A DNA stretch of 64,000 nt from a virus, in the IMG/VR virus record IMGVR_UViG_3300035670_000101, positions 29,395-93,394 of that record. One strand, written 5' to 3'. Each line of letters begins with the position of its first letter. Positions within the stretch are counted from its first letter, which is position 1. Both the position numbers and the translations under genes were made by a program. The notes under the pieces are model-generated. The model did no database searches and was not told the origin of the DNA. It saw only the letters and a program-made list of their open reading frames with translations. Of the stretch, positions 1 through 64,000 are shown one piece after another.

Positions 1-1
1 A

Positions 2-370
2 ATTGTTGGTACAAGTTATGATGACATTCAATGGTCTGATTTAACTGAATATGCACAACAATATATAATCTCTGAATTTATTAAACATAATTCACCTGTA
101 GATGAAGATGAATTAGATGAAGAAAGTGTTGTGTATTTTGAAGATTCAGCGCGAGAGTGGTTTTACGAAAACATGCACGAATTTCTTGCAGAGGATTTTG
201 GGTTGCAAATTACAGGCAATTACTTTCAAGGTTGGTTTAATAAAGTAGGTGTAAGTGTTTCTTTGCATGATCTCGAATCAATCTCAGATAATGTCGATAA
301 AGCACGAGAGGAGTTTGATAAGTGGTTTAAGGTTCAACCAACAATCAGCAATGAAGTTACAGTTTATTAA
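2..370 (+). CDS. hypothetical protein, 5' end outside window
   Basis: The frame is open from base 2, so the gene starts before the window; an internal GTG at 131 is unlikely to be the real start. The visible 122 residues are acidic with regularly spaced aromatics and no recognised motif. The next gene follows after 15 bp with its own Shine-Dalgarno, so the two are probably cotranscribed. Confidence 0.6.
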   Translation: MVGTSYDDIQWSDLTEYAQQYIISEFIKHNSPVDEDELDEESVVYFEDSAREWFYENMHEFLAEDFGLQITGNYFQGWFNKVGVSVSLHDLESISDNVDKAREEFDKWFKVQPTISNEVTVY

Positions 371-385
371 ATAAGGAGAGAAATA

Positions 386-796
386 GTGAGTTTTATTGAA
401 ATTACAACAGAGCAGTTAGTTAACTCTGTTAAGCAAGAGTTTCAGCGTGGTGATGAAGTCTTTCATCGTAAAACAGCAGGACGACCTTCTGCTAAAGAAA
501 AAGATACACAAAGTATGGATGATATTCTGTTATCAAAAGAGAAACGTGAAGCTCTGGTATTTCAGATTAAACGTTTAGCTAAAGATATTGAGTTACAAAA
601 GCAACGTGCTGAAGGGTTACGTGAAGATATTAAAGCTAGTGCTGAGAACTTAGGGTTATCTGTTGCTAAGTTTAAAAGTTTAATTTCTGATTACGACAGT
701 GGTAATTTAACAGACATTATTCAAGAGAAAACTTCTTATGTAGATGTCCTTGAGGTTGTTAAAGAATTGACAGATCAGGATATCAGTGTTCGCTGA
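386..796 (+). CDS. hypothetical protein with charged helical region
   Basis: This 136-aa protein starts at GTG 386, chosen because AAGGAGAG lies just upstream. Residues 30-37 contain a basic GRP patch that resembles an AT-hook-like or linker segment. Residues 45-105 are strongly charged and likely coiled coil. No family was recognised. DNA binding is possible from the basic patch but is inference only. Confidence 0.7.
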   Translation: MSFIEITTEQLVNSVKQEFQRGDEVFHRKTAGRPSAKEKDTQSMDDILLSKEKREALVFQIKRLAKDIELQKQRAEGLREDIKASAENLGLSVAKFKSLISDYDSGNLTDIIQEKTSYVDVLEVVKELTDQDISVR

Positions 797-809
797 GAGG
801 GTAAAGAGT

Positions 810-1007
810 ATGAAACGCAAGCATTTAAGCAATAAGAACCTACCATTACGGACAAGCATCATAATTCCGTTCCTTGTGTATATGTTCTTTGACTTTTACG
901 CACTACCTATGTGGGGTTTTGCAATCTACATGACCTTATGGGTGATTGCTTTTATTGTTGTTCTTATTGCAAACCTGTCAGCCGAACAAGTTGAGTTAAA
1001 AGATTAA
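810..1007 (+). CDS. small membrane protein, two predicted helices
   Basis: The ATG at 810 is preferred over an upstream in-frame TTG at 786 because GAGAGG sits at good spacing before it. The 65-aa product has a basic N-terminus followed by two hydrophobic stretches of about 17-20 residues separated by a short turn, typical of a small inner-membrane protein. A strong terminator follows, so it is probably the last gene of its unit. Function unknown. Confidence 0.65.
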   Translation: MKRKHLSNKNLPLRTSIIIPFLVYMFFDFYALPMWGFAIYMTLWVIAFIVVLIANLSAEQVELKD

Positions 1008-1045
1008 CCTAAAGGTTTCTGAAAGTCTTGAATTTAATTCAAAAG

Positions 1046-1077
1046 CCCTAAGAGAAATCTTGGGGTTTATTTATTTT
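1046..1077 (+). terminator. intrinsic terminator
   Basis: CCCTAAGA at 1046-1053 pairs with TCTTGGGG at 1058-1065 (one G-U pair) around a GAAA tetraloop, followed by a T-rich tract to 1077. It separates the small membrane-protein gene from the exonuclease gene. Confidence 0.85.
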
Positions 1078-1094
1078 CATAAAGGAGAAAGTTT

Positions 1095-2030
1095 TTGAAA
1101 AGTTTTGAAGACTACGATTTTGATAGTTTTGACTATAGTAAGAAATACCACTTACACATAGATTTTGATACACCTATTTTTGCAAATGCAGTAGCTTCTA
1201 GTAAAGACGTTTGTGTTGTAACATTAAAGAAAAATGGTAAGAAAAAGGTGTTTGATAATTTTGACGAGTTTTATAAAACATTTGAGGATAAATACTCAAA
1301 GAAATATCACCTATGGGATTTTGATATACCTTTAATCGCATTTTCTATCACTGGTGTTAATAATCAACTTAATGAAATGATTTCACACTCTTGGGTTGGT
1401 GACTACACATTGTACATTGGTGGTAAGAGTAACTTCAGAAAAGACTTGTACCCAGAGTATAAAGGGAATCGCCAGAAGTCGCCAGCTATGCGTAAAGTGT
1501 TAGTTGACTATGTTCTACACAAATACAAAGATAAGGTTAAACAAGCAGAAAATGAAGAGGCAGAAGACTATTGTTTGTCTGAAGTGTTGAAAGATGTTAG
1601 TGGTAATATTGTTGGATATTGTGATAAGGATTTAACAACACAATCAGCATTCTTCTTTAATTACAAGAATCAAGACAAGGGTGTTTTCTTTATTAATGAA
1701 GACCAAGCTTTCTTTAATCTATGTTGCCAGATTTTACATGGTGACAGGGCAACAGATAACATACGTGGTATTGACTTTGTTTCTGAGGAGGTTAAATCTA
1801 AGTACAGTATTAAGTCCAAATCTATTGGAGAAGCTACTACTGAGAAGATATTGAGTGATGTGCAGCATGATAAACAGTTAATGAAAGAACGTGTTGTTGA
1901 CGTTTATAAACTATCCTATGGTGATCAATGGAAAGAGAAGCTTCAATTTACCGGAAGTTTGGTGTTTATTAGTAAGCGACCTAAAGAGTATTTTGATGTA
2001 GATAAATTTACTAAAGGATTGCAGTGTTGA
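1095..2030 (+). CDS. 5'-3' exonuclease (FEN/T7 gp6-like)
   Basis: This 311-aa protein matches the phage 5'-3' exonuclease/flap nuclease family. An acidic N-terminal strand (HIDFDTPIF, residues 21-29) provides the first metal site. A YKGNR motif near residue 123 is the helical-arch signature, and GDRATDNIRGI near residue 216 matches the GD-x-DN-x-x-G metal/H3TH signature. The family removes RNA primers or 5' flaps and degrades host DNA. The start is TTG 1095 behind AAAGGAGAAA. The gene overlaps the HNH nuclease downstream, consistent with a DNA-processing operon. Confidence 0.88.
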   Translation: MKSFEDYDFDSFDYSKKYHLHIDFDTPIFANAVASSKDVCVVTLKKNGKKKVFDNFDEFYKTFEDKYSKKYHLWDFDIPLIAFSITGVNNQLNEMISHSWVGDYTLYIGGKSNFRKDLYPEYKGNRQKSPAMRKVLVDYVLHKYKDKVKQAENEEAEDYCLSEVLKDVSGNIVGYCDKDLTTQSAFFFNYKNQDKGVFFINEDQAFFNLCCQILHGDRATDNIRGIDFVSEEVKSKYSIKSKSIGEATTEKILSDVQHDKQLMKERVVDVYKLSYGDQWKEKLQFTGSLVFISKRPKEYFDVDKFTKGLQC

Positions 2031-2602
2031 GTATTGATGATAAAGTAAAGAAAATTCTTGAAGAAAATTCTGAGATATGGAAAACTGAGAGCGCATACTT
2101 CTCATACATTCGAGGTTGTATTCGGTTAGCTTGGTCTAAAAACCCTGTGAAACTTAAACTGTTGAAGAAGGTTAAAAAGCAAATTCCAAACCCTAACTAC
2201 GGTAAACCAAGAAACACCAAACTGACAGTTATGGGTGCTGAGTGTGAGATTTGCAATAAAGACTTTCCAATGAAAGAGATTGAGGTTGATCACAAAAATG
2301 GTGGGACATATTCTCTAAAGCAGGTTGCTGATATACAAGGTTTCTTTGAGAGTATTTGCATTGTTTCAGAAGATGACTTGCGTGTTGTGTGTAAATCTTG
2401 TCATGGTGCATTAACTTACGCTGCAAGAAATAATATCTCTTTTGAAGAAGCTGAGTTGAAAAAGAAAGTTATTAATATCTGTAAAGATAAACAACTTTTA
2501 ATTGACACTCTAGTTGCTATTGGTGTAGACTCAATACCTAAGACCAAGAAAGGTCAGGAAGAGTTATTGTATAAATTATTGTTGGAGAGTAAGGGTGAGT
2601 GA
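2024..2602 (+). CDS. HNH endonuclease
   Basis: This 192-aa protein carries a zinc-anchored HNH core: CEIC near residue 75, the catalytic-type VDHKNGG near residue 90, and CKSCH near residue 127. The start is GTG 2024 or TTG 2027, inside the end of the exonuclease gene, with AAAGGA upstream; the overlap implies translational coupling. It could be a packaging-associated HNH or a free-standing homing nuclease; the tight operon position favours a resident DNA-processing role. Confidence 0.82.
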   Translation: MLSIDDKVKKILEENSEIWKTESAYFSYIRGCIRLAWSKNPVKLKLLKKVKKQIPNPNYGKPRNTKLTVMGAECEICNKDFPMKEIEVDHKNGGTYSLKQVADIQGFFESICIVSEDDLRVVCKSCHGALTYAARNNISFEEAELKKKVINICKDKQLLIDTLVAIGVDSIPKTKKGQEELLYKLLLESKGE

Positions 2603-2774
2603 AGATAAGAGTTTTTCTGTTAGTATTTACTATAGTGGTTCTTATTACATTGATGTTCAGGCTGAGAACAAGGTTGAAGCTAAGAACATTGCGATTGAAT
2701 TATTAAGAGACGAAGCTGACATTGGTTTCTCAGTTGAATCTGTAGATGTTTTTGAAATTGGAGAGTCAGAATGA
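2595..2774 (+). CDS. small hypothetical protein
   Basis: This 59-aa ORF starts at GTG 2595, overlaps the HNH stop by 8 bp and ends overlapping the next ATG (2771), a coupled-gene arrangement. The product is acidic with predicted beta strand then helix (KVEAKNIAIELL), a pattern common in small phage proteins of unknown function. Confidence 0.6.
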   Translation: MSEDKSFSVSIYYSGSYYIDVQAENKVEAKNIAIELLRDEADIGFSVESVDVFEIGESE

Positions 2775-2938
2775 GTGAAGAAAAAACGATAAAGTTCAAA
2801 AGTGGAGCTTGTATTGAGTTTTTCGGGGAAGATAATGGTTGTTCTTTTGTTGGGTTTAATTCTTCTACCGAACATCTTGGTGATATTGATGCCGAGGATG
2901 ATAAGTGTTGTGATGAAATAGATAAGTATGGAGAGTGA
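2771..2938 (+). CDS. small acidic hypothetical protein
   Basis: This 55-aa ORF starts at an ATG overlapping the upstream stop (ATGA) and ends 11 bp inside the DnaQ-like gene. The C-terminus is acidic with a CC pair. It matches no known family; its reality rests on tight packing between two coupled genes. Confidence 0.55.
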   Translation: MSEEKTIKFKSGACIEFFGEDNGCSFVGFNSSTEHLGDIDAEDDKCCDEIDKYGE

Positions 2939-3884
2939 TTTGGAAAAATCGTGGCATAAGCAAGCGTTAGAGCTAAGATCGCAGGGTTTTAGCTCTCGTT
3001 ATATTGCAGAGAAATTATTAGGTCGTAAGAGTGCTAAATCATCGGTAAATGACATGTTCAAACGATATGACGCTTTGAATGAAGTTGTTGATGTTAGTAA
3101 AACAAAGATTTTATATTTCGACTTAGAGAGTAGCTTGGCAGAAGCTTTAACATTCCAGTTTTGGCAAACTAACATCCCTTACAGTCGAATCACCAAACAG
3201 ACCCACTTGTTATCAGCTCAATGGGCTTTCAACAACGAGGAAGTTCAAGGTATTCGAGTAACACCAGAACAGGTTAAAACTGGTGATGACCTAGATATTG
3301 TTGTTAAAGTTATTGAAGCAATCAATCAAGCTGATGTTGTTGTAACGTTTAACGGTAAGAAGTTTGATATTAAGTTGCTAAACACTCGTGCAATCTTCTG
3401 GGGTTTGCCACCTATCAAACCTGTTAAACACATTGACTTGTTTGAACAAGCTAAACGAAACTTCAAGTTTCCAAGCAACTCTATGCAAAACATTAGTATG
3501 TACTTAGGTTTGGATGGTAAGATCGCTACAGGTGGTACTCATCTCTGGGAGCGTTGTGCTAACTGGAAAGACTACCAGCAATGTAACAATGCACTTGAGG
3601 AGATGTTAATTTACGGAAAACAGGATATTGAAGCTACTCGTGATCTCCATAAGCGTTTTCAAGGTTGGATGAAGAATACACCTAACTTGGGTACAATTGC
3701 TAACGATGTAGAAAATACTAAGTCACTACGTTGTGTACATTGTGCTAGTGAAAACATCTTTAAGATGGATAAAAATTCTTACACATCTGTAAGCAGTTTT
3801 GATCTTTATCGTTGTGGTGAAGAAGATTGTCGTGGTGTTAGTCGCATTACAAAGAATGGTAAGAATTTAGTTGGAGTTGTTTAA
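2928..3884 (+). CDS. DnaQ/RNase H-fold 3'-5' exonuclease with N-terminal HTH
   Basis: This 318-aa protein has three recognisable parts. Residues 1-48 look like an HTH (FSSRYIAEKLLGRKSAKSSV). Residues 62-250 carry the DEDD exonuclease motifs: FDLES (Exo I), FNGKKFDIKLLN (Exo II) and YGKQDIEATRDL (Exo III). The C-terminal 55 residues contain CVHC and a later C-x4-C, a probable zinc ribbon. The layout resembles YprB-type predicted exonucleases. It sits between nuclease and nucleotide genes, fitting DNA repair, degradation or recombination. Its stop overlaps the next ATG. Confidence 0.82.
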   Translation: MESDLEKSWHKQALELRSQGFSSRYIAEKLLGRKSAKSSVNDMFKRYDALNEVVDVSKTKILYFDLESSLAEALTFQFWQTNIPYSRITKQTHLLSAQWAFNNEEVQGIRVTPEQVKTGDDLDIVVKVIEAINQADVVVTFNGKKFDIKLLNTRAIFWGLPPIKPVKHIDLFEQAKRNFKFPSNSMQNISMYLGLDGKIATGGTHLWERCANWKDYQQCNNALEEMLIYGKQDIEATRDLHKRFQGWMKNTPNLGTIANDVENTKSLRCVHCASENIFKMDKNSYTSVSSFDLYRCGEEDCRGVSRITKNGKNLVGVV

Positions 3885-4555
3885 TGGAGAATATTTTGAA
3901 TACAGAACAAATCGTTATCAATAATACATTTCGTGACTACTATTACGAAGTTTTAACACCTAAAGTTGTATTGTTTAACACCTTAGTTGGTGGTGACTTT
4001 AAAACCTTAAATGAAGAAGATAAAGCTTCACGTATTGATTTACAGATTGATATTGTATCTGAAGAGCTTATTAAAGAGTATGCTGTATTCTTTGCTAAAG
4101 ATCAGATTGAAGAGTTGGATGCTATTGCAGATGTGTTGTTTACAGTGTCTTATTTACAATATCAACTTAAGGTGTGTGATGAACAATTCTTAACTGAATT
4201 AGACATTAACCATGATCGTTTACAATTCTTAATGTCACAAATTGGATTGTTCTTTGATAGTATGTATACACACTTCGACTTAGATATTATTATTAAGGCT
4301 ACAGACTTGGTTGTAGAGAATAATATGTTAAAGTTTACAACTGATAAAGAAGCTTTTGCTAAGTGGAAATCTCCAGCTAAAGAAAATCTAACCCCAAGTG
4401 AGCAGACGGTTGACGGTGTAACTTACTACTGTTTAGTTAATGAGAATGGGAAGGTGAGAAAAAAACGAGGATTTAAAATTATGGATTTAACACCACTAGT
4501 TGAAGATCAGAATATCCGTGATAATAGTTACGATGACAAGGCGGCTGTAAAATAA
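3884..4555 (+). CDS. putative MazG-like NTP pyrophosphohydrolase
   Basis: This 223-aa, mostly helical protein has SEELIKEY and, about 20 residues later, EELDAIADVLFTV. These fit the E-x-x-x-E and E-x-x-D acidic pairs that bind magnesium in all-alpha NTP pyrophosphohydrolases, including phage MazG-like proteins. Such enzymes hydrolyse (d)NTPs or alarmones. The C-terminal third (residues 155-223) is charged and unassigned. The TAATG overlap with the exonuclease gene and nearby ribonucleotide reductase support a nucleotide-pool role. The assignment rests on motif pattern only. Confidence 0.6.
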   Translation: MENILNTEQIVINNTFRDYYYEVLTPKVVLFNTLVGGDFKTLNEEDKASRIDLQIDIVSEELIKEYAVFFAKDQIEELDAIADVLFTVSYLQYQLKVCDEQFLTELDINHDRLQFLMSQIGLFFDSMYTHFDLDIIIKATDLVVENNMLKFTTDKEAFAKWKSPAKENLTPSEQTVDGVTYYCLVNENGKVRKKRGFKIMDLTPLVEDQNIRDNSYDDKAAVK

Positions 4556-4556
4556 A

Positions 4557-5366
4557 ATGAGTGTTAAGTACGGTGCAGTTTACGCTGCTTTTGATAAAGA
4601 AAATAGAACTTTTTTGAACACGATGACAGGTTTCACGGATTGTAATTATTACGATCGTTGGAGAAATATGATGACTAGGGTTTATGGAAATTATGAAAAA
4701 ACTAGAAGTACTTACGAAAATGTTGAGTGTTCTCCTAGTTTTTTGAACTTCTTTAATTTCAAATCTTGGATTGATAAAGAACCTTTTTCAAATTATACGG
4801 TTTCTGGAAACCCTTATCAATTGGACAAAGATTTACTTGGTTTCGGAAGGATGTATTCGGAAGAAACCTGTGCGTTCCTCCCTGCATGGTTGAATTCGAC
4901 AATGCCACGTGCTAATCAGAAATCGGATAAAGAAACCATGTATGTTAGTGTTAAAAGGGAGTCAGAACTAAAGACAACGTACACTTGTTTCCTAAAGACT
5001 GAGAGTGGTGGTAGTAAGTTTATTGGAGGTTTTACCGATCCAATTGTAGCAAACAAGTTTGCGATTTTCGTCAAAGCTAAGATTATGCAATACATTGGAG
5101 AAAACATCGAAGGGTTGGTAAAACCAGAAGTTATTTATATGCTCTTAAACTTTGATTCTTGGCTACTGGAATCTGGGTTTAATTACGACCAAAACTTCAA
5201 ACATCACAGACTCGATGAGGTGTTGTTGTGGTACAAGAAACACTATGATATTGTAATGGAAGATGCGAAAAGGTCTACAAAAATTGTTGAACATATCGAC
5301 AGTTGTGAATTTTGTAAATCTAGTGATGCTAAAATGCAACGTATAAGTGAAATTTCAGGGGGTTAA
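4557..5366 (+). CDS. AP2-type putative homing/mobile protein (divergent paralogue 1)
   Basis: This 269-aa protein belongs to the family also encoded at 16891, 19688 and 25867. Shared features are WRNMMTRVYG early, then FLNFFNFKSWI, LDKDLLGFG, YSEETCAFLP and a C-terminal AP2-like three-strand domain (KFIGGFTDPIVANKFA). AP2 domains bind DNA and often accompany phage homing nucleases. An extra C-terminal 80 residues, including CEFC, distinguish this member. It interrupts the nucleotide-metabolism operon, fitting an inserted selfish gene. Nuclease activity is inferred. Confidence 0.65.
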   Translation: MSVKYGAVYAAFDKENRTFLNTMTGFTDCNYYDRWRNMMTRVYGNYEKTRSTYENVECSPSFLNFFNFKSWIDKEPFSNYTVSGNPYQLDKDLLGFGRMYSEETCAFLPAWLNSTMPRANQKSDKETMYVSVKRESELKTTYTCFLKTESGGSKFIGGFTDPIVANKFAIFVKAKIMQYIGENIEGLVKPEVIYMLLNFDSWLLESGFNYDQNFKHHRLDEVLLWYKKHYDIVMEDAKRSTKIVEHIDSCEFCKSSDAKMQRISEISGG

Positions 5367-5374
5367 GGAAGATA

Positions 5375-5791
5375 ATGAGTAATAGTAAATACAAAGTGTC
5401 AGAAAACAAGTATTCAGGGAACACTAAATGTATTAGTGGTTTTCGTAAATACTTCGATGCTGTAGCAAGTTTACATGATGTGATGATGATTGCTAATGAG
5501 TTAGAGTCTAATGATGCACTACCACACCCTAAAGATAGTGTTGAATTATTAGAGTACATCCTACACACATACTTCGGTTTTGATAAAGAAGTAGTGATGT
5601 TTGAGAACTACGATGATGAAGGGAATAAAATCTTCCATTGGTACTCAGCACATCACTGTACGCATCGTTCTAAGCTCACTGGTGAGGTTGTACGCATGGA
5701 TAGGTATATTGGTGCGGAGCGTATTGATAAGGTCTGGTATGACACGGGAATGATGTCTACAGAGACATGGGGATTATACCGTGGGGTATAG
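5375..5791 (+). CDS. hypothetical protein
   Basis: This 138-aa protein starts at ATG 5375 with TTAAGGAAG upstream. It appears globular, with conserved-looking aromatic and histidine residues (HWYSAHHCTHRS) that could bind metal, but no known family is recognised. It is the last gene before the 5853 terminator. Confidence 0.65.
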   Translation: MSNSKYKVSENKYSGNTKCISGFRKYFDAVASLHDVMMIANELESNDALPHPKDSVELLEYILHTYFGFDKEVVMFENYDDEGNKIFHWYSAHHCTHRSKLTGEVVRMDRYIGAERIDKVWYDTGMMSTETWGLYRGV

Positions 5792-5852
5792 CAACATTCC
5801 TCACCTTGTTCGTCATTTATGTTATTAAGGGGGTATAACACCTCCTACTATT

Positions 5853-5877
5853 AAGGGTGTGTAACAGCACCCTTTTT
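5853..5877 (+). terminator. intrinsic terminator
   Basis: AAGGGTG at 5853-5859 pairs with CACCCTT at 5868-5874, followed by a T run. Just upstream, GGGGGTATAACACCTCC can form a second small hairpin. It ends the unit containing the AP2-type protein and the 138-aa gene. Confidence 0.8.
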
Positions 5878-5897
5878 CTCTTTTATAACAAATAAAG

Positions 5898-5916
5898 GGT
5901 TTTATTCATTAAAACC
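5898..5916 (+). promoter_or_regulatory. inverted repeat in leader of membrane-protein/nrdA unit
   Basis: GGTTTT (5898-5903) and AAAACC (5911-5916) form a 6-bp hairpin or operator-like palindrome 15 bp before the ATG at 5931, beside the SD AAAGGG at 5921-5926. A role in controlling the following gene is inference. Confidence 0.35.
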
Positions 5917-5930
5917 TATAAAGGGTAAAT

Positions 5931-6212
5931 ATGATTTATATTATTGGTGTGTTGTGGTTGTTATATAGTGGGTTCTGGTTTTACATTTTGAACGATGCTG
6001 TAAAGAATGAATCGGAAGCTTTAATTGACGCTTGTGGTCAAGAGGCGTTTAATAAATATTTAAAAAATTACTTGATTCATAATGCTATTGTAGCTATCAT
6101 TGCTCCTGTAGTTCACTTGTGGCAGTTATTCTTCTGGATTATGAAGAAGATTGTATTTGGAGCTATTGATTTGATTGGTAATGTTGTTAAAGTTGAAAAA
6201 GGGAAGAAGTGA
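5931..6212 (+). CDS. membrane protein, two predicted helices
   Basis: This 93-aa product has a hydrophobic N-terminal segment (residues 2-21), a charged middle, and a second hydrophobic stretch (residues 49-70) followed by a basic tail. SD AAAGGG precedes ATG 5931. The stop abuts the TTG start of the ribonucleotide reductase gene, so the two are translationally coupled. Function unknown. Confidence 0.65.
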   Translation: MIYIIGVLWLLYSGFWFYILNDAVKNESEALIDACGQEAFNKYLKNYLIHNAIVAIIAPVVHLWQLFFWIMKKIVFGAIDLIGNVVKVEKGKK

Positions 6213-6213
6213 G

Positions 6214-8406
6214 TTGATTAAAGACGTAATTAAATCTGATGGTAGTATCGAAATTTTTGATTTAGATAAGTTGTCAAAGTGGGCTAAATATGCTGCTAAA
6301 GTTGGCGGTGATTGGTCTACATTAGCAATTGAAACTTTTACAAAATTACCAGAGTTGTGTCACAGTAAAGATATTCATCAAGCAATGATTGATGTTTGCT
6401 ATAGTAAGCAAGACTTAACATACAGTCGAGTTGCTTCTCGTTTAGAAACAGCACAACTACGAAAGAACATTGAGCGAAGTTTTGACTTAAAGATTAACAA
6501 ATGTTCTTTTAAAGATATTCGAGATAAGTTGGTTGATTCGGGTGTTTGGTGTAATGAAACTATCCCTGAATACTCACTAAAACAAGAAGAGTTGTTTGAA
6601 GAACTGCGTCAGGTAGATTTGGAATCTTGGCAAGTTAGTCAGTGGGTAGATAAATACCTATTGAAGATGAATGGTGTGACTGTAGAGATTCCTTCTGTTG
6701 CAGCCATTGGTATCGGTTTAGGGTTACATGGTGATACTCAAGATGCTTACGATTTAGCAAGGGATATTATCTACTCACGAACAAACCTACCAACACCTGT
6801 TTTGAATGGTATTCGTAACGGTGACTTTAATGGTGTTTCTTGTTGTGTTATCAGTGCTGGAGATAGTGTTGAAAGTATTGAGGTTGCACAACATTTAGCT
6901 GTACGAATGACTGCTAAGAAGGCTGGTATTGGTGTTGAGTTTACTACTCGATCTAAAGGTTCTGGTGTTAAAGGTGGTCGAATTGAGCATCTTGGGAAAC
7001 ATCCAATCTATAAGCATACCGATTCTGGTGTCAAGCAGTTTACGCAAGAGACGAGAGGCGGTAGTGCTACAGTGGGGTTTACCTGTATTGACCCCGAAGT
7101 CTACAATATTGCTTTGTTTAAATCACAACGTATTGATATTGAGCAGCGATTAGATCGGTTAGATTACAGTTTTATCTTTAACGATGCTTTCTTAGATGCT
7201 GTTGTTAATCGTAAAGATTGGTACTTGTTTGACTACAACGATGCTAAGGTTGTTCACGCTGCTTTCTATACCCACTCTGTTAGTGAGTATAACTTCTTAG
7301 TTGAAGCTGTGGTTAAAAGTGGCGTTAAACATAAGAAAGTTCAAGCGTTAGATTTGATCAAACATGTTCTTATGATCAGACAAGAAACAGGACGCATGTA
7401 TTTCTTTAATGTAAGTCGTGCTAATACACACACACCTTTCAATGGAATCATTAGACTTTCCAATTTGTGCCAAGAAATCTGTTTAGAAACAACACCTTAC
7501 GAGAGTATGGATGATTTGTATTTAGACAATGGAAACGGTGAAACGGCTTTCTGTTCATTAGGAGCTTTAGTTCCTGTGAATATTAAAGATGATGCAGAGT
7601 ACAAACGAGTAGCTTACACACTAGTTAAGACGATTAACAAGTTGATTGTTAAATGTCCTAAGATGACTAAGAATCATGAACGTACTATGTTAGAACGTAT
7701 GTCATTGGGTATTGGTATTACAGGTTTGGCTGAATACTTATACAAACAAGGTTATGATTATGAGGGTAGTGAATCTAGTTTGGAGTTTGTGTCTGACCTT
7801 GCAGAAAAGCATTGCTTCTATTTATATCAAGCAAGTCAAAAACTTTCAGAAGAAACAGGGGTTGAAGTTAAGGGTGTTGATTTAAACTGGTTGCCTGTTG
7901 ATACTAAAATAGGTAAATTTACACCTAAGATGGATTGGGAGAGTATTCGTGGTAAACCTCGCGTTAACTCTGTACTCGTTGCTCACATGCCAACAGAGAG
8001 TAGCGCACTAGCTTCTGGTGTGACTAATGGGTTGTATCCACCTAGAAAGGTTATTATCAACAAGAAGTCTCGCAAGGGCGTTGTGCAGTTTATCTGTAAA
8101 GGCTTTAAAGAGGGTGTTAATCTTTTAGCTTGGGAAGTTGACAATATTGTGTTAAGTCGTTATTATTCGGCTGTACAAGATTGGTCAGATCAAGGTATTA
8201 GTGCTGATACATACTTCGATCCGCGTAAGTTTGAAAATGGCAAGAAACCATTGTCTGTTTTATTGAAAGAATGGGTTGCACACTTCAAGCTTGGTAATAA
8301 GAGTATGTATTATGTGAATACCTACGATGATGATGAGGTTAGTATCTTTGACTTGATTGAATCTGTAGAGATTGAAGAAGCTGATTGTGACGCTTGTACT
8401 TTATAA
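6214..8406 (+). CDS. nrdA: ribonucleoside-diphosphate reductase, large (alpha) subunit, class Ia
   Basis: About 730 aa, close to E. coli NrdA (761). The TTG at 6214 is chosen because it gives the typical N-terminus (IKSDGSIEIFDLDKL, a short ATP-cone-like start); upstream in-frame starts run into the preceding gene. Hallmarks seen are the redox cysteine in SCCVISAGDS, the N-x-C-x-E active site in LSNLCQEIC, FCSLGALVPVNI, the paired tyrosines in MYYVNT, and a C-terminal CDAC that exchanges disulfides with glutaredoxin. With NrdB and glutaredoxin just downstream it reduces NDPs to dNDPs for phage DNA synthesis. Confidence 0.97.
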   Translation: MIKDVIKSDGSIEIFDLDKLSKWAKYAAKVGGDWSTLAIETFTKLPELCHSKDIHQAMIDVCYSKQDLTYSRVASRLETAQLRKNIERSFDLKINKCSFKDIRDKLVDSGVWCNETIPEYSLKQEELFEELRQVDLESWQVSQWVDKYLLKMNGVTVEIPSVAAIGIGLGLHGDTQDAYDLARDIIYSRTNLPTPVLNGIRNGDFNGVSCCVISAGDSVESIEVAQHLAVRMTAKKAGIGVEFTTRSKGSGVKGGRIEHLGKHPIYKHTDSGVKQFTQETRGGSATVGFTCIDPEVYNIALFKSQRIDIEQRLDRLDYSFIFNDAFLDAVVNRKDWYLFDYNDAKVVHAAFYTHSVSEYNFLVEAVVKSGVKHKKVQALDLIKHVLMIRQETGRMYFFNVSRANTHTPFNGIIRLSNLCQEICLETTPYESMDDLYLDNGNGETAFCSLGALVPVNIKDDAEYKRVAYTLVKTINKLIVKCPKMTKNHERTMLERMSLGIGITGLAEYLYKQGYDYEGSESSLEFVSDLAEKHCFYLYQASQKLSEETGVEVKGVDLNWLPVDTKIGKFTPKMDWESIRGKPRVNSVLVAHMPTESSALASGVTNGLYPPRKVIINKKSRKGVVQFICKGFKEGVNLLAWEVDNIVLSRYYSAVQDWSDQGISADTYFDPRKFENGKKPLSVLLKEWVAHFKLGNKSMYYVNTYDDDEVSIFDLIESVEIEEADCDACTL

Positions 8407-8415
8407 ACAAACACC

Positions 8416-8437
8416 GCACCTCGAAAGGGGTGCTTTT
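8416..8437 (+). terminator. weak terminator-like hairpin between nrdA and nrdB
   Basis: GCACC (8416-8420) pairs with GGTGC (8429-8433), followed by TTTT. The stem is short and lies inside an operon, so it probably attenuates rather than ends transcription. Confidence 0.5.
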
Positions 8438-8451
8438 AAATAGGAAAGTAA

Positions 8452-9534
8452 ATGACACGTACAGTATTTAATGAATCAAACACAGGACACATCACTAAAA
8501 CATATCCGATGTTTTTTGGAGATAGTCTTGGTTTGGTTGATACAGTGAATGTAGTTAACAAAGAAATTGAAATGTTAAAGGAGAAACAGCGAGGTGGTCG
8601 TTGGTATCCTACTGAGATTAGTTTATCTCAGGATAAGCAAGACATGGACAAAGCTCCAAAAGAAATTGTTGATATTATGAATTTAGCTATTTCTTGGCAA
8701 CACACAACAGATAGTGTTGCTGGTCGATCTATTGGTGCAATGTTACTACCACATGTCACTAACACTGAAGCTGAAGGAATGATTGGTGAGTGGAGTTGTA
8801 TCGAGTTCATTCATGGTGAAGCTTATGTTCACATTGTAAAACAAACTCGCATGAACCCTGATCAAGCTTTAATTGACACTTACAAGAACATTCGTGTTTT
8901 GGCTCGTAGTAAGAAGATTATTGATGTATTTAACTCTTTGTATAATATGTCACATAATCTCCCATTACGTGAAAAGAAAAAGATCATGGCAAAAGCTCTT
9001 GTCACCATTATGGCTATGGAATGTATTAGCTTTATGTCTTCTTTTGGTGTGACATTTGCTATTGCTGAGTTAGGTTACTTTCAAGGTATTGCTGAAACAG
9101 TGTCTACTATCGCACGAGATGAATTGTATCATGGTCGTATGAGTTATGAGTTAATTAAGGCTACTCGTTATGTAGACGGTTGGAGTGATATTTACGATGA
9201 AGTCTTAGAGGAATGTTCAGAAGTTATTCACTCGATTACTAAGGGTGAACATGCTTGGAATGAATACCTGTTCTCAGAAGGTCGTAGCTTACCAAACCTA
9301 ACGAGAAATAATTTAGATGAATTGAATTTGTACTTCCACAACTTTGTTTGTAACCTTGTTGGTATTAAAAACAATTTCGAGGTTGTTAAGGATCATCCGT
9401 GTAAATTTATGGATAAGTACATTGATCGCTCTTTGTTGCAATTCGCATCTCAAGAGATTCAACACACTAGCTATCGTCAAGGTAGTGTTGTAGATGATTT
9501 GGACGATGATTTAGATTTTGATTTTAATTTTTAA
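8452..9534 (+). CDS. nrdB: ribonucleoside-diphosphate reductase, small (beta) subunit, class Ia
   Basis: 360 aa, near the usual 375. All diiron ligands are visible: Asp in TTDSVAGRS, Glu and His in CIEFIHGEAY, Glu in MECISFM, and Glu/His in IARDELYHG. The radical tyrosine follows the first histidine (HGEAYVHI), as in class Ia enzymes. The C-terminal acidic DDLDFDFNF tail is the peptide that docks on NrdA. SD AGGAAAG precedes ATG 8452. It generates the tyrosyl radical for NDP reduction. Confidence 0.96.
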   Translation: MTRTVFNESNTGHITKTYPMFFGDSLGLVDTVNVVNKEIEMLKEKQRGGRWYPTEISLSQDKQDMDKAPKEIVDIMNLAISWQHTTDSVAGRSIGAMLLPHVTNTEAEGMIGEWSCIEFIHGEAYVHIVKQTRMNPDQALIDTYKNIRVLARSKKIIDVFNSLYNMSHNLPLREKKKIMAKALVTIMAMECISFMSSFGVTFAIAELGYFQGIAETVSTIARDELYHGRMSYELIKATRYVDGWSDIYDEVLEECSEVIHSITKGEHAWNEYLFSEGRSLPNLTRNNLDELNLYFHNFVCNLVGIKNNFEVVKDHPCKFMDKYIDRSLLQFASQEIQHTSYRQGSVVDDLDDDLDFDFNF

Positions 9535-9543
9535 GGGGAAGAA

Positions 9544-9762
9544 ATGATTACTGTATATTCTAAAGATTCTTGTGCTAAATGTGGTCAAGCGATTATGCTG
9601 CTAAAGATGAAAGGTGTTGAACATGAAGTATTAAAGCTTGGTGTTGATTACGATTATGATAAAGCTGTAGAGCTTTCTAATGGTCAGAAGGAATTTCCTT
9701 TGATCTATGTAGGGGGAAATCATCTAGGTGGACTAGAAGCTCTTAAACAGCACCTTTCATAA
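9544..9762 (+). CDS. glutaredoxin/NrdH-like redoxin
   Basis: This 72-aa thioredoxin-fold protein has CAKC at residues 10-13 and the FPLIY cis-proline region. It matches phage glutaredoxins that reduce the C-terminal cysteines of NrdA. It lies 9 bp after nrdB with SD AAGGGGAAG, completing an nrdA-nrdB-grx operon. Confidence 0.9.
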   Translation: MITVYSKDSCAKCGQAIMLLKMKGVEHEVLKLGVDYDYDKAVELSNGQKEFPLIYVGGNHLGGLEALKQHLS

Positions 9763-9783
9763 AATCCATATAAAATAAATTTA

Positions 9784-9817
9784 AAAGGAATGTGACACAT
9801 AGTTGTTGCCTTCCTTT
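9784..9817 (+). terminator. intrinsic terminator after nrd operon
   Basis: AAAGGAA (9784-9790) pairs with TTCCTTT (9811-9817) around a 20-nt loop, followed by CTTTTT. It ends the nrd operon; a -35-like box overlaps its 3' arm (see 9806). Confidence 0.65.
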
Positions 9818-9834
9818 CTTTTTATCTATATACT
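9806..9834 (+). promoter_or_regulatory. candidate sigma70 promoter overlapping terminator
   Basis: TTGCCT at 9806-9811 lies 17 bp from TATACT at 9829-9834, about 34 bp before the next ATG (9868). The -35 box overlaps the 3' arm of the terminator, so one sequence may end the nrd transcript and start the next. Confidence 0.5.
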
Positions 9835-9867
9835 TTAATTATTCAAGAGAAACTATTAGGTGATAAA

Positions 9868-10152
9868 ATGAAACTAGAATTTAAGAAAGATAATTCATAT
9901 GTTGGTCGTAGTGATCCATTTTGGGAGCACCCTTCTTGGGATTTACTATTAAAGACGGTTGAAGATGAGTGTGAGCTATATAAGATTAAAGAGTTTTTAG
10001 ATTCTTTTGATGCTGAAATCAAATTTGTTTGGTTTGAAAACGATCCCTCTGTTTCAGAAGAAATTATAGATCAATATTTTGATGGCGATTGTGATGTATT
10101 AACAGGTTGGAATCCTATCGTACCAGATGGAAGTGGTTGGGTATTGTTATAA
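9868..10152 (+). CDS. hypothetical protein
   Basis: This 94-aa acidic protein is rich in Trp and Asp, with TTAGGTG as SD. No motif is recognised. It is the first gene after the candidate promoter at 9806. Confidence 0.65.
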   Translation: MKLEFKKDNSYVGRSDPFWEHPSWDLLLKTVEDECELYKIKEFLDSFDAEIKFVWFENDPSVSEEIIDQYFDGDCDVLTGWNPIVPDGSGWVLL

Positions 10153-10199
10153 ATTCATGATACTGAGGATGGTGCTGTGTCTTTATGGGGAAGAAATAA

Positions 10200-10373
10200 A
10201 TGTTAATTGATAACTCAGATATGTTTTACGAAGATTTAGAGAAATACAAACGCCAACACCGAAAGCGTCAGAAAGATATGCGAGAAGTTAAACGTTTAAC
10301 TCGTAGTGTTGAGAGATTCTTAAAGCAAAAGACTAATGTTGATGCTGAACAAAAGTATTACTGGGAGGTGTAA
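10200..10373 (+). CDS. small basic coiled-coil protein
   Basis: This 57-aa ORF starts at ATG 10200, 4 nt after GGGGAAGAAA. It is highly charged: residues 12-42 are Lys/Arg-rich and predicted helical. Nucleic-acid binding is possible but not shown. Confidence 0.6.
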   Translation: MLIDNSDMFYEDLEKYKRQHRKRQKDMREVKRLTRSVERFLKQKTNVDAEQKYYWEV

Positions 10374-10463
10374 TGTCCTACGTTCATTACGTGACAACAC
10401 TCATGTGTGCGATCAAGCATTGTCACTGTCGCTCCAACGCACGTAATTCTTGATAGGTGTGAT

Positions 10464-10691
10464 ATGAATACAAGCAAAATTACAGGTAAATTAGTTGCCA
10501 ATATTGAAACAGATGAGTATAGTATCAACCAACATATTGATCAATGTTTGCAGAAGATTGAAGATACTTGGTCTGATGTGTCTGTAGACTACTCTAGTGT
10601 AGAAGAATACTTCTTAGAGTTGGTTGATGTTGATAGTTGGGTTAGTAAAAATTGGATCACATTTAGTGTAGAATTTAAGGAGAGTAAATAA
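10464..10691 (+). CDS. hypothetical protein
   Basis: ATG 10464 is chosen over an upstream in-frame start at 10407 because AGGTG lies 4 nt before it. The 75-aa acidic product has no recognised domain. It ends 1 bp before thyX; its final GGAGAG codons supply the thyX SD, indicating coupling. Confidence 0.65.
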   Translation: MNTSKITGKLVANIETDEYSINQHIDQCLQKIEDTWSDVSVDYSSVEEYFLELVDVDSWVSKNWITFSVEFKESK

Positions 10692-10692
10692 G

Positions 10693-11355
10693 GTGTTTGA
10701 TTTTAATAAAGTGCGTGTTATTGGTGTGACTCAGCCTGTCGTTGATTTTATACCAGACAGTGAGGGTATTTTGAGTTACGCTGCTCGTGTTAGTAGTCCG
10801 AACAACCAAGAGAATTTTGACACAGCAAACAAGCTGTTAGACTATTGTGTTCGTAATAAGCACTATTCAGTGTTTGAGACTTGTTCTGTAACAATGGAGA
10901 TTGAAACTCCTCGTGACATTGCTCGTCAGATTCTACGACATCGTTCTTTCTCATTCCAAGAGTTTAGTCAACGGTATGCTCAGTCCACACAATTTATTGA
11001 ACGTGAGTGTCGTTTGCAGGACACTAAAAACCGTCAGAACAGTTTTGAAACTAATGATGCACAGTTGCAAGATAAGTGGAAAGAACTTCAAGAGCAAGTC
11101 CGTGTTACAGCTCAGAACAACTATGAAACTGCATTATCACTCGGTATTGCAAAAGAGGTTGCTCGTGTGTTATTACCGGAAGGTTTAACTATGAGTAAAA
11201 TGTATATGCAAGGTAGCGTCAGAAGTTACCTCCACTTCATTCAAGTTCGTGATGATGAGGGGGTAGCCCAGAAGGAAGTTGTTGATGTAGCTCGTAAGGT
11301 TAAAGATGAGTTGCTAAAATACTTCCCAAGCTTGTCTGGACAGTTGAGTAAATAA
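10693..11355 (+). CDS. thyX: flavin-dependent thymidylate synthase ThyX
   Basis: 220 aa, usual ThyX length. The diagnostic RHR-x7-8-S-x-R motif is seen as RHRSFSFQEFSQRY (residues 82-95), and the C-terminal substrate-binding SVRSYLHFIQVR follows. It methylates dUMP to dTMP with FAD and folate, feeding thymidine to replication alongside the ribonucleotide reductase. The start is GTG 10693 behind GGAGAG. A terminator follows at once. Confidence 0.95.
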   Translation: MFDFNKVRVIGVTQPVVDFIPDSEGILSYAARVSSPNNQENFDTANKLLDYCVRNKHYSVFETCSVTMEIETPRDIARQILRHRSFSFQEFSQRYAQSTQFIERECRLQDTKNRQNSFETNDAQLQDKWKELQEQVRVTAQNNYETALSLGIAKEVARVLLPEGLTMSKMYMQGSVRSYLHFIQVRDDEGVAQKEVVDVARKVKDELLKYFPSLSGQLSK

Positions 11356-11359
11356 ATTT

Positions 11360-11410
11360 AAGGGTGTAATACTAAGATGATTCTTCATCAAAGGTGTTGC
11401 ACTCTTTTTT
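11360..11410 (+). terminator. terminator with nested hairpins
   Basis: AAGGGTGTAA (11360-11369) pairs with TTGCACTCTT (11397-11406) with two G-U pairs, enclosing a perfect GATGA/TCATC hairpin and followed by a T run. It ends the thyX unit; its 3' arm doubles as a -35-like box. Confidence 0.7.
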
Positions 11411-11424
11411 GTTGTGTGTATAAT
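11397..11424 (+). promoter_or_regulatory. candidate sigma70 promoter overlapping terminator
   Basis: TTGCAC at 11397-11402 is 16 bp from a perfect TATAAT at 11419-11424, about 32 bp before the next ATG (11456). The -35 box lies in the 3' arm of the thyX terminator. Confidence 0.6.
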
Positions 11425-11455
11425 TGAATACATATTAACTTAATTGGATACTGAC

Positions 11456-11764
11456 ATGGAAACTAAAGAACTTTTACTTAAAGAGTTGAAAAACATAAAC
11501 CCTAATAAGTGTGATATTAAGATCAGTCGTAATACTGATTACTCTCTTTTATTTAGCACAACAAGTCAATCCTTAAAGTGTGTAACTTACATCTCCATTA
11601 TTAGTGATTGTCTTACAGCTACTATTTCTAGTAATGATGGTGCGTCTTTTTCTATTTACAATAAAGGTAACGTATTAGATTCTAAGAGTTATTGTATCGA
11701 ATGTGAAGGGTTGTTCAAAGAGGTTTATGATGCTATCAAACATTTGTTAATTGTTGATGTGTAG
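11456..11764 (+). CDS. hypothetical protein
   Basis: This 102-aa product uses ATG 11456 behind a short GGA SD; an in-frame TTG lies 12 bp upstream. Alternating hydrophobic and Ser/Thr residues suggest a beta-rich fold. No family recognised. First gene of the unit started at 11397-11424. Confidence 0.65.
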   Translation: METKELLLKELKNINPNKCDIKISRNTDYSLLFSTTSQSLKCVTYISIISDCLTATISSNDGASFSIYNKGNVLDSKSYCIECEGLFKEVYDAIKHLLIVDV

Positions 11765-11781
11765 GGTGGGGGGTAGTTTAA

Positions 11782-11979
11782 ATGAGTGATGATAATAATA
11801 CACAAAAACAACGAGTGTTTGAAGTTGGTGAGTGGTGTAGGGTAACTAAAGGTTTTTATCGTAATCATAAATGTTGGTGTTCATATAAAATTGATTGCGA
11901 TGTTATTGGAAGTATGTTTTACTTAGAATCACTAGGGACATACTTTAGTGAAGATTATATTACGTTTAATGTTGAATGA
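11782..11979 (+). CDS. hypothetical protein
   Basis: This 65-aa ORF follows a G-rich SD region (GGGTGGGG). It has paired cysteines and Trp residues (CWCSY) and looks like a small beta barrel (FEVGEWCRVTKG). No function assigned. Confidence 0.55.
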   Translation: MSDDNNTQKQRVFEVGEWCRVTKGFYRNHKCWCSYKIDCDVIGSMFYLESLGTYFSEDYITFNVE

Positions 11980-12000
11980 TTTAAATTTAGGAGAGTTAAA

Positions 12001-12174
12001 ATGGCTAAACAAAAGCAAGATAACAAGACTGTTGATATTGAGCTGTTAATCCTACGAGATAAGATTGAAGAGCTTATTGATAAGTATGAAAGTAATTCGA
12101 ACGGAATGGATATTATTACTCAAACGTGGTGTCAATCAATTACTATAGACTTGAAAGGGTTATTGGAGAATTAG
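12001..12174 (+). CDS. small helical hypothetical protein
   Basis: This 57-aa ORF has SD AGGAGAG 6 nt before ATG 12001. Residues 11-32 form an amphipathic, probably coiled-coil helix. The stop directly abuts the next ATG (TAGATG). Confidence 0.6.
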   Translation: MAKQKQDNKTVDIELLILRDKIEELIDKYESNSNGMDIITQTWCQSITIDLKGLLEN

Positions 12175-12558
12175 ATGAATATTAAACTGAAAGACAATTG
12201 GGTGCTAACAAAGAACCCTAACAATATTATTCTTGGTAAAGTTACTAAGCGGAAGAATAAACTTGGAGAGATGGAAGATCACATTCAAAACATTGGGTAC
12301 TATACAACCCCATTTAACGCTGTTTTAGGCTACTTAAAGTACGGTATTAGGGATAGTAGTGCTGAGAGCTTTACAGAGCTAGAACAAGCTTACAATGAGC
12401 TTATCGCTAGTGTTTCTAAGGGTGTTGGTGAATGGTGTAGTGAGCAAGATAAGATTCAAACTTTAGAGCTAGAGAATAAGACTTTGAAGAGTAAACTTGA
12501 TTTGTTGCAACACATGTATGATAGCTTAAGGTTTAGATTGGATGGGTTGGAACAGTGA
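12175..12558 (+). CDS. hypothetical protein, C-terminal coiled coil
   Basis: 127 aa. The first 75 residues (NWVLTKNPNNIIL, then NIGYYTTPFNAVLGYL) resemble a widespread small phage protein family (DUF5405-like, low certainty). Residues 90-127 are a heptad-like coiled coil. It overlaps the next GTG start by 4 bp, implying coupling. Confidence 0.65.
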   Translation: MNIKLKDNWVLTKNPNNIILGKVTKRKNKLGEMEDHIQNIGYYTTPFNAVLGYLKYGIRDSSAESFTELEQAYNELIASVSKGVGEWCSEQDKIQTLELENKTLKSKLDLLQHMYDSLRFRLDGLEQ

Positions 12559-12866
12559 GAAAAGACTTTAGAGATTGTGAAGATGATGGTTCAAAGCATG
12601 TGTTTTTGGTTGGCACGGCTGTTGTCTTTTCATTTGTGATATTCCTACCACTACTCTTTATTTGGGGTTCTAGTAACAGCAGTTCGAGTGTTGATGATTT
12701 AAAACCTAAACTTTTAGATACGAACTCAATAGGTTGTTCAAAGTATCGTTACAAAGGTAGTGAGTATTGGGTTTGTCCTAAAGAGTTGAACATTAATTCT
12801 GTAGAGGTTACTTATCGTAACGGTAGAACCTCTAGAACTGAGTTGGAACCTGTTTTACAAGAATAG
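12555..12866 (+). CDS. single-pass membrane protein
   Basis: This 103-aa ORF starts at GTG 12555 overlapping the upstream stop. Residues 15-38 form one strong transmembrane helix, followed by a Ser-rich linker and a 50-residue domain with two cysteines (GCSKYRYKGSEYWVC), probably periplasmic with a disulfide. Such architecture occurs in superinfection-exclusion and lysis-regulation proteins, but nothing specific identifies a function. Confidence 0.6.
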   Translation: MRKDFRDCEDDGSKHVFLVGTAVVFSFVIFLPLLFIWGSSNSSSSVDDLKPKLLDTNSIGCSKYRYKGSEYWVCPKELNINSVEVTYRNGRTSRTELEPVLQE

Positions 12867-12888
12867 GTGTTAAGTAGGAGGGTTTAGG

Positions 12889-13050
12889 ATGTTGAAAAGT
12901 GAGGTTTTATTTGATGGAAACTTGATCTATGTAAACGGCTTGGTTATTGAGCGTGGAAAGTTTGATTATTATGTGACGAACAGTGATGAAGATGTTTTAC
13001 TGGAGTGGGTTTCTATTGAGGAAGCTGTGAAGTTTTGTTTGGAGCAATAA
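12889..13050 (+). CDS. small hypothetical protein
   Basis: This 53-aa ORF starts at ATG 12889 with AGGAGGG about 8 nt upstream. The product is acidic and mixed alpha/beta, with no known family. It is the last gene before the promoter at 13056. Confidence 0.6.
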   Translation: MLKSEVLFDGNLIYVNGLVIERGKFDYYVTNSDEDVLLEWVSIEEAVKFCLEQ

Positions 13051-13055
13051 AACTA

Positions 13056-13084
13056 TTGACCATTTAAAACAACTCTGCTATCTT
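13056..13084 (+). promoter_or_regulatory. sigma70-type promoter with TGC before -10
   Basis: TTGACC (13056-13061), 17-bp spacer, TATCTT (13079-13084). The -10 is preceded by TGC, a feature shared with several other rightward promoters in this window. It drives the 97-aa gene at 13118. Confidence 0.8.
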
Positions 13085-13117
13085 ACTCTCATACACAAAC
13101 ATATCAGGAGAAACACA

Positions 13118-13411
13118 ATGAACATCAATGAAATTACATTTGAAGTGAAAGCTGTAGAGGGTACAGAGTTGTTCGAATACAAATTTAAGAATGTACCAGA
13201 TTATGAAACTATTACTTTCTACATGGATGAAGATGTAAATGCTACAACCCTTGAGGAATTACTTGCGGGTTTGAGTATTATTAACCCACATCATTTCCGT
13301 AGTATGTCTGGTGCATATAACACACCCTTAGGGCGATTAATGATTAATGGTGATCATAATCTTGGTAGTTATGAAGCATTATTAGAAGTTGTTGAGATGT
13401 ACTCTGAATAA
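13118..13411 (+). CDS. hypothetical protein, monocistronic
   Basis: 97 aa, starting at ATG 13118 behind AGGAGAAA. It has its own promoter (13056) and terminator (13436), so it is independently expressed, probably early. The acidic mixed alpha/beta sequence matches no known family. Confidence 0.7.
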   Translation: MNINEITFEVKAVEGTELFEYKFKNVPDYETITFYMDEDVNATTLEELLAGLSIINPHHFRSMSGAYNTPLGRLMINGDHNLGSYEALLEVVEMYSE

Positions 13412-13435
13412 TAATATGCCAACTATGTAACACAG

Positions 13436-13456
13436 GGAGCTATAAGCTCCTTTTTT
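13436..13456 (+). terminator. intrinsic terminator
   Basis: Perfect hairpin GGAGCT (13436-13441) with AGCTCC (13445-13450) and a run of six Ts. Confidence 0.9.
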
Positions 13457-13560
13457 AATGTCTGTAAGAAAGCTAATGGGTAAATCTTTGTGTTTGCGAT
13501 ACACAGACAACAAGTTGTATAACCGTTTGTCGGTTGTTTGTAAAATGGTTAAAAAACATA

Positions 13561-13589
13561 TTGCACAATTTAAAGTTTAGTTTTATATT
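13561..13589 (+). promoter_or_regulatory. sigma70-type promoter
   Basis: TTGCAC (13561-13566), 17-bp spacer, TATATT (13584-13589), about 65 bp before the ATG at 13654. Confidence 0.65.
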
Positions 13590-13653
13590 TAATTCATACC
13601 AGCAATACTTCAAAGAAGTTTGTAATGTAAATAAAAATTAGGAGTAATACATC

Positions 13654-14586
13654 ATGGTTAAAACATTAAACAAAACAAATGTAGCAGCAAAAGACATTAA
13701 GCAATTCCTCATGTCAGGTGAAGCTAAAGTAGATTTCCTGAACAATGGTAAAGATATGGTTTATCGTATCGAAGGAGTTGAAGATTTAGATGTTGCTGCA
13801 CAGGGATTCATCATTGATCGTGGAGAAGTTAAATATCCTAAGCTTAGTAACGATACTGTGTATATTGGAAGCAGGGATGGATTCTCATCCATCAACATCT
13901 CTTTTAAAACCTTAATCTGCTTACTTAATGGTTATCTACCTAAAGGTGGTCAAGTGTTAAGTTTGAAAGATAACAAGTTTGGATATGCTCCACACAACTT
14001 AGTGTTAAGAAATAAGTTTACTGATGAAATTTCACCAATAGACATTCTTGAGAAAGTTGGAAGTGTTCAGGCTGAAGATTCTGAGAGTGCTGGAGACACT
14101 AACACTAGCGAAGATAATAACCCTAGTGAAAACATTAACCTCATTGGTGAATACACAATGTACACCAAGAAAGAAGTTGTGAAGGAATATGTGACAGAAG
14201 ATGGTGCTGCATTTCCAACCAAAGAACTTGCTGAGTGGCATCAAGAGAATGTTGCAGAAGCTAAGAACCTTGCTCAAGTTGTCTTGGACTACAATGGTGG
14301 TTATCAATTAGCTGAAAAGGTATTCCAAGAGAAAGTGAAATACAATAAAGCTAAACCTTATGAGCACTTCCGTGATGTAATGGATGCTAATGATGGTGTG
14401 GTTGAACGTGATTCTAAAGAGGTTGTTAAGTTTAATCCTTTCACCATAGGTGGCGTACCACATTTTGCATACTTGTTCAGTAATAAGCAATACACGCAAA
14501 CTAAGGCTGATGAGATCATTGATATGCTGAAGTTAGCTCAAGAGGTGTATGAAAACTTAGAGAAGTTATCTAAAGAAACTGTATGA
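13654..14586 (+). CDS. hypothetical protein, monocistronic
   Basis: 310 aa behind TTAGGAG, with its own promoter and terminator. The N-terminal 140 residues are beta-rich. Residues 145-165 are a Glu/Ser/Asn-rich linker. The C-terminal region (EYVTEDGAAFPTKELAEWH onward) is helical. The two-domain layout and independent expression suggest a host-interaction or abundant early protein, but no family is recognised. Confidence 0.7.
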   Translation: MVKTLNKTNVAAKDIKQFLMSGEAKVDFLNNGKDMVYRIEGVEDLDVAAQGFIIDRGEVKYPKLSNDTVYIGSRDGFSSINISFKTLICLLNGYLPKGGQVLSLKDNKFGYAPHNLVLRNKFTDEISPIDILEKVGSVQAEDSESAGDTNTSEDNNPSENINLIGEYTMYTKKEVVKEYVTEDGAAFPTKELAEWHQENVAEAKNLAQVVLDYNGGYQLAEKVFQEKVKYNKAKPYEHFRDVMDANDGVVERDSKEVVKFNPFTIGGVPHFAYLFSNKQYTQTKADEIIDMLKLAQEVYENLEKLSKETV

Positions 14587-14608
14587 CATTCTACTGACAT
14601 ACCTCTAT

Positions 14609-14632
14609 GACCTCACTTGTTGGGGTCTTTTT
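14609..14632 (+). terminator. intrinsic terminator
   Basis: GACCTC (14609-14614) pairs with GGGGTC (14622-14627) with one G-U pair, followed by five Ts. Confidence 0.8.
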
Positions 14633-14818
14633 GTGCAGACAATAAATGTTCATTGTTGTGTGTTATATTTTAATTTAAAATTTTATTAATTTATTTTGTG
14701 AAAGGTATTGCTTCAAATAATGAATAGTGATTTAATAGTTTTCAAGGGGATGGGGATAATAAGAACAGGGTTGAACTTCTGTTAACCAGCCTAAAAATAA
14801 ATTTATTGGAGATGTATT
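14633..14818 (+). other. AT-rich intergenic/leader region
   Basis: No ORF is seen. The segment is very AT-rich (TTAATTTAAAATTTTATTAA around 14670) and contains AACAG (14763-14767) and CTGTT (14778-14782) arms of a possible hairpin just before the next gene. No convincing -35/-10 pair was found. Confidence 0.4.
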
Positions 14819-15076
14819 TTGAATACTCAGCTAAACGTAAGTGAAATGATTGAAGGGTTTGTTTCGGATTCAATTTTTGATGAGATTAAAACTTTACACA
14901 AAGAGAATAAAACTTTAATTGAGATTATCGAGGATTTACCTAATTACTCTATTGCTTGCAAACAAACTATGGTGTCTGTTAAGTCGAAGAATGAAAAACG
15001 TATTGACGATTTATACAGACAATTACATAAGAATGGTGTATTTGTAAAAGAGCAGTTGACTATCCCTTCAAATTAA
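14819..15076 (+). CDS. hypothetical helical protein
   Basis: 85 aa from TTG 14819 with TTGGAG upstream. It is mostly helical and charged (residues 20-45 and 55-72). No domain recognised. Confidence 0.55.
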   Translation: MNTQLNVSEMIEGFVSDSIFDEIKTLHKENKTLIEIIEDLPNYSIACKQTMVSVKSKNEKRIDDLYRQLHKNGVFVKEQLTIPSN

Positions 15077-15094
15077 TTTAATATTTAATTAAAT
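15076..15094. repeat. AT-rich dyad, intergenic
   Basis: ATTTAATA, 3 nt, AATTAAAT: a near copy of a dyad that recurs in intergenic gaps of this window (see 45560 and 48358). Confidence 0.45.
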
Positions 15095-15135
15095 ACAAAG
15101 CATAAATATTTTTGCAAACATTGGAGTAATATTAA

Positions 15136-15399
15136 ATGAACAAGATTCAAATGATGAAAACTTTGATAGATTCAACTAAAGGGCGGTTTTTCGTAATAAA
15201 TTTCGTAAAATCGAATGGTGAGGTTCGTAAGATGTTAACTCGAACTGGGGTTTCTAAAGGTGTGAAAGGTACAGGCTTACCAAACACTAAAGAGAATATC
15301 TTACGTGCTTATGATCTAAGTATTGGTCAATGGCGCAGTATTAACCTAGAAACTGTTCAGAAGATTAAATGCGGTAAGGTTTTGTTTGAGGAGTTATAA
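15136..15399 (+). CDS. SH3-like beta-barrel phage protein
   Basis: 87 aa. The pattern RFFVINFVKSNGEVRKMLTRTGV, then YDLSIGQWRSINLETVQKIKC (segments quoted in part), matches the small phage SH3 beta-barrel family: F-x-V-x-F-x-K-x-G-x-x-R, then R-x-I-x-L-x-T. The family is widespread in phages and of unknown function. SD TTGGAG precedes the ATG. Confidence 0.65.
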   Translation: MNKIQMMKTLIDSTKGRFFVINFVKSNGEVRKMLTRTGVSKGVKGTGLPNTKENILRAYDLSIGQWRSINLETVQKIKCGKVLFEEL

Positions 15400-15401
15400 G
15401 G

Positions 15402-15572
15402 ATGAAACGTAAATTAGAGAATGGTGACTTAGTTAAAACGTCAAACTTAGGTGATTTATACTTTGTTTGTGAGAATGATGATTATGCTGTACTGGAGGAT
15501 TTAAATGGGGTTACTTACAACGTAGATCATGGAGAGTATTGGTTGGAAGGTTTATTTGAGGGGAATGTGTGA
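15402..15572 (+). CDS. small hypothetical protein, SH3-like
   Basis: This 56-aa ORF starts at ATG 15402, 2 bp after the previous stop, with AAGG in TTATAAGG. LENGDLVKTSNLGDLYFV suggests a small beta barrel. It ends GTGTGATG, overlapping a 16-codon ORF (15572-15622) whose stop overlaps the next gene. Confidence 0.55.
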   Translation: MKRKLENGDLVKTSNLGDLYFVCENDDYAVLEDLNGVTYNVDHGEYWLEGLFEGNV

Positions 15573-15618
15573 TGGTTCCTGTTGAGCTGTTAATCCCGAA
15601 TAGTAAAGAGCTAAAGAA

Positions 15619-16005
15619 ATGAAAGAAATTAAGAATGAGCTAGATGTTTGGTGTGCGTTCCAGAATGGTGAAAAACTTCACCTTGAAGATGTTGCTATGG
15701 CTATGTATGGAGTGGATGTTAGCTCTTACATAAAAACGGTGAAAAGGAATGATTTAAATCGATTCAGGGTTAATAAGGTTGGTTGTGATGGTACAGCAGC
15801 ACTCACACTGCAAACCCTGCATGAAATGATAGAGCCTCTTTTAAATCAAAGAGTATGGGATAAAGATAAAGGCGATCCAAATGGCTCTGAGATTGATGTT
15901 GTTTACTACTGCTCTCCAATTGAGTACACAATGGAGATGAAAGACAATATGACTCAGATTGACAAATTTTATATCAATTATACCAGCGAGTTTATTTACA
16001 AATGA
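15619..16005 (+). CDS. hypothetical protein
   Basis: 128 aa. The ATG at 15619 overlaps the stop of a tiny ORF, and AAAGAG provides a weak SD. It has a helical N-terminal half and an aromatic C-terminal half. No known family. Confidence 0.6.
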   Translation: MKEIKNELDVWCAFQNGEKLHLEDVAMAMYGVDVSSYIKTVKRNDLNRFRVNKVGCDGTAALTLQTLHEMIEPLLNQRVWDKDKGDPNGSEIDVVYYCSPIEYTMEMKDNMTQIDKFYINYTSEFIYK

Positions 16006-16064
16006 ATAAATATACCCTTATCACAGTGTTAGATTTTGATATGAAATTAATGGAGGTGGAATAA
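16002..16064 (+). CDS. possible 20-aa coupled micro-ORF
   Basis: ATG 16002 overlaps the upstream TGA and its TAA overlaps the ATG at 16064. It may be translated by coupling or simply maintain ribosome flow. Only the perfect stop-start overlaps support it. Confidence 0.3.
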   Translation: MNKYTLITVLDFDMKLMEVE

Positions 16065-16306
16065 TGAACCTAAAGAATATTAAAAAAATCGTTCAAGATA
16101 GCCCATCTTGGGCGTACAGTTACAATCCAGATACCAAGAAATACTACACTAAGTATGAAAGTTGTTTAAACGACATAACCATTAAAGATCTGAAAGAAAA
16201 AGGTATTCGCCTTATTGATAAGAAGTACAACATGTTGTATTGGATGTTCATTATTTTTAATGTTTTTCTTATAGTGGTGTTATATGGTGTTGGTGCTTAC
16301 AAATGA
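16064..16306 (+). CDS. membrane-anchored hypothetical protein
   Basis: 80 aa with SD GGAGGTGG. Residues 57-76 form a single transmembrane helix near the C-terminus, leaving a 55-residue charged N-terminal domain in the cytoplasm. Function unknown. Confidence 0.6.
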   Translation: MNLKNIKKIVQDSPSWAYSYNPDTKKYYTKYESCLNDITIKDLKEKGIRLIDKKYNMLYWMFIIFNVFLIVVLYGVGAYK

Positions 16307-16392
16307 ACAAACAAAAACTAATAGCGCTGATATTTTTATTACCGTTTGCACTAGCAATTATTTATGTAGGATTGATGATTTATGGATTTTGA
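16303..16392 (+). CDS. 29-aa membrane peptide
   Basis: ATG 16303 overlaps the previous TGA, and its own stop overlaps the next ATG (16382). The peptide is MNKQ followed by a continuous hydrophobic helix of about 22 residues. Overlaps at both ends support translation. Tiny phage membrane peptides of this kind often modulate lysis or membrane proteins, but the role here is unknown. Confidence 0.5.
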   Translation: MNKQKLIALIFLLPFALAIIYVGLMIYGF

Positions 16393-16648
16393 TTATTATT
16401 TTAAAAAGTATGATGAAGAATACGGTTTCAATGACAGTGAGTTATGTGGTTTTGAAATTGGATTTGAAGCTGGTCAGCAAAGCAAACAAGAAGAAGTTAA
16501 CAAACGTCAAGCGCAGCTTGATAAGCTTCAAAAGGAGATTGATGCGCTTCGAGAAATGGTTAAAAAGTTAATAGATAATACGGTTCTTAGCATTGATGAT
16601 GAATTGGAAGATCAGGCAAATAACTTGCTGAGAGGAAATCAGAAATGA
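16382..16648 (+). CDS. coiled-coil hypothetical protein
   Basis: 88 aa. The acidic N-terminus (DFDYYFKKYDEEYGF) is followed by a long coiled coil (residues 30-72, KQEEVNKRQAQLDKLQKEID). It overlaps gen neighbours on both sides, so it is translationally coupled. Confidence 0.6.
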   Translation: MDFDYYFKKYDEEYGFNDSELCGFEIGFEAGQQSKQEEVNKRQAQLDKLQKEIDALREMVKKLIDNTVLSIDDELEDQANNLLRGNQK

Positions 16649-16890
16649 CCCCAGAACAAATGCAAAAAATTGTAGATAGTGCACCTATTGATGCGACCGA
16701 TATTGACCATACTGGCGCATACTGGAAAGACGACCTGATGATGGTTGATGACAAATATCAGGAGGATGATAGAGGTTGGGCTTTGATTAAATGGCGGTTA
16801 AGTCATTTACGCACCCAACTCAATAAACATAACACGTCAGACCTAGAACCTACGAATGTTCCACACGACACAGTTGTTTTGGAGGAGTAA
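16645..16890 (+). CDS. hypothetical protein
   Basis: 81 aa starting at ATG 16645 within the end of the upstream gene. It begins MTPEQMQKIVDSAP, a helical start shared loosely with the 80-aa gene at 16064 (IKKIVQDSPSWAYSY), hinting at a common ancestral domain. The stop abuts the AP2-type gene ATG. Confidence 0.55.
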   Translation: MTPEQMQKIVDSAPIDATDIDHTGAYWKDDLMMVDDKYQEDDRGWALIKWRLSHLRTQLNKHNTSDLEPTNVPHDTVVLEE

Positions 16891-17478
16891 ATGAAGGGTG
16901 GCAATAGATTGGTTTATGGTTTTGGTATTACAGACATTCCTTCAGGAAAAAATGGAAATCACTCTCGGGAGTATATGCTTTGGAAGGGTATGATAAGAAG
17001 ATGTTACGCTTCCAATAGGTCTGTATTCTCAGATAACTATTTGGAATGTACGGTTTCAGATGATTTTAAGCTGTTCTCTAAATTCTCAAGCTGGTATAAC
17101 AACCAGAAGGGATCATCCATAGATGGGTGGTGTGTCGACAAAGACCTTTTGGTTAAGGGGAATAAAATTTACTCCCCAGAAACTTGCGTTTTTCTTCCTA
17201 GGGAAATAAATACCGCCATCACTACTAGCAACAATAAAAGAGGTGATATGCCAATAGGTGTGTTTTTTAATAAAAAACTTGGGAAATACTCAGCCACCGT
17301 CAGCTCAATGGGAAAGAGCAACTATTTAGGCTTGTTTAATACACCAGATCAAGCGTTTTTTGCCTACAAGTCCAAAAAAGAGGAGTTAATGGCTGGATTA
17401 GCTAAAAAGTACATCGATCAATTGTCTGAAAAAGCATACAACGCATTGATAGGATTCAACGTCGACATAAGCGACTAA
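16891..17478 (+). CDS. AP2-type putative homing/mobile protein (paralogue 2)
   Basis: 195 aa. N-terminal region: YMLWKGMIRRCYA, then a cysteine-containing strand and FSKFSSWYN. Middle: WCVDKDLLVKGNKIYSPETC and FLPREIN. C-terminus: an AP2-like DNA-binding domain (MPIGVFFNKKLGKYSATV, then YLGLFNTPDQAFFAYKSKK). Homologues are frequent in phages as isolated, mobile-looking genes. It is one of four in this window and closes the rightward operon. Nuclease function is inferred from AP2 association only. Confidence 0.75.
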   Translation: MKGGNRLVYGFGITDIPSGKNGNHSREYMLWKGMIRRCYASNRSVFSDNYLECTVSDDFKLFSKFSSWYNNQKGSSIDGWCVDKDLLVKGNKIYSPETCVFLPREINTAITTSNNKRGDMPIGVFFNKKLGKYSATVSSMGKSNYLGLFNTPDQAFFAYKSKKEELMAGLAKKYIDQLSEKAYNALIGFNVDISD

Positions 17479-17482
17479 ACTC

Positions 17483-17509
17483 AAGCCTCCCTAACGAGGC
17501 TTTTCTTTT
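17483..17509 (+). terminator. intrinsic terminator at end of rightward block
   Basis: AAGCCTC (17483-17489) pairs perfectly with GAGGCTT (17496-17502), followed by TTCTTTT. It lies between convergent transcription units. Confidence 0.9.
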
Positions 17510-17532
17510 GTTATTAAAAACTCCCCTGTCCC

Positions 17533-17937
17533 TCACTCCTTATCCTCTCTGAAATACCCCATCAAAGCTACTACAGCCCAGATTACTAGCCCTATAGTGA
17601 ATACAACCCCGTACATCGTTGTACCAGCTTGAAATCCGTAAGCAAAGTTTAACAGGTAGGACAGTACCAGACACCCAAATAGAAGCCCTATATGGAACTT
17701 ATCATCCTCCTCACGGTGTCTTTCTCTGCGCATCTCACTACGATCTTTACGTGTTGACCCTACCTTAACTCTGGAGTCATCACTGATGTATTGATATTCA
17801 GGGTTTTTATTCTCTCTGTACTCAAATTCGTAAGATGCCAAGTCATTAGATTTTGTTCTAAGGTTATTTCTGTTAGGTGGGTTTCTGTTAGAATTACTGT
17901 TCGCAACATTTCTTTTTTGATATGTTTTAGTAGGCAT
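17533..17937 (-). CDS. membrane protein with Asn/Arg-rich cytoplasmic domain
   Basis: 134 aa. Residues 1-80 are Asn-, Arg- and Glu-rich and probably disordered. Residues 84-104 and 109-128 are two transmembrane helices. Its only strong SD (AGGAG) lies inside the 3' arm of a terminator-like hairpin directly upstream, which may control its translation. Last gene of the leftward block. Confidence 0.65.
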   Translation of the reverse strand: MPTKTYQKRNVANSNSNRNPPNRNNLRTKSNDLASYEFEYRENKNPEYQYISDDSRVKVGSTRKDRSEMRRERHREEDDKFHIGLLFGCLVLSYLLNFAYGFQAGTTMYGVVFTIGLVIWAVVALMGYFREDKE

Positions 17938-17938
17938 G

Positions 17939-17962
17939 AAAAAAGCTCCTATTGTGAGGAGC
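17939..17962 (-). terminator. terminator-like hairpin containing the next gene's SD
   Basis: On the minus strand GCTCCT and AGGAGC form a perfect 6-bp stem with a 6-nt loop, followed by six Ts, then C and the ATG of the 17937 gene. The AGGAG of the 3' arm is that gene's SD. The site can act as terminator and as an SD-sequestering hairpin. Confidence 0.75.
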
Positions 17963-18064
17963 GTATTTTAATATCTCCCCTTTTATTATTATTTAACAAC
18001 AATTGAAACATTGTTGGATTTATAACTCAATAGGGAGTTTGTTAATACAGTAATTATGTTGTAA

Positions 18065-18454
18065 TTACAAGTATGAGAATTGTTTTACTCTATTCACATT
18101 GTATTCATCCTCTTGTTTATCTGGAATGTACGGAGAATAAACCTTGTAATGCTCTGTGAACATTTCTAAAATCCATTGGTATACATGCCACTCTATTTTA
18201 AATCCTTGATTAAGAAGTATGTGTTTCACGTTGTCTAACTCTAAATGTGTACGACACTTAATAGGTTTTCTTGATGTTATGTAAACGTGACCAACTTTCT
18301 TTTGATATGTTATGTAAATACAACAACCATAGGATTCAAGAAAACAATATTCTTTACCTTTCTTTGCTACATAGCAATATAGTCGCTGACTACACCCATA
18401 AGTCCAAACTGTGTACCAGTCCCATCCAAGCAGGTGTGATAATTCACTGTACAT
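18065..18454 (-). CDS. hypothetical protein
   Basis: 129 aa with a high content of Tyr, Trp and Cys. No motif or membrane segment is recognised. The SD is GGGGAAATA upstream of ATG 18454. A hairpin (CAACAAT/ATTGTTG, 17997-18016) lies downstream. Confidence 0.6.
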   Translation of the reverse strand: MYSELSHLLGWDWYTVWTYGCSQRLYCYVAKKGKEYCFLESYGCCIYITYQKKVGHVYITSRKPIKCRTHLELDNVKHILLNQGFKIEWHVYQWILEMFTEHYKVYSPYIPDKQEDEYNVNRVKQFSYL

Positions 18455-18465
18455 TTATTTCCCCA

Positions 18466-18828
18466 TTAGTATTTATAAACCTTAACCAACATACCAGCAT
18501 CTTCAGATAGTTTGATCACAGACTTTGTACCTTTACTAACTTGATCCCAAAAAGCGATCAAACACCCTTCACCGTGTTCGTTAGCATAATCTTTCATTTC
18601 CGAGTTTATAACAAAACCAGCTCTTTTACCCAACCCTCTCCAATCTGGAATAAAATATTCAACTCTAACACCATTCTCTAGTGCCCACCTTTCACCTAAT
18701 GAATCAGCACCTCTCGCTTTACCACAAACAATACATTCAATGTTAATCTTCTGCTGTGCTTTCTTCATGATCTTACACAATCTCTCGTAGTCATTAAAAT
18801 CACGACCACCAGCTATAATAACCCTCAT
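18466..18828 (-). CDS. SLOG-superfamily protein, YspA/DUF2493-like
   Basis: 120 aa. GGRDFNDY at residues 7-14, GKARGADSLGERWA near 36-49, the PDWRGLGKRAG loop and AFWDQVSKGT match the DUF2493/YspA family. This is a Rossmann-like SLOG fold thought to bind nucleotide-derived ligands such as NAD or ADP-ribose. Phage copies are common; a role in nucleotide signalling or anti-defence is possible but unproved. The start overlaps the stop of the neighbouring gene. Confidence 0.85.
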   Translation of the reverse strand: MRVIIAGGRDFNDYERLCKIMKKAQQKINIECIVCGKARGADSLGERWALENGVRVEYFIPDWRGLGKRAGFVINSEMKDYANEHGEGCLIAFWDQVSKGTKSVIKLSEDAGMLVKVYKY

Positions 18829-19085
18829 TAAATCTCACCTCTCAATAATAAAAACTCATGATTTGTAACTTCACAATTTAAATCGGTATTACTTTCAACC
18901 ATAGCTTTTAAAGTTTCTAACTCTGAAATCCTATTCTCATATTTACAACTATCCATTGCTTTAAGTGAGAAAGGGTTTCCTTGCTGCCACCATTTTAAAT
19001 TAAGTTTATCAAGCTCTTTTTGATACTTATTAATCTCTGCAATACAACTTTGGATAACTAATTCATTACTTAAGTAAATCTTCAT
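18828..19085 (-). CDS. coiled-coil hypothetical protein
   Basis: 85 aa, predicted helical hairpin (residues 8-35 and 48-68). The start overlaps the upstream gene's stop by 4 bp, so it is coupled. No function recognised. Confidence 0.6.
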   Translation of the reverse strand: MKIYLSNELVIQSCIAEINKYQKELDKLNLKWWQQGNPFSLKAMDSCKYENRISELETLKAMVESNTDLNCEVTNHEFLLLRGEI

Positions 19086-19519
19086 TCTTCATAATCTCCA
19101 ATAAGGTCATAACTACTAGAAAACAAGTTAAATTCTTCAGCAAGGTAATCCCTAACATCATTCTGTGAGTTAAATGTTTTGTAGGTGTCAAAGTATTCAT
19201 CACTCAGCGTATAATCATATTGAGACTCTACGGTAAACTTCTTAATCTCTGAAGGTTTGTTGTTTAAGACTTTAACATCCTCCCCGTAAATAGCTTTCAA
19301 CTCCTTGTCTTCAAGGGTCTTTGATAAGACTAAGAATCTAGGACGTTTAGAGATGAGTTCATCAATGTAGTTATTGATTTCATCCATTGTGTTAAAACTC
19401 TTTCCTGTTAGTGTATGAATATACTTTGGGTTAATCTCACACACTTCTAATTTTAAATCTTCAAACTTACGCTCAAAACGAAGGTTTTTATATACACCAA
19501 CTTTATTAAATTCTTTCAT
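19082..19519 (-). CDS. hypothetical protein
   Basis: 145 aa. ATG 19519 is preferred over an upstream in-frame start at 19567 because AGGAGAAT sits at the right distance. The sequence is charged alpha/beta with an internal FNTMDEINNYIDEL / FNSQNDVRDYLAEEF similarity that suggests a duplicated helical motif. Family unknown. Confidence 0.65.
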   Translation of the reverse strand: MKEFNKVGVYKNLRFERKFEDLKLEVCEINPKYIHTLTGKSFNTMDEINNYIDELISKRPRFLVLSKTLEDKELKAIYGEDVKVLNNKPSEIKKFTVESQYDYTLSDEYFDTYKTFNSQNDVRDYLAEEFNLFSSSYDLIGDYEE

Positions 19520-19589
19520 TCTATATTCTCCTATGTAAAAACAAATACACCCTGCACATTTCTGCATAAGGTGTTAACTCACTTTTAGA

Positions 19590-19676
19590 CTAAATTAACC
19601 CTGCTAAAGATAATAACAACTTCTTAAGCTCTTTACCACTCATATCTTTAATTAAATCCTTACTCTCCAGCAACAT
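19590..19676 (-). CDS. possible 28-aa peptide
   Basis: An open frame from ATG 19676 encodes a Leu/Lys-rich amphipathic peptide (MLLESKDLIKDMSGKELKK start). The SD is weak, so translation is uncertain. It follows the AP2-type gene stop by 11 bp. Confidence 0.3.
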   Translation of the reverse strand: MLLESKDLIKDMSGKELKKLLLSLAGLI

Positions 19677-19687
19677 ATGATAACTAG

Positions 19688-20443
19688 TTAATCATCAAAA
19701 CCCACCTCATATTTCATCAACGCTTCGTAAACCCTGTCATCAATTTCACCTTTCCATTTTTCAGCCACAGATTTAATGTAAGCTTCTTTATGTGTCTTAT
19801 AGGCTATAAACGCATCCTCTTTTGTGGTGAATGCACCGAGATTTTTTAAACTTGTGCGTCTGTGGAGGTTCGCGGTAAATTTCCCCACCTTTTTGTGATA
19901 CGAAACTCCTATGGGGTAACTTCCTCTTGTCGAACCAGCCTTTATAAATAAACTATTCACCTCTCGTGGAACAAAACAACAAGTTTCTTCTGAATAAATT
20001 TTATTTCCTTTAACCAGAATATCTTTATCCAAATGCCAACCTTCTTGATCAAAACCTTTCTGATTTAAACACCAAGACTTAAATTTCTTGTAAATTTTAA
20101 AATCATCAGATGTTATGCATTGTTCGTAAGTAGGGAATTTGTAAAGCTCTTTTTTGTTATAACAACGTCTTAACATGCCAACCCATATTCCGTAAGCTTT
20201 GTCGTGCCTTCCATTTAAAGTTACCCTCTCTTCTCCAACAATACCTACACCATGAACACTTGGAATAGACCAGTCTTTTACACTACCTGCTACAATTTGA
20301 CTCATACTAGCTTTTGTTTTAAAATTAGTTTCTACAAATCTCACGTATACATTACGTGCATTTACATAATCAACTATCTCTAAAATTCCGCTACAATTTG
20401 TTTCGTATTTTTGACCATTTCGCTCTTTTGCCTTATTTTTCAA
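19688..20443 (-). CDS. AP2-type putative homing/mobile protein (paralogue 3)
   Basis: 251 aa from TTG 20443, chosen because AGGAG lies 7 nt upstream; an ATG at 20467 has none. An extra N-terminal beta domain (RNGQKYETNCSGILEI, residues 9-24, to about 70) precedes the family core: WVGMLRRCYN, FKIYKKFKSWC, LDKDILVKGNKIYSEETC, FVPREVN. The C-terminal AP2-like domain runs from YPIGVSYHKKVGKFTANL. This fuller form probably represents the ancestral architecture. It has its own promoter (20470-20498). Confidence 0.75.
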   Translation of the reverse strand: MKNKAKERNGQKYETNCSGILEIVDYVNARNVYVRFVETNFKTKASMSQIVAGSVKDWSIPSVHGVGIVGEERVTLNGRHDKAYGIWVGMLRRCYNKKELYKFPTYEQCITSDDFKIYKKFKSWCLNQKGFDQEGWHLDKDILVKGNKIYSEETCCFVPREVNSLFIKAGSTRGSYPIGVSYHKKVGKFTANLHRRTSLKNLGAFTTKEDAFIAYKTHKEAYIKSVAEKWKGEIDDRVYEALMKYEVGFDD

Positions 20444-20469
20444 TTTAACTCTCCTATAAATACTCACAC

Positions 20470-20498
20470 ATAATAAAAGGGAACTAACTAAAAGTCAA
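20470..20498 (-). promoter_or_regulatory. sigma70 promoter interleaved with terminator
   Basis: Minus strand TTGACT (20498-20493), 17-bp spacer, TATTAT (20475-20470). The -35 lies in the loop of the terminator hairpin 20476-20506 and the -10 starts directly after the 3' arm. Confidence 0.8.
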
Positions 20499-20506
20499 TT
20501 CCCTTT
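20476..20506 (-). terminator. terminator hairpin enclosing a -35 box
   Basis: Minus strand AAAGGGAA (20506-20499) pairs perfectly with TTCCCTTT (20483-20476). The 15-nt loop begins with TTGACT. It would end the 20545-22129 unit while the embedded promoter starts the AP2-type gene. Confidence 0.75.
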
Positions 20507-20544
20507 GGTGAGATTTCACTGTAATTTGATAAAAGTTTAGTTTA

Positions 20545-20748
20545 CTAAAGGCTCAGCTTGCTGAAGGCTTTCCTCACACAGTAACTCCTACAATAACTGG
20601 TAACAAAGAAGATTAATTGCAGTTGCAAGGATTGCTGTAAATCCATCCCGAAGAAATACAAGATGATTAGAGCAATGATGTTACCTAGAATAATCTGTGT
20701 TAGAGTTTCTAGGTGTATTAAGTGTGTTTTAATGAAAGTGTTTTTGAT
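20545..20748 (-). CDS. DUF7220-like membrane protein, non-canonical start
   Basis: A 67-codon frame reads as a two-helix membrane protein with HLETLTQIILGNIIALIIL, FFG and a C-terminal SYCRSYCVRKAFSKL. This closely follows the pattern of a small phage membrane family (S-x-x-E-x-x-N-x-x-x-G, FG, then SxxRSY-x-x-RR-x-F) known to me as DUF7220. An AGGAG SD precedes it, but the codon at correct spacing is ATC (20748-20746); no ATG, GTG or TTG precedes the conserved region. Either ATC is used or the gene is decaying. Confidence 0.55.
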   Translation of the reverse strand: MKNTFIKTHLIHLETLTQIILGNIIALIILYFFGMDLQQSLQLQLIFFVTSYCRSYCVRKAFSKLSL

Positions 20749-20764
20749 TACTGTCTCCTATAAA

Positions 20765-21154
20765 TTAAAGGTATTGCTCGTGTATAACAGATTCATTAAC
20801 AATCACTACAGATTCGTGAGAGTAGTAACCATTATGTTCGTTGTAACAAACAAGTTGAAAATCCCCCTTACTTGTAAACACAGTGAAGAACAAACAACTC
20901 CCTTCGTAAAGGTCTAGGTGACAGAGGTCAATAGTCTCCAACGCTTTATTTGTTACTCGACCATCTAAGTATTCAGCACCAATAAAGTAATCTAGATCAT
21001 CCTGAGATGTAACATAACCCCATTGTTCACAACACTGACCTTCATTGTCGATACCAACTTTAATTTTTACACCATCTTTTAAAGTGATAATAAAACCTTC
21101 AAAAGTTGTGTATTTGTGTTTAAATGTTGTTTCTTCGATGTTTAAAATTTTCAT
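20765..21154 (-). CDS. DUF7448-like phage protein
   Basis: 129 aa. FEGFIITLKDGVKIKV, then GQCCEQWGYVTSQDDLDYFIGA fits a common phage family with an invariant CCE-x2-G motif, recalled as DUF7448. Function unknown. SD AGGAGAAAG precedes ATG 21154. Confidence 0.65.
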   Translation of the reverse strand: MKILNIEETTFKHKYTTFEGFIITLKDGVKIKVGIDNEGQCCEQWGYVTSQDDLDYFIGAEYLDGRVTNKALETIDLCHLDLYEGSCLFFTVFTSKGDFQLVCYNEHNGYYSHESVVIVNESVIHEQYL

Positions 21155-21163
21155 TTCTTTCTC

Positions 21164-21412
21164 CTAATACTTATAATCTACGTCAACACCCTTAAATCTT
21201 TCAGGATTAACTTTCTGTTGGTAAATAACATTTAACCATAAGTCAAACATTCCCTCAACACGATCACTATCATACTCCCAATAATTCGATAGTGTTGGGT
21301 TGTTGAAAACTTTATCCAGAATCCAATGGTCATCAGGGTAAGAATCTTGCACCCAATCTTCAAATGCTGATACAAAAGCTTCGTTATACTTCATCTCATA
21401 TCGAATTAGCAT
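21164..21412 (-). CDS. hypothetical protein
   Basis: 82 aa, acidic and aromatic, mostly helical. ATG 21412 follows GGGAGGT within the end of the upstream gene. No family recognised. Confidence 0.6.
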   Translation of the reverse strand: MLIRYEMKYNEAFVSAFEDWVQDSYPDDHWILDKVFNNPTLSNYWEYDSDRVEGMFDLWLNVIYQQKVNPERFKGVDVDYKY

Positions 21413-21646
21413 TTATACCTCCCCACTAAAATATCGTTCAATCATCTTCAAACAATCATACCAACCTTGATCATATGCATTCTTAATGCCAGCAAGTTCT
21501 TGGTTTTCAATATGCCAAGAAACATAACTTGGTAAACTATGTTTGAAATTATCTTCAATGTAATAAAATACATCACCACCCTTAAGTTTATTAATCTCCC
21601 AAGAGTGTTGCTTGAAGAATAATTCTAAATCTTTATTAATGTTCAT
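21413..21646 (-). CDS. hypothetical protein
   Basis: 77 aa helical protein whose C-terminal AYDQGWYDCLKMIE resembles the Ala/Trp helix of small phage proteins that precede similar accessory genes. Start overlaps the upstream gene by 11 bp. Function unknown. Confidence 0.6.
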   Translation of the reverse strand: MNINKDLELFFKQHSWEINKLKGGDVFYYIEDNFKHSLPSYVSWHIENQELAGIKNAYDQGWYDCLKMIERYFSGEV

Positions 21647-21932
21647 TTTCCACCTTTTTAAAATATCGTAGCATTAATGTTGATTCAGGATAACCTGATT
21701 TTTCCAGAATAACACCTAGAGGAGTTTTAAGATTAATATTCTCATTGAAGTAGTCAATCATCTGCTCACAAGAATCTAAGTAAGAAATCTTACTGTCAAA
21801 ACTCCTACCAAAGAAACTTCCAGCAATCCATTCAGTTGTTACAGAGAAGTCCCCGTTGAGTGGACAAATATGTATATGATGCTCACTATCTGGTAACTCT
21901 TTGATTAAAGTCAGTAGGGTATTACTATTCAT
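21636..21932 (-). CDS. hypothetical protein
   Basis: 98 aa, mixed alpha/beta, no recognised motif. Its start overlaps the stop of the 22129 gene by 4 bp, so the two are coupled. Confidence 0.6.
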   Translation of the reverse strand: MNSNTLLTLIKELPDSEHHIHICPLNGDFSVTTEWIAGSFFGRSFDSKISYLDSCEQMIDYFNENINLKTPLGVILEKSGYPESTLMLRYFKKVENEH

Positions 21933-22129
21933 TTCATTTCTCCTAATAAACTGACAGTAGTCTTTAATTTACCTGTTAAGAAATCAACAAATTCCTTTTG
22001 ATCTTGAACAACAGTATAATCTGAAATTGTACACATTGTATGATAATCAAACTCTAAACTTTCTAGCTTCTCAACTTCTTCTTTAAGCTTCTCTGCACGT
22101 TGAATCAATTGTGTTAGTACATCTTTCAT
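21929..22129 (-). CDS. coiled-coil hypothetical protein
   Basis: 66 aa. Residues 5-27 form a coiled coil (LIQRAEKLKEEVEKLESL). GGAGAAAC is the SD. It is the first gene after a structured 160-nt leader and promoter (22130-22320). Confidence 0.6.
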   Translation of the reverse strand: MKDVLTQLIQRAEKLKEEVEKLESLEFDYHTMCTISDYTVVQDQKEFVDFLTGKLKTTVSLLGEMK

Positions 22130-22285
22130 TTTGTTTCTCCAAGTACCGTCAGGTGTGTGGTTAGCACCACAGGTACACTCCTAATATAATTTGAGGGATA
22201 CCCCCTCGCGCAGAGGGGTTTCTCTCGTACCGATAGGTATACTGCTCACACAGAGAGTACACCGCTCGCACATTTGCGTTTGTAT
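22130..22285 (-). other. structured 5' leader (candidate regulatory RNA)
   Basis: Downstream of the promoter at 22292-22320 lies a leader of about 155 nt without an ORF. On the minus strand it has GAGGGG-type arms (CCCCTC 22202-22207 with GAGGGG 22213-22218, plus-strand positions), a GTACC/GGTAC stem enclosing a GTGGT/ACCAC hairpin (22143-22175), and two related segments near 22229-22244 and 22255-22272. No known riboswitch is recognised. Confidence 0.45.
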
Positions 22286-22291
22286 GAACAC

Positions 22292-22320
22292 AATATATCA
22301 ATAATTATTGAAGTTTGCAA
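22292..22320 (-). promoter_or_regulatory. sigma70-type promoter with palindromic spacer
   Basis: Minus strand TTGCAA (22320-22315), 17-bp spacer, TATATT (22297-22292). The spacer contains the perfect 12-bp palindrome CAATAATTATTG (22299-22310), a possible operator. It starts the 22129-20545 unit. Confidence 0.7.
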
Positions 22321-22333
22321 GGGGTGTTTACTA

Positions 22334-23098
22334 TTAATCTATCACACCAAGTTCTCGAAGCTCTTTCAACCAGTATTTAACTGTTCGTAAACTTACACCA
22401 AGTATATCTGCCATCTCTTGATTTGTTTTACCATCATCCTCAGCGTACAGTTGATACAGTTGAAACTTCTTAGGTTTCTTAACAACCTTTCTGACATCCA
22501 AAAGTCTATTCTTTAAGATACTTACATCATCTTCAATTTGTGCTGTTTTCTGTGTAATGGTTGACTCAAAATTACTTTGGCGATCTTGTAATGCAGAAAC
22601 AACATCCTCAAGAGCTTTTAATCTCTCTCTTTGATCACTATCACTTTTCACTTTATAGATCATCTTGATGGTTTGCATTGGTGTTTTCTGTTTCTTAACA
22701 TCACGTCTACCTAACAATTTCTCTTTCATTAACATCTTCTGAGTAGGGTGATCCATGTGCTTCTCCATAACAAGAACAGCAGGGAAAAATTGCTTATGCT
22801 TATTCTCATCGAAAAACTTAACATCTTCTGCACACTCTAATGAAAGATTGACAATATCTTCTAGGCTGTGTTCATAAGTGTCAACTTCTAAGTTACCTAA
22901 CCAGATTTTATCGACACAATCAAAAACTTTGTCATTCTTTTCTGGATCATAAAACTGCCTAAGAATATTTACGTTTTCCATACTCAGCGATTTTAGTTTC
23001 GCATAGTTTAAGGAAAGTTTCTTTATCTGTTCCTTTTTATACTCTTCACTAAAAACATTTTCATTGAAATCTTTAATATCAAAATCTTTATCTGTCAC
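22334..23098 (-). CDS. HTH-domain DNA-binding protein
   Basis: 254 aa. The last 35 residues form a clear winged/helix-turn-helix (TNQEMADILGVSLRTVKYWL). Residues 155-205 are coiled coil and probably mediate dimerisation. The start overlaps the helicase stop (ATGA), so it is made with the helicase, which suggests a replication or transcription-control partner. Specific function unknown. Confidence 0.7.
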   Translation of the reverse strand: MTDKDFDIKDFNENVFSEEYKKEQIKKLSLNYAKLKSLSMENVNILRQFYDPEKNDKVFDCVDKIWLGNLEVDTYEHSLEDIVNLSLECAEDVKFFDENKHKQFFPAVLVMEKHMDHPTQKMLMKEKLLGRRDVKKQKTPMQTIKMIYKVKSDSDQRERLKALEDVVSALQDRQSNFESTITQKTAQIEDDVSILKNRLLDVRKVVKKPKKFQLYQLYAEDDGKTNQEMADILGVSLRTVKYWLKELRELGVID

Positions 23099-24615
23099 TG
23101 AATTTCCTCCACCACTTCTTTTAAATTTAAATCAATATCATAAGCATGTAAGAAATCAAACGGGAGTTCAAGTGTATTAATTGCTCGTGTACATGCAACG
23201 TAAAACAAGTTTACTTCCTGTTGATTATACTTCTCCATACCTTTTTCCAAAGTAATAACCTCACAATTAAAGTCACTATGAATCTTAACCTGTTTCCACT
23301 CCATCCCTTTACTCTTATGTGCTGTAGTTAATAAAACATCATACTTAATAAAAGGTTTCTTACTGTCTTCAATCAGCATATCAAGAGCTTTAGAGTATGT
23401 GTGTGTTTTATGGTTAGTCACAATGTTAACAAGACGTTTAATCTCTGGTTGATCACCAGCATCTTCAAGCATATCATCCCAACTGGAATACACATTAATC
23501 TCTTCATCTTTAACTTTACTTTTATCACCTTTGAACAAATAATAAGAACTCCAAATCATACTCTGGAACTTCTTAGGATCAATCTCACATTTAACTTTCT
23601 TACCAAGAGAAATATAATTAATAGCTTCCTCTAACAAAGCACCATTAGTACGAAAGATAACAGTATAAGGAAATTCTTTATCTACAAATGAAACAACACT
23701 AGAAATACTCTCCAACCCTTTAACTTGTATTTCATTGTTAATTACTTTACTAGCAACATTAGCAATAGCTTCCCCATAACGAAAAGATTTAGACAATAAG
23801 AATGTAGGAGCATCCTGAATCATTTCCATAGCATTAACAGCTTGTCTAAAAGCATAAATACTCTGATAAGTATCACCAACATAAACAACCTTACAATCTG
23901 TTTGTTGTTTAATAATATCTAACACTACAGGACTACTATCTTGAGCTTCATCCAGATAAATAATTTCATAAGGAAGTTTAGGTTTAGACAATTGATATAA
24001 CTTCTGGTATGTATCATGATCAGCTTTAACTAAACTTTTAGGGTTAACTTTATCTAACCAAAACTGCTTACTTACATCAACAATAACATCTAGTAACTTA
24101 ATCTTATTAGCTTTAGTACATTTATCTAAATACTTATCAACATCATTAGGGATATGTTTAATCTCTACTTGTTCATCAGCACTATTCTGGTATCTATTAA
24201 TAGTTGACTTAACTAATGTTGCAATAGTGGTAGAAGATAAAAACTCATCTTTCTTCATTTTAAAATCTTTAATCTTGTACAGATTAGCAATCTCTTTAGA
24301 GGTTCTTCCTCTGTTAACATAAGAGGTGTCATAGGGAGTATTAATCTTATGAGCTAACATCTTACCATAGACACCATAAGCTAAAGAGTGTACAGTCTTA
24401 CAGGAAGTGTGTTTAGGGAATGTTTCTGAAGCTATAGTAGCATTCTGTTTGTTAAAGCAAACATATAAACTACTAACAGGGTTATCCTCTGCCAATAATC
24501 TTAGTGTACTACTCTTACCACTTCCAGCTACAGCATTAACTTTAATAACTTTATGTTGTTTGAAGGATTCTAAGATTAGCTTCTGCTCATCCGTTGGTGT
24601 AAACTTAATAGACAT
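23095..24615 (-). CDS. SF1 UvrD/Rep-like DNA helicase
   Basis: 506 aa. Walker A AGSGKS (residues 30-35), the Ia-like TVHSLAYG, motif II LDEAQDSSP, motif III GDTYQSIYAFR, motif V TTAHKSKGMEW and motif VI FYVACTRA are all in order, so the helicase is intact. It is shorter than UvrD (about 720 aa), as are many phage enzymes. It likely unwinds DNA in replication or recombination. It is the first gene leftward of the large non-coding region at 24.7-25.6 kb. Confidence 0.92.
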   Translation of the reverse strand: MSIKFTPTDEQKLILESFKQHKVIKVNAVAGSGKSSTLRLLAEDNPVSSLYVCFNKQNATIASETFPKHTSCKTVHSLAYGVYGKMLAHKINTPYDTSYVNRGRTSKEIANLYKIKDFKMKKDEFLSSTTIATLVKSTINRYQNSADEQVEIKHIPNDVDKYLDKCTKANKIKLLDVIVDVSKQFWLDKVNPKSLVKADHDTYQKLYQLSKPKLPYEIIYLDEAQDSSPVVLDIIKQQTDCKVVYVGDTYQSIYAFRQAVNAMEMIQDAPTFLLSKSFRYGEAIANVASKVINNEIQVKGLESISSVVSFVDKEFPYTVIFRTNGALLEEAINYISLGKKVKCEIDPKKFQSMIWSSYYLFKGDKSKVKDEEINVYSSWDDMLEDAGDQPEIKRLVNIVTNHKTHTYSKALDMLIEDSKKPFIKYDVLLTTAHKSKGMEWKQVKIHSDFNCEVITLEKGMEKYNQQEVNLFYVACTRAINTLELPFDFLHAYDIDLNLKEVVEEIQ

Positions 24616-24655
24616 TTGTGTGTTTCTCCGTAGAAATGTTTTGATAATAAATTAT

Positions 24656-24684
24656 AGTATAACACTTTAGGATTTATAAAACAA
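24656..24684 (-). promoter_or_regulatory. candidate sigma70 promoter for helicase operon
   Basis: Minus strand TTGTTT (24684-24679), 17-bp spacer, TATACT (24661-24656), about 40 bp before the helicase ATG. Confidence 0.6.
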
Positions 24685-25609
24685 GGTAGAGTGCAGAAAA
24701 AGGGCAAAAAAAATTCAAATTTTCTTATATAATATAAATTATAGTAGAGAAATATTTTTAGTGTACCTTGCTTTTAAGGTTTTATAATCACTAACAGGAG
24801 TTATAAGGTTCTTGAAAGAGTCTTCTTATTATTTGTACATAATATCTCTTAAAATATGTAACTATATTGTAACTAGAAGAATAGTGATATAAAAATCCTC
24901 CTATTATATAGCAATAGAAATAATAAGAGTATGTTATTGTTATAGTTAGTAATAGTATTAATAAAGACAATAATGGAATATGTTATTATATTAAAGATAT
25001 GAATAAAGAGTTAAGATATTAGCACAAATAGTGATATAAGAATATTATTAGAATTAGTGTAACATTAGCGGTTGTTAGGGATTATTATAGAGGTTTACAA
25101 CAACCATGTAAGTATTACCAGTAGTGCTTCTTTAAGGGTTTAACAATAATCTTTATAACCCTTGTAGGGGTGTTCTTAGGGTTCTCTTATGGTATAGAGT
25201 AAACTTTATAAAACAACTATGGTGTTAAACATGACACTAGAATACATTACTACTATGTTACAAATTCTCTGTAACATAACCTTATAAAATTCACTAACAG
25301 GGAACACCCTACCTTTTATCTAAAAGAACCTTAAAGGGAGAGGGATTGTTTGCAGCAGACAAAATCCCTAAAACTATAGTATTATTGTGCTGTATTGTTG
25401 TTGGTGCTCAACGTCCGTAGGACAGTATTCTAAACAGTGGTATGCACAGTATAGTCTTCTTAAGAGTAATTCTTTAAAGTGTTCCCTTTAGTGAATCTCC
25501 AACTAAAGCCTACATTCGTAGTCTTTGTTGTATATTGTGTTGTAACATTCAAACTTCATTGCATTCGTTTTCATTAACAACATACACCAGAATTAATTGT
25601 TGTTTAGTG
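24685..25609. other. 925-bp AT-rich non-coding divergent region
   Basis: No coding frame is supported on either strand. Left part: very AT-rich with near-repeats (AATAGTGATATAA at 24890 and 25027) and an ACCTT/AAGGT hairpin at 24765-24780. Middle: AAGGGTT/AACCCTT (25134-25163) and TGTTAC/GTAACA hairpins (25256-25275). Right part: conserved element copy A (25332-25579). It could hold a replication origin, non-coding RNA genes or both. Confidence 0.6.
25332..25579 (+). ncRNA. conserved structured non-coding element, copy A
   Basis: Collinear with copy B at 45297-45547. Shared parts are a TAAAGGG entry, hairpin P1 (AGGGATT 25341-25347 with AATCCCT 25363-25369, extended by GTTTGC/GCAGAC), AAAACTA after it, hairpin P2 GTCC/GGAC (25413-25423), hairpin P3 CTAC/GTAG (25510-25521), then TAACATTCA (25543) to TTCATTAACA (25579). 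P1-inner and P3 keep pairing although their sequences differ from copy B. The strand is given by analogy with the downstream gene; transcription is not shown. Confidence 0.5.
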
Positions 25610-25638
25610 TTGACTTCTTTTTGTTGCTAAAGTATATT
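25610..25638 (+). promoter_or_regulatory. sigma70-type promoter
   Basis: TTGACT (25610-25615), 17-bp spacer, TATATT (25633-25638), with an ATTTAATATTAAAT palindrome at 25641-25654 overlapping the probable start region. It drives the small membrane protein gene at 25671. Confidence 0.75.
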
Positions 25639-25670
25639 TAATTTAATATTAAATTATATAAGGATCTAAA

Positions 25671-25856
25671 GTGATAACAGATGTTGTATTAACTATAGCT
25701 GTAGTAGTATTTGTTTGGTGCTTAAGTTTTATTAGTGTTATGTTTCTCCTACTATCAGATGCAGATTATAAAACTAAGAATAGTTATAGTACTATGGTGC
25801 TAGGTGTTATAGTGTTGGTGTTGTTTCTCTACTGTGGTTATATGTTGTTTGTTTAA
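25671..25856 (+). CDS. small two-helix membrane protein
   Basis: 61 aa from GTG 25671 with AAGGATC upstream. Two hydrophobic helices (residues 3-29 and 41-60) flank a short polar loop (SDADYKTKNSYS). Same size, topology and genomic setting as the protein at 45645, though sequence identity is not obvious. Function unknown. Confidence 0.6.
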   Translation: MITDVVLTIAVVVFVWCLSFISVMFLLLSDADYKTKNSYSTMVLGVIVLVLFLYCGYMLFV

Positions 25857-25866
25857 GGAGTTTAAA

Positions 25867-26463
25867 ATGGGTGGTAAGTGGAATCGTTGGGTAACCCCAA
25901 CTCGTGATGTTGTAGATGGTAAGAATGTTGTTCGTAAAGGGTATACTCAATGGGCTGGTATGTTCAATAGGGCTAAAGGTCAGAAGTATTATGAAGAAGT
26001 AGGTATTAGTGAGATGTTTAAATCTTATGATTTATGGCATGACTGGGCTGTAGATCAGAAAGGTTTCTTAAATAAGGAAACTAATGGTAAGATATGGTCT
26101 ATTGATAAAGATATTATTGGTGATAGTACAATATACTCAGAAGATGTTTGTGTGTTTGTTCCAGCAATTATTAATTGTCTTTTTATTAAGAGTAAGAATA
26201 AATCTAAAGTTGGTAGACTTGGTGTTAGAAAGGTTGAAAGAGTATCCGTTCCTGATAAGTATGAAGCGAGGTTGGCAGCGTATTGTACTCACATTGGAAC
26301 ATTTGACACAGTAGATGAGGCATATAAAGCTTACTTGTCTGCTAGGTTGATGTACTCCAAAGAGTTATTTAATCTATATGGTGACACAGTAGATGATAGG
26401 GTATGGGATTCTTTGTTTAAGTCGTGTGAATATTCTGATATTCCAGATATTCTCAATATTTAG
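25867..26463 (+). CDS. AP2-type putative homing/mobile protein (paralogue 4)
   Basis: 198 aa from ATG 25867 behind AAGGAG; a longer frame from 25834 overlaps the upstream gene without an SD. Core: YTQWAGMFNRA, WHDWAVDQKGF, SIDKDIIGDSTIYSEDVC, FVPAIIN; the C-terminal AP2-like domain includes YEARLAAYCTHIGTFDTVDEAYKAY (quoted in part). It lacks the usual basic N-terminal domain of paralogue 3. A terminator follows. Homing activity is inferred. Confidence 0.72.
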   Translation: MGGKWNRWVTPTRDVVDGKNVVRKGYTQWAGMFNRAKGQKYYEEVGISEMFKSYDLWHDWAVDQKGFLNKETNGKIWSIDKDIIGDSTIYSEDVCVFVPAIINCLFIKSKNKSKVGRLGVRKVERVSVPDKYEARLAAYCTHIGTFDTVDEAYKAYLSARLMYSKELFNLYGDTVDDRVWDSLFKSCEYSDIPDILNI

Positions 26464-26468
26464 AACAA

Positions 26469-26505
26469 AGTGCCTCAACTTTCGAAGCTTAGGGGGCTAT
26501 TTTAT
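26469..26505 (+). terminator. probable intrinsic terminator
   Basis: GCCTC (26472-26476) pairs with GGGGC (26493-26497), with CTT/AAG pairing inside, followed by an AT-rich TATTTTAT tract. Confidence 0.55.
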
Positions 26506-26521
26506 ATTTAGGAGATTAAGA

Positions 26522-26740
26522 TTGATTACTACGATATTAGCTACGGCGTTTGTAATTGTTGGCAGTGGTTTGATGATTGGTGCTACAATACTGTATGCTT
26601 ATATCGTTATCACTCGGAAAGATTTTAACAGTTGGGACTGTAGAGATGTTATTAAACTTATTTTAATTACTTTAATATCTGTTGTTTTTGTTGCTACTGT
26701 TTCAGTGGTGGTAGAATACTTTAAGCACTTAATATCTTAA
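26522..26740 (+). CDS. small two-helix membrane protein
   Basis: 72 aa from TTG 26522 with AGGAGATTAAGA upstream; the long in-frame extension from 26393 overlaps the AP2-type gene and is not credible. Helices span residues 3-29 and 45-65, separated by a charged loop. Third small membrane protein of this cluster. Confidence 0.6.
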   Translation: MITTILATAFVIVGSGLMIGATILYAYIVITRKDFNSWDCRDVIKLILITLISVVFVATVSVVVEYFKHLIS

Positions 26741-27242
26741 TGGTATTAGGTGTTTTCTTTTGTCTGCTATACGTGTAGGTTGTTAGAAAAAATTTTGAAT
26801 TTGGGAATTTTTGAAAAATATTTTTAGTGGGTGAAACCCCAGATTCCGAGGAGTATAGGGTGGGTTAAAATGACTACCCAGTAGAAACTCACCAGTCATT
26901 TCATTTTGGTCAGAGCTTACCGTTTATCCCCTATTTTTACTAAAAAATAACAAAAATCACTGTTTTACCGCTTGTTTTTATACCCGTTTCTGTGCTATTC
27001 ACACGCACGTTCCTTTATACGACATTCAAAACGTACTGATTAATGCAATAACACTGCATTGGTAAGCTATAACACTTCTTTGGATGTGATTAATGATAAA
27101 AGACAGGTAGAAATTCCCCTAAATAAACTTATTTAGTAAGCTATTCATAAAATATTTAATAAAATAAACAATTAAATAACCTTTTATTTCATGTATTTAC
27201 CAGTATTTTTAGTATTATTTTAAAATTAATTGAATAAAGTTC
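26741..27242. other. non-coding region, about 500 bp
   Basis: No supported ORF. It contains a perfect 8-bp inverted repeat AAATGACT (26868-26875)/AGTCATTT (26894-26901), a GGGT/ACCC hairpin near 26830, AATGC/GCATT around 27043-27060, and an AT-rich run upstream of the 27243 promoter. Could be an RNA gene, replication signal or terminator cluster. Confidence 0.45.
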
Positions 27243-27270
27243 TTGCAATGATTCTTAAATTTGCTAATAT
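27243..27270 (+). promoter_or_regulatory. sigma70-type promoter with TGC before -10
   Basis: TTGCAA (27243-27248), 16-bp spacer ending TTGC, TAATAT (27265-27270), 40 bp before ATG 27311. Confidence 0.6.
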
Positions 27271-27310
27271 GAACTCATACCGAAGCAAGTAGCTTAAAAG
27301 GAGAAACATT

Positions 27311-27517
27311 ATGTTTAAATTTACAGACCGAGCTGATTTTATTTTTATCGTAGAATGGTTAGCTCATAACAATATTAATATCAATGACTGTGATGATATT
27401 GATAGTTTATATGATGAATGTTTAGAATTTTTAAAACGTTTTGAAGTATCACCACATTATTTACAAAGTACAAGCTATTTGCAAGCTGTGAAAGATTATC
27501 TAAACAGCACCAAATAA
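27311..27517 (+). CDS. small accessory protein
   Basis: 68 aa, acidic and helical, behind AAAAGGAG. First of a run of about ten tiny genes (27.3-29.9 kb) typical of phage early accessory loci. No known family. Confidence 0.65.
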   Translation: MFKFTDRADFIFIVEWLAHNNININDCDDIDSLYDECLEFLKRFEVSPHYLQSTSYLQAVKDYLNSTK

Positions 27518-27554
27518 ACACAAATTTAATTTAAAACTTTTTGGAGAAAACAAC

Positions 27555-27932
27555 ATGTCAAACTTTACACTTAATTCAGTTCTAGATTCTATCCGTTCTG
27601 ATGTTGAAGATGTTCTACGCAATGTTGCAGATAATGATTTACGTGATATGACAGCTTCAGACGTATGCGATTTATTAGATGAAAATAGTTATTATGCACC
27701 TGAAGTTATTTACTATGCAGATGGATGGGAGGTTGTAGCGGGATCGTCATTTAATGATTATGAGCCAATGGATACATTAGACTTTTCAGGTTGTGACAAT
27801 GCTTTAGAATGCATCATGCTCGAAGCTAGAATGATCATTGATAGCGTTTATTACAATGAACGTGAAGCGATTGCTCAGGAAGTTTTGGAAGGCTTGCAAG
27901 AAATGTTACCTGATGAAAGTGATGATGAATAA
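27555..27932 (+). CDS. acidic hypothetical protein
   Basis: 125 aa with a strong net negative charge (D/E about a quarter of residues, ending DESDDE) and a calculated highly acidic profile. SD TTGGAG. Strongly acidic small phage proteins sometimes mimic DNA or inhibit host enzymes, but here that is only a possibility. Confidence 0.65.
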   Translation: MSNFTLNSVLDSIRSDVEDVLRNVADNDLRDMTASDVCDLLDENSYYAPEVIYYADGWEVVAGSSFNDYEPMDTLDFSGCDNALECIMLEARMIIDSVYYNEREAIAQEVLEGLQEMLPDESDDE

Positions 27933-28013
27933 TTAATTTAAATCAACTGTGCATTGTATTATTATTTAGTATGATGCACACAATTTAAAATTAAATTTTA
28001 AAAGGTATATATT

Positions 28014-28235
28014 ATGAATAAGCTAGACAACGTTAAACCAAATGAATTAAAACAAGCTATCACGACACGTTATAAACGCCCTGATTTGGTTTATAAGCAC
28101 ATCAAGCGCAATCTTAGTAATTTACTACAATGTAACTATGTAGAGTGGTCATTGAAAGGCAATACATTATATATACGTGCAGATTATAACGGCGATATAC
28201 AAAAGAGAAGCTTTAGACTCATTGGCATTAATTAA
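28014..28235 (+). CDS. small basic hypothetical protein
   Basis: 73 aa, basic (Lys/Arg-rich helix then beta strands). SD AAAAGG. The upstream gap holds TGTGCAT (27949-27955) and ATGCACA (27974-27980), a perfect inverted repeat that may be regulatory. Confidence 0.6.
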   Translation: MNKLDNVKPNELKQAITTRYKRPDLVYKHIKRNLSNLLQCNYVEWSLKGNTLYIRADYNGDIQKRSFRLIGIN

Positions 28236-28292
28236 TTTTTATTAATCTATATAAGGTTTTATTCCACCACATTACATAAAAGGTAATACACT

Positions 28293-28436
28293 ATGAAACA
28301 TTATCATATCATTCATGACGGTTTAATCTATTGTGTCGATGTTTACGCAGCATCTAAAAAACAAGCTATTGCTCAATACAGACAGCAATGGAAACTTGAA
28401 GGTAAACGTATTAATTTACAATGTTGGGAAGTTTAA
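28293..28436 (+). CDS. small hypothetical protein
   Basis: 47-aa ORF with AAAAGG SD. MKHYHIIHDG and ASKKQAIAQYRQQW suggest a small beta-alpha fold. The stop is 3 bp before the next ATG. Confidence 0.55.
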   Translation: MKHYHIIHDGLIYCVDVYAASKKQAIAQYRQQWKLEGKRINLQCWEV

Positions 28437-28439
28437 GCC

Positions 28440-28610
28440 ATGAATTATTCAGATATTACACAAGCTTTAAAAGACAATGTAAAAGTATTTTGGATCAACC
28501 CAGCTTATAAAGTGTTTTTACAAAATGGTGAGTTATTCGTTATATATGTATGCAACGATTACATGACTAAACTGAATGAATCAGAATATACAGAATGCTT
28601 TAAAGGATAA
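28440..28610 (+). CDS. small hypothetical protein
   Basis: 56-aa ORF, ATG 28440, coupled to the preceding gene. Mixed alpha/beta with two cysteines. Unknown family. Confidence 0.55.
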   Translation: MNYSDITQALKDNVKVFWINPAYKVFLQNGELFVIYVCNDYMTKLNESEYTECFKG

Positions 28611-28616
28611 ATAACC

Positions 28617-28814
28617 ATGACCTACTCATTAAACAATATTAATAAATGTGATGTCACTGCAATCGAAGTTATTTATAAAGGAGGTAAACGGCGCTTGTTC
28701 AATCTTAAAAATAAAGTTTATCGTTATGATGCTTTAGACTTACAAACTAAACTTGAGAATTATGACAATGTGTTCCGTGTGAATTGTCATACAACGTTAA
28801 ACAAGTGTTTTTAA
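28617..28814 (+). CDS. small hypothetical protein
   Basis: 65 aa, basic, preceded by AAAGGATAAATAACC, a spacer closely repeated before the next two genes, which suggests stepwise duplication of the gene unit. No function. Confidence 0.6.
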   Translation: MTYSLNNINKCDVTAIEVIYKGGKRRLFNLKNKVYRYDALDLQTKLENYDNVFRVNCHTTLNKCF

Positions 28815-28828
28815 AGGATATATAAGCC

Positions 28829-29035
28829 ATGTTAATCATTAACCGTTATAAATGTCCAATTAGTGGTAAAACATCCGTATGCGCGCATAAGGTTAATAAT
28901 ATGAAGGTTATTAAATCATATAAGCCTTGTGATGAATCATTTGTTGAGTTACTAACACAAGGACATAAACAGTTTTTATTATGTGATGTACCAAGCTATA
29001 GCTTGTTATCTAAAATTAATATTGTTAAGAGTTAA
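28829..29035 (+). CDS. small Cys-containing hypothetical protein
   Basis: 68 aa with four cysteines (YKCPIS, VCAHK, KPCDE, LLCDV); zinc binding is conceivable. Preceded by AAAGGATATATAAGCC. Unknown family. Confidence 0.6.
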   Translation: MLIINRYKCPISGKTSVCAHKVNNMKVIKSYKPCDESFVELLTQGHKQFLLCDVPSYSLLSKINIVKS

Positions 29036-29052
29036 TAAAAGGAAATTAAACC

Positions 29053-29277
29053 ATGTTATATCAAATACAAGTTAAAGCAGATAATCAGCGTGTTTATAGA
29101 AAGTTATCCGTTAAGATGAGATCAATTGAAGCACTAAAGAACGATCTGGAATCTTATGTAATTATGTATGCTGAAGACAATCAGGTTAACTGGCACACTG
29201 TTTCAGCTCAAATTATAGATGAAGGTGGTAATATGATATTTGAAAGGTTGTCTAATGCGGTGGTCAACAAAGGTTAA
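29053..29277 (+). CDS. small hypothetical protein
   Basis: 74 aa, preceded by AAAGGAAATTAAACC. A beta-rich start (YQIQVKADNQRVYRKL) is followed by a helix. Unknown family. Confidence 0.6.
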   Translation: MLYQIQVKADNQRVYRKLSVKMRSIEALKNDLESYVIMYAEDNQVNWHTVSAQIIDEGGNMIFERLSNAVVNKG

Positions 29278-29290
29278 TCTTAAGGAGAAT

Positions 29291-29485
29291 ATGAAAATGA
29301 GTAATTTAGAATCAATATATGAGATGACAAACACACCAGATAAAAGAGAAGCACTAGAGAATCTAACAGACAGTGAAAAGTTAGACATTATTAAACAATT
29401 AACCGACTCTAAAAGCTTTGTTGAAATGCTGTACTATATAGAGTCTGCTCAGGAGGATTCACAATGGTGTCAATCTTATAGATAA
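29291..29485 (+). CDS. small acidic hypothetical protein
   Basis: 64 aa from ATG 29291 (AAGGAG upstream); an earlier in-frame start at 29240 overlaps the previous gene. Acidic and helical. Unknown family. Confidence 0.6.
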   Translation: MKMSNLESIYEMTNTPDKREALENLTDSEKLDIIKQLTDSKSFVEMLYYIESAQEDSQWCQSYR

Positions 29486-29504
29486 ATTAAATATTTTATT
29501 AAAT
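29485..29504. repeat. AT-rich dyad upstream of promoter
   Basis: AATTAAATATTTTATTAAAT ends 5 bp before the -35 box at 29510, the same spacing as at 45560. The position and composition resemble an UP element. Confidence 0.5.
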
Positions 29505-29509
29505 AAGTG

Positions 29510-29538
29510 TTGACTCATTTTAAGAATATCGCTATTAT
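29510..29538 (+). promoter_or_regulatory. sigma70-type promoter
   Basis: TTGACT (29510-29515), 17-bp spacer ending CGC, TATTAT (29533-29538), 39 bp before ATG 29577. Confidence 0.8.
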
Positions 29539-29576
29539 ATCTACATAGACAGCAAACAAGCTAAAAGGAATACAAC

Positions 29577-29852
29577 ATGATCTTATTTAATCAAGCTATT
29601 AAACACAACGTAAACGCTGAAGAACGTAAACTTCTTAAATCTATCCTTAAAAAACGCCGTAGCCAATTCTGTGATGATGAAGTATTAAACATCTCTTTTA
29701 AATATGAGTCACCTAATAGATGGTTTGAAGATAAAGGGATGAACTATGTTGAGTGGCAAGTCGTTTCAGTATTTCATATCGAAATGGGTATATGGAAAAA
29801 AGAAGAAATAGAAGAATGGCATTATAATTGGTACTATGGTTATAACAATTAA
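29577..29852 (+). CDS. hypothetical protein, monocistronic
   Basis: 91 aa behind AAAAGGAA, with its own promoter (29510) and terminator (29870). Tryptophan-rich C-terminus (EEWHYNWYYGYNN). No family recognised. Confidence 0.68.
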   Translation: MILFNQAIKHNVNAEERKLLKSILKKRRSQFCDDEVLNISFKYESPNRWFEDKGMNYVEWQVVSVFHIEMGIWKKEEIEEWHYNWYYGYNN

Positions 29853-29869
29853 TAAACAGCAAGAATCAT

Positions 29870-29893
29870 GCCAGCATTTAAGCTGGCTTTTTT
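29870..29893 (+). terminator. intrinsic terminator
   Basis: Perfect GCCAGC (29870-29875)/GCTGGC (29882-29887) stem followed by six Ts, at the end of the accessory block. Confidence 0.92.
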
Positions 29894-30339
29894 GTACCTG
29901 TAATTTACTAATCATTATAACTAATATCATTATTAATTAAACTTATAATAAACTTACTAAACTTTCTTTGTTATTATTTATTATTATCTATTGTTTTTAA
30001 CTTCAGTTTGTGTTAAGTGACTTTCAAATATCACCCTTATGGGGTAGCTATCAATTCAACTTTATAGCATCACGTTAAACGCTGTTTTAAGCTCATTCTA
30101 GCTACTTTATGATATAACGGTACATAGGTATATATACGTGCTTTAAAATGCCGCTACGGGGCTTATATGAAGATATACGTGGATATTCTAGAATAGGGAA
30201 AGGCTTTACTATTGAGACCAGTGCGCCATGTTTAATACTAAAATAGATATATGACACTTTTCATAAACCCCTTACCCACTCCTAAACACACTCCAGATAT
30301 TTTACCTCTTAGAAAACATCCTTGTTCCCTAAAAACGCA
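29894..30339. other. convergent non-coding region, about 450 bp
   Basis: Lies between convergent operons. No credible ORF, promoter or strong terminator for the leftward unit is seen. It is AT-rich with a few GC-richer islands (for example around 30147-30160, GCCGCTACGGGGC). Possible decayed genes or unrecognised RNA. Confidence 0.4.
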
Positions 30340-30348
30340 CTCTAAAAA

Positions 30349-30762
30349 TTATTTTCTAAAATTTCTTACTTGTACCAAATCCCCATCAATCCAATCATAA
30401 CTTTCTTCCATGTAATCACTGCCTAATGATATAAAGTGCAGATGTCTGCGATACTCAACATCAAGACAAGAAAAGGGCATTACAACTTCCACCTTATTGT
30501 TTTCAACTAACTCTTGGATAGTTTTAGATGACATACCCATCACACTAAAATACTTTACGCCAGATATCTTCTCAAACTCACAAACTAGGTTAGACCACCA
30601 ACCACCTTCTTTTTTAGTGACCTTAACCATACACCCCACATAAATAGACTCACCATTACAATCCAAAACAGAGGTATCTGTTCCGATAACCCCGTAAGAA
30701 CTGTAACCCCTATACTCCAATGTTGGCTCTCCTTCAATAACCCTTGCTAAATGCAATTTCAT
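30349..30762 (-). CDS. hypothetical protein
   Basis: 137 aa. The YVGCMVKVTKKEG segment suggests a small beta barrel (KOW/SH3-like) in the middle; no function assigned. SD GGAGGTTAT. Its stop region shares a 17-bp identity with the stop region of the next gene upstream (30801-30817). Confidence 0.62.
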   Translation of the reverse strand: MKLHLARVIEGEPTLEYRGYSSYGVIGTDTSVLDCNGESIYVGCMVKVTKKEGGWWSNLVCEFEKISGVKYFSVMGMSSKTIQELVENNKVEVVMPFSCLDVEYRRHLHFISLGSDYMEESYDWIDGDLVQVRNFRK

Positions 30763-30802
30763 ATAACCTCCACTTAGTTAGATATAACCACTATCAAAAT
30801 CT

Positions 30803-31048
30803 CTAAAAATTATTTTCCAAACTTTTTAATAACCCTACAGTGTACTTTACATCGACTATCATGTCATCGCTCAAGTGTGTATAAAAAGGGGAATTTTCGC
30901 CACGTTCCCTATTACTCACTCCTAAGATAATATGACCACAATCTGAATACATAAATCCATCGTAGTAGTCAACACCATAACGTTCCTTTTGATTGAGAAG
31001 TCTATCACTACCAATGCACCACAAGGTTCTATTTTTAATCCTCTTCAT
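30803..31048 (-). CDS. hypothetical protein
   Basis: 81 aa from ATG 31048 (GTG 31051 is an alternative) with GGAGAGA upstream. Basic N-terminus (KRIKNR); no recognised domain. Confidence 0.58.
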   Translation of the reverse strand: MKRIKNRTLWCIGSDRLLNQKERYGVDYYDGFMYSDCGHIILGVSNRERGENSPFYTHLSDDMIVDVKYTVGLLKSLENNF

Positions 31049-31081
31049 CACTTCTCTCCAAGATATTCTACTTTTAAGAAA

Positions 31082-31110
31082 ACCCTCCGCATTCCTAAAA
31101 ACACGAGGGT
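31082..31110 (-). terminator. probable terminator
   Basis: Minus strand ACCCTC (31110-31105) pairs with GAGGGT (31087-31082), followed by TTTCTT. It would end the 31153-33591 unit. Confidence 0.55.
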
Positions 31111-31152
31111 AAAAATTTTCCGAAACAAATTTTATAAAATTGATAAAAATAT

Positions 31153-31389
31153 TTATCTGTTTGATGAAAGGAGTCTATTCTTCATTTCGGAAATCTCTGT
31201 GAATGTTGCTTTCCTGATAGTGTCCTCGAACACAAATCTTAGACTGCCCTTACGATCTTTTAAATCTAACAGAACAATGCAATCACGATTCCAATTCCAC
31301 CCTCTCACCTCATAAACACTGCCGTAAAGGTCTGGCAGTGCCTCACAAGATTTAAAACAAACCTTATCACCGATTTGGTAATTGCTCAT
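31153..31389 (-). CDS. small hypothetical protein, SH3-like start
   Basis: 78 aa from ATG 31389, chosen because GGAG precedes it; the longer frame to 31485 lies in another gene. It begins NYQIGDKVCFKS, a beta-barrel-like entry, and ends in a basic helix. Overlaps the upstream gene by 23 bp. Confidence 0.6.
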   Translation of the reverse strand: MSNYQIGDKVCFKSCEALPDLYGSVYEVRGWNWNRDCIVLLDLKDRKGSLRFVFEDTIRKATFTEISEMKNRLLSSNR

Positions 31390-31618
31390 CAAACAACTCC
31401 ATCTGACCACTACAACTACGATAACCAAGCTCAACATCTGTTTTAGTTGCGTGAGATAAGTTCTCTGGAAGTTCACACAGTCCACACTTATTGAATGGTG
31501 TATTCAGTTCTTTACCAAGTAAATATTCACCACCAATATTATAACAGATGTAATACAGTTGATTATTCCACTTACGAATTACAGGGTCGTTTATTTTAAA
31601 ATATGTATATTCGCTCAT
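31367..31618 (-). CDS. hypothetical protein
   Basis: 83 aa. Beta-rich start, then GLCELPENLSHATKTDVELG. This H-A-T-x-x-(E/D) phrase also occurs in the next gene (LRHATDEEIKAG), suggesting the two share a C-terminal motif common in small phage proteins. Start overlaps the upstream stop. Confidence 0.6.
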   Translation of the reverse strand: MSEYTYFKINDPVIRKWNNQLYYICYNIGGEYLLGKELNTPFNKCGLCELPENLSHATKTDVELGYRSCSGQMELFDEQLPNR

Positions 31619-31929
31619 AATCGTCTCCCTGCTTTGATTTCTTCATCTGTTGCATGTCTTAGAGCATCCAATTTAAAATCATTCCCATTGGTAAATCTAA
31701 CAAATCTACCCAGCTCTTTTAAGTCATCTCGAAAATAAGCAATCTCAAGAACAACATCGCCAAACAAGTGCGTATTTTCATGCTTGCAAACCACCTTATC
31801 CCCCTCTTCAAAAATATTGTGCTCCCTACGATACTCAAGAAGTTTCCTGAGTAAGAACTCATCAAATCCCCACTCCTCTCCTTCCAATTTAGCAGCCTCG
31901 TACCCACCTAATCGCTCAATTAAACTCAT
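31615..31929 (-). CDS. hypothetical phage protein, HATDEEI motif
   Basis: 104 aa from ATG 31929 (GGAG 6 nt upstream; ATG 31941 lacks an SD). It pairs an N-terminal helical segment with a beta-barrel-like middle (EEGDKVVCKHENTHLFG) and a C-terminal LRHATDEEIKAGRRL. This C-terminal phrase recurs in many phage proteins of unknown function. Confidence 0.62.
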   Translation of the reverse strand: MSLIERLGGYEAAKLEGEEWGFDEFLLRKLLEYRREHNIFEEGDKVVCKHENTHLFGDVVLEIAYFRDDLKELGRFVRFTNGNDFKLDALRHATDEEIKAGRRL

Positions 31930-31949
31930 ATTGCTCTCCATAACACAGA

Positions 31950-32552
31950 TTATCCTTTCGGATAATATAATTGAACATACTCATCAAATGTTAATTCATC
32001 CTCATCCTCTGTAAAGAATGTTAAGTGATTAAAATCACTGACATAAGCCCTCCGAGTATCAGTTTCTAAGACTAAGTGACCAACTGCACCAGCATAATAG
32101 ATATAATTTACATGGTATAAGGTATCACCAAACAATACCTCACACCCCAACAATCTATTTAGTGTGAATTTGTCTTTTTTCTTGGTGTTATCTTTGTTTT
32201 GCTTCACAGCTTTATAAACACTATCTATGAATTTTTCACCGAATACTTGCGCCCAAGCGATTGTGAAATTATTACTTAAAGTGTTATCACATCTGTTAGT
32301 TTCTCCAACCATCTCTTTCAACTCCTCTAAAGTTGCTTGTTCAAAGTTATCATCATCTAACCAACCTTCGGTGATCTCTCCATAATCCCAAGCACACAAC
32401 CCATTATATTTCGCCGCATCATCAGCACTGAAACCATCCTCTGCTTCATAACCAATCTTCCCTAACAACTCCACAGCTTGTAGAATATCTTGTGGAATAA
32501 CACTATGAAACTTTAGATTTTTAAACTCGTTTAACTCATTAAACCCTTTCAT
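31950..32552 (-). CDS. hypothetical protein
   Basis: 200 aa, acidic, no recognised domain. Start overlaps the stop of the membrane-protein gene upstream by 4 bp. Confidence 0.62.
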   Translation of the reverse strand: MKGFNELNEFKNLKFHSVIPQDILQAVELLGKIGYEAEDGFSADDAAKYNGLCAWDYGEITEGWLDDDNFEQATLEELKEMVGETNRCDNTLSNNFTIAWAQVFGEKFIDSVYKAVKQNKDNTKKKDKFTLNRLLGCEVLFGDTLYHVNYIYYAGAVGHLVLETDTRRAYVSDFNHLTFFTEDEDELTFDEYVQLYYPKG

Positions 32553-32785
32553 TTACCACCTCCAATAGCAACTAACACTTGACCAATAAACGCTAAAATA
32601 AATACACCTAAACACCACCAATATTTCCAGTAGTGCAACCACTCACCTGTTAACCCTGACTGATTTAAACCCCACGCAACAACACTCAGGATAACAAACC
32701 AAATAGTTGTAGGGATTAACGCTAAGAAACTCACCAATCCAAAGAATGTAAAACCTATTTTAAAACCTTCTGCGAAATTACTCAT
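32549..32785 (-). CDS. membrane protein, two helices
   Basis: 78 aa. Hydrophobic segments at residues 12-37 and 53-74 with a Trp-rich loop. SD AAGGAGAAAAG. Function unknown; its size and topology resemble a holin, but nothing else supports that. Confidence 0.6.
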   Translation of the reverse strand: MSNFAEGFKIGFTFFGLVSFLALIPTTIWFVILSVVAWGLNQSGLTGEWLHYWKYWWCLGVFILAFIGQVLVAIGGGK

Positions 32786-32796
32786 TACTTTTCTCC

Positions 32797-33153
32797 TTAA
32801 TAAAAATCAACAAACCAACCTTTCCAACTGTGCTTCTTATACCTCTCGTTAAGAGCGGAGTGAAACTCATGCCAATAGAAATCATGTGTTCGTCCTTCAT
32901 ATGTCACTCTAAAGCAATAGTCTGCTGCATTATTAACTTCACGCATATACAACTCATCCTTAACTGGATGACCATCAATATACTCAGACACAAAATATAT
33001 ATTTCTAATCTTAACCCCTGTTAAACTATAAACCTCATAAACAGCTTTAGTAACTTTATCTAAGATAACCTTGCGATCATTCTTAAACTGATCAATTTCT
33101 TTCTGCTCATCACTGATTCGCTCTTTAACTTTTTCTTTCCAATCATTACTCAT
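32797..33153 (-). CDS. hypothetical protein
   Basis: 118 aa. Charged helical N-terminus (residues 3-40) followed by an aromatic beta region. SD GAGAAAGAAA. Unknown family. Confidence 0.62.
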   Translation of the reverse strand: MSNDWKEKVKERISDEQKEIDQFKNDRKVILDKVTKAVYEVYSLTGVKIRNIYFVSEYIDGHPVKDELYMREVNNAADYCFRVTYEGRTHDFYWHEFHSALNERYKKHSWKGWFVDFY

Positions 33154-33189
33154 TTTCTTTCTCTCATAAATTAATTATGCACACTAATT

Positions 33190-33591
33190 TCAGTTATGCA
33201 CAGATGAAACACGATACGTCCCTTTACCATAAATCTCTGCAACAAACTCATCAGCTTCCTTGTATGATTTTACTGAGATGTATATTCTGTTCCCACAAGC
33301 ATTACGGAATGAAAACTTACCCTTGTTACTAACTTCTGTAGGGTCTTGGTCTTGTGTTAGTACAGTGATTTTAACCTTCTGAACAACTGTTTTATCTTTA
33401 ACAACATTTGTCTTTTTATCTACGATTTGTTTAACAACTTTACGATTCCACCAACAAACCCCTCCCAATACCAACACTTCAGGATTCCATGCTTTCTCCT
33501 TTAGGAGAGCCTTTAGCTCTTTCTTCTGTTGCTGCTCTGTTTCGTATTCATTTAATGCTAATGCTGTTTTGAGTGCTAGTGCTAAAGACAT
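33190..33591 (-). CDS. hypothetical protein
   Basis: 133 aa, basic. N-terminal helix rich in Ala, Leu and Lys, then beta region. SD AGGAAGAAAC. First gene after the composite promoter at 33633-33661. Confidence 0.62.
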   Translation of the reverse strand: MSLALALKTALALNEYETEQQQKKELKALLKEKAWNPEVLVLGGVCWWNRKVVKQIVDKKTNVVKDKTVVQKVKITVLTQDQDPTEVSNKGKFSFRNACGNRIYISVKSYKEADEFVAEIYGKGTYRVSSVHN

Positions 33592-33632
33592 TGTTTCTTC
33601 CTATTGTGTTACTAACTACGTTTCTTACAATC

Positions 33633-33661
33633 ATAATAAAGGAGTGCTAACGTTGTGTCAA
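33633..33661 (-). promoter_or_regulatory. near-consensus sigma70 promoter inside terminator
   Basis: Minus strand TTGACA (33661-33656), 17-bp spacer, TATTAT (33638-33633). The -35 directly follows the 5' arm of the hairpin 33638-33670 and the -10 overlaps the end of its 3' arm: same plan as 20470-20506. Confidence 0.88.
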
Positions 33662-33670
33662 CACCCCTTT
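33638..33670 (-). terminator. terminator hairpin enclosing a -35 box
   Basis: Minus strand AAAGGGGTG (33670-33662) pairs with CACTCCTTT (33646-33638) with one G-U pair; loop of 15 nt starting TTGACA and ending GTTAG. Ends the unit containing the spanins and starts the next. Confidence 0.7.
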
Positions 33671-33676
33671 TAAATA

Positions 33677-34090
33677 TTATTTCTTTTCTAAACTTTCCAA
33701 CACCTCGATACCATCGCGCTGAAGTGTTCTCAACCCTCTAGCAAGATTTAGTACATTATGGTAAGAGTCTTTATACATCTTGATTTCGTTATCACGATCT
33801 TCAATAAGCTTCTTTAGATGCTCAGTGTACTCAAGGTTATCTTTGTACCAATATTCATCATAGTAGTCTTTCCACTTCTCCTTTTCTTTCTTAACTTCAT
33901 CAACCCAAGATAAATCTTTTATTGTGTGTGCAGCATGGAAAGTGTTAGAAATATCACTATCTTTATTCATAAACACGAAACACCACCACATAAAGTAGAT
34001 AACAAACACTTTATGACGATTAACATCGTTAAACTCATGTCCGGAGTAGTAGTTAAGTCTAAACTTCTTATACCTCTCAATTAACAGCAT
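33677..34090 (-). CDS. hypothetical protein
   Basis: 137 aa. One hydrophobic patch (residues 28-41) may be a membrane or buried helix; the C-terminal 60 residues are charged coiled coil. Overlaps the i-spanin continuation by 14 bp. Unknown family. Confidence 0.6.
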   Translation of the reverse strand: MLLIERYKKFRLNYYSGHEFNDVNRHKVFVIYFMWWCFVFMNKDSDISNTFHAAHTIKDLSWVDEVKKEKEKWKDYYDEYWYKDNLEYTEHLKKLIEDRDNEIKMYKDSYHNVLNLARGLRTLQRDGIEVLESLEKK

Positions 34091-34376
34091 CTTTTAATTT
34101 CTCCTGTTTAGTGGTGTTAACACTCTTAACAACCTCCTCACCCCATTGTTTCAAGGTAATAACACTATTACCTAATTTGTCAGCTTCGACAGCGAAGTAG
34201 TCTTGTTCTGCAATGCACGTTTCGAGTAATCCTCCGATGGTAGATAAACGTTCGGCATTGGTGGTATCTTTGTCTCCACTGGAATTGGTACTACTATTGG
34301 TAGTGGTCGTGTATTGTTTGATTGCTTCTGACAACCTAGCATTACTACTGTTGAGAGAACTAATAGTGCTGTTAAT
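34077..34376 (-). pseudogene. in-frame C-terminal continuation of the i-spanin after UAA
   Basis: This frame is the same as the i-spanin gene upstream, separated only by TAA at 34379-34377. It reads INSTISSLNSSNARLSEAIK, a Thr/Ser linker, then LLETCIAEQDYFAVEADKLG and ITLKQW. This is the type of C-terminal half seen in Rz-like i-spanins (N-A-R-L-S, a late Cys, then D...L...W). A TTG at 34334 is the only internal start. It overlaps the o-spanin in another frame. Possibilities are stop readthrough, reinitiation, or a truncated gene preserved by the o-spanin. Confidence 0.6.
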
Positions 34377-34387
34377 TTATTTTTCAC
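34172..34387 (-). CDS. o-spanin (Rz1-like outer-membrane lipoprotein)
   Basis: 71 aa from GTG 34387, with AAGGAG 10 nt upstream inside the i-spanin gene. Residues 1-19 form a short lipoprotein signal peptide ending in the lipobox MLGC (Cys19), followed by a Pro-rich segment (PLPIVVPIPVETKIPPMP) as in Rz1 proteins. Embedded in a different frame of the i-spanin reading frame, the lambda Rz/Rz1 arrangement. It should join with the i-spanin to fuse inner and outer membranes at lysis. Confidence 0.82.
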   Translation of the reverse strand: MKNKLTALLVLSTVVMLGCQKQSNNTRPLPIVVPIPVETKIPPMPNVYLPSEDYSKRALQNKTTSLSKLTN

Positions 34388-34712
34388 GAACAGAATACTC
34401 CTTCTGAATTTGTGTTGTTTTCTCTACTAAAGATTGATAATCACGTAAAGATTTTTCTTGTGCTAAACGTAAAGATGTTTCACTATCAACTTGCAGTTGC
34501 TTTAGTGTAAGCTCATTCTCAATCTTAGTAACAAGGTGTTCGGCACGTTCTTGTTTATGTGCTATTGTTTCTTGCTCATACTTCTCTTGGTAATTGTTAC
34601 CCCTAACCCATAGGAATACTATTAGAGCACCAACAAGGATGCCCCACTTATATTCCCACAGAAAAGATAGGACACTACCAGCAAAGTTTTTAATTGCTAT
34701 GGCTGTGAACAT
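34377..34712 (-). CDS. i-spanin (Rz-like), terminated early by in-frame UAA
   Basis: 111 aa. A single transmembrane helix (about residues 24-38) near the N-terminus is followed by a long charged coiled coil (residues 42-108), as in i-spanins. The gene ends at TAA 34379-34377, but the same frame continues for about 100 codons with Rz-like sequence. At 111 aa the periplasmic part is short but may still function. The start overlaps the upstream gene. Confidence 0.75.
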   Translation of the reverse strand: MFTAIAIKNFAGSVLSFLWEYKWGILVGALIVFLWVRGNNYQEKYEQETIAHKQERAEHLVTKIENELTLKQLQVDSETSLRLAQEKSLRDYQSLVEKTTQIQKEYSVREK

Positions 34713-35022
34713 TCTTCATCACCTCCCTAAGTCCTAGTATCGTCAAACCATGACCCAATTGCTCCGTTTTAATAGCATTGTAATCAATTCTCTGTTTATA
34801 ACTCAAAACCTTCTCATTTGCTTCAAGCATTACGTTAGTAGCCTGTTTTAACTCATCTGGATTTGGTGGAGTATAAACCCAACCTGTTAAAGTGTTTTGT
34901 CTAATCCGCTTCTTCTCAAGATCAACCTGTAATTCGGAAAGGTGTTTTAACTTCTGCCCGATAATACGATTTCTCTTTTTTAATTCAACTATTAACTTTA
35001 GAAGATAGTCTCTATCCAACAT
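34690..35022 (-). CDS. hypothetical protein
   Basis: 110 aa, basic, helical at both ends, with WVYTPPNPDELKQA in the middle. Overlaps the ClpP-like gene by 11 bp and the i-spanin by 23 bp. Unknown family; its location suggests a possible lysis role, but it lacks a membrane segment. Confidence 0.58.
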   Translation of the reverse strand: MLDRDYLLKLIVELKKRNRIIGQKLKHLSELQVDLEKKRIRQNTLTGWVYTPPNPDELKQATNVMLEANEKVLSYKQRIDYNAIKTEQLGHGLTILGLREVMKNVHSHSN

Positions 35023-35713
35023 TTATTTTCTCGCCTTTAGTTTTACGAAGTTTCACTTCCTTTTGATAAGCTTTAATATCTTCCTTACATAACTGAATCT
35101 CTTCCTCAAGTTCCTCTACAGAGAATTGTGATAGATCTTCAGGGTTGTTTTGTTGTGCAAGTTTATCTGCTCGATATTGTGCATAACGTTGTAGACGCTC
35201 AATAAGCTCATCTTTAAAGAAAGTGATCTCAGCTCCATCTTTCATACGAACAATCTCATCTTCATCAAGTAACCCAGTATAATACTTGGTGTCAATAAGA
35301 TCGTTAAGGCGCTCCATAGCTGCTGTACGACACTTAACTTTACTAAGCTCGCTGTAACCAGTACCACCTTGAGTTGAATGCAGACCAAATTCCACCATGT
35401 CCCCAACCACCCAACTATCACATGCTAACGCTACAACTGTAGCACCACTCCAACAAATAGAGTTTAAGTGGGCAATAAAATTAGCACGACTATTCTCAAT
35501 AGCTGTTGCAATAATAGACGTTGTACTGACACGACCCCCAGAACAAGTGATGTGCAGATTAACAATATCATGTTCCGTTAAAGCTGCACAGAAGTTAACA
35601 AACCCTGTGTACTCTTCAGCACTCTCAATAACGTCTGTAGATAGTGCTAAATCATATTGCATACCAAAAGGACGACCAACCACTTCTTCCATTTTCATGT
35701 TTGTAATGTTCAA
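35012..35713 (-). CDS. ClpP-like serine protease homologue
   Basis: 233 aa. The ClpP/crotonase-fold core is visible: LHITCSGGRVSTTSIIATAI, then ICWSGATVVALACD with the candidate nucleophile Ser89, and FGLHSTQGGTGY with His112. These correspond to the ClpP GG-loop, Ser and His sites. The C-terminal 50 residues are a charged helix absent from host ClpP. Host ClpP works with ClpX/A; a phage copy may process virion proteins or alter host proteolysis. No ATPase partner is nearby. Confidence 0.75.
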   Translation of the reverse strand: MNITNMKMEEVVGRPFGMQYDLALSTDVIESAEEYTGFVNFCAALTEHDIVNLHITCSGGRVSTTSIIATAIENSRANFIAHLNSICWSGATVVALACDSWVVGDMVEFGLHSTQGGTGYSELSKVKCRTAAMERLNDLIDTKYYTGLLDEDEIVRMKDGAEITFFKDELIERLQRYAQYRADKLAQQNNPEDLSQFSVEELEEEIQLCKEDIKAYQKEVKLRKTKGEKINVG

Positions 35714-35958
35714 ATATTTTCTCCTAAATCTGATTCCAAAATAATGTAGTGTTCTTCACCCTCAAGGGTTTCATATTTACCAAGCAAATCCCAAATCTCT
35801 TCTTGTAATAACTCCATAGCATCCTCTTTATATGTCAAGAAACAGTGCTCTATACTCTTTTCAAGATTAGTAATCGCTTTAATAAAAAATTTATAATCTT
35901 CCTTTGGAATTAAATATGTGTGACCATCATCATCTGAATATGTCTTATACAGTTTCAA
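35710..35958 (-). CDS. hypothetical protein
   Basis: 82 aa, acidic, mostly helical. SD AAGGAGAAT; overlaps the ClpP-like gene start by 4 bp, so cotranslated with it. Unknown family. Confidence 0.6.
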   Translation of the reverse strand: MKLYKTYSDDDGHTYLIPKEDYKFFIKAITNLEKSIEHCFLTYKEDAMELLQEEIWDLLGKYETLEGEEHYIILESDLGENI

Positions 35959-35968
35959 AACATTCTCC

Positions 35969-36172
35969 TTAATATAAAATTGATTTAAGCTCTAAATCAT
36001 CATTAACGTAAAATTCTTTCTCAAAACACTCTTGAGGTGTTAAACCATCGTAATAATGGTCTTTAATATCTAATTTATAGTAATCAATAAACTTAGCATT
36101 AAACCCAGCTTCTACAGCTAACGATACTACAGTGTTGTAGTAATCGTTAAAGTCTTGATCATCTTGTGTCAT
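35969..36172 (-). CDS. small acidic hypothetical protein
   Basis: 67 aa, acidic and Tyr-rich. SD AAGGAG, 10 bp after the terminator hairpin. Unknown family. Confidence 0.6.
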   Translation of the reverse strand: MTQDDQDFNDYYNTVVSLAVEAGFNAKFIDYYKLDIKDHYYDGLTPQECFEKEFYVNDDLELKSILY

Positions 36173-36182
36173 TGTTAAACTC

Positions 36183-36206
36183 CTTAAAAGGAGGTCTTTC
36201 GACCTC
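36183..36206 (-). terminator. terminator hairpin after PhoH-like gene
   Basis: Minus strand GAGGTC (36206-36201) and GACCTC (36196-36191) with a GAAA tetraloop, then CTTTTAAGG. The T tract is short, so readthrough is likely. Confidence 0.65.
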
Positions 36207-36209
36207 TTG

Positions 36210-37013
36210 TTAACTCACATCCAAATTATGATAGTCTTGCATTGCAATAACATAATCATAAACAAAATCACTTCGACAAATATCCTTAATTCGATATTTA
36301 ACAAACCCAATATTCGGGATGTGATAACGACTAACAATCTCTTCCAAATACTGCAACCCGTTCATTTCGATTTTGTTATCATTCTGCATGGTACTAGGAT
36401 CACCACACAAGATCATCTTACAACCCTCTCCTAAACGTGTCATGAGACAATCAACTTCGTCTGGAAATAGTAGTTGTGCCTCGTCTAGAATCAGGATTGT
36501 TCTATTTCGTACAGTAATTCCACGCATTGCCTCAAAATCAAGTATCTCAACCCAACCTGTACCCTTCTCAAGTTGCATATCAACAGCATTCCGACCAAAA
36601 ATATCTGAGATATACTCGATCATCGGTGCATGGAAACCATAAAGCTTCTGGAGTAAACTACCTTGTCGATGTCCATTATCTCGACCATTTAATCGTGTTG
36701 TTGGTCGCCCAATGATAATCTTATCGAAGTTACCTTGCGCTACCTGATTAGCAGCCCACCAACAAGCCACAGCAGTCTTCCCACTTGCTACTGCTCCAGA
36801 GTTAACAGTTACCATATTCTCCTCAAAAGACCACAATGAAGCCTTCTGAGCATCACTACGAGGGTGAATAACTTTAATCTTAGCTTTACGATCCTCCTCC
36901 CACTTGTTCTTAGGTAAACTATCAGTTGTTCCCTCAACCTTTGCTTTTCGATTGTTACTATTTCGGTTCTTCTTACTACCACGATCACCGTAACGCTGAG
37001 CATTTAATGACAC
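36210..37013 (-). CDS. PhoH-like ATPase
   Basis: 267 aa. Walker A GAVASGKT (residues 73-80), GRPTTRLNG, Walker B ILILDEAQ and GDPSTMQND match PhoH-family P-loop ATPases, common in marine and enteric phages. The first 50 residues are Lys/Arg/Asn-rich and may bind nucleic acid. PhoH proteins are thought to act in RNA metabolism or phosphate stress; the role in phages is unsettled. Transcribed from the promoter at 37051-37079. Confidence 0.85.
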   Translation of the reverse strand: MSLNAQRYGDRGSKKNRNSNNRKAKVEGTTDSLPKNKWEEDRKAKIKVIHPRSDAQKASLWSFEENMVTVNSGAVASGKTAVACWWAANQVAQGNFDKIIIGRPTTRLNGRDNGHRQGSLLQKLYGFHAPMIEYISDIFGRNAVDMQLEKGTGWVEILDFEAMRGITVRNRTILILDEAQLLFPDEVDCLMTRLGEGCKMILCGDPSTMQNDNKIEMNGLQYLEEIVSRYHIPNIGFVKYRIKDICRSDFVYDYVIAMQDYHNLDVS

Positions 37014-37050
37014 TAAACATCTCCATACACTTTATAATAAATGAATACTA

Positions 37051-37079
37051 AACATACTTGAATTGTGAATCATTGTCAA
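37051..37079 (-). promoter_or_regulatory. sigma70-type promoter with -35 inside an inverted repeat
   Basis: Minus strand TTGACA (37079-37074), 17-bp spacer, TATGTT (37056-37051). The -35 is one half of a perfect inverted repeat TGTCAAT (37074-37080)/ATTGACA (37088-37094), a possible operator. Confidence 0.75.
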
Positions 37080-37125
37080 TAGGGGTAATTGACATTTCCC
37101 AAATTAAACACCAGTTTAACAACTA

Positions 37126-37284
37126 TTATTTCTCACCCTCAGATGGAATATAATTGTCATCAACATACACAACAAGGTAACACCCTAAGATCATTGTTAA
37201 CAATGGAACAATACACCACAGAGTTCCCATAACAGCTAATAGTACAAACATTAGCATACTAAATAAAAATACAAACATACCCAT
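37126..37284 (-). CDS. small two-helix membrane protein
   Basis: 52 aa. ATG 37284 overlaps the upstream stop (TAATG). Two hydrophobic helices (residues 1-20 and 22-41) and an acidic tail. Unknown function. Confidence 0.62.
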   Translation of the reverse strand: MGMFVFLFSMLMFVLLAVMGTLWCIVPLLTMILGCYLVVYVDDNYIPSEGEK

Positions 37285-37835
37285 TAGGTTTTCTCACTCC
37301 ATTCTAACTCATCAATAAAACTCTTCTCGATAGTTCTGTAAGAGTAGTAGGTATCACCCCATACAGAATCATACCCTGTAATCAAAATAAATAGTCCTTG
37401 TTGTGGTTTAACACTACCTTCTTTACCAATACGCCAGAAACGATACTTATCAGCTTGTAATAGATATTTTAAACGATTAAACTCACGATTGTTGTTGTAT
37501 TGATAAACATCTTCTGCAACTTTGTAACTCAGAATCTCCTCTTGCACCTCTTTACACTTAGGACATTCCTCAAATAACTCATCACCATCGTCAAACAACC
37601 AAACATCCTCATGATCACTACACTCAAAATATTTACCATCTTCGTAGTGATTTAGATGTTCATAACCATCATTGTTGATAACTTTATCAGTCTTACAATC
37701 TAACACCATGTAAAAGTCATCATCGTACAACCATGCTTCACCAACATATACATAGGATTCATCACCTGTTAATTTGTGTTTAACTTTATGAATACCATCT
37801 GTGTATTCGTTTGTGCATATTTTCTCAAGACTCAT
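37284..37835 (-). CDS. hypothetical protein, possible zinc-binding
   Basis: 183 aa, acidic. CSDHEDVW near residue 72 and CPKC near residue 91 could form a zinc site. SD AAGGAGAAAG. Unknown family. Confidence 0.62.
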   Translation of the reverse strand: MSLEKICTNEYTDGIHKVKHKLTGDESYVYVGEAWLYDDDFYMVLDCKTDKVINNDGYEHLNHYEDGKYFECSDHEDVWLFDDGDELFEECPKCKEVQEEILSYKVAEDVYQYNNNREFNRLKYLLQADKYRFWRIGKEGSVKPQQGLFILITGYDSVWGDTYYSYRTIEKSFIDELEWSEKT

Positions 37836-37847
37836 TAGTCTTTCTCC

Positions 37848-38012
37848 TTAAAGTTTTCTAGGTGGTTGCTTTGTTGGTCTTGGTGAGGGTGGTGTGAAGT
37901 CTGGAACTTTCGCATTAGAGCATGGTGCATAACCCCAACCATATCTAGTTACCATACAACCTCGACACTCACACCTATCATCTTTGAACATATCAGTTAA
38001 CCATTTAAACAT
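37848..38012 (-). CDS. small Cys- and Pro-rich protein
   Basis: 54 aa with SD GGAGAAT. CECRGC (residues 14-19) plus a later Cys suggest metal binding; the last 17 residues are Pro-rich (TPPSPRPTKQPPRKL). No known family. Confidence 0.6.
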   Translation of the reverse strand: MFKWLTDMFKDDRCECRGCMVTRYGWGYAPCSNAKVPDFTPPSPRPTKQPPRKL

Positions 38013-38030
38013 CACTTATTCTCCGTATAC

Positions 38031-38065
38031 AAAAAGAGGTGTAACACCATACAGCATCACACCTC
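38031..38065 (-). terminator. intrinsic terminator
   Basis: Minus strand GAGGTGT (38065-38059) pairs perfectly with ACACCTC (38042-38036), followed by TTTTT. Ends the GroES-like operon. Confidence 0.82.
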
Positions 38066-38072
38066 ATACACA

Positions 38073-38333
38073 CTAACTGTTATCTTTTAAAATCTCAATA
38101 ACTTTCTTAAATGATTCAGCAACAGCATTGTATTGCTTAACATTTAGAACTTGAGCTTCTCCAGCAAAAATGAAAATGTAGTTATCGTTAAGTTGAAGTA
38201 GTTTTGCTTCTTCACCGTTAATCTCAATTGTTGAAATCCAGTGCTTATCGGCAGGCACACTTTCAATTACAACTTCTGTTTGTTCATTTTCAACTGTATC
38301 AATAAACTCAATAAATTTATTGTGTGGTGTCAT
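38073..38333 (-). CDS. hypothetical protein
   Basis: 86 aa from ATG 38333 (AGGTG 6 nt upstream; GTG 38342 is an alternative). Acidic with alternating beta strands then a C-terminal helix. Unknown family. Confidence 0.6.
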   Translation of the reverse strand: MTPHNKFIEFIDTVENEQTEVVIESVPADKHWISTIEINGEEAKLLQLNDNYIFIFAGEAQVLNVKQYNAVAESFKKVIEILKDNS

Positions 38334-38334
38334 A

Positions 38335-38460
38335 TTAAACACCTACACTCTTAACAAAGCTCTTAAACATTTTCTTCTCTTTATCATTCAACAAAGATAG
38401 AAGTTTAAGACGACTTTCTTTTGTGCTCTTTAGGTTTTTAAAATCATTTACATTTAACAT
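38335..38460 (-). CDS. small basic helical protein
   Basis: 41 aa with SD GGAGAAG. Highly basic, predicted helical hairpin (KESRLKLLSLL, KEKKMFKSFVK). It resembles small nucleic-acid-binding or ribosome-associated peptides, but no family is identified. Confidence 0.5.
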   Translation of the reverse strand: MLNVNDFKNLKSTKESRLKLLSLLNDKEKKMFKSFVKSVGV

Positions 38461-38523
38461 TTACTTCTCCATTACATATTTCACAGGATGTGACTTTACT
38501 TAAAACCACTTATTTAACAATTG

Positions 38524-38817
38524 TTACTGTGTAACAACCACGTTAGAACTTGCTTCTAACACCCCAACAACTCGTGTCCACTTAACACTACGAGTGTTAT
38601 CATCAAGTTTAACCAAAGCCTCTTTAGAAGTCAATACAATATCACCAACTTTAATTAAACTATTTTGTGGGACACCACTACCAACACTCAACACTTTACT
38701 CTGAACAATATCATGTGGTGTAGACATTGCTGTCCCTGTTAATACGATTCCACCACTAGAAATATTCTCTTGCTCTTGGTATTCAACTACCAATCCATCA
38801 CCAACTGCTTTATACAA
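38524..38817 (-). CDS. GroES-like cochaperonin
   Basis: 97 aa, the length of GroES. It begins AVGDGLVVEYQEQE and has the mobile-loop-like SSGGIVLTG, VLSVGSGVPQ, VGDIVL and a C-terminal strand (VVGVLEA), all in GroES order. Phage GroES-like proteins (T4 gp31 type) replace host GroES on GroEL for folding the capsid protein. No GroEL is present here, so it should work with the host one. Confidence 0.85.
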   Translation of the reverse strand: MYKAVGDGLVVEYQEQENISSGGIVLTGTAMSTPHDIVQSKVLSVGSGVPQNSLIKVGDIVLTSKEALVKLDDNTRSVKWTRVVGVLEASSNVVVTQ

Positions 38818-38827
38818 TTCAAACTCC

Positions 38828-39040
38828 TTATTTCAAATAATCTTGTACTGACTCATAATCAACTGTTTCATCCTCACCAACTTTAACAGCATCCCATTCA
38901 CTATCAATATGTGTTGTCCAATCACATCGCATAAAGTCTTCAATCTCAGAAGCAATCTCTAAAGCGTGATCTTTATCATCTGCTTCTACAATATGTTCTA
39001 CACAAAAAGACTTACTAACTTGAACCTTAAATTTAGACAT
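38828..39040 (-). CDS. small acidic hypothetical protein
   Basis: 70 aa. FKVQVSKSFCVEHIVEADDKDHALE resembles small beta-alpha phage proteins of unknown role. SD TTGGAG. Upstream DNA contains the AT dyad at 39052-39070. Confidence 0.6.
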   Translation of the reverse strand: MSKFKVQVSKSFCVEHIVEADDKDHALEIASEIEDFMRCDWTTHIDSEWDAVKVGEDETVDYESVQDYLK

Positions 39041-39051
39041 TCAATTCTCCA

Positions 39052-39070
39052 ATTAAATAAAATATTAAAT
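39052..39070. repeat. AT-rich dyad
   Basis: ATTAAATA, AAA, TATTAAAT: another copy of the recurring intergenic dyad. Confidence 0.45.
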
Positions 39071-39154
39071 TATTTATGATCAAACTTCCTTGTTTAACAT
39101 AAATCCATTAACAAGGGTTATCCCTTATGTGTTACTCAACCAATACCATACCCA

Positions 39155-39532
39155 TCATTCAACATCTTTATCTCCTTGTTCAGTTTTCTTAGCTGTAGTA
39201 GCAGTATCTTTAGTAGAAGCTACACTTTTAGTAGTTGTTTTCTTAGCGACAGGTTTAACTTCCTCTTTTTCTGCTGCTGTTTCTTTAGAAGATTCATCAG
39301 CAGTTTTAGAGGTTGATACTCGCTTAGAGCTTGTCTCGCTAACATCGTTAGATGTTGACACTTGCTTAGAACTTGTTTCAAGATAAACATGAGTGTGATT
39401 AAACCGTGTTACAACCTTAGTTACAGCAAATCCATCTTTAGCAGCTTGCATTAATTCATGAATAGCTTGATCAGGTGCTTTGTGACGCACATCTACAACC
39501 TTAGTTACTACTTTACTTTGTTCGTTAGACAT
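39155..39532 (-). CDS. low-complexity Lys/Thr/Ser-rich protein with tandem repeat
   Basis: 125 aa. Residues 1-50 look globular. Residues 52-65 and 66-79 are tandem copies of a 14-residue unit (ETSSKQVSTSNDVS / ETSSKRVSTSKTAD). The remainder is Lys/Thr/Ala-rich (KPVAKKTTTKSVASTK), reminiscent of histone H1-like tails. Nucleic-acid binding is plausible. It has a strong promoter at 39570-39598. Confidence 0.65.
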   Translation of the reverse strand: MSNEQSKVVTKVVDVRHKAPDQAIHELMQAAKDGFAVTKVVTRFNHTHVYLETSSKQVSTSNDVSETSSKRVSTSKTADESSKETAAEKEEVKPVAKKTTTKSVASTKDTATTAKKTEQGDKDVE

Positions 39533-39569
39533 TTTTAAATCCTTTGTTCGATAATATTAAAGAGACACA

Positions 39570-39598
39570 AATATACATAATTTTGAAATCTGTGTCAA
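39570..39598 (-). promoter_or_regulatory. near-consensus sigma70 promoter
   Basis: Minus strand TTGACA (39598-39593), 17-bp spacer, TATATT (39575-39570), about 38 bp before ATG 39532. GACACA/TGTGTC arms flank it. Confidence 0.85.
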
Positions 39599-39617
39599 TG
39601 TGTTTTGTGTGTTTTAA

Positions 39618-39830
39618 TTAAAAATTTGATACAATCACTCGCCCACACCAATCAGTGTACCAATCTATTGCATCACCTACACTATTAAAATATTTATACT
39701 CCTTACACCATTGATTATCAATCTCACAGTATACACCATAACTATCTTTTCTACAGTCCACCTCAATAACACCGTATTTTAGTGGTATTTTCCATGAAAA
39801 ACACTCTACTACTTCTTCATCAATTTTCAT
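39618..39830 (-). CDS. small hypothetical protein
   Basis: 70 aa from ATG 39830 (GAGGTTGAG upstream); the longer frame to 39899 overlaps another gene. Beta-rich with four cysteines. Unknown family. Confidence 0.58.
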   Translation of the reverse strand: MKIDEEVVECFSWKIPLKYGVIEVDCRKDSYGVYCEIDNQWCKEYKYFNSVGDAIDWYTDWCGRVIVSNF

Positions 39831-39849
39831 ACTCAACCTCAACTTTAGC

Positions 39850-40365
39850 TTAATCCCACAAATTATCAAAATACTTAATGAACAACTCTCGCCCCTCACT
39901 CACCTTACGTTTAATCTCAGCCTCATAAGTTTTACTACGCTCCCACCAAGCATCAACTTCCTCTTGCGTAACACCCTCTTTTAGAATTTGTCTCCACTCA
40001 GTAACTTTACCATAAACAGGGTGATCTTCCCAAACAACAGGTGGGAACTTCTCAGGGTGTGTTAAGTCATCGTAATAGAAATCATAAGGTTCAATGTCAA
40101 AATATGTTGAGTGCTCTACAAATGCAAAGATCATCTTATCTAACAACTCTTGCCATTGCTCCTCACAATAATCATCGGAGTAATTGTAGTAAACTGTCTT
40201 ACCGTCTGGTGCTTTAAAAGAGACATCTAAGTGTGGTGGGATTGTGTGCTTATTAAGAGTTTTAAACTGCTCTAGTCCTTGAACAATAACTTTGGCAAGG
40301 TGCTTATCTAAGTTCCAAACCTCACTCTTGTTAAAGCGAATCTTCCCTTTCTGAATACGCATCAT
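39850..40365 (-). CDS. hypothetical protein
   Basis: 171 aa, SD AGGAGAGA. The DFYYDDLTHPEKFPP segment and C-terminal ELFIKYFDNLWD look like a conserved phage protein of unknown function. No catalytic motif is evident. Confidence 0.62.
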   Translation of the reverse strand: MMRIQKGKIRFNKSEVWNLDKHLAKVIVQGLEQFKTLNKHTIPPHLDVSFKAPDGKTVYYNYSDDYCEEQWQELLDKMIFAFVEHSTYFDIEPYDFYYDDLTHPEKFPPVVWEDHPVYGKVTEWRQILKEGVTQEEVDAWWERSKTYEAEIKRKVSEGRELFIKYFDNLWD

Positions 40366-40374
40366 TGTCTCTCC

Positions 40375-40845
40375 TTAATTCATTGTGTGACCAAAACTGT
40401 TTAATGCTTCTAGTTGTTCGTTCGTAACATTTCCAAAAACAACAATAGCAGATGGAAATGGTGCATTCTCTTTAGCACTACCAAATCGCAATCTACCTTT
40501 AATAAAGCAAACTGCTGAAGAATCCTCAAAGATTACCTCATGCCAAATCTTTGTATCTGTTTTAGCTGGAATCAATAACACAATTGTTGAATTGTTCTTC
40601 TGTGACTCCTCAAGAGCTTTCTTAATCCAATCCTTTTGCATCCTACCATAAGGAGGGTTACACCAACAAACATCATTCCAATCTTGTTTCAACCCATCTA
40701 TTTCAGGTGTGAAGTAATTATCACACTTCGCTGTTTCAGGTAATGCACATACATCTGTTTTAAAATTAAACACTTTGTTCAAATTGTCAAATAAGTCTTG
40801 AGGTGTTTCCCAAGTATGGTCTTTACTACTGTGATAAACTTTCAA
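40375..40845 (-). CDS. dam: phage DNA N-6-adenine methyltransferase (Dam)
   Basis: 156 aa. WETPQDLFDNLN at the N-terminus, DVCALPETAKCDNYF and the catalytic NPPYG (residues 63-67) followed by IVLLIPAKTDTKIWH match the phage Dam family. It methylates adenine, typically in GATC, protecting phage DNA from restriction or marking it. The window contains few obvious defence genes besides this. Confidence 0.92.
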   Translation of the reverse strand: MKVYHSSKDHTWETPQDLFDNLNKVFNFKTDVCALPETAKCDNYFTPEIDGLKQDWNDVCWCNPPYGRMQKDWIKKALEESQKNNSTIVLLIPAKTDTKIWHEVIFEDSSAVCFIKGRLRFGSAKENAPFPSAIVVFGNVTNEQLEALNSFGHTMN

Positions 40846-41103
40846 TTATTTCTCCAATTCTTGCTTAAAACAAGATATAAATAATTCTGTTTTATAATAA
40901 CACTCAATGATCTCTGACTTCAATACTACTTGACCAAGACTAACTTCATATAATCTCTTCAACAGAGATTCAAAAACTTCTCCACGAATATTGTCTAAAC
41001 TGTATGAAGCTCGAACCAGCACATCATCTACAAAAAGCTCATAAGCAATATCTTCCCTTACTGTGTATTTTTTACCATATAAAACTCTTGAACACTCTTT
41101 CAT
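40846..41103 (-). CDS. hypothetical protein
   Basis: 85 aa, mixed alpha/beta, SD AGGAGTAAG. Directly upstream of dam with no gap. Unknown family. Confidence 0.6.
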   Translation of the reverse strand: MKECSRVLYGKKYTVREDIAYELFVDDVLVRASYSLDNIRGEVFESLLKRLYEVSLGQVVLKSEIIECYYKTELFISCFKQELEK

Positions 41104-41106
41104 TTC

Positions 41107-41418
41107 TTACTCCTCCCAAGATTTAAGCAAATCATCAAGTTCTTTATGAAACTCTACCACAACAGGATCATTCTCATAACGCTCTACAGCCTTGTCATAA
41201 AGATCATAACATTTCATACCGTGAATACGTTCATTAAGAATATCACTTAACACTGTTGCTAAGTAATGTGATGTGTTTTGAAAAGAGCTGTATGGAAGTT
41301 TACCTTCATCCTCATATTGAGAAGATGCTAACAAGAATCCAGCAACCTCTGTAAGAAACTCTTTATCAACTTCAACCTTCTCTTCAGATTGTCTGTTTGG
41401 ATTTAAATACTCTTTCAT
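41107..41418 (-). CDS. hypothetical helical protein
   Basis: 103 aa, acidic and helical. Overlaps the upstream gene by 4 bp. Unknown family. Confidence 0.6.
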   Translation of the reverse strand: MKEYLNPNRQSEEKVEVDKEFLTEVAGFLLASSQYEDEGKLPYSSFQNTSHYLATVLSDILNERIHGMKCYDLYDKAVERYENDPVVVEFHKELDDLLKSWEE

Positions 41419-41831
41419 TCCTTACCTCGTTTCTTAGCATTGGGGTAATATTTATCAGAAGCTTTCATAACAATATCCCAAACTTCTTTACTCACCCAAT
41501 GAGGATTAATGTCACTTCCAACGTTAATCATCTCACCCTTATCAATACGCTCTTGTAACTTTAGATGTTCATCTAATTTCTGCTGTTCAAGTTGCTTGTA
41601 ATGCTCACCACGAGTCATTTCAACATACTCGCATAGATTCTCTACTAAGTCTAAATCCTTAGCCATATAACGCTGATAAGACAATCCCCCATCTGTTGCA
41701 GCTTCGTTACGACACTGGCACTGAACGTAGTTGTGTCTATGCTTACTCTCTAAAACAGTATTACATACTAAACACCTAATAGCGTTGCGTGTTAACACTT
41801 TAATAACTTCAGTCTCATCTAATTTAAACAT
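41415..41831 (-). CDS. zinc-ribbon phage protein (DUF7695-like)
   Basis: 138 aa. IRCLVCNTVLESKHRHNYV followed by QCQCRNEAATDGGLSYQR matches a small phage zinc-binding pattern (C-x2-C, ES-x-x-RH, C-x-C, DGG-x-x-Y-x-R), recalled as DUF7695. The C-terminal 70 residues are helical. Function unknown. Confidence 0.68.
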   Translation of the reverse strand: MFKLDETEVIKVLTRNAIRCLVCNTVLESKHRHNYVQCQCRNEAATDGGLSYQRYMAKDLDLVENLCEYVEMTRGEHYKQLEQQKLDEHLKLQERIDKGEMINVGSDINPHWVSKEVWDIVMKASDKYYPNAKKRGKE

Positions 41832-42321
41832 TTATTTCTCCACCTTTATAATTCTCAATAAAGTCTCTCATGTTACGATGATCAACATCTTTACCTGTAC
41901 GTGTATAACCATCAATTAGTGGGTGTTCTTTTTCAAACTTTACAAACAAACCATAACACTGATCTATTCGAGAGTGACCCACAAAGTTCAGTGTACGTAG
42001 TAGCGATGTAAACACCATAAGTCTCTTATCCCTAACCTTGTTTAATGATTCTACATCTTCAATGTTAAGATGTGGCATATCACTCCAACCCAAAACTTCA
42101 TTAATATATTCTTCACATCTCATTTCAATAAACTTGATAGCTTCTTCTGCTGTATCAAATTTCTCATTGAATAAATGCTCCCACCAGAAGGGTGCAAATA
42201 CCAGCCATTCACCTCTATTCTCATACCTACGAACAGTTAATACACCAAATACACTATCAATCTCTTTCATCTCAAAACCATTGATAGTTTGTAAGGGTGA
42301 GATGTTCAGTTTAACTTTCAT
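41824..42321 (-). CDS. hypothetical protein
   Basis: 165 aa. VFGVLTVRRYENRGEWLVFAP then FDTAEEAIKFIE suggest a beta-alpha fold. Overlaps its downstream neighbour by 8 bp. Unknown family. Confidence 0.62.
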   Translation of the reverse strand: MKVKLNISPLQTINGFEMKEIDSVFGVLTVRRYENRGEWLVFAPFWWEHLFNEKFDTAEEAIKFIEMRCEEYINEVLGWSDMPHLNIEDVESLNKVRDKRLMVFTSLLRTLNFVGHSRIDQCYGLFVKFEKEHPLIDGYTRTGKDVDHRNMRDFIENYKGGEINV

Positions 42322-42540
42322 TTAATTCTCCAATCTAAAATTCTCATACAAGAACATCATATCACCAACATCCTCATACGACAAGTGATACCCGTTACCA
42401 TTTTCTTTATTGTAGATATAAATAACATCACCAACAACATTATTAACTACAATGTACTCAATACGTCTGTCTGGGTTTGCATAACTCTTTTTAAGGAGAA
42501 TATCTCCAACTCTTAAATCCTTAACAACAACATTACTCAT
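42322..42540 (-). CDS. small hypothetical protein, SH3-like
   Basis: 72 aa from ATG 42540; an alternative ATG at 42552 overlaps the upstream gene. KDLRVGDILLKKSYAN and later strands suggest a small beta barrel. Unknown family. Confidence 0.58.
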   Translation of the reverse strand: MSNVVVKDLRVGDILLKKSYANPDRRIEYIVVNNVVGDVIYIYNKENGNGYHLSYEDVGDMMFLYENFRLEN

Positions 42541-42542
42541 GA

Positions 42543-42968
42543 TTAAATCCACATTTCACTTTTAAGAATCTTTGTAACTTTCACCAAACGATCTTCTCGA
42601 ATCTTCCCATCAGATAACCCCTTAAGATGCTCTGGTAAAGAGTTAAAGTGCTCCTCAACTAATTCTTTATCGTAAGTGAAAACCATCTTACCAAGCTTCT
42701 TCTTACGTGATGTTTGAAATGGAATCTTAATGTTTCTATAACTATTTCGATGAATAACACCATCAACATTATAATCGTAAACATCTTTAAGATGTAATAC
42801 AGGTGCTCCATAGATATACAAACAAATCATATCTGTCACTTGCTCTACAGTTAATTTAACATTGTACTGCAACTTGTTTGATAATAACCCATCATCACTA
42901 TGTTTAACGTGTTTCTCATAAACTTCATCAACAACTTTATTTGTTGGAATAATTTTACCGTAAGACAT
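42543..42968 (-). CDS. hypothetical protein, possible DNA-binding
   Basis: 141 aa. The middle helix region (LTVEQVTDMICLYIYGAPV) is weakly HTH-like and the protein is basic. Unknown family. Confidence 0.58.
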   Translation of the reverse strand: MSYGKIIPTNKVVDEVYEKHVKHSDDGLLSNKLQYNVKLTVEQVTDMICLYIYGAPVLHLKDVYDYNVDGVIHRNSYRNIKIPFQTSRKKKLGKMVFTYDKELVEEHFNSLPEHLKGLSDGKIREDRLVKVTKILKSEMWI

Positions 42969-42985
42969 TTAAATACTCTCCTGAA

Positions 42986-43237
42986 TTAAAAATAAAGTAT
43001 TTTTCCATAGTTCAAAGCAACAATCTCTCTTAACAACACAAGTTCTGATTGTGTAAGATTGCACCTCTTATTATTAAACTCAAACCACCCAGAATTTGTA
43101 TCAACGTACTTACCAATAACAAGATAGCTCCCATCATCAAAAGTATATTTGCTATTTGTTAAAACATTTTCGTGTGACACTGAATTTGAATTTCTAAAAC
43201 TTGAAATTAAGCTGTGAATATATCCTATTTTTGACAT
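42986..43237 (-). CDS. hypothetical protein
   Basis: 83 aa. Ser/Asn-rich start followed by strands and a C-terminal helix. The start codon is adjacent to the upstream stop. Unknown family. Confidence 0.58.
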   Translation of the reverse strand: MSKIGYIHSLISSFRNSNSVSHENVLTNSKYTFDDGSYLVIGKYVDTNSGWFEFNNKRCNLTQSELVLLREIVALNYGKILYF

Positions 43238-43543
43238 TTACTTGTTCATCCCTAAAATTTCACTAAACAATAGTTTTTCACACTCACTCTCACCTTCATA
43301 ACGATCCAGACTATAACCCTCGTAGATCATCTCAATACTATAAACATCTTTCTTAAAATGCTCTAGGTTGGCTTTAATTGCTCTAAGAGCATCCTCATAA
43401 CCACGATTGTATTCTGATAAAGTTTCATCTGTGTTTAAAGTGATAATTTCATCACCTTTCTTCCAGTATTCACAGTATGACTTACTACCAACTTTTATAT
43501 AACCATTTTTCAACAAATACTCCGGTGTTACTTTCTTGTCCAT
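43238..43543 (-). CDS. hypothetical protein
   Basis: 101 aa from ATG 43543 (GGGAG upstream); the longer frame overlaps the neighbouring gene. Acidic with YNRGYEDALRAIKANLEHF, a helix seen in several small phage proteins. Unknown function. Confidence 0.6.
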   Translation of the reverse strand: MDKKVTPEYLLKNGYIKVGSKSYCEYWKKGDEIITLNTDETLSEYNRGYEDALRAIKANLEHFKKDVYSIEMIYEGYSLDRYEGESECEKLLFSEILGMNK

Positions 43544-43544
43544 T

Positions 43545-43733
43545 TTAAAGCTCCCTAATGTATAATTGATATGTTGAATGAACACCTAAATCATTAAGTA
43601 ACTCATCAATATATTTCCTAGCAGCTTCTTCTGCATGATTTTTTAGGGTGTAGACACCAACAACATCAGCAAAATCTGTAAAACGATTTGTTTCTTCATT
43701 CTCAGCGAAACATACAGCAACGTAAACTCTCAT
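43545..43733 (-). CDS. small hypothetical protein
   Basis: 62 aa, SD AGGAGAAA. VYVAVCFAENEETNRF, then YTLKNHAEEAARKYIDEL: beta-alpha pattern. First gene after the hairpin at 43760. Confidence 0.6.
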   Translation of the reverse strand: MRVYVAVCFAENEETNRFTDFADVVGVYTLKNHAEEAARKYIDELLNDLGVHSTYQLYIREL

Positions 43734-43759
43734 TTATTTCTCCTAATACTTGATAAATA

Positions 43760-43787
43760 GAGTGTAAACCAAAACAGGAATACACTC
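43760..43787 (-). terminator. terminator-like hairpin between helicase and small-gene operon
   Basis: Minus strand GAGTGTA (43787-43781) pairs perfectly with TACACTC (43766-43760), followed by TATTTATC. A weak promoter (TTGGTT, 18 bp, TATTAG) may overlap its loop and 3' side. Confidence 0.55.
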
Positions 43788-43806
43788 AACAATTATCCTA
43801 CATTTC

Positions 43807-45084
43807 TCAATCAAAACCTCCGTCCATCCACTTAACAAACAAATGACACATACGATGATTAGCGATCAACAGGATGATAGGTTCAAAATTTCTAATACGA
43901 CTTCTCCATACGAACTGTAGTAAACTGCTAACAGCATACCTCTCCTCATCAATTGGGAAACCACAAGTTTTTAAATAAACTTTAACAGGTTGTAGTGGGT
44001 ATCTATTATAACAGTGTGCAACCATTCTCTTATTCGAGTACTCATTAGTCGCTCTAGTGTGTACTGATAACCAATTGTACACCCACTCATCCTCGTCATT
44101 CTTGAATCTAACATAACCAGCAGGATTAAGTTTTACAGCTTTTTTATCCTCAGACACACCAAATGCGTTTGCTTTAGGGCAAGTCCAAATTATCTCATCA
44201 GCCTTAACATCGTACTCCTTTGCTGTGTTTTTAATATAATTGGCAATACTACCAACAGATTTTTTATCAACATCACTCTTGAGGTTTTTCCACCAAGTAG
44301 CACTCATTTGTAAATCAACAGTTTTCTTGTTTGGTGAAATTAAAGTAATAAGTTCTCTAAAACTTTCAGGCTTAACCTCTCTCTTAGGTACAATATCCTT
44401 ACAAGGAACAGTATTAATACCCTTAAGCTTTAAGAAGCAATCCAAAACACTACCTTCAAACATGTATGTTATAACAATTACACGTTTAGCACTTGTTAAT
44501 AAGTTTAATGGTATGTGTGATACTAATATGTTTTTCTTAGCAGTCATACCTTTGTTCAGATAAACTGATTTCTTTTCACAAAGATTCTTCAATTTATAGT
44601 ATTTGTGCTCATAATCTTCAACAGATTTATGCTCACCAATCCAAGTTATAGAACCATCTTTTTCATCCACTGTAATTTCTTTTTTGTGAATTAGGTATTC
44701 AATGTCACTTGTACTGTAGACACCATAAGTTTTAATAACCTCAATCTCCTCATCCAATATGATAATATACCCTTGCTTCTTGATAGTTTCAAAATGCTCG
44801 TTAGTCATGCTCAAGTACAGATTATGAGTGCAAGCAATGTTAACACCTTGATCTAGTAATTTAGATAAGTGTTCTATCTTACTTCTACTCTCCTCAATAT
44901 CTGGACTTATAAATTCTGTACCAAGAATCTCTTTATGAATCCTACCATTCTTATCAACTTCGGACAACATAGGTGAAACATAAATGTACTTATCATCAAG
45001 ATTCTTATTTATCCAATTAAAACATTCAGTGCTCTTACCAGCTCCCATAATTGAATCTACTACTTCAACCACAATTTCTTTCAT
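43807..45084 (-). CDS. P-loop helicase-like protein (SF2 type)
   Basis: 425 aa. Walker A MGAGKST (residues 13-19), motif II LDEE (110-113) and a C-terminal QFVWRSRIRN resembling the arginine-finger motif VI support an SF2-type helicase or origin-binding ATPase. The Ia-like YIYVSPMLSEVDK follows the P-loop. It is the first leftward gene beside non-coding element B, mirroring the UvrD-like helicase beside element A, so a replication-initiation role is conceivable. Confidence 0.72.
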   Translation of the reverse strand: MKEIVVEVVDSIMGAGKSTECFNWINKNLDDKYIYVSPMLSEVDKNGRIHKEILGTEFISPDIEESRSKIEHLSKLLDQGVNIACTHNLYLSMTNEHFETIKKQGYIIILDEEIEVIKTYGVYSTSDIEYLIHKKEITVDEKDGSITWIGEHKSVEDYEHKYYKLKNLCEKKSVYLNKGMTAKKNILVSHIPLNLLTSAKRVIVITYMFEGSVLDCFLKLKGINTVPCKDIVPKREVKPESFRELITLISPNKKTVDLQMSATWWKNLKSDVDKKSVGSIANYIKNTAKEYDVKADEIIWTCPKANAFGVSEDKKAVKLNPAGYVRFKNDEDEWVYNWLSVHTRATNEYSNKRMVAHCYNRYPLQPVKVYLKTCGFPIDEERYAVSSLLQFVWRSRIRNFEPIILLIANHRMCHLFVKWMDGGFD

Positions 45085-45108
45085 AAATACTCCTTATTGA
45101 AAAGTTAT

Positions 45109-45137
45109 ATTCTACACTAATTCAATAAATAAGTAAA
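45109..45137 (-). promoter_or_regulatory. candidate promoter for helicase-like gene
   Basis: Minus strand TTTACT (45137-45132), 17-bp spacer, TAGAAT (45114-45109), 25 bp before the ATG. Confidence 0.45.
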
Positions 45138-45296
45138 CATTTATAAAATTTCTAGATAAAAGTTGTTTTTTACTTTTAATATTCAACGAGTTACAACACT
45201 ATCTCTAGAGTGTAGATGGGTGTACCGTTAGATAATATGCACAATAAAACTATCCTTACGGATGGTATCCTGTGCAGATAACACTAACAACAATAC

Positions 45297-45547
45297 TAAA
45301 GGGAAAAGGGATTTGTTTGATTGCTATAACAATCCCTAAAACTAAAGGGATAACTAAAAGTAATTCCACAGAGGATACAGTTAGTATTATTCAACACTGT
45401 AATGTCCTATCGGACAATTTATTGTTGGGTGCTAACTAACAGTGATAACTGTGGGAATACTCCTATAGTGCATTATCGGTAGATTTCATCTACGCTCTAA
45501 TGATTGCTATAACATTCACACATCACTATCGTTTGTGTTCATTAACA
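45297..45547 (+). ncRNA. conserved structured non-coding element, copy B
   Basis: Second copy of the element at 25332. P1 AGGGATT (45307-45313)/AATCCCT (45331-45337) extended by GTT/AAC; P2 GTCC/GGAC (45404-45415); P3 GTAGAT/ATCTAC (45479-45493); tail from TAACATTCA (45510) to TTCATTAACA (45547). Offsets from P1 to P3 and to the tail agree with copy A within 3 nt (172 versus 169; 203 versus 202). Only P2 is displaced. Transcription and function are not shown. Confidence 0.5.
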
Positions 45548-45559
45548 GCAATGTAAATA

Positions 45560-45578
45560 ATTTAATATTTTATTAAAT
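45560..45578. repeat. perfect AT-rich dyad upstream of promoter
   Basis: ATTTAATA, TTT, TATTAAAT: a perfect 8-3-8 inverted repeat ending 5 bp before the -35 box at 45584. Possible UP element or operator. Confidence 0.6.
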
Positions 45579-45583
45579 AGGTA

Positions 45584-45613
45584 TTGTATTTATATTTGTT
45601 TTTGTGCTATAAC
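45584..45613 (+). promoter_or_regulatory. sigma70-type promoter with TGC before -10
   Basis: TTGTAT (45584-45589), 18-bp spacer ending TGC, TATAAC (45608-45613), 32 bp before ATG 45645. Confidence 0.65.
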
Positions 45614-45644
45614 TAAGACAATCATTTAACTTAAGGAGATGTTA

Positions 45645-45827
45645 ATGTTTTTATATTTTTATTTATTTGTTGATGTGCTACTGCTGTTAACAGGTTTTGT
45701 TCTGTTTGTATTGCTAAAGAACAATGTTGTTATTGTAGATTTAACATCAGCTATTATTATTGGTGTTGTGTATGCTATATTCTTTGTGTTTTGTTTAGTG
45801 CAAACATATATGGAATATACTAAGTAG
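45645..45827 (+). CDS. small two-helix membrane protein
   Basis: 60 aa from ATG 45645, 6 nt after AAGGAG; an ATG at 45639 abuts the SD. Two long hydrophobic helices (residues 2-25 and 31-54). Counterpart in size, topology and setting to the protein at 25671. Confidence 0.62.
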   Translation: MFLYFYLFVDVLLLLTGFVLFVLLKNNVVIVDLTSAIIIGVVYAIFFVFCLVQTYMEYTK

Positions 45828-45837
45828 GAGTTATGAA

Positions 45838-46119
45838 ATGAATAGAAAAGACAAAGAGATTAAAGCAATAAATAGGAAGATTAGGAGCCTAAGCGATGTA
45901 AGAAAAAACTATATAATTCGATGTAAGATTATACGTGGTGAAATCGAACCTAGTTGTTTTTACTCTTGTAAATTCTTTATTAGATATAAGAATTGGGGTA
46001 GCAAAAGAAAACATCAGGAACAGATCATGTTGGAAAAAACAATACTGTCTTTAACCTTGACAATCAACTGTTTTGGGAATGAGATTCTAAAATTGAGGGG
46101 AGGTAAATGGCATGTTTGA
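45838..46119 (+). CDS. small basic hypothetical protein
   Basis: 93 aa with SD AGGAG. Very basic, helical (NRKDKEIKAINRKIRSLSDV), with four cysteines. RNA or DNA binding is plausible; no family recognised. Confidence 0.58.
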   Translation: MNRKDKEIKAINRKIRSLSDVRKNYIIRCKIIRGEIEPSCFYSCKFFIRYKNWGSKRKHQEQIMLEKTILSLTLTINCFGNEILKLRGGKWHV

Positions 46120-46152
46120 TGCAAAGAACATTTTAATTATTGGAGATTGAAG

Positions 46153-46302
46153 ATGAAGATTAGTGAATTAGTAGAGCTTCTTGAAGAATACAAAGAGAAA
46201 CTAGGTGACGTAGAAGTTTATACTTTAGATTGTGATTACCATAAAGAGATACATGAAGCTAAAGAAGATTGGTACAGTGGTGTTTGCATTGTTATTGAAT
46301 AA
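46153..46302 (+). CDS. small phage protein (ELVELLEEYKEKLGDVEV type)
   Basis: 49 aa, SD TTGGAG. The helix ISELVELLEEYKEKLGD followed by a beta strand is a common pattern of small phage proteins of unknown function. Confidence 0.6.
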   Translation: MKISELVELLEEYKEKLGDVEVYTLDCDYHKEIHEAKEDWYSGVCIVIE

Positions 46303-46314
46303 AGGAGTTGTATA

Positions 46315-46506
46315 ATGTTTATTGATGATGGAACTATTCACTCATTAATCTCTGATTACTTAAATCAAGAGGAGTGTTTATCTGAAACAGAAATTGTCTC
46401 TGTTGAACAAAATTACATTGATGTTTCTGTTATTGTATGTACTGGTGAATTGGGTAAAGTAAAAAAGAAATATGAGATAAATATTCAATTTAACGAGGTG
46501 TTTTGA
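46315..46506 (+). CDS. small acidic hypothetical protein
   Basis: 63 aa, SD AAAGGAG. Acidic helix followed by beta strands. Unknown family. Confidence 0.58.
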   Translation: MFIDDGTIHSLISDYLNQEECLSETEIVSVEQNYIDVSVIVCTGELGKVKKKYEINIQFNEVF

Positions 46507-46844
46507 TGAAAAAGATTGATGTTTTAAATGTAGATGTTGTTTCAGAAGATTACTTAAAACACAGATTATCTAAAGAGTCCTTCTGGAGTATGCTAAATTT
46601 AGATTGTACTCAAGGTGATTGTAATGGTGATGGTTGTCCTATTAATTATGGCAATGAAACAACAGAAATGTCTCAGAACTATGGTTGTCTACCAGACCCT
46701 CATCAAATTATTAAGATGAGAGCTTTAGAAGGTTTAACTTGGGGTTGTCATGCAAATCCCGACAAACCTTGTGTTAGTGGTGTTAAGTTACTAAAGAGTT
46801 TAGGATTACCGTATAAAGTTTTAGAATTGCAGAAGGTGTGGTAA
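46506..46844 (+). CDS. Cys-rich phage protein
   Basis: 112 aa from ATG 46506 (GAGGTG upstream). Six to seven cysteines in CTQGDCNGDGC, YGCLPDPHQI, WGCHANPDKPC fit a recurring phage family with a G-C-L-P-x-P and W-x-C-H-x-N-P motif, probably zinc-binding. Function unknown. Confidence 0.65.
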   Translation: MKKIDVLNVDVVSEDYLKHRLSKESFWSMLNLDCTQGDCNGDGCPINYGNETTEMSQNYGCLPDPHQIIKMRALEGLTWGCHANPDKPCVSGVKLLKSLGLPYKVLELQKVW

Positions 46845-47107
46845 TGAGTAAAGTGTTTGATATTGATGTTAATGAAATAATTGATGATGAGTTTATGACT
46901 AAAGATGTGTCAGAATTAGTTAAAGGTGATTACTACTTGTTCCATGTAGAACAAGATGGTGATAATTATAAAGCATATTTCTGGAAGGATGGTGTATTGC
47001 TTTGCTCTAGTGGTTGTGGTGAAGTGTTATTTAAACTGGGGTACACTCAAGGTACGTTGCAAGAGTATGTTGATAATCTGTATAATGTAAAGGTGTCTGA
47101 TGATTGA
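46844..47107 (+). CDS. acidic hypothetical protein
   Basis: 87 aa; ATG 46844 overlaps the upstream stop region (GAAGGTG as SD). Acidic with a central beta region. Unknown family. Confidence 0.58.
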   Translation: MSKVFDIDVNEIIDDEFMTKDVSELVKGDYYLFHVEQDGDNYKAYFWKDGVLLCSSGCGEVLFKLGYTQGTLQEYVDNLYNVKVSDD

Positions 47108-47291
47108 CAAATACAACTTAGATAAGGTGTTGCAATTAGAAGTTGATTACACTGTAGAGTTTAACTTTATGGTGTTAGAAGATTCCTTAATGGGTATACA
47201 ACATAAGGATGAAGATTTATTGGTGCTATCATGTATTAAAGATATGATCAGTGTTGATTTAATTACAAAGGAGAGGTGGTTGTTAGAGTAA
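47100..47291 (+). CDS. small acidic hypothetical protein
   Basis: 63 aa, overlapping the upstream gene by 8 bp. Unknown family. Followed by an AT dyad (47300-47318: ATTTAATT, TTT, TATTAAAT). Confidence 0.56.
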   Translation: MIDKYNLDKVLQLEVDYTVEFNFMVLEDSLMGIQHKDEDLLVLSCIKDMISVDLITKERWLLE

Positions 47292-47299
47292 TATATATA

Positions 47300-47318
47300 A
47301 TTTAATTTTTTATTAAAT
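47300..47318. repeat. AT-rich dyad
   Basis: ATTTAATT, TTT, TATTAAAT: near-perfect copy of the recurring intergenic dyad, 54 bp upstream of the promoter at 47372. Confidence 0.5.
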
Positions 47319-47371
47319 ATTATTGATCAAACCTGTTAATTGATAAAGTTAATGGGTTATTTTTATACCTA

Positions 47372-47400
47372 TTGAATTTTAATGTGAAAATTGCTATAAA
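47372..47400 (+). promoter_or_regulatory. sigma70-type promoter with TGC before -10
   Basis: TTGAAT (47372-47377), 17-bp spacer ending TTGC, TATAAA (47395-47400), 38 bp before the GIY-YIG start. Confidence 0.7.
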
Positions 47401-47437
47401 GGATGATTAAGGTATTTTTTAAACAGGAGAGTTTGTT

Positions 47438-48130
47438 GTGTCGTTTTACGAGGAAGATTTCTATTCCCTTTTTGATTCAAGAGGGTTTTTAGCTAAAGAG
47501 AAGGATTACGAATGGTTTGACAAATCATTGATGAGTGTTGGTAAAGGTTATATTGTTTATTTTATGAAATATGATAACGAGATAGTATATATTGGTTCAG
47601 GACAACCTGATAGACCAAAAGACCATTTACAAGGTCATAGTAATGTAAGGTTTTTTAATCGTATGAAACAGAAAGACAGAGAACAGTTCCTCTCTTACGA
47701 TATTGTTAAAACTTTCAACAGTCAGGATATGAGTTTATTCTATGAATCTTTCTGTATCCGTAAATTCAAACCTCCATTCAATAAACTAATGACTTGTCCT
47801 GATGATATGGTTGATGTATTTCAGAAAAGATTCTCCCATCAAGAGGGTTTTACAGAGATCGGTTTTGATGATAAACGATATAAAGCCCACTTATTAAACT
47901 GTTGTGGTTATTCTCAGAAGATTATCTGCAAAGTTTTAGATTATTCAGAGAATACTTTAAGTCGAGTTCTTAAACGTGAATACGAGAATGAGGGTATTGT
48001 GTGCCCATTTGAGTATGTTGGTTTAGATCGAAACATCAAAGTTGATCACGACTTGTTTAAGTATTTTAAAAAAGAGAATGAGGATATTATTAAGTGTGCT
48101 GATTCATATGATAGTATTTTATTTTGGTAA
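47438..48130 (+). CDS. GIY-YIG endonuclease
   Basis: 230 aa from GTG 47438 (AGGAGAG upstream). Residues 37-56 form the GIY-YIG core (GYIVYFMKYDNEIVYIGSG), followed by RPKDHLQGHS with Arg and His, and the metal-ligand Glu in YESFCIRKFKPPFN. The C-terminal 100 residues contain an HTH-like segment (YSQKIICKVLDYSENTLSRVL) likely for DNA recognition. Homing endonucleases of this type spread selfishly or cut rival genomes. It has its own promoter (47372). Confidence 0.85.
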   Translation: MSFYEEDFYSLFDSRGFLAKEKDYEWFDKSLMSVGKGYIVYFMKYDNEIVYIGSGQPDRPKDHLQGHSNVRFFNRMKQKDREQFLSYDIVKTFNSQDMSLFYESFCIRKFKPPFNKLMTCPDDMVDVFQKRFSHQEGFTEIGFDDKRYKAHLLNCCGYSQKIICKVLDYSENTLSRVLKREYENEGIVCPFEYVGLDRNIKVDHDLFKYFKKENEDIIKCADSYDSILFW

Positions 48131-48145
48131 TTTTTAAAATAACAC

Positions 48146-48174
48146 TTGCAGGGGGTGAAATGTTATATCATAAT
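48146..48174 (+). promoter_or_regulatory. sigma70-type promoter for RNA cluster
   Basis: TTGCAG (48146-48151), 17-bp spacer, CATAAT (48169-48174), about 15 bp before the structured RNA and 110 bp before the tRNA. Confidence 0.65.
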
Positions 48175-48190
48175 GAAAGTATAGAGACAA

Positions 48191-48275
48191 GGAAGTTACA
48201 CACTTCACTCTAAACAATTACTCCCTGTCATGAGATTAACTTCCACATGGGATAACGTGGCTACTACGTGAAGTG
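48191..48275 (+). ncRNA. candidate pseudoknotted RNA upstream of tRNA-Thr
   Basis: Two perfect 8-bp helices interleave: GGAAGTTA (48191-48198) with TAACTTCC (48237-48244), and CACTTCAC (48201-48208) with GTGAAGTG (48268-48275). A third short stem CCAC/GTGG (48243-48260) competes with the first. The A-B-A'-B' order defines an H-type pseudoknot or two alternative folds. No ORF. Could be an independent small RNA or a processed tRNA leader. Confidence 0.45.
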
Positions 48276-48283
48276 GCAATTAA

Positions 48284-48357
48284 GCTTGTATAGTTAAATG
48301 GTATAACATCGGTTTTGTAATCCGAAGTTTGAGGTTCGACTCCTTGTATAAGCACCA
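48284..48357 (+). tRNA. tRNA-Thr (UGU anticodon)
   Basis: A 74-nt cloverleaf: acceptor GCTTGTA/TATAAGC (one G-U), D arm GTTA/TAAC, anticodon loop TTTGTAA with TGT at 34-36, T arm TGAGG/CCTTG with loop TTCGACT, discriminator A and encoded CCA. The first anticodon-stem closing pair is T-T. It reads ACA and probably offsets the AT-rich codon use. Confidence 0.9.
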
Positions 48358-48376
48358 ATTTAATAAAATATTAAAT
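48358..48376. repeat. perfect AT-rich dyad
   Basis: ATTTAATA, AAA, TATTAAAT (8-3-8) directly after the tRNA CCA. Could act as a processing or termination signal, or be one of the dispersed dyads. Confidence 0.6.
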
Positions 48377-48384
48377 TATATTAA

Positions 48385-48529
48385 CATAACATCATGCTCA
48401 GGTTGTAGATTTTCGTAGTTCATGGTTAAGTAAAATGGTAGCTCCAGATGAAAATACTATGGCGTTAGACTGATCACCTATACGTGAAATACTGCGAATA
48501 TTGGAGTTCGATTCTCCAGTGATGTTATG
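48385..48529 (+). ncRNA. tRNA-like structured element
   Basis: An 11-bp terminal helix (CATAACATCAT 48385-48395 with GTGATGTTATG 48519-48529, one G-U) encloses a canonical T arm: TGGAG, TTCGATT, CTCCA (48502-48518). The 145-nt length is too long for a simple tRNA, no anticodon loop could be placed and no CCA is encoded. It may be a tRNA with an insertion, a decayed tRNA or a tRNA-mimic RNA. Confidence 0.4.
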
Positions 48530-48560
48530 ATTAATGTGATTATAAATTTAGAGAGATAAC

Positions 48561-48659
48561 ATGAGAACATTAACAACTTGGGAGAAAGTAACCATCTGGG
48601 TTTTAATTGCCTCAGTATTATTTTACTCAATTTACCCGTATTATATTTTCTTATTTTAA
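48561..48659 (+). CDS. 32-aa membrane peptide
   Basis: ATG 48561 follows GAGAGAT. After a short polar start (MRTLTTWEKVT) the rest is a single hydrophobic helix ending YPYYIFLF. It lies between RNA genes and the hydrolase region, so a lysis-related role is possible but unproved. Confidence 0.45.
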   Translation: MRTLTTWEKVTIWVLIASVLFYSIYPYYIFLF

Positions 48660-48716
48660 GAACAAGATTCAGTACTTATCAAATTAACGTTCTGAATTAC
48701 GATTACTCCTAGCAAC

Positions 48717-48803
48717 CTCACACATAGTACACACATCGAATAAAATAAGCCTTACATAATGATTATAAAGGTAAGTCAGTGTACGATTCTCCTGTGTTGT
48801 GAG
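48717..48803 (+). other. possible decayed tRNA-like sequence
   Basis: CTCACA (48717-48722) pairs with TGTGAG (48798-48803), and GTACGATTCTCC (48781-48792) resembles the T arm of the preceding element (GTTCGATTCTCC). CTTAC/GTAAG (48751-48775) forms an internal stem. No complete cloverleaf. Probably a remnant. Confidence 0.25.
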
Positions 48804-48838
48804 TGTTGTGTTTTTATTCTAAATGCAAGGGCAATACA

Positions 48839-49093
48839 ATGTTTGAAATGAAGATATATGTTTCTCATTGGTGTTCTCCTTGTACTCAAACAATTAAGTA
48901 TCTTGATAAGTATTATCCTTACATGAAATATTTAGTTGTTGATGTTGATGAATCTCCAGAAGAAGGGAAGAACAACAAAGTTAAGAATGTTCCAACAATC
49001 TGTTTAGAATCTCAAGGAATAGAGATTGAAAGACATGTAGGTTTCTCTAAAGAGGTTTTGGACATGTTGGTGTTTAAGAGTACGCTTTATTAA
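48839..49093 (+). CDS. thioredoxin/glutaredoxin-like protein
   Basis: 84 aa from ATG 48839. Beta strand KIYVSHWCSPC places the CSPC redox motif at residues 12-15, and NVPTICL carries the cis-proline. A typical small phage thioredoxin-fold protein; it could reduce the phage ribonucleotide reductase in addition to the 9544 glutaredoxin. Confidence 0.82.
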   Translation: MFEMKIYVSHWCSPCTQTIKYLDKYYPYMKYLVVDVDESPEEGKNNKVKNVPTICLESQGIEIERHVGFSKEVLDMLVFKSTLY

Positions 49094-49095
49094 GC

Positions 49096-49120
49096 GGTAC
49101 ACTCTACTGAGTGACCTTTT
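49096..49120 (+). terminator. terminator, with extended -10-like box after it
   Basis: GGT-CACTC (49096-49103, one bulge) pairs with GAGTG-ACC (49109-49116), then TTTT. TGCTATAGA follows at 49122-49130 and may serve as an extended -10 for the hydrolase gene, though no good -35 is seen. Confidence 0.6.
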
Positions 49121-49229
49121 ATGCTATAGAATGGATACAATTGGTGACAGGGGATGTCATCCTAACGATAGTTTACGAATTACACACTTTCCTGTAGACT
49201 ATCATGTTTACATAAAGAGGATAAGTGTT

Positions 49230-49595
49230 TTGATTAGTGAAAGTATATTATGTTTAGCAATGGTTGTATTTCGGGAAAGCAGGTCTGAACCTATAAGTGG
49301 TAAATTCGGAGTTGCTGAGGTCGTACATAATCGTAGTAAGCACCCTGACTACCCCAATACATATTGTGGTGTAGTTAAACAGAAAGGTCAGTTTTCTTGG
49401 TATAAAGGTTCTAATTCTTTGAAACCTCCTAAGTATGAAAAAGAAGCTTGGGATGAGAGCGTTAAAGTAGCTCGGAATTTTTATACAAATAAAACGAATT
49501 ATACAAAAGGAAGTCTTTACTTCAACCATCAACGTCTTGGAGTACGTTTCCAAAAGACATTGAAGGTTAAGATTGGTAATCACGTATTCTTTTAA
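49230..49595 (+). CDS. SleB-type cell-wall hydrolase (probable endolysin)
   Basis: 121 aa from TTG 49230 (AAAGAGG upstream); an ATG at 49131 would add 33 residues unlike the family. ILCLAMVVFRESRSEP, FGVAEVVHNRS, YPNTYCGVV and GQFSWY follow the Hydrolase_2/SleB pattern, with Glu in FRESR as the likely catalytic acid. It degrades peptidoglycan. No signal peptide, so a holin should release it. Located just before the virion genes, away from the spanins at 34 kb. Confidence 0.83.
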   Translation: MISESILCLAMVVFRESRSEPISGKFGVAEVVHNRSKHPDYPNTYCGVVKQKGQFSWYKGSNSLKPPKYEKEAWDESVKVARNFYTNKTNYTKGSLYFNHQRLGVRFQKTLKVKIGNHVFF

Positions 49596-49687
49596 TACAC
49601 TCTGTGAGTTCCCTTGCTTTTAGCAATAAACATAGAGTAGGTTTGATGTTATCCGTTCTGATCAATAAAAACATCAATAAATATTTC

Positions 49688-49710
49688 AGGATGCCTTTGG
49701 TGTCCTTTTT
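49688..49710 (+). terminator. intrinsic terminator before virion module
   Basis: AGGATGCC (49688-49695) pairs with GGTGTCCT (49699-49706) with G-U pairs, then a T run. Confidence 0.75.
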
Positions 49711-49752
49711 GTTTGTTTGGAATTAAAACTTTTTATTTTTAGGATGTAAGTA

Positions 49753-50082
49753 ATGAAGAGTCCGACATTCTCACCTGTTTTTGCATCAATGTATTGCAGT
49801 CTGTGTGAGATAGCTAGGGAAAACGGTTACGCATTAACAGTACATGGTACGATGAATCTTGACTTTGACCTAGTTGCAATCCCGTGGACAGACAATGCTG
49901 TTGATTCAAAAGATTTAGTGCAAAACCTTGCAGAGCACTTAAACATGTTTCTTGGTGTTGCTTTTGAGAAGTTTCACCCCGAACCAGAATTAAAACCTCA
50001 CGGAAGATTGTCGTGGGTTCTGTATTTTGGTAATCATGCGTATATTGATTTAAGCGTTATGCCTAGAATAACAGAAAATTAA
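49753..50082 (+). CDS. conserved phage protein (HGT-x-N-x-DFDL motif)
   Basis: 109 aa, SD AGGATG. VHGTMNLDFDLVAIPW, then KPHGRLSWVLYFG and YIDLSVMP fit a conserved phage protein, often found near terminase genes, with a nucleotidyltransferase-like flavour but no proven activity. Confidence 0.65.
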   Translation: MKSPTFSPVFASMYCSLCEIARENGYALTVHGTMNLDFDLVAIPWTDNAVDSKDLVQNLAEHLNMFLGVAFEKFHPEPELKPHGRLSWVLYFGNHAYIDLSVMPRITEN

Positions 50083-50099
50083 AGTGGGATATAAATAAA

Positions 50100-50498
50100 A
50101 TGGCAGATGAACTAGATAAAATTAAATCAGGACAGCCTGTTAAAGATTACTCATTAAAAACCCTTAAAGCTAAATCCAACCCATTAGTTGCTAAAGCACT
50201 AGCTGTTATGGAAGAGTTTATGGATGACCCTAAAGTAAGCCTCAAAGATAAAGCTGCTATGGGGATGAACATTGTTAAGACACACATTGTAATCTTAGAC
50301 AAGGAAGAAAAAGCCGACTTTCAAAAGATTCACAAGCAAAATGCTGTACTTAAAAACAATCAACTTATACGTCAAGAGCTTGAAGCTGAACACGGTGAAG
50401 GGTATAAGAAGTTAACTGATGCTGAAGAAAACGCAGATATGGATTTAGATATTTACGGGGATTTTGGAGCGATTGACTTCTCAAAACCCGTCAACTAA
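50100..50498 (+). CDS. putative small terminase subunit
   Basis: 132 aa, mostly helical, ending 9 bp before the large terminase gene, which has SD AAGGAGTTG. Position, size and helical charge (residues 20-60 and 65-110) suit a small terminase, but no HTH is clear. Alternative: a packaging-associated protein of unknown role. Confidence 0.5.
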   Translation: MADELDKIKSGQPVKDYSLKTLKAKSNPLVAKALAVMEEFMDDPKVSLKDKAAMGMNIVKTHIVILDKEEKADFQKIHKQNAVLKNNQLIRQELEAEHGEGYKKLTDAEENADMDLDIYGDFGAIDFSKPVN

Positions 50499-50507
50499 GG
50501 AGTTGTA

Positions 50508-51983
50508 GTGAGTGAAGTTTTAAACCCATTTAAACCAAGTAGTCCAAAGCAAGCAGCTTTCTTACAATCAAACTCTTTCTTCACAGTATACGGTGGAGCA
50601 ATGGGATCAGGGAAGACCTATCAAGGACTCCTAAGATTCCTTCGTTGGTGGAAAGACCCTAATTTTGTTGGTGTTGTTGTTCGTAAAAACGCAACATTCT
50701 TAAAACAAGCTGGTGGCGCATTTGATGAAGCTTGTGAGCTTTATAAAAAACTTGACCCTAAATGTTTAATCACAAAACAGCCGATGGTTATCAAGTTCTC
50801 TACAGGTTCTAAAATCTTCTTCACAGGTTACGATGGTCAGGCTGGTCGAGATGCCTTTCAGGGTATTCAGGTATCAGCAATCATGATTGATGAAGGTACT
50901 CAAGTAAGCGAGGAAGATGTACTCTGGATGATGAAACGTCTTCGTGGTAGAGCGAAGATGGATAAGAATATTTGGGTAACTTGTAACCCTGATCCAGACT
51001 CTTATCTGCGGAAGTGGATTGATTGGTACTTATACCCAAAAGAGCACCCTCATGCTGGTCGCCCAGACCCTTCAAAAAGTGGTGTTGAGCGTTGGTATTT
51101 AATGATTGGTGGAGAGATCATCTGGGGACAATCTTGGCAAGAGCTGTTTGATACGCATCATGTTCGTATGGGTAAAAATACTAGCGGACAATGGAACTGT
51201 AATCCAAAGAGTTTTAGATTCATTGGAGCTACGTGTGAAGACAACCCAATCATGTTGCGTGATAACCCTGACTATGTAGGTACTTTATTAGCACAATCCC
51301 CTGTTGAGGTTGAAAGACAGTTCTTCGGTAATTGGGATGTTAGACCTGAAGATAGTGGCTACTTTAAACGCTCTTGGGTAACTATGCTCAACCCTCACAG
51401 TAAAGATGACATGTCCTATCGAAAGGATGTTGTTAAGCGTGTTCGGTGTTGGGATTTAGCTTGCACTCTTCCTAGTGAAAAGAACCCAAATCCCGATTTT
51501 ACTGCTGGTGTCTTAATGGCTAAGACAAAAGATGGTCGGTTCATTATCGAAGATGTTATTCAGGTTCGTAAACGAGAAGGTGAGAACGTTGATTTTATTA
51601 TTAGTGTTGCTAAAGAAGATGCTAAGAAGTTTGGTAATGTTCAAACATATCTACCTCAAGACCCTGCTGAATCTGGAAAGAGTATTAAATTTCAAAGAGC
51701 TAAAGAGTTTGCGAATGCTGGTGTTTCTGTACGCTTTATCAAGGTAAGTACCAAAAAAGGTAAAATTGATAGATTCCTACCATTCTCCGCTTCTGCTGAA
51801 AACGGTATTGTCAGTGTTTTGGTTAATAACGACTGGAACGATATTTATTTTTCTGAACTCGAAGCCTTCGATGGAGTTAGTAGACGTATACATGACGATA
51901 TGTGTGACTCAACTTCTGATGCTTTTAATACCTTAGCAACAACTAAAGAGTATAAAAAACTTAACTTAGCCCTTATAGGATAA
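50508..51983 (+). CDS. terL: terminase large subunit
   Basis: 491 aa from GTG 50508. Walker A GAMGSGKT (about residues 30-37), Walker B region IMIDEGTQ, the coupling VTCNPDPDSYLRKW, and nuclease acidic motifs RCWDLACT and DFTAGVLMAK are all present. It pumps DNA into the prohead and cuts the concatemer. This anchors the late structural operon. Confidence 0.96.
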   Translation: MSEVLNPFKPSSPKQAAFLQSNSFFTVYGGAMGSGKTYQGLLRFLRWWKDPNFVGVVVRKNATFLKQAGGAFDEACELYKKLDPKCLITKQPMVIKFSTGSKIFFTGYDGQAGRDAFQGIQVSAIMIDEGTQVSEEDVLWMMKRLRGRAKMDKNIWVTCNPDPDSYLRKWIDWYLYPKEHPHAGRPDPSKSGVERWYLMIGGEIIWGQSWQELFDTHHVRMGKNTSGQWNCNPKSFRFIGATCEDNPIMLRDNPDYVGTLLAQSPVEVERQFFGNWDVRPEDSGYFKRSWVTMLNPHSKDDMSYRKDVVKRVRCWDLACTLPSEKNPNPDFTAGVLMAKTKDGRFIIEDVIQVRKREGENVDFIISVAKEDAKKFGNVQTYLPQDPAESGKSIKFQRAKEFANAGVSVRFIKVSTKKGKIDRFLPFSASAENGIVSVLVNNDWNDIYFSELEAFDGVSRRIHDDMCDSTSDAFNTLATTKEYKKLNLALIG

Positions 51984-51992
51984 CGATAACAG

Positions 51993-53483
51993 ATGGCAAC
52001 ACAACAAGAGAAAGAGAAGGGTAAAGTACCATCTGAAATTGGAACTACAGGTGTTTATTCAAAGAACATCGGTTCATATTTCGATGAGGGTATTAAAGAC
52101 TTAACCTTTCCACATTCATTAGATACATACGACAAAATGGCAATGGATGTAACAATTGCTTCAGCTTTGAATGCTGTTAATGTTATTGCTAGTCGTGTTC
52201 ACATCTATGTTGAGTCTTATGATCAATCTAACATCCACAAGAAACGTGCTGAATTTGTCATGCAATGCTTAAAGGATTTAGATGATGGAGAAAGTTTAGA
52301 GAACATTGTTCAAAAGGCTTTAACTTTAAATAAATATGGTTTTTCCATTCTTGAGAAAGTCTTTCGTAGACGTAGACATAAGTTTGGCAGTAAGTACGAT
52401 GATGGGAAGATTGGTATTAAAGCACTCCCAATGCGTAACCAACACAGTATTAGTGGTTTTAAGTGGGATGAGAACTTCCGTAAAGTAGAGGGGTTGTATC
52501 AGGCTAATAGACCTAAACCTCCTTCGTATTACAACTACTTTGCTAATAACATTAAAAACCCTTTACTGTTTAAACCCACAGAGAATGATACATTCATTCC
52601 TCGTAATCGCTATCTTCACTTTAAAGCTGACTTATCTAGTGATCTTCCTGAAAGTGTTTCTCCTTTATACGCCTGTTACGGTGGTTGGAGAGAACTTCAA
52701 AGACACAAGGATATGGAAAACATTGCAGCATCTAAGAACATGAATGGTATCTTAGTTGGTCGTATTCCACAAGAGTACCTTGCTGCTGATGCTGATGAAG
52801 ATATGCGTAAAGCTGGTGACATTGTTAAAGGTAGTCTTAGTAAGCTTGCAGTAAATGAGCAAGCAGCTATTGTCCTTCCATCTACACGCTCTGATGATGC
52901 ACATGGTTCTTTAGATTGGGATGTTACAACATTACAGTCCTCTAGCTCTCATGTCACTTCAATCTCAGACATCGTTAAGCGTTTACAGAATGAAATCTTA
53001 CAATTGATGTTTGCTGACATTCTACGTTCTGGTGATGAAGTTACTAACGTTTCTAAGAACAAGAAAAGTATGCTGAACATGCTTGTAGAGACAAGAGTTC
53101 AAGAAGTATTACGAGTTCTTAATAATGACTTGATTCCAGAGTTATTCAGACGCAACGGATGGGATGATTCAAAACTACCTACATTACGTTATGGTGAGCT
53201 TGAAGAAGTAGATATGGCAGTATTTGCTAAAGCAATGCAGCAACTTAAAGCAACTAAACTTATCCCTGTTACTCCTAACGTTATCAATCGTGTTCTTGAG
53301 ATCATGGGATTCACTTATCGTGTTCCTGATGATATGACTAAAGAAGAACTTGATGAGATTCTCGGAACGAATGATGATGATGATTCAAGAAGTGGAGATG
53401 GACTTTCTAAAGGCTCAGGTAACGGTACGTCAGATAATGTTTCAGAAGCTGATCCTAACGCAAACAATTTAAATAAAAACTAA
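51993..53483 (+). CDS. portal protein (DUF935/Mu gp29-like)
   Basis: 496 aa directly after terL. TIASALNAVNVIASR, YGFSILEKVFR and the RRRHKFGSKYDDG region, plus CYGGWRELQRHKDMENIAASK, agree with DUF935-type portals. Acidic, Ser/Gly/Asn-rich C-terminus. Forms the dodecameric DNA channel. Confidence 0.85.
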   Translation: MATQQEKEKGKVPSEIGTTGVYSKNIGSYFDEGIKDLTFPHSLDTYDKMAMDVTIASALNAVNVIASRVHIYVESYDQSNIHKKRAEFVMQCLKDLDDGESLENIVQKALTLNKYGFSILEKVFRRRRHKFGSKYDDGKIGIKALPMRNQHSISGFKWDENFRKVEGLYQANRPKPPSYYNYFANNIKNPLLFKPTENDTFIPRNRYLHFKADLSSDLPESVSPLYACYGGWRELQRHKDMENIAASKNMNGILVGRIPQEYLAADADEDMRKAGDIVKGSLSKLAVNEQAAIVLPSTRSDDAHGSLDWDVTTLQSSSSHVTSISDIVKRLQNEILQLMFADILRSGDEVTNVSKNKKSMLNMLVETRVQEVLRVLNNDLIPELFRRNGWDDSKLPTLRYGELEEVDMAVFAKAMQQLKATKLIPVTPNVINRVLEIMGFTYRVPDDMTKEELDEILGTNDDDDSRSGDGLSKGSGNGTSDNVSEADPNANNLNKN

Positions 53484-53492
53484 GGGGAAATA

Positions 53493-54902
53493 ATGGCTAA
53501 ACGATCATTAGCTCATCTTTCAAAAAAGGTGTTTAATACGCCATTGTTTATTACTCAGGAAGGTTTAGCTCCAATTGCTGAATACTTCGCTGACCCTGAA
53601 CGAACAATGAAGTTAGCACAGTTTGAAACAGATGTTGAAGAAACACAATTGATGCGTAGCGACTTCAGTGATGAAGAAACTTATCGTCAGTACAAATTAA
53701 AACAACTTGGTGTTAATCCTGAAACAATGGTTGGTACTATTGATATTAAAGGTGCGCTTGTCAACCGAGCTGGACAAACCCAAGCATGTGTTGAGTTAAC
53801 ATCTTACGAGAAGATTAAATCAACATTTGAATCTCAAGTTGCGGAGGGTGTGAAGACTGTGGTCTTCATGCAAGATAGTTCAGGTGGAGAAGCTTATCGT
53901 TTATTCGGCACTTCAAAAGCTATTCGTAAAATGGCAGATGATAATGGTGTAAAGATCATTTCCTATATTGATGGGCTTTCAGCGTCTGCGAGCTACGGAC
54001 TATCCTCTATCGCTCATGAAATCGTTGCTAACCCAGCAAGTCGTGTTGGTAGTGTTGGTGTTGTTATTCAACTCTATAATGATTCTAAGATGCTAGAGAA
54101 TATCGGTATTGAGCGATCATTTGTTTATGCTGGTAAAAACAAAATTCCTTTTGCTAAGGATGGTTCTTTCACAGAGGACTTTATTTCTGGTTTGCAAAAG
54201 AGTGTAGATAAAAGTTATACACAGTTCACAAAATTCATTGCCACAAATCGTAATATGACGGTTGAATCGGTAGTTGAAACTAATGCTCAAGTATTTGATG
54301 CAGATGAAGCTTTAGAAATTGGTCTTATTGATAAGATCATGGAAATTGAAGATTTCGATCTTTACATGAAGGGCATGATAAATCAATCAAAAGAAAACAC
54401 AATCTCATATGAGGAAAATATGACAGACGTTACAAAAAACGCTGGTGGCAATGACGATGTTACTGCACAGCTAACAGAGCAACTTAATGCTGCTCAACAA
54501 ATTGTTACTGAGAAAGAGGGTTTAGTAACTGAACTAACTACTCAGAAAGAACAACTTGAAGGCAAGTATTCTGAACTAGAAAAACAACTATCAGAACTAC
54601 AAGGTGCTAAAGAAGCACTGGAGACTGAACTAACCAACATTAAAGCTGATGCTCTACAATCAGAACGTAAAGCTAAGTTGGAATCTGTTCTTGGTTCTGA
54701 AAATGATCAAGTTGCCACTTTACTAACTACTACAGCAGGTCTTGAAGCTACAGCATTTGATGCAATTGTTTCAGCACTAGAAGCTAAAGTTGAAAAAGAA
54801 GATAAAGAGATGGAAGAGCTTGGTAATTCAAACGCTAAGAAAGCTACTACTCCATCATTCAATGATATTCTTGCTGAACGCATGAAAGCTAAAAACCAAT
54901 AA
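53493..54902 (+). CDS. prohead protease (S49/SppA-like) fused to scaffold domain
   Basis: 469 aa, SD AGGGGAAA. Residues 80-295 are a ClpP/crotonase-like S49 protease: QDSSGGEAYRL, then GLSASASYGLSS (nucleophile Ser among residues 163-167) and SRVGSVGVV. Residues 330-440 are a long coiled coil typical of scaffold. As in lambda C/Nu3, an in-frame internal start (54420) may produce scaffold alone. The protease matures capsid and scaffold. Confidence 0.9.
   Translation: MAKRSLAHLSKKVFNTPLFITQEGLAPIAEYFADPERTMKLAQFETDVEETQLMRSDFSDEETYRQYKLKQLGVNPETMVGTIDIKGALVNRAGQTQACVELTSYEKIKSTFESQVAEGVKTVVFMQDSSGGEAYRLFGTSKAIRKMADDNGVKIISYIDGLSASASYGLSSIAHEIVANPASRVGSVGVVIQLYNDSKMLENIGIERSFVYAGKNKIPFAKDGSFTEDFISGLQKSVDKSYTQFTKFIATNRNMTVESVVETNAQVFDADEALEIGLIDKIMEIEDFDLYMKGMINQSKENTISYEENMTDVTKNAGGNDDVTAQLTEQLNAAQQIVTEKEGLVTELTTQKEQLEGKYSELEKQLSELQGAKEALETELTNIKADALQSERKAKLESVLGSENDQVATLLTTTAGLEATAFDAIVSALEAKVEKEDKEMEELGNSNAKKATTPSFNDILAERMKAKNQ
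54420..54902 (+). CDS. nested scaffold protein from internal start (lambda Nu3-like)
   Basis: In-frame ATG at 54420 (codon 310) preceded by GAGGAAAAT, a good SD. The 160-aa product would be the coiled-coil part (NAAQQIVTEKEGLVTELTTQ start of the helix), matching an assembly scaffold. Its separate synthesis is inferred from SD and the lambda precedent. Confidence 0.65.
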   Translation: MTDVTKNAGGNDDVTAQLTEQLNAAQQIVTEKEGLVTELTTQKEQLEGKYSELEKQLSELQGAKEALETELTNIKADALQSERKAKLESVLGSENDQVATLLTTTAGLEATAFDAIVSALEAKVEKEDKEMEELGNSNAKKATTPSFNDILAERMKAKNQ

Positions 54903-54919
54903 TTAAAGGATAAATATAA

Positions 54920-55444
54920 ATGGCTGTATTTCAAGAACAAGATGCTCTAATCATCCCTACAGATGTATTTGGTGCTGAACCTTCAACTGATGCTGGTTAT
55001 GCTCGTGAAGTTGTTGCTCTAACCCTAGCTTCAGGTGACACTGTAAATGTTGGTCGTCTGCTAGTAATTAATGATGTTGAGAAGACTGCACGTTTCGCTG
55101 TAGCTGCTGACGTATTTGATACTGTTGGTGGTACTGTTGTGACAACTACTCGTCTAGGTATCTTCTTAGGTCGTGATCTTAACACTAATGGTGCTGGTCA
55201 TCGTTCATACCTAGAAGCTTCATTCACTGAAGATGGTGCTACAGTTAACGTAGTTGTAATTGATCGTGGTTATGGTAGTGGTCAAGTTGCAGAAGGTTAC
55301 TTACACTTAGGTGAAGCTTCTGTTCCAGCATCATTCTTCCACAATCAAACTGCTGACGTACAAAAAGCACTTCGCACTAAGTTGAAACTAGAGAATGGTT
55401 TCAAGGTGCAACGTCAAGTAAAACCACTTTTAGCAATCGTATAA
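54920..55444 (+). CDS. putative head decoration protein
   Basis: 174 aa, beta-rich with many Val/Thr/Gly. Lies between protease/scaffold and major capsid genes where lambda gpD-type decoration proteins occur. SD AAAGGAT. Family assignment is by position and composition. Confidence 0.65.
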   Translation: MAVFQEQDALIIPTDVFGAEPSTDAGYAREVVALTLASGDTVNVGRLLVINDVEKTARFAVAADVFDTVGGTVVTTTRLGIFLGRDLNTNGAGHRSYLEASFTEDGATVNVVVIDRGYGSGQVAEGYLHLGEASVPASFFHNQTADVQKALRTKLKLENGFKVQRQVKPLLAIV

Positions 55445-55466
55445 TAACTTAAGGATATAACAACAA

Positions 55467-56567
55467 ATGGCAGTAGTTCAAAATATCGACTTTGATCCAT
55501 CTACACTCGTAACGATTGATGATTCGATCTTAAATTCAATCCCTAAGCGTTATGGTCGTATCGCTGAAAGTGGTCTTTTCACTGAAGAAGGTATCGTAAC
55601 TGATACTTACGGTTTCCGTTATAACGATGAAGATGTGTCAGTAATGACTGGTACTAAGTCTCGTCTAGGTCGTGAAGCTGATCGTGTTAACACTGGTAAA
55701 CAAAAACGCGCTTACTTGTCTGGTATCACCTTTAAACAAGAAGGTGCCATCATGTATGAAGACATCGCTAACCGTGTTCGTGATTGGGCTAGTTTAACTG
55801 TTGAAGCTCGTAACTATACAGTTGCGGATTTAATGGCTGAGAAACTTCCACCTATCCGTCAATCAATGGAACAGATGGAAGAGTATTCTCTTTTAACTTC
55901 ACTACAAGGTCGCACTCTTGACCCTTATGACAACTCTGTTGAAATCGACATGTTTGCGAATCTTGGTAAGACTCGTACAGCTTTAACTTTCGATCTTACA
56001 GATACAGCAGATGTTCTTGGTCAGATTACAGCTCTTGTTAATCAGTTGATGACCGCTCAAACTTACGGTTCTGGTTTCACTGGCGTTGAGGTTATGCTTG
56101 GTGAAGCAGCATTCTCTGCTCTAGTAGCTCACCCACAAATCGTAGCTATGTATGAAGCAGCGTACACTGGTACTGGTTCTGAGTATATCAACAACCCGTT
56201 CATCAATGGTCGTGTGAATGAGCTTAACCGTTCTGTATTTGGTTTTGTTCGCTCTATCACTATTCACGGTGTAACCTTCTCTACATACCCACAGAAGTTT
56301 ACTAAGTGGGATCGTACTGCAATCACTCCAATTGCTGACAACAAAGGTTTCACTGTTCTACGTGGTGTTGATGGTTTGTATCAAGCTAAGTATGTTCCAG
56401 CTCCATACCTAGACTACATCGGTACTCAAGGTCAAAAGCTTTACGCTTGGCAAACTCCTGTTAAAGATCGCACTCACTTCGAGTTCTATCTTGAGAAACA
56501 TGCAATCTACTTCATGTCTCAACCAGAGTTGTCTTTAGACATCACATTCACTCTACCTACTCCTTAA
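55467..56567 (+). CDS. major capsid protein (lambda gpE family)
   Basis: 366 aa, SD AAGGAT. Contains TGTKSRLGREADRVNTGK, GAIMYEDIANRV, LPPIRQSMEQMEEY and KDRTHFEFYLEKHAIYFMSQP, the typical major-capsid-E organisation and C-terminal strand. HK97 fold inferred. A hairpin just downstream (56595) may set its transcript level. Likely GroEL/GroES-like client. Confidence 0.9.
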   Translation: MAVVQNIDFDPSTLVTIDDSILNSIPKRYGRIAESGLFTEEGIVTDTYGFRYNDEDVSVMTGTKSRLGREADRVNTGKQKRAYLSGITFKQEGAIMYEDIANRVRDWASLTVEARNYTVADLMAEKLPPIRQSMEQMEEYSLLTSLQGRTLDPYDNSVEIDMFANLGKTRTALTFDLTDTADVLGQITALVNQLMTAQTYGSGFTGVEVMLGEAAFSALVAHPQIVAMYEAAYTGTGSEYINNPFINGRVNELNRSVFGFVRSITIHGVTFSTYPQKFTKWDRTAITPIADNKGFTVLRGVDGLYQAKYVPAPYLDYIGTQGQKLYAWQTPVKDRTHFEFYLEKHAIYFMSQPELSLDITFTLPTP

Positions 56568-56594
56568 TTGAAGTAGCACAGTGTAAGATAATAT

Positions 56595-56618
56595 GGGGAG
56601 TTTTCTCCCCTGTTATTC
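56595..56618 (+). terminator. partial terminator after major capsid gene
   Basis: Perfect GGGGAG (56595-56600)/CTCCCC (56605-56610) hairpin with a TTTT loop, followed by TGTTATTC. Weak T tract; probably reduces but does not stop downstream expression. Confidence 0.6.
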
Positions 56619-56674
56619 TAAAGGGATTACGTGTTTGATTCTTTTACAATAACACAAGAATATTAAGGAATATT

Positions 56675-57196
56675 ATGGACATCATTGTTACTGACCCAGA
56701 CAAGATTTGGGAGCTTAGACTTTACTTAGGTGATCTTGGTGATATTGAACAAGGTGAAGATCAATTCCTTAGCGATGAAGCTTACCAATACTTTATTACT
56801 AAATATACAAAACCTGATGGAACATATCATTTCAGATCAGCGTTAATGTCTGCTGGAATGTCTATTCTAGCTCAACTAGCTGGACAAGGCGCAAGACAAC
56901 GTGTTGGTCAAGAAGAAATCTATGGTAAAGAACTTGTAGACTCTTGGGTTAAGTTCTTACAGATGTTACAGAAAGGTAAATATCAGGGTGGTGGTAGTCC
57001 AACGATCTATGTTGGTGGTGTGCTTAGAGAAGCCACAACATTCTACGCACGTAATCCTGAGTTTATTGACAGTCCTTTCTATCGTGGACAGCAAGCTCGT
57101 ACACCATATTGGGATAGGAAGCGTTTAGAGTTTTGGGACACTGTTGTTGAACCAGAAGAACGTAGAACATTGTATCCGTATTCTTCTACACCATAA
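56675..57196 (+). CDS. head-tail connector/adaptor protein
   Basis: 173 aa, SD AAGGAAT. DPDKIWELRLYLGDLGD and YQYFITKYT..., then a helical bundle and a C-terminal arm (PYWDRKRLEFWD) are consistent with gp6-like head-tail adaptors that dock below the portal. Assigned by position and size. Confidence 0.62.
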   Translation: MDIIVTDPDKIWELRLYLGDLGDIEQGEDQFLSDEAYQYFITKYTKPDGTYHFRSALMSAGMSILAQLAGQGARQRVGQEEIYGKELVDSWVKFLQMLQKGKYQGGGSPTIYVGGVLREATTFYARNPEFIDSPFYRGQQARTPYWDRKRLEFWDTVVEPEERRTLYPYSSTP

Positions 57197-57208
57197 CGAG
57201 AATAATTT

Positions 57209-57766
57209 ATGGCAGTAAAGTGGAAAGACAATAAAACATATACAAAAGGTGATGGAATACAATTCTCCCTTGAGTACGACTTTACAGACCTTAAAGAGTT
57301 AAAGAAGAATCTTAATATTCTAAAGAATAGACATGTTAAGTGGGGTTGGCTGAAGAAGCAGAAGCATGAGAGTGGTTTCTATGTTGCTCAATTAGCATAT
57401 ATGCAAGAGTTTGGTACAAGTGGTGATCAGAAGATTCCAGCTCGACCTTACTTCAGGCAAGCCATAGAAGAAACAAAAAAGACTGCTCATAAACGGATTC
57501 AAATGTTGTTCTTCAAAGCTCTGCATGGACAAGACTTCTCAGACGAGTTAAATCAGATTGGTTATAACGCTAAACAAGATTTTCATAATAGTGTTATGAA
57601 ACAGAATATGAAGAAACTTTCTGAATTAACAGTTGATCTTAAAGGTCATGCTTTCCAGTGGGATGATACAGGACATATGCTTAACGCATTTGATTATGAA
57701 GTCTATAAGTCATCTTTAACTAAACAAGAAGAACAAGCTAAATCCATTGCAAAGAATAATAGGTGA
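57209..57766 (+). CDS. tail-completion/neck protein (HK97 gp10-like)
   Basis: 185 aa. YMQEFGTSGDQKIPARPYFRQAI is the G-T-x-x-x-x-I-P-x-R-P-F/Y signature of HK97 gp10-like minor tail/neck proteins. It joins head to tail. Confidence 0.75.
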   Translation: MAVKWKDNKTYTKGDGIQFSLEYDFTDLKELKKNLNILKNRHVKWGWLKKQKHESGFYVAQLAYMQEFGTSGDQKIPARPYFRQAIEETKKTAHKRIQMLFFKALHGQDFSDELNQIGYNAKQDFHNSVMKQNMKKLSELTVDLKGHAFQWDDTGHMLNAFDYEVYKSSLTKQEEQAKSIAKNNR

Positions 57767-57768
57767 TT

Positions 57769-58236
57769 ATGAAGATTCTAAGGGCAAAATTAGGAAAGAA
57801 AACCTACCCTGTTATTCGTGATGATGAATCAATTGGTAGCGGTGTTTACGAAGATGGTGAATGTATTCCTCCACAGAAGAAAACTGTTTACATTAAAGCA
57901 AACATTCAGCCAGCTTTTCAAGGTCATTACACTAAGTTAAAGGAACGTGGATTTACTGAGAAAGAAGCAATCTTCATTTCTAGTAATCAATATATCTTCA
58001 CATCTCGTAGTGGTAGTGAACATCCGTTGGAAGCTGACTTAATCCTATACAACGATTGCTACTGGAAAGTTGCTTACACAATGCCTTATCAGAACTTAGG
58101 TTATCATGTTGAAGCTGTAGCTGTTAAAGTTTTAGACAGTGAAAGAGAACGATTAACGGGGGATGTTTTTGGTAGGACTAATAAAATTGTTATTGACCCA
58201 GAAACACCTGTACCAGTTGACCCTGTTTCACCATAA
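57769..58236 (+). CDS. head-closure/neck protein
   Basis: 155 aa from ATG 57769 (AGGTG before it; GTG 57763 also possible). Beta-rich, with YIKANIQPA and LYNDCYWKVAYTMPYQNLG as in head-closure proteins, and a Pro-rich C-terminus. Role inferred from position. Confidence 0.55.
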   Translation: MKILRAKLGKKTYPVIRDDESIGSGVYEDGECIPPQKKTVYIKANIQPAFQGHYTKLKERGFTEKEAIFISSNQYIFTSRSGSEHPLEADLILYNDCYWKVAYTMPYQNLGYHVEAVAVKVLDSERERLTGDVFGRTNKIVIDPETPVPVDPVSP

Positions 58237-58253
58237 TAAAGGGAATATTAAGA

Positions 58254-58814
58254 ATGTCGATCACGACACCAATTGTCGCTGACAATGAAAAGAATATTAT
58301 AAGAGCGTTAGAAGAGATTATTCATGATTGTACATTCATCCTTGCTGGGAGAGCTGGTAGTCCTCCATTGAATCCTTACTGTATTGTCAGTATCTTAAAC
58401 AGAAACAAACAATCTGTCCAGAGAACAAATACAACAAAAGTAGATGTGAATGGAAATGGCTTTCAGACGGTTTTAGTTGATTACCTTGTTACTTACACAA
58501 TCACCTTTGAAGGTGAAGCTAAAAGTAAGAGCGAAGAATGGTGTGATTATTTAGCAATTGCTTTCGATAGTGATTTTGGTCAAGAAGTGTTAGATAAATA
58601 CGGTATGGGTTTTATGGATTATCAAGCAATCCCTCGTATAAACTTGAACATCAACGGTAATACTGCATTCGTTAATGACACAATCTCTTTAACAATTTTA
58701 ACAACAAGAATGGAAGACTTCTCCGTTGGACACATCAATCGTGTTCAAGCTACAGGGGATTTAGATATAGGAAATAACCCAGATATTGAGGTGGATGTAA
58801 ATGGCAACGGGTGA
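58254..58814 (+). CDS. tail terminator-like neck protein
   Basis: 186 aa, SD AAAGGGAA. PPLNPYCIVSILNRNKQSVQR and VDYLVTYTITFEGEA match phage neck/tail terminator proteins (gp12-like), which cap the tail tube. Overlaps the collagen-like gene by 14 bp. Confidence 0.65.
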   Translation: MSITTPIVADNEKNIIRALEEIIHDCTFILAGRAGSPPLNPYCIVSILNRNKQSVQRTNTTKVDVNGNGFQTVLVDYLVTYTITFEGEAKSKSEEWCDYLAIAFDSDFGQEVLDKYGMGFMDYQAIPRINLNINGNTAFVNDTISLTILTTRMEDFSVGHINRVQATGDLDIGNNPDIEVDVNGNG

Positions 58815-59865
58815 AATGAAAGTTGGTGATTTACCAACAATGTCAGATTTAGACTTCACAGCAAATGACTTTATATTCATTATTGATAGCGGAACAGAAG
58901 CTAAAAAGATTTCTAGATTAGATTTTACCACAGCTTTACAACCCTTATTTAAAGGTGAAAAGGGTGATGCTGGAGCTATTGGAGCAACAGGCGCTACAGG
59001 CCCTAAAGGTGACAAGGGTGACAAGGGTGATAAGGGTGACACAGGAGCTAGAGGTCTTACTGGAGCAACAGGTGCTCAAGGGGCTACTGGTTTTAATGGC
59101 TGGTCTCCTGTCTTAGCAATTGTTTCTGATAGTGATCGTAGAGTTGTTCGAGTTGATTCTTGGACTGGTGGAACTGGTACACCCCCTGCAAGTGGATTAT
59201 ATTTAAGTTCATCTGGTTTGGTGTCGGACATTGCATTAGCTACTGATATCCGTGGTATTCAAGGTTTACAAGGTATTCAGGGTGAGCAAGGGGTAGCTGG
59301 ACAAGATGGAGCAGATGGTAGAACAGTATCTTCTATCACTTTTAATCCAGATATGTCGGTAACAGTCACATATACCGATGCAACAACTGTAACATCTGAT
59401 ACACCCCCTAAACAAAATGGTTGGGCTAGTTATAAGGATGGTGTTTATACAAATGCTTCCCCTTTAGCTATTGCTGCCAATACTCAGGTTGTTTTACCTA
59501 ACAGTGCTGGTGTTAAGCTTGAAACAAACTTGCCTACAGCAGTCACTACATTCTATAACCCAACAACTCAGAAGTATTTATTACAAGACTCTGAAGGTTT
59601 TTATTCTGTGCGGGTTAGATTTGAAGTTCAAGCTGGTTCTCAGGCTGATTACATTAACGTGTCAATGAGTAAGGATACAACAGAAAACCCTTACAGCGAA
59701 GATCGGATGGTTAGAGGTGATAATCTAATTCACGATATGAACTTCAGTACAGTTATGTATGGTGATACACCACTAGCTACGAATGGATTAACAATCAGGG
59801 TTAAGACTTATGGTCGAGCAATGTCTATTTACAATATCGAAGTAACAGTGTCTAAACTAATCTAA
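58801..59865 (+). CDS. collagen-like tail/head fibre protein
   Basis: 354 aa. Residues about 51-100 are uninterrupted Gly-X-Y collagen repeats (GPKGDKGDKGDKGDTGARG and others) and a shorter set lies at about 155-180 (GIQGLQGIQGEQG). Collagen repeats give trimeric fibres; the C-terminal 170 residues form a beta-rich head domain. It is placed between tail-neck and sheath genes, so it may be a decoration fibre or receptor-binding fibre. Confidence 0.8.
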   Translation: MATGEMKVGDLPTMSDLDFTANDFIFIIDSGTEAKKISRLDFTTALQPLFKGEKGDAGAIGATGATGPKGDKGDKGDKGDTGARGLTGATGAQGATGFNGWSPVLAIVSDSDRRVVRVDSWTGGTGTPPASGLYLSSSGLVSDIALATDIRGIQGLQGIQGEQGVAGQDGADGRTVSSITFNPDMSVTVTYTDATTVTSDTPPKQNGWASYKDGVYTNASPLAIAANTQVVLPNSAGVKLETNLPTAVTTFYNPTTQKYLLQDSEGFYSVRVRFEVQAGSQADYINVSMSKDTTENPYSEDRMVRGDNLIHDMNFSTVMYGDTPLATNGLTIRVKTYGRAMSIYNIEVTVSKLI

Positions 59866-59884
59866 TAATAACAGGAAGGTGTTA

Positions 59885-60904
59885 ATGCAAAATCTAAGAA
59901 ACACAATCCCTGTTGTTGTTAATGTAAGTATCAATAAGCAGGAAGTTAATCGTTATGCTTTTTATACTCCTGCTTTTATATCTGAAAATGATGAAGTCGA
60001 AAGAACAGTAGAAGTTACATCATTAAAAGAAGTGATAGATAAAGGGTACACTAAAGACTCTAACGCATATGCATATTGTGCTATGGCGTTCTCTCAGAGA
60101 CAGAGAGTTGATTCTGTGGTGTTAGTAGCCAAGCGTAGTGTAGAAACGTATGTAGAGGCTTACACAGCTTCTCACAACACTCTTTATTACTACATTACAT
60201 TAGAAAGCAAAGACCTGTCAGACATTCTATCATTGTCGTCATTCTTATTAACAGAACGAGTTGATAAATTAATCTTCTTTACTAAGTATGAAGATGTTAC
60301 AGCACAAGTTAGAGGGATTCCAAACCTTGTATGGTGGTGGGATGCTCAATCTTGGTTATGGAGTAGTTGGGATGTTGTCCTTTGGGATAGTTATTTAGAA
60401 GTTACAGCGACATCATTAAAATACCCAGAAGCAGCTTGGATTAGCTACTGTGCTAACGTGTTCCCATCTCAGATGCAGTGGTTAGGTAAGTCTTTAACAG
60501 GTGTTGACCCAATAGGTACTCCAACAATCCCTTCTTCATCATCTTTCATGAATAGTGTTGATGGGTTAGACTTCTACACATGGGGTAGTGGAAAGACTTG
60601 TGATGGAGAGTGGATTGACCACAAAGTTAATGATGATTGGATTAAGTGGGCTATAAGAAGAAACGTTTGGAAACTATTAAAAGACTCACCTAAGATTTCA
60701 GCTACTAATAATGGTGTTGATCAAATCGAGATGAAGATTAAAGAAGTATTAGAGTTTAACCTTAGACAGAATGGAATCATCTCATACAAAGTTTACAATC
60801 CACAATTAAACAGACAACAAAGGAAAGCTTCATTTGAATTTTCCTATGAAAGAGAACACGCCATTGTTGGTGTTGTTACAGTAAATGGGACTTTATATCC
60901 TTAA
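59885..60904 (+). CDS. tail sheath-like protein 1 (DUF3383-related)
   Basis: 339 aa from ATG 59885 (AGGAAGG upstream; GTG 59879 also possible). It shares architecture with the next gene: an N-terminal A-F-x-x-D-R-x-x-like AYAYCAMAFSQRQRVDSVVLV, VETYVEAY, a middle WISYC region, and NGVDQIEMKIKEVLE. Divergent relative of the DUF3383 sheath, unusually Trp-rich in the middle. May be a minor sheath or end protein. Confidence 0.65.
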   Translation: MQNLRNTIPVVVNVSINKQEVNRYAFYTPAFISENDEVERTVEVTSLKEVIDKGYTKDSNAYAYCAMAFSQRQRVDSVVLVAKRSVETYVEAYTASHNTLYYYITLESKDLSDILSLSSFLLTERVDKLIFFTKYEDVTAQVRGIPNLVWWWDAQSWLWSSWDVVLWDSYLEVTATSLKYPEAAWISYCANVFPSQMQWLGKSLTGVDPIGTPTIPSSSSFMNSVDGLDFYTWGSGKTCDGEWIDHKVNDDWIKWAIRRNVWKLLKDSPKISATNNGVDQIEMKIKEVLEFNLRQNGIISYKVYNPQLNRQQRKASFEFSYEREHAIVGVVTVNGTLYP

Positions 60905-60954
60905 ACAAAAAGTTAATTAATTAACAAAAACACACCACAAACAAAGGAAACAAA

Positions 60955-62013
60955 ATGGCAACGATTGATAATGTTGTTAAGGTTGAGGTTGTTCGTCAAA
61001 GTAATAATGTTACTGTCCGCGACTTAGAAACAATCCTAGTTTTAACAAAACACTCTCGATTCACAGCAGATGAAGACTATCGAATCTATGAATCAACCAC
61101 AGATATGTTAGAAGATGGTTTTGTAACATCTGATGCAGCTTATGTTGCAGCACAACGTATCTTCGCTCAAGACCCTCGACCTAGTAAGGTTGTTGTCGGT
61201 GTTGTTAAGACTGTAGATTTAGTCACTGAAACGTATGTAGAAGCTCTTATTCGTCAACAAGGGACTTACAACAAGTTCTTGTATGTAATTACTGATGCAG
61301 CTACAGATGCCGATAAAGAAGCCATTGCTGACTATGTAGAAACACAATCTCGTATGTTCTATGTATTTAGTGATAGTAACGTTCTAACTTACACAGTTGA
61401 TGCGACAGACATTTTCAGTAAGTTAAAAGCTAAAGGTTATGATCGCTCATTTGGTATTTACACTAAAGATGGTGTAGGCAATGCAATGATTGAAGCAGCT
61501 TGGGTTGGTCGATTCTCTGCTGAACCTATTGGTAGTGCTATCTGGATTTACAAAGAACTTGATGGGATTATTGCTGATGGATATACAGCAACAGAAGAAG
61601 CTTACTTGCAATCTAAGAATGCTAACTACTACACAACCGTAGAAGATGAAAGCGTTGTCTTTGGTGAGAATAAAGTAGTCGGTGGTGAATACATTGACGT
61701 ACTTCTTGGAGCAACGTGGGTTGAAGTTCGTATGGGTGAACGTATCTGGGGCTTAATCAAAGCTCAGAACAAAATCAACTACACCAACGCTGGTATCTCT
61801 ATGGTTGAAATCAAGATGCGTGAAGTGTTAGATGAAGCTGTAGCAATGAACATCCTAACTGCTGATGACCCTATCCGTGTAGTAGTTCCTAACGCCAACA
61901 ACATTCCATCATCTACTCGTAATACTCGCATCCTTTCAGGTATCACTTTTGAAGCTCGCCTTGCTGGTGCTATTCAGAAAGTTGATGGTATTCGCGGTAC
62001 AGTTTACGCTTAA
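60955..62013 (+). CDS. tail sheath protein (DUF3383)
   Basis: 352 aa, SD AAAGGAAA. AYVAAQRIFAQDPRPSKVVVG, WIYKELDGI, INYTNAGISMVEIKMREVLDE and LSGITFEARLAGAI are characteristic of DUF3383 contractile-tail sheath proteins. Its presence defines a myovirus. Better matching of the family than the preceding gene, so likely the main sheath. Confidence 0.85.
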   Translation: MATIDNVVKVEVVRQSNNVTVRDLETILVLTKHSRFTADEDYRIYESTTDMLEDGFVTSDAAYVAAQRIFAQDPRPSKVVVGVVKTVDLVTETYVEALIRQQGTYNKFLYVITDAATDADKEAIADYVETQSRMFYVFSDSNVLTYTVDATDIFSKLKAKGYDRSFGIYTKDGVGNAMIEAAWVGRFSAEPIGSAIWIYKELDGIIADGYTATEEAYLQSKNANYYTTVEDESVVFGENKVVGGEYIDVLLGATWVEVRMGERIWGLIKAQNKINYTNAGISMVEIKMREVLDEAVAMNILTADDPIRVVVPNANNIPSSTRNTRILSGITFEARLAGAIQKVDGIRGTVYA

Positions 62014-62027
62014 TAGGAGAATTATAA

Positions 62028-62561
62028 ATGGCAAATGGTCGTCAGGCTGGTAGCTTAGTACCTTCTCAGGTATTAGCTGTTATCAGTCATACAGCAACAG
62101 GTGTTACTCACGTTGTCGAAGGATATGCTGATGATACAGCAATTGATATCGAACGTGGTGAAGCAGCTTGGACACACTCAGTAGGTACAGATGGTTTTGT
62201 ATCGTATGTTCATAACATTGATGAAACAGCTATGGTTACTTTACACCTAGCACAAACTTCATCTTCTAACGATGTGTTATCTCGCATCTATGAGTACGAT
62301 AAACAAAACCTACGTGGTCAAGGTTTATTCGCTATCTCTATTATTGATAAGAGTGGTCGTACAGCTCTATTTAGTACACAAGCTCGTGTAACTATGCTTC
62401 CAAACCAATCATTCGGTGGAACATTAGCTACTAACGATTGGCAAGTAATTATGCCTTACTCAGATTGGCATGTTGGTGGCAACACTCGTGCTGGTGCTGA
62501 TGTACAACAAGTGTTGGAACAATTAGGTTATGTTCTAGATGAAGATTGGTTGATCAACTAA
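62028..62561 (+). CDS. tail tube-like protein 1 (DUF3277-like)
   Basis: 177 aa, SD AGGAGAAT. Beta-rich: ERGEAAWTHSVGTDGFVSYV, then VTLHLAQTSSSNDVLSRIYE, and the WQVIMPYSDWHVGGNTR end suit DUF3277-type tube proteins. Directly after the sheath, as usual. Likely the major tail tube. Confidence 0.75.
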   Translation: MANGRQAGSLVPSQVLAVISHTATGVTHVVEGYADDTAIDIERGEAAWTHSVGTDGFVSYVHNIDETAMVTLHLAQTSSSNDVLSRIYEYDKQNLRGQGLFAISIIDKSGRTALFSTQARVTMLPNQSFGGTLATNDWQVIMPYSDWHVGGNTRAGADVQQVLEQLGYVLDEDWLIN

Positions 62562-62596
62562 AGTTGACCATTAACTAAAATAAAATAGGAAATACA

Positions 62597-63175
62597 ATGA
62601 CACGAGAAGTTGCAAGTTATGCTCCAAGCCTAGTTGAAGTTTCCTTGTTTGGTGTTCAAATGGAAGGCTTCTCATCTGAGAGTGTTGTAAGAATCACCAA
62701 AGAGGAAGTTACAACAACTCTTGAGATTGCACAAGACGGAAGTGCTAAAGCTGCTGTGAATAAACACACTCCATATCGTGTCACTGTATCCCTTCAAAGC
62801 ACATCATCAGCTAACTCTTGGTTGCACTTGATTTATAAGTTGTATGAGAGAGCTGGTGTTGAGTTTAAGATGCCGTTGAGTATTAAAGATAAGAGTGGTG
62901 ACACTAACTTCTTCTGTACCGATGTGTTCTTTGAAACAGTACCAGATAAAGAGTTTAATAGCACAATCTCTGTGAGTGAATGGTCATTCCTTTGTGTAGC
63001 ACCAAGTTACACTTATGGTGGTAATGTAGAACCTGATCAAATCATCGAAACATTACAACTGCTTGCTGGAGCTTTAGAGGTTGCAAATATGTTTGGTATT
63101 AACCTCAGTGGGTTTACCGATCAACTTACCTCGTTTCAGCAAGGTGCTGTATCTAAACTTAAGGGGATGTTCTAA
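62597..63175 (+). CDS. tail tube-like protein 2 (paralogue)
   Basis: 192 aa, SD TAGGAAAT. VTVSLQSTSSANSWLHLIYKLY, DKSGDTNFFCTDVFFETVPDKEF and SEWSFLC parallel the previous protein (VTLHLAQTSSSNDVLSRIYE; DKSGRTALFSTQARVTMLPNQSF; NDWQVIMP), so the two are ancient duplicates. The C-terminal 40 residues are an added helix. Perhaps a tube end or baseplate hub-linked tube. Confidence 0.7.
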   Translation: MTREVASYAPSLVEVSLFGVQMEGFSSESVVRITKEEVTTTLEIAQDGSAKAAVNKHTPYRVTVSLQSTSSANSWLHLIYKLYERAGVEFKMPLSIKDKSGDTNFFCTDVFFETVPDKEFNSTISVSEWSFLCVAPSYTYGGNVEPDQIIETLQLLAGALEVANMFGINLSGFTDQLTSFQQGAVSKLKGMF

Positions 63176-63759
63176 TGCTTGGACTTATTGGAGAAGCTAA
63201 AGATTTCCTTAAGGGTGTTGTAACAAAGAAAACTAAAACTTACGACCCATCTAAAAACAAGGTAATTGTTGCCGAGGGGTTGGAGTTGGATGGGATACTT
63301 TCAGCAGAGTTATCGGAAGATACTAAGACATCAACCGTAAAGGGTGTTGACGCTCAATATTACGCGATTGTAGAGGACTTTAGTGAGATTACCCTGTCAG
63401 TTACCTTATTAACAACATCACGCTGCTACAGCGCTCTACAGACGCTAGACGTAATGTTAAAGCAAGAGAAAGCTGTATTGCCTATTGTGGTGATTGAGAA
63501 TGGTGAGGTGATTGATTCTTTTGTTGGCAGCATCCTTTCATTAGGTGGAAGAACCTTAGATAAAGAAGGAAGTGCTAAGACAGTTGTTTTCTCAGTTAAG
63601 ACAAGACGAGCAATCACTGGAAATGAAACAGCTAAAATAACAACAGAAACCGCACCAACAGGGTATACAGGAAACGCTACAAGTTTTCCTTATGATCAAG
63701 GTGCTGACGGCATTGTGAGAAGACCTCTCCTGAATGTTAATCAGATTGGTAACGAATAA
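63175..63759 (+). CDS. tail structural protein, tube-related
   Basis: 194 aa; the ATG overlaps the preceding stop (TAATG). Beta-rich with ITLSVTLLTTSRCYSALQTLD and VFSVKTRRAITG. Similar pattern to the tube-like pair (S-x-x-x-x-x-L). Likely a third tube-fold or baseplate protein. Confidence 0.55.
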   Translation: MLGLIGEAKDFLKGVVTKKTKTYDPSKNKVIVAEGLELDGILSAELSEDTKTSTVKGVDAQYYAIVEDFSEITLSVTLLTTSRCYSALQTLDVMLKQEKAVLPIVVIENGEVIDSFVGSILSLGGRTLDKEGSAKTVVFSVKTRRAITGNETAKITTETAPTGYTGNATSFPYDQGADGIVRRPLLNVNQIGNE

Positions 63760-63813
63760 ATTTAAATAAATATTGGAGTTTTACAATTCGTTGAACTCAT
63801 AGTTGGAGAATAA

Positions 63814-64000
63814 AATGTCAGATAATTATAAAATTGTAGAAATTAAAGATACGAAATATGTCCTAGAACCTTTTCTTGGTAAGAAAGGATTTAAGATTAA
63901 ACAAAAAGTTGTGCGTCTCTTAGCACCTGTACTTAAAGAAGTAGGTACACTAAAAGAAGAAAATACAATTCTAGAATATTTAGCTGTAGCTGTACAATCA
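63814..64000 (+). CDS. tail protein, 3' end outside window (possible assembly chaperone)
   Basis: The frame starts at ATG 63814 behind TTGGAG and is open to the window edge (62 residues seen). VEIKDTKYVLEPFLGKKGFK and KQKVVRLLAPVLKEVG resemble the start of tail assembly chaperones in DUF3383 myoviruses, which often follow tube genes. The visible part cannot confirm this. Confidence 0.5.

What the first reader, a model, noticed from the sequence alone, without database searches (positions are those of the whole stretch)
25332..25579. Duplicated structured non-coding element, copy A (partner at 45297-45547)
Two non-coding stretches 20 kb apart share a collinear set of elements: TAAAGGG entry, hairpin P1 (AGGGATT/AATCCCT) followed by AAAACTA, hairpin P2 (GTCC/GGAC), hairpin P3, then a conserved tail from TAACATTCA to TTCATTAACA. 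Distances from P1 agree: P3 at 169 versus 172, tail at 202 versus 203, end at 238 versus 240. Inner P1 (GTTTGC/GCAGAC in A; GTT/AAC in B) and P3 (CTAC/GTAG in A; GTAGAT/ATCTAC in B) keep pairing with different bases, which suggests selection on RNA or DNA structure. I know no described phage RNA or origin of this shape.
Basis: partly seen in the sequence, partly recalled or inferred. Interest (0 to 1): 0.8.

Follow-up and report, generated by a model that had tools for sequence, protein, structure and literature searches.

The report
Twin folded elements in phage control regions
A bacterial virus carries two diverged copies of a roughly 250-base folded non-coding element, one at each of the only two places where its genes point away from each other, and because base pairs changed in step between copies the folding appears to matter, though what it does is unknown.

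Summary
The two copies align far better than shuffled DNA, and profiles that include the copies find no further full copy in the genome. A third copy (B') and a shortened fourth (A') occur in one close relative, at the matching loci. The three full copies share a fold of 62 pairs; 17 of these changed on both sides with pairing kept (8 expected, p 0.005). The anatomy is larger than described: a closing stem P0 around P1 and a long P2, then P3, then a terminal hairpin P4.

The copies sit at the only two divergent gene junctions of the 93-kb record, each just upstream of a promoter-like site and a small hydrophobic (probably two-helix) membrane-protein gene. Relative A' lacks P0-P2 but keeps P3-P4, so the element is modular. 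No Rfam match; none in 50,697 phage records, nor in 17 further phage records searched with structure models.

Which strand acts, or whether it acts as RNA or DNA, could not be settled. I favour a structured RNA made from the early control regions (about 0.45) over a hairpin-bearing replication origin or promoter element (about 0.3).

The parts
25332..25490 (+). Copy A, closing stem P0 (TAAAGGGA 25332-25339 with TCCCTTTA 25483-25490) around P1 and P2; this module is absent from the relative's A' copy
25341..25376 (+). Copy A, P1 hairpin AGGGAT-TGTTTG-CAG-CAGACA-AA-ATCCCT followed by AAAACTA
25383..25451 (+). Copy A, P2 long irregular hairpin (TATTGTGC/GCACAGTA outer stem, GTCC 25413-25416 / GGAC 25420-25423 tip)
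25500..25530 (+). Copy A, P3 hairpin CAAC-AAAG-CTAC / GTAG-CTTT-GTTG
   Evidence: about 98% identical in A'
25536..25584 (+). Copy A, P4 terminal hairpin with invariant internal loop TAACATTC / TTCATTAACA
25610..25638 (+). sigma70-like promoter TTGACT-17-TATATT, conserved in A', just downstream of P4
25671..25856 (+). 61-aa hydrophobic ORF with two TM-like segments, first gene right of copy A; clear homologue behind A'
24850..25045 (.). AT-rich block upstream of copy A, about 90% identical in the relative, with repeated AATAGTGATATAA(A/G)AAT
45294..45470 (+). Copy B, closing stem P0 (TACTAAAGG 45294-45302 with CCTATAGTG 45462-45470) around P1 and P2
45307..45344 (+). Copy B, P1 hairpin AGGGATT...AATCCCT followed by AAAACTA
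45364..45457 (+). Copy B, P2 long hairpin: TTCCACAG/CTGTGGGAA, GTTAG/CTAAC, CAACA/TGTTG, GTCC/GGAC
45471..45502 (+). Copy B, P3 hairpin CATTA..GTAGAT / ATCTAC..TAATG
45503..45552 (+). Copy B, P4 terminal hairpin with the same invariant internal loop
45639..45827 (+). 62-aa hydrophobic ORF, first gene right of copy B; 95% identical protein in the relative

Best explanation
The element is a structured non-coding RNA, or transcribed leader, made rightward from each of the phage's two divergent control regions. It folds into two modules: P0 enclosing P1 and P2, and P3 plus P4 with an invariant internal loop. Shown: two diverged copies, shared fold, location, modular loss, conservation of P4. Inferred: that it is transcribed and folds as RNA. 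Most likely mechanism (inferred): it works on early gene expression, either in cis on the transcribing polymerase (as the paired put RNAs of HK022 do) or in trans, binding a phage or host protein through the P4 loop. One full copy seems to suffice, because the relative keeps P0-P2 only at locus B'.
For: Two copies, one at each of the only two divergent junctions. Three-way consensus fold, z -5.9 on + and p 0.005 for two-sided changes. + strand more stable than shuffles in all three full copies (z -2.7, -4.4, -2.5), - strand clearly so only in B. P4 loop invariant in all four copies while flanking stems differ and still pair. P4, and P3-P4 of A, more conserved than neighbouring non-coding DNA. 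Each copy heads the same kind of gene, a small hydrophobic membrane protein. No open frame common to A and B spans it.
Against: No transcript data. No clear conserved promoter directly upstream of the element; the one conserved promoter in A lies downstream of P4, so it would not transcribe the element. No intrinsic terminator after P4. P3-P4 is better paired on the minus strand (z -6.8 vs -3.7). Only two related genomes carry it, so the covariation rests on three full sequences.
Confidence: 0.45

Rival explanations
1. A DNA element: paired replication origins or promoter-control regions in which hairpins form in single-stranded or supercoiled DNA, with protein binding at P4 just upstream of the rightward promoter.
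For: Sits in the two divergent junctions; copy A lies beside a helicase gene and a gene with a weak replication-initiation match. AT-rich repeat block beside copy A. No strand preference in strand-neutral counts on the consensus. P4 lies about 25-40 bp upstream of a promoter-like site in the copies read. The positionally equivalent region of B9-type Acinetobacter phages carries 10-15 TAGTGT repeats, iteron-like.
Against: The repeat is weak in window A (7 TAGTG in 1055 nt) and not enriched in B. Third-position skew follows gene direction, with no break at A or B. Long helices with compensatory change are not needed for binding to double-stranded DNA.
Confidence: 0.3
2. A minus-strand RNA: long 5' leader or small RNA of the two leftward operons, ending near P1.
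For: P3-P4 consensus better on the minus strand (z -6.8) and B single fold z -6.3. B' to B pair retention p 0.002-0.005 on minus only. Minus-strand P1 is followed by a T run in B and B' (sequence).
Against: A and B' minus folds are near chance (z -1.2, -1.0). P0-P2 favours +. The element lies about 700-960 nt from the left gene in A, and that gene differs between relatives (helicase vs RNA ligase).
Confidence: 0.15
3. Ordinary shared ancestry of a duplicated regulatory segment, with pairing largely incidental in AT-rich DNA.
For: Small sample; single-copy MFE pairs mostly not preserved between B and B'.
Against: Three-way consensus beats column shuffles on both strands, and slid partners give 1-5 two-sided pairs against 17.
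Confidence: 0.1

Closest known systems
HK022 putL/putR antitermination RNAs (PMC9378689)
   Same: Two related structured elements in one phage, one for each of two divergent early transcription units.
   Different: put is about 70 nt, two stem-loops, located downstream of the early promoter; here about 250 nt, five helical elements, and the only conserved promoter found lies downstream of the element.
Long non-coding region before the early genes of Acinetobacter phages vB_AbaM_B9, TaPaz, Ab5, MD-2021a
   Same: Same genome position, about 0.9-1.2 kb non-coding, next to a small gene (two-helix hydrophobic in TaPaz), left neighbour exchangeable.
   Different: No P0-P4 element found by structure models; carries TAGTGT arrays instead.
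SPP1 oriL/oriR type paired phage origins (from memory, a lead only)
   Same: Two related origin copies far apart in one phage genome.
   Different: Defined there by protein-binding boxes, which were not identified here; not tested.
G4-type hairpin single-strand origins (from memory, a lead only)
   Same: Several adjacent DNA hairpins.
   Different: Found in small ssDNA phages; not tested here.

Membership tests
Any Rfam 15 family | Score at or above the family's gathering threshold | tested here: not met
   (only the tRNA at 48284 passes; the rest are chance level)
put-type antitermination RNA | Two related copies, one in each divergent early unit | tested here: met
   (that the units are early is inferred from position)
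put-type antitermination RNA | About 70 nt with two stem-loops | tested here: not met
   about 250 nt, P0-P4
put-type antitermination RNA | Located downstream of the early promoter so that it is in the nascent RNA | tested here: inconclusive
   clear promoter only downstream of P4
put-type antitermination RNA | Acts through the RNA polymerase beta' zinc-binding domain | not testable with these tools
   needs transcription assays
Phage replication origin | Initiator-binding repeats within the element | tested here: inconclusive
   weak repeats, no array in B
Phage replication origin | Strand-composition break at the locus independent of gene direction | tested here: not met
   a weak test, as skew follows gene direction
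Phage replication origin | Start of DNA synthesis at the locus | not testable with these tools
   needs read depth or 2D gels

The most novel reading that the evidence does not exclude
A new class of phage structured RNA present as two diverged copies, one per divergent control region, that acts on early transcription or on a host factor through a modular fold with an invariant P4 internal loop.
Probability: 0.3. Interest if true: 0.65.

Novelty: new variant of a known kind. Interest (0 to 1): 0.45.

Why it matters
Few phages are known to place the same folded element at every divergent control point. If it is a working RNA, it would be a further case of RNA-based control of phage early genes, in a group related to Acinetobacter phages. 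If it is DNA, it points at paired origins or control sites. Either way two short loci, with a natural part-deletion (A'), make it easy to test.

Tried and rejected
blastn of both elements against 50,697 phage records gave none. Structure models R1 and R2 over 19 records found no further convincing copy. A 25-bit hit in the relative at G001:72516-72644 (a P1-like hairpin followed by AAAACTA) is no better than the antisense self-match at 25 bits, so it is not counted.

Coding: small frames exist (for example an 18-aa frame through P4 of B), but a 1-nt length difference in P4 between A and B breaks the frame and there is no Shine-Dalgarno (sequence).

An early impression that the relative is only 60% similar was wrong: shared DNA of the structural genes is about 86-90% identical, so the high identity of P4 is notable but not extreme.

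Skew as origin evidence: uninformative.

Full report
Setting. The window is part of a 93,394-base IMG/VR virus record. Terminase, portal and head protease match tailed phages, the closest named relatives being phages such as Acinetobacter vB_AbaM_B9, vB_AciJM_313 and TaPaz, with terminase about 50% identical. In the whole record genes run in long same-direction blocks with only two divergent junctions, window 24615/25671 and 45084/45639 (apart from one short opposite frame that is probably spurious). These hold copy A and copy B.

Observation. All coordinates and distances in the finding are right. A and B align with score 61 against 30.0 +/- 4.2 for 1000 shuffles, with none reaching 61. Profiles built from the copies find only these two in the window genome.

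A relative. One IMG/VR contig of 97,814 bases (G001) has both loci: B' (G001:50508-50796) and A' (G001:71957-72064). Shared DNA of the two phages is 86-90% identical in the structural genes. At locus A the upstream AT-rich block is about 90% and P3-P4 about 98% identical; the promoter-like site TTGACT-17-TATATT is conserved; but the whole P0-P1-P2 module is missing from A'. Since B, B' and A have it, loss in A' is simplest. At locus B the P0-P3 part has diverged to roughly 75-80%, while P4 and its flanks are nearly identical. The left neighbour of A differs: a DNA helicase in the window, a T4 Rnl2-like RNA ligase in the relative, so the region does not belong to one left gene.

Anatomy. P0 closes a branched module with P1 and a long P2; P3 follows; P4 ends the element. 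The stems around it differ but still pair: TGTTGT/ACAACA and AAAC/GTTT in A; ATTGCT/AGCAAT and ACAC/GTGT in B.

Structure tests. Sequence-only alignment of A, B, B': consensus energy -27.6, null -9.3, z -5.9 (+); -24.5, z -4.2 (-). P0-P2 alone: z -7.1 (+), -4.9 (-). P3-P4 with A': z -3.7 (+), -6.8 (-). The + consensus has 62 pairs, 17 with two-sided Watson-Crick changes; shuffled alignments give 39 pairs and 7.9 (p 0.005 for the two-sided changes); slid partners give 1-5. Single-sequence folding against shuffles: + strand z -2.7 (A), -4.4 (B), -2.5 (B'); - strand -1.2, -6.3, -1.0. Whole MFE structures of B or B' taken alone are not preserved in the other beyond chance, except B' to B on minus. 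So the shared helices are supported, not every predicted pair. The column shuffles do not keep dinucleotides or relatedness, and three sequences are few.

Strand. Plus is favoured by P0-P2 and by the single folds, minus by P3-P4. Strand-neutral counts of G.U against A.C give 14 vs 7 per sequence and 2 vs 2 on the consensus. I call the strand unresolved, with a lean to plus.

Surroundings. To the right of each copy comes a 61-62 aa hydrophobic ORF with TM-like segments; A' is followed by such ORFs too, one clearly homologous to that of A. B9-type phages have a positionally equivalent 0.9-1.2 kb non-coding region with exchangeable left gene, 10-15 directional TAGTGT repeats, but no P0-P4 element by structure model.

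Reading. The base-pair changes argue for a folded nucleic acid. The location argues for a role in early control. A structured RNA is the simplest fit; its weak points are the missing upstream promoter and the lack of transcript data. A hairpin-bearing DNA control region or origin is the main rival. Functionally nearest is HK022 putL/putR (PMC9378689), but size, fold and promoter position differ, so I do not file it there. No Rfam family fits.

Noticed in passing
L058:2752-3991, L057:1338-2246, L061:3095-3988, L056:10285-11381: B9-type Acinetobacter phages carry 11-15 copies of TAGTGT, almost all on one strand, in the non-coding region before the early genes (expected 1.5-1.9): iteron-like, perhaps an origin.
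   Followed up: partly
window 25254-25278: Perfect palindrome TATGTTACA-aattctc-TGTAACATA, its core conserved in the relative, just upstream of copy A: possibly an operator.
   Followed up: no
window 25834-26463: HNH endonuclease gene directly behind the 61-aa ORF of copy A; not seen at this place in the relative, which has small hydrophobic ORFs instead.
   Followed up: no
L052:13116-13244 (G001:72516-72644): P1-like GC-rich hairpin followed by AAAACTA about 450 nt upstream of A' in the relative (25 bits), possibly a degenerate or relocated P0-P2 module.
   Followed up: partly
window 26464-27310: 847-nt gap without genes of 60 aa or more; two stretches (26709-26928, 27108-27261) are 78-81% identical in the relative.
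   Followed up: no
L058:2752-3100 (minus strand) and L056:11180-11225: In B9-type phages the leader before the small early gene has a hairpin (CTAAGAC/GTCTTAG in B9, CTGATC/GATCAG in MD-2021a) followed by CTTGATACGAGCA, with pairing kept between phages.
   Followed up: no
window 45639-45827: The 62-aa hydrophobic ORF is about 96% identical at DNA level in the relative although the promoter region before it is clearly less similar; perhaps recently exchanged.
   Followed up: no
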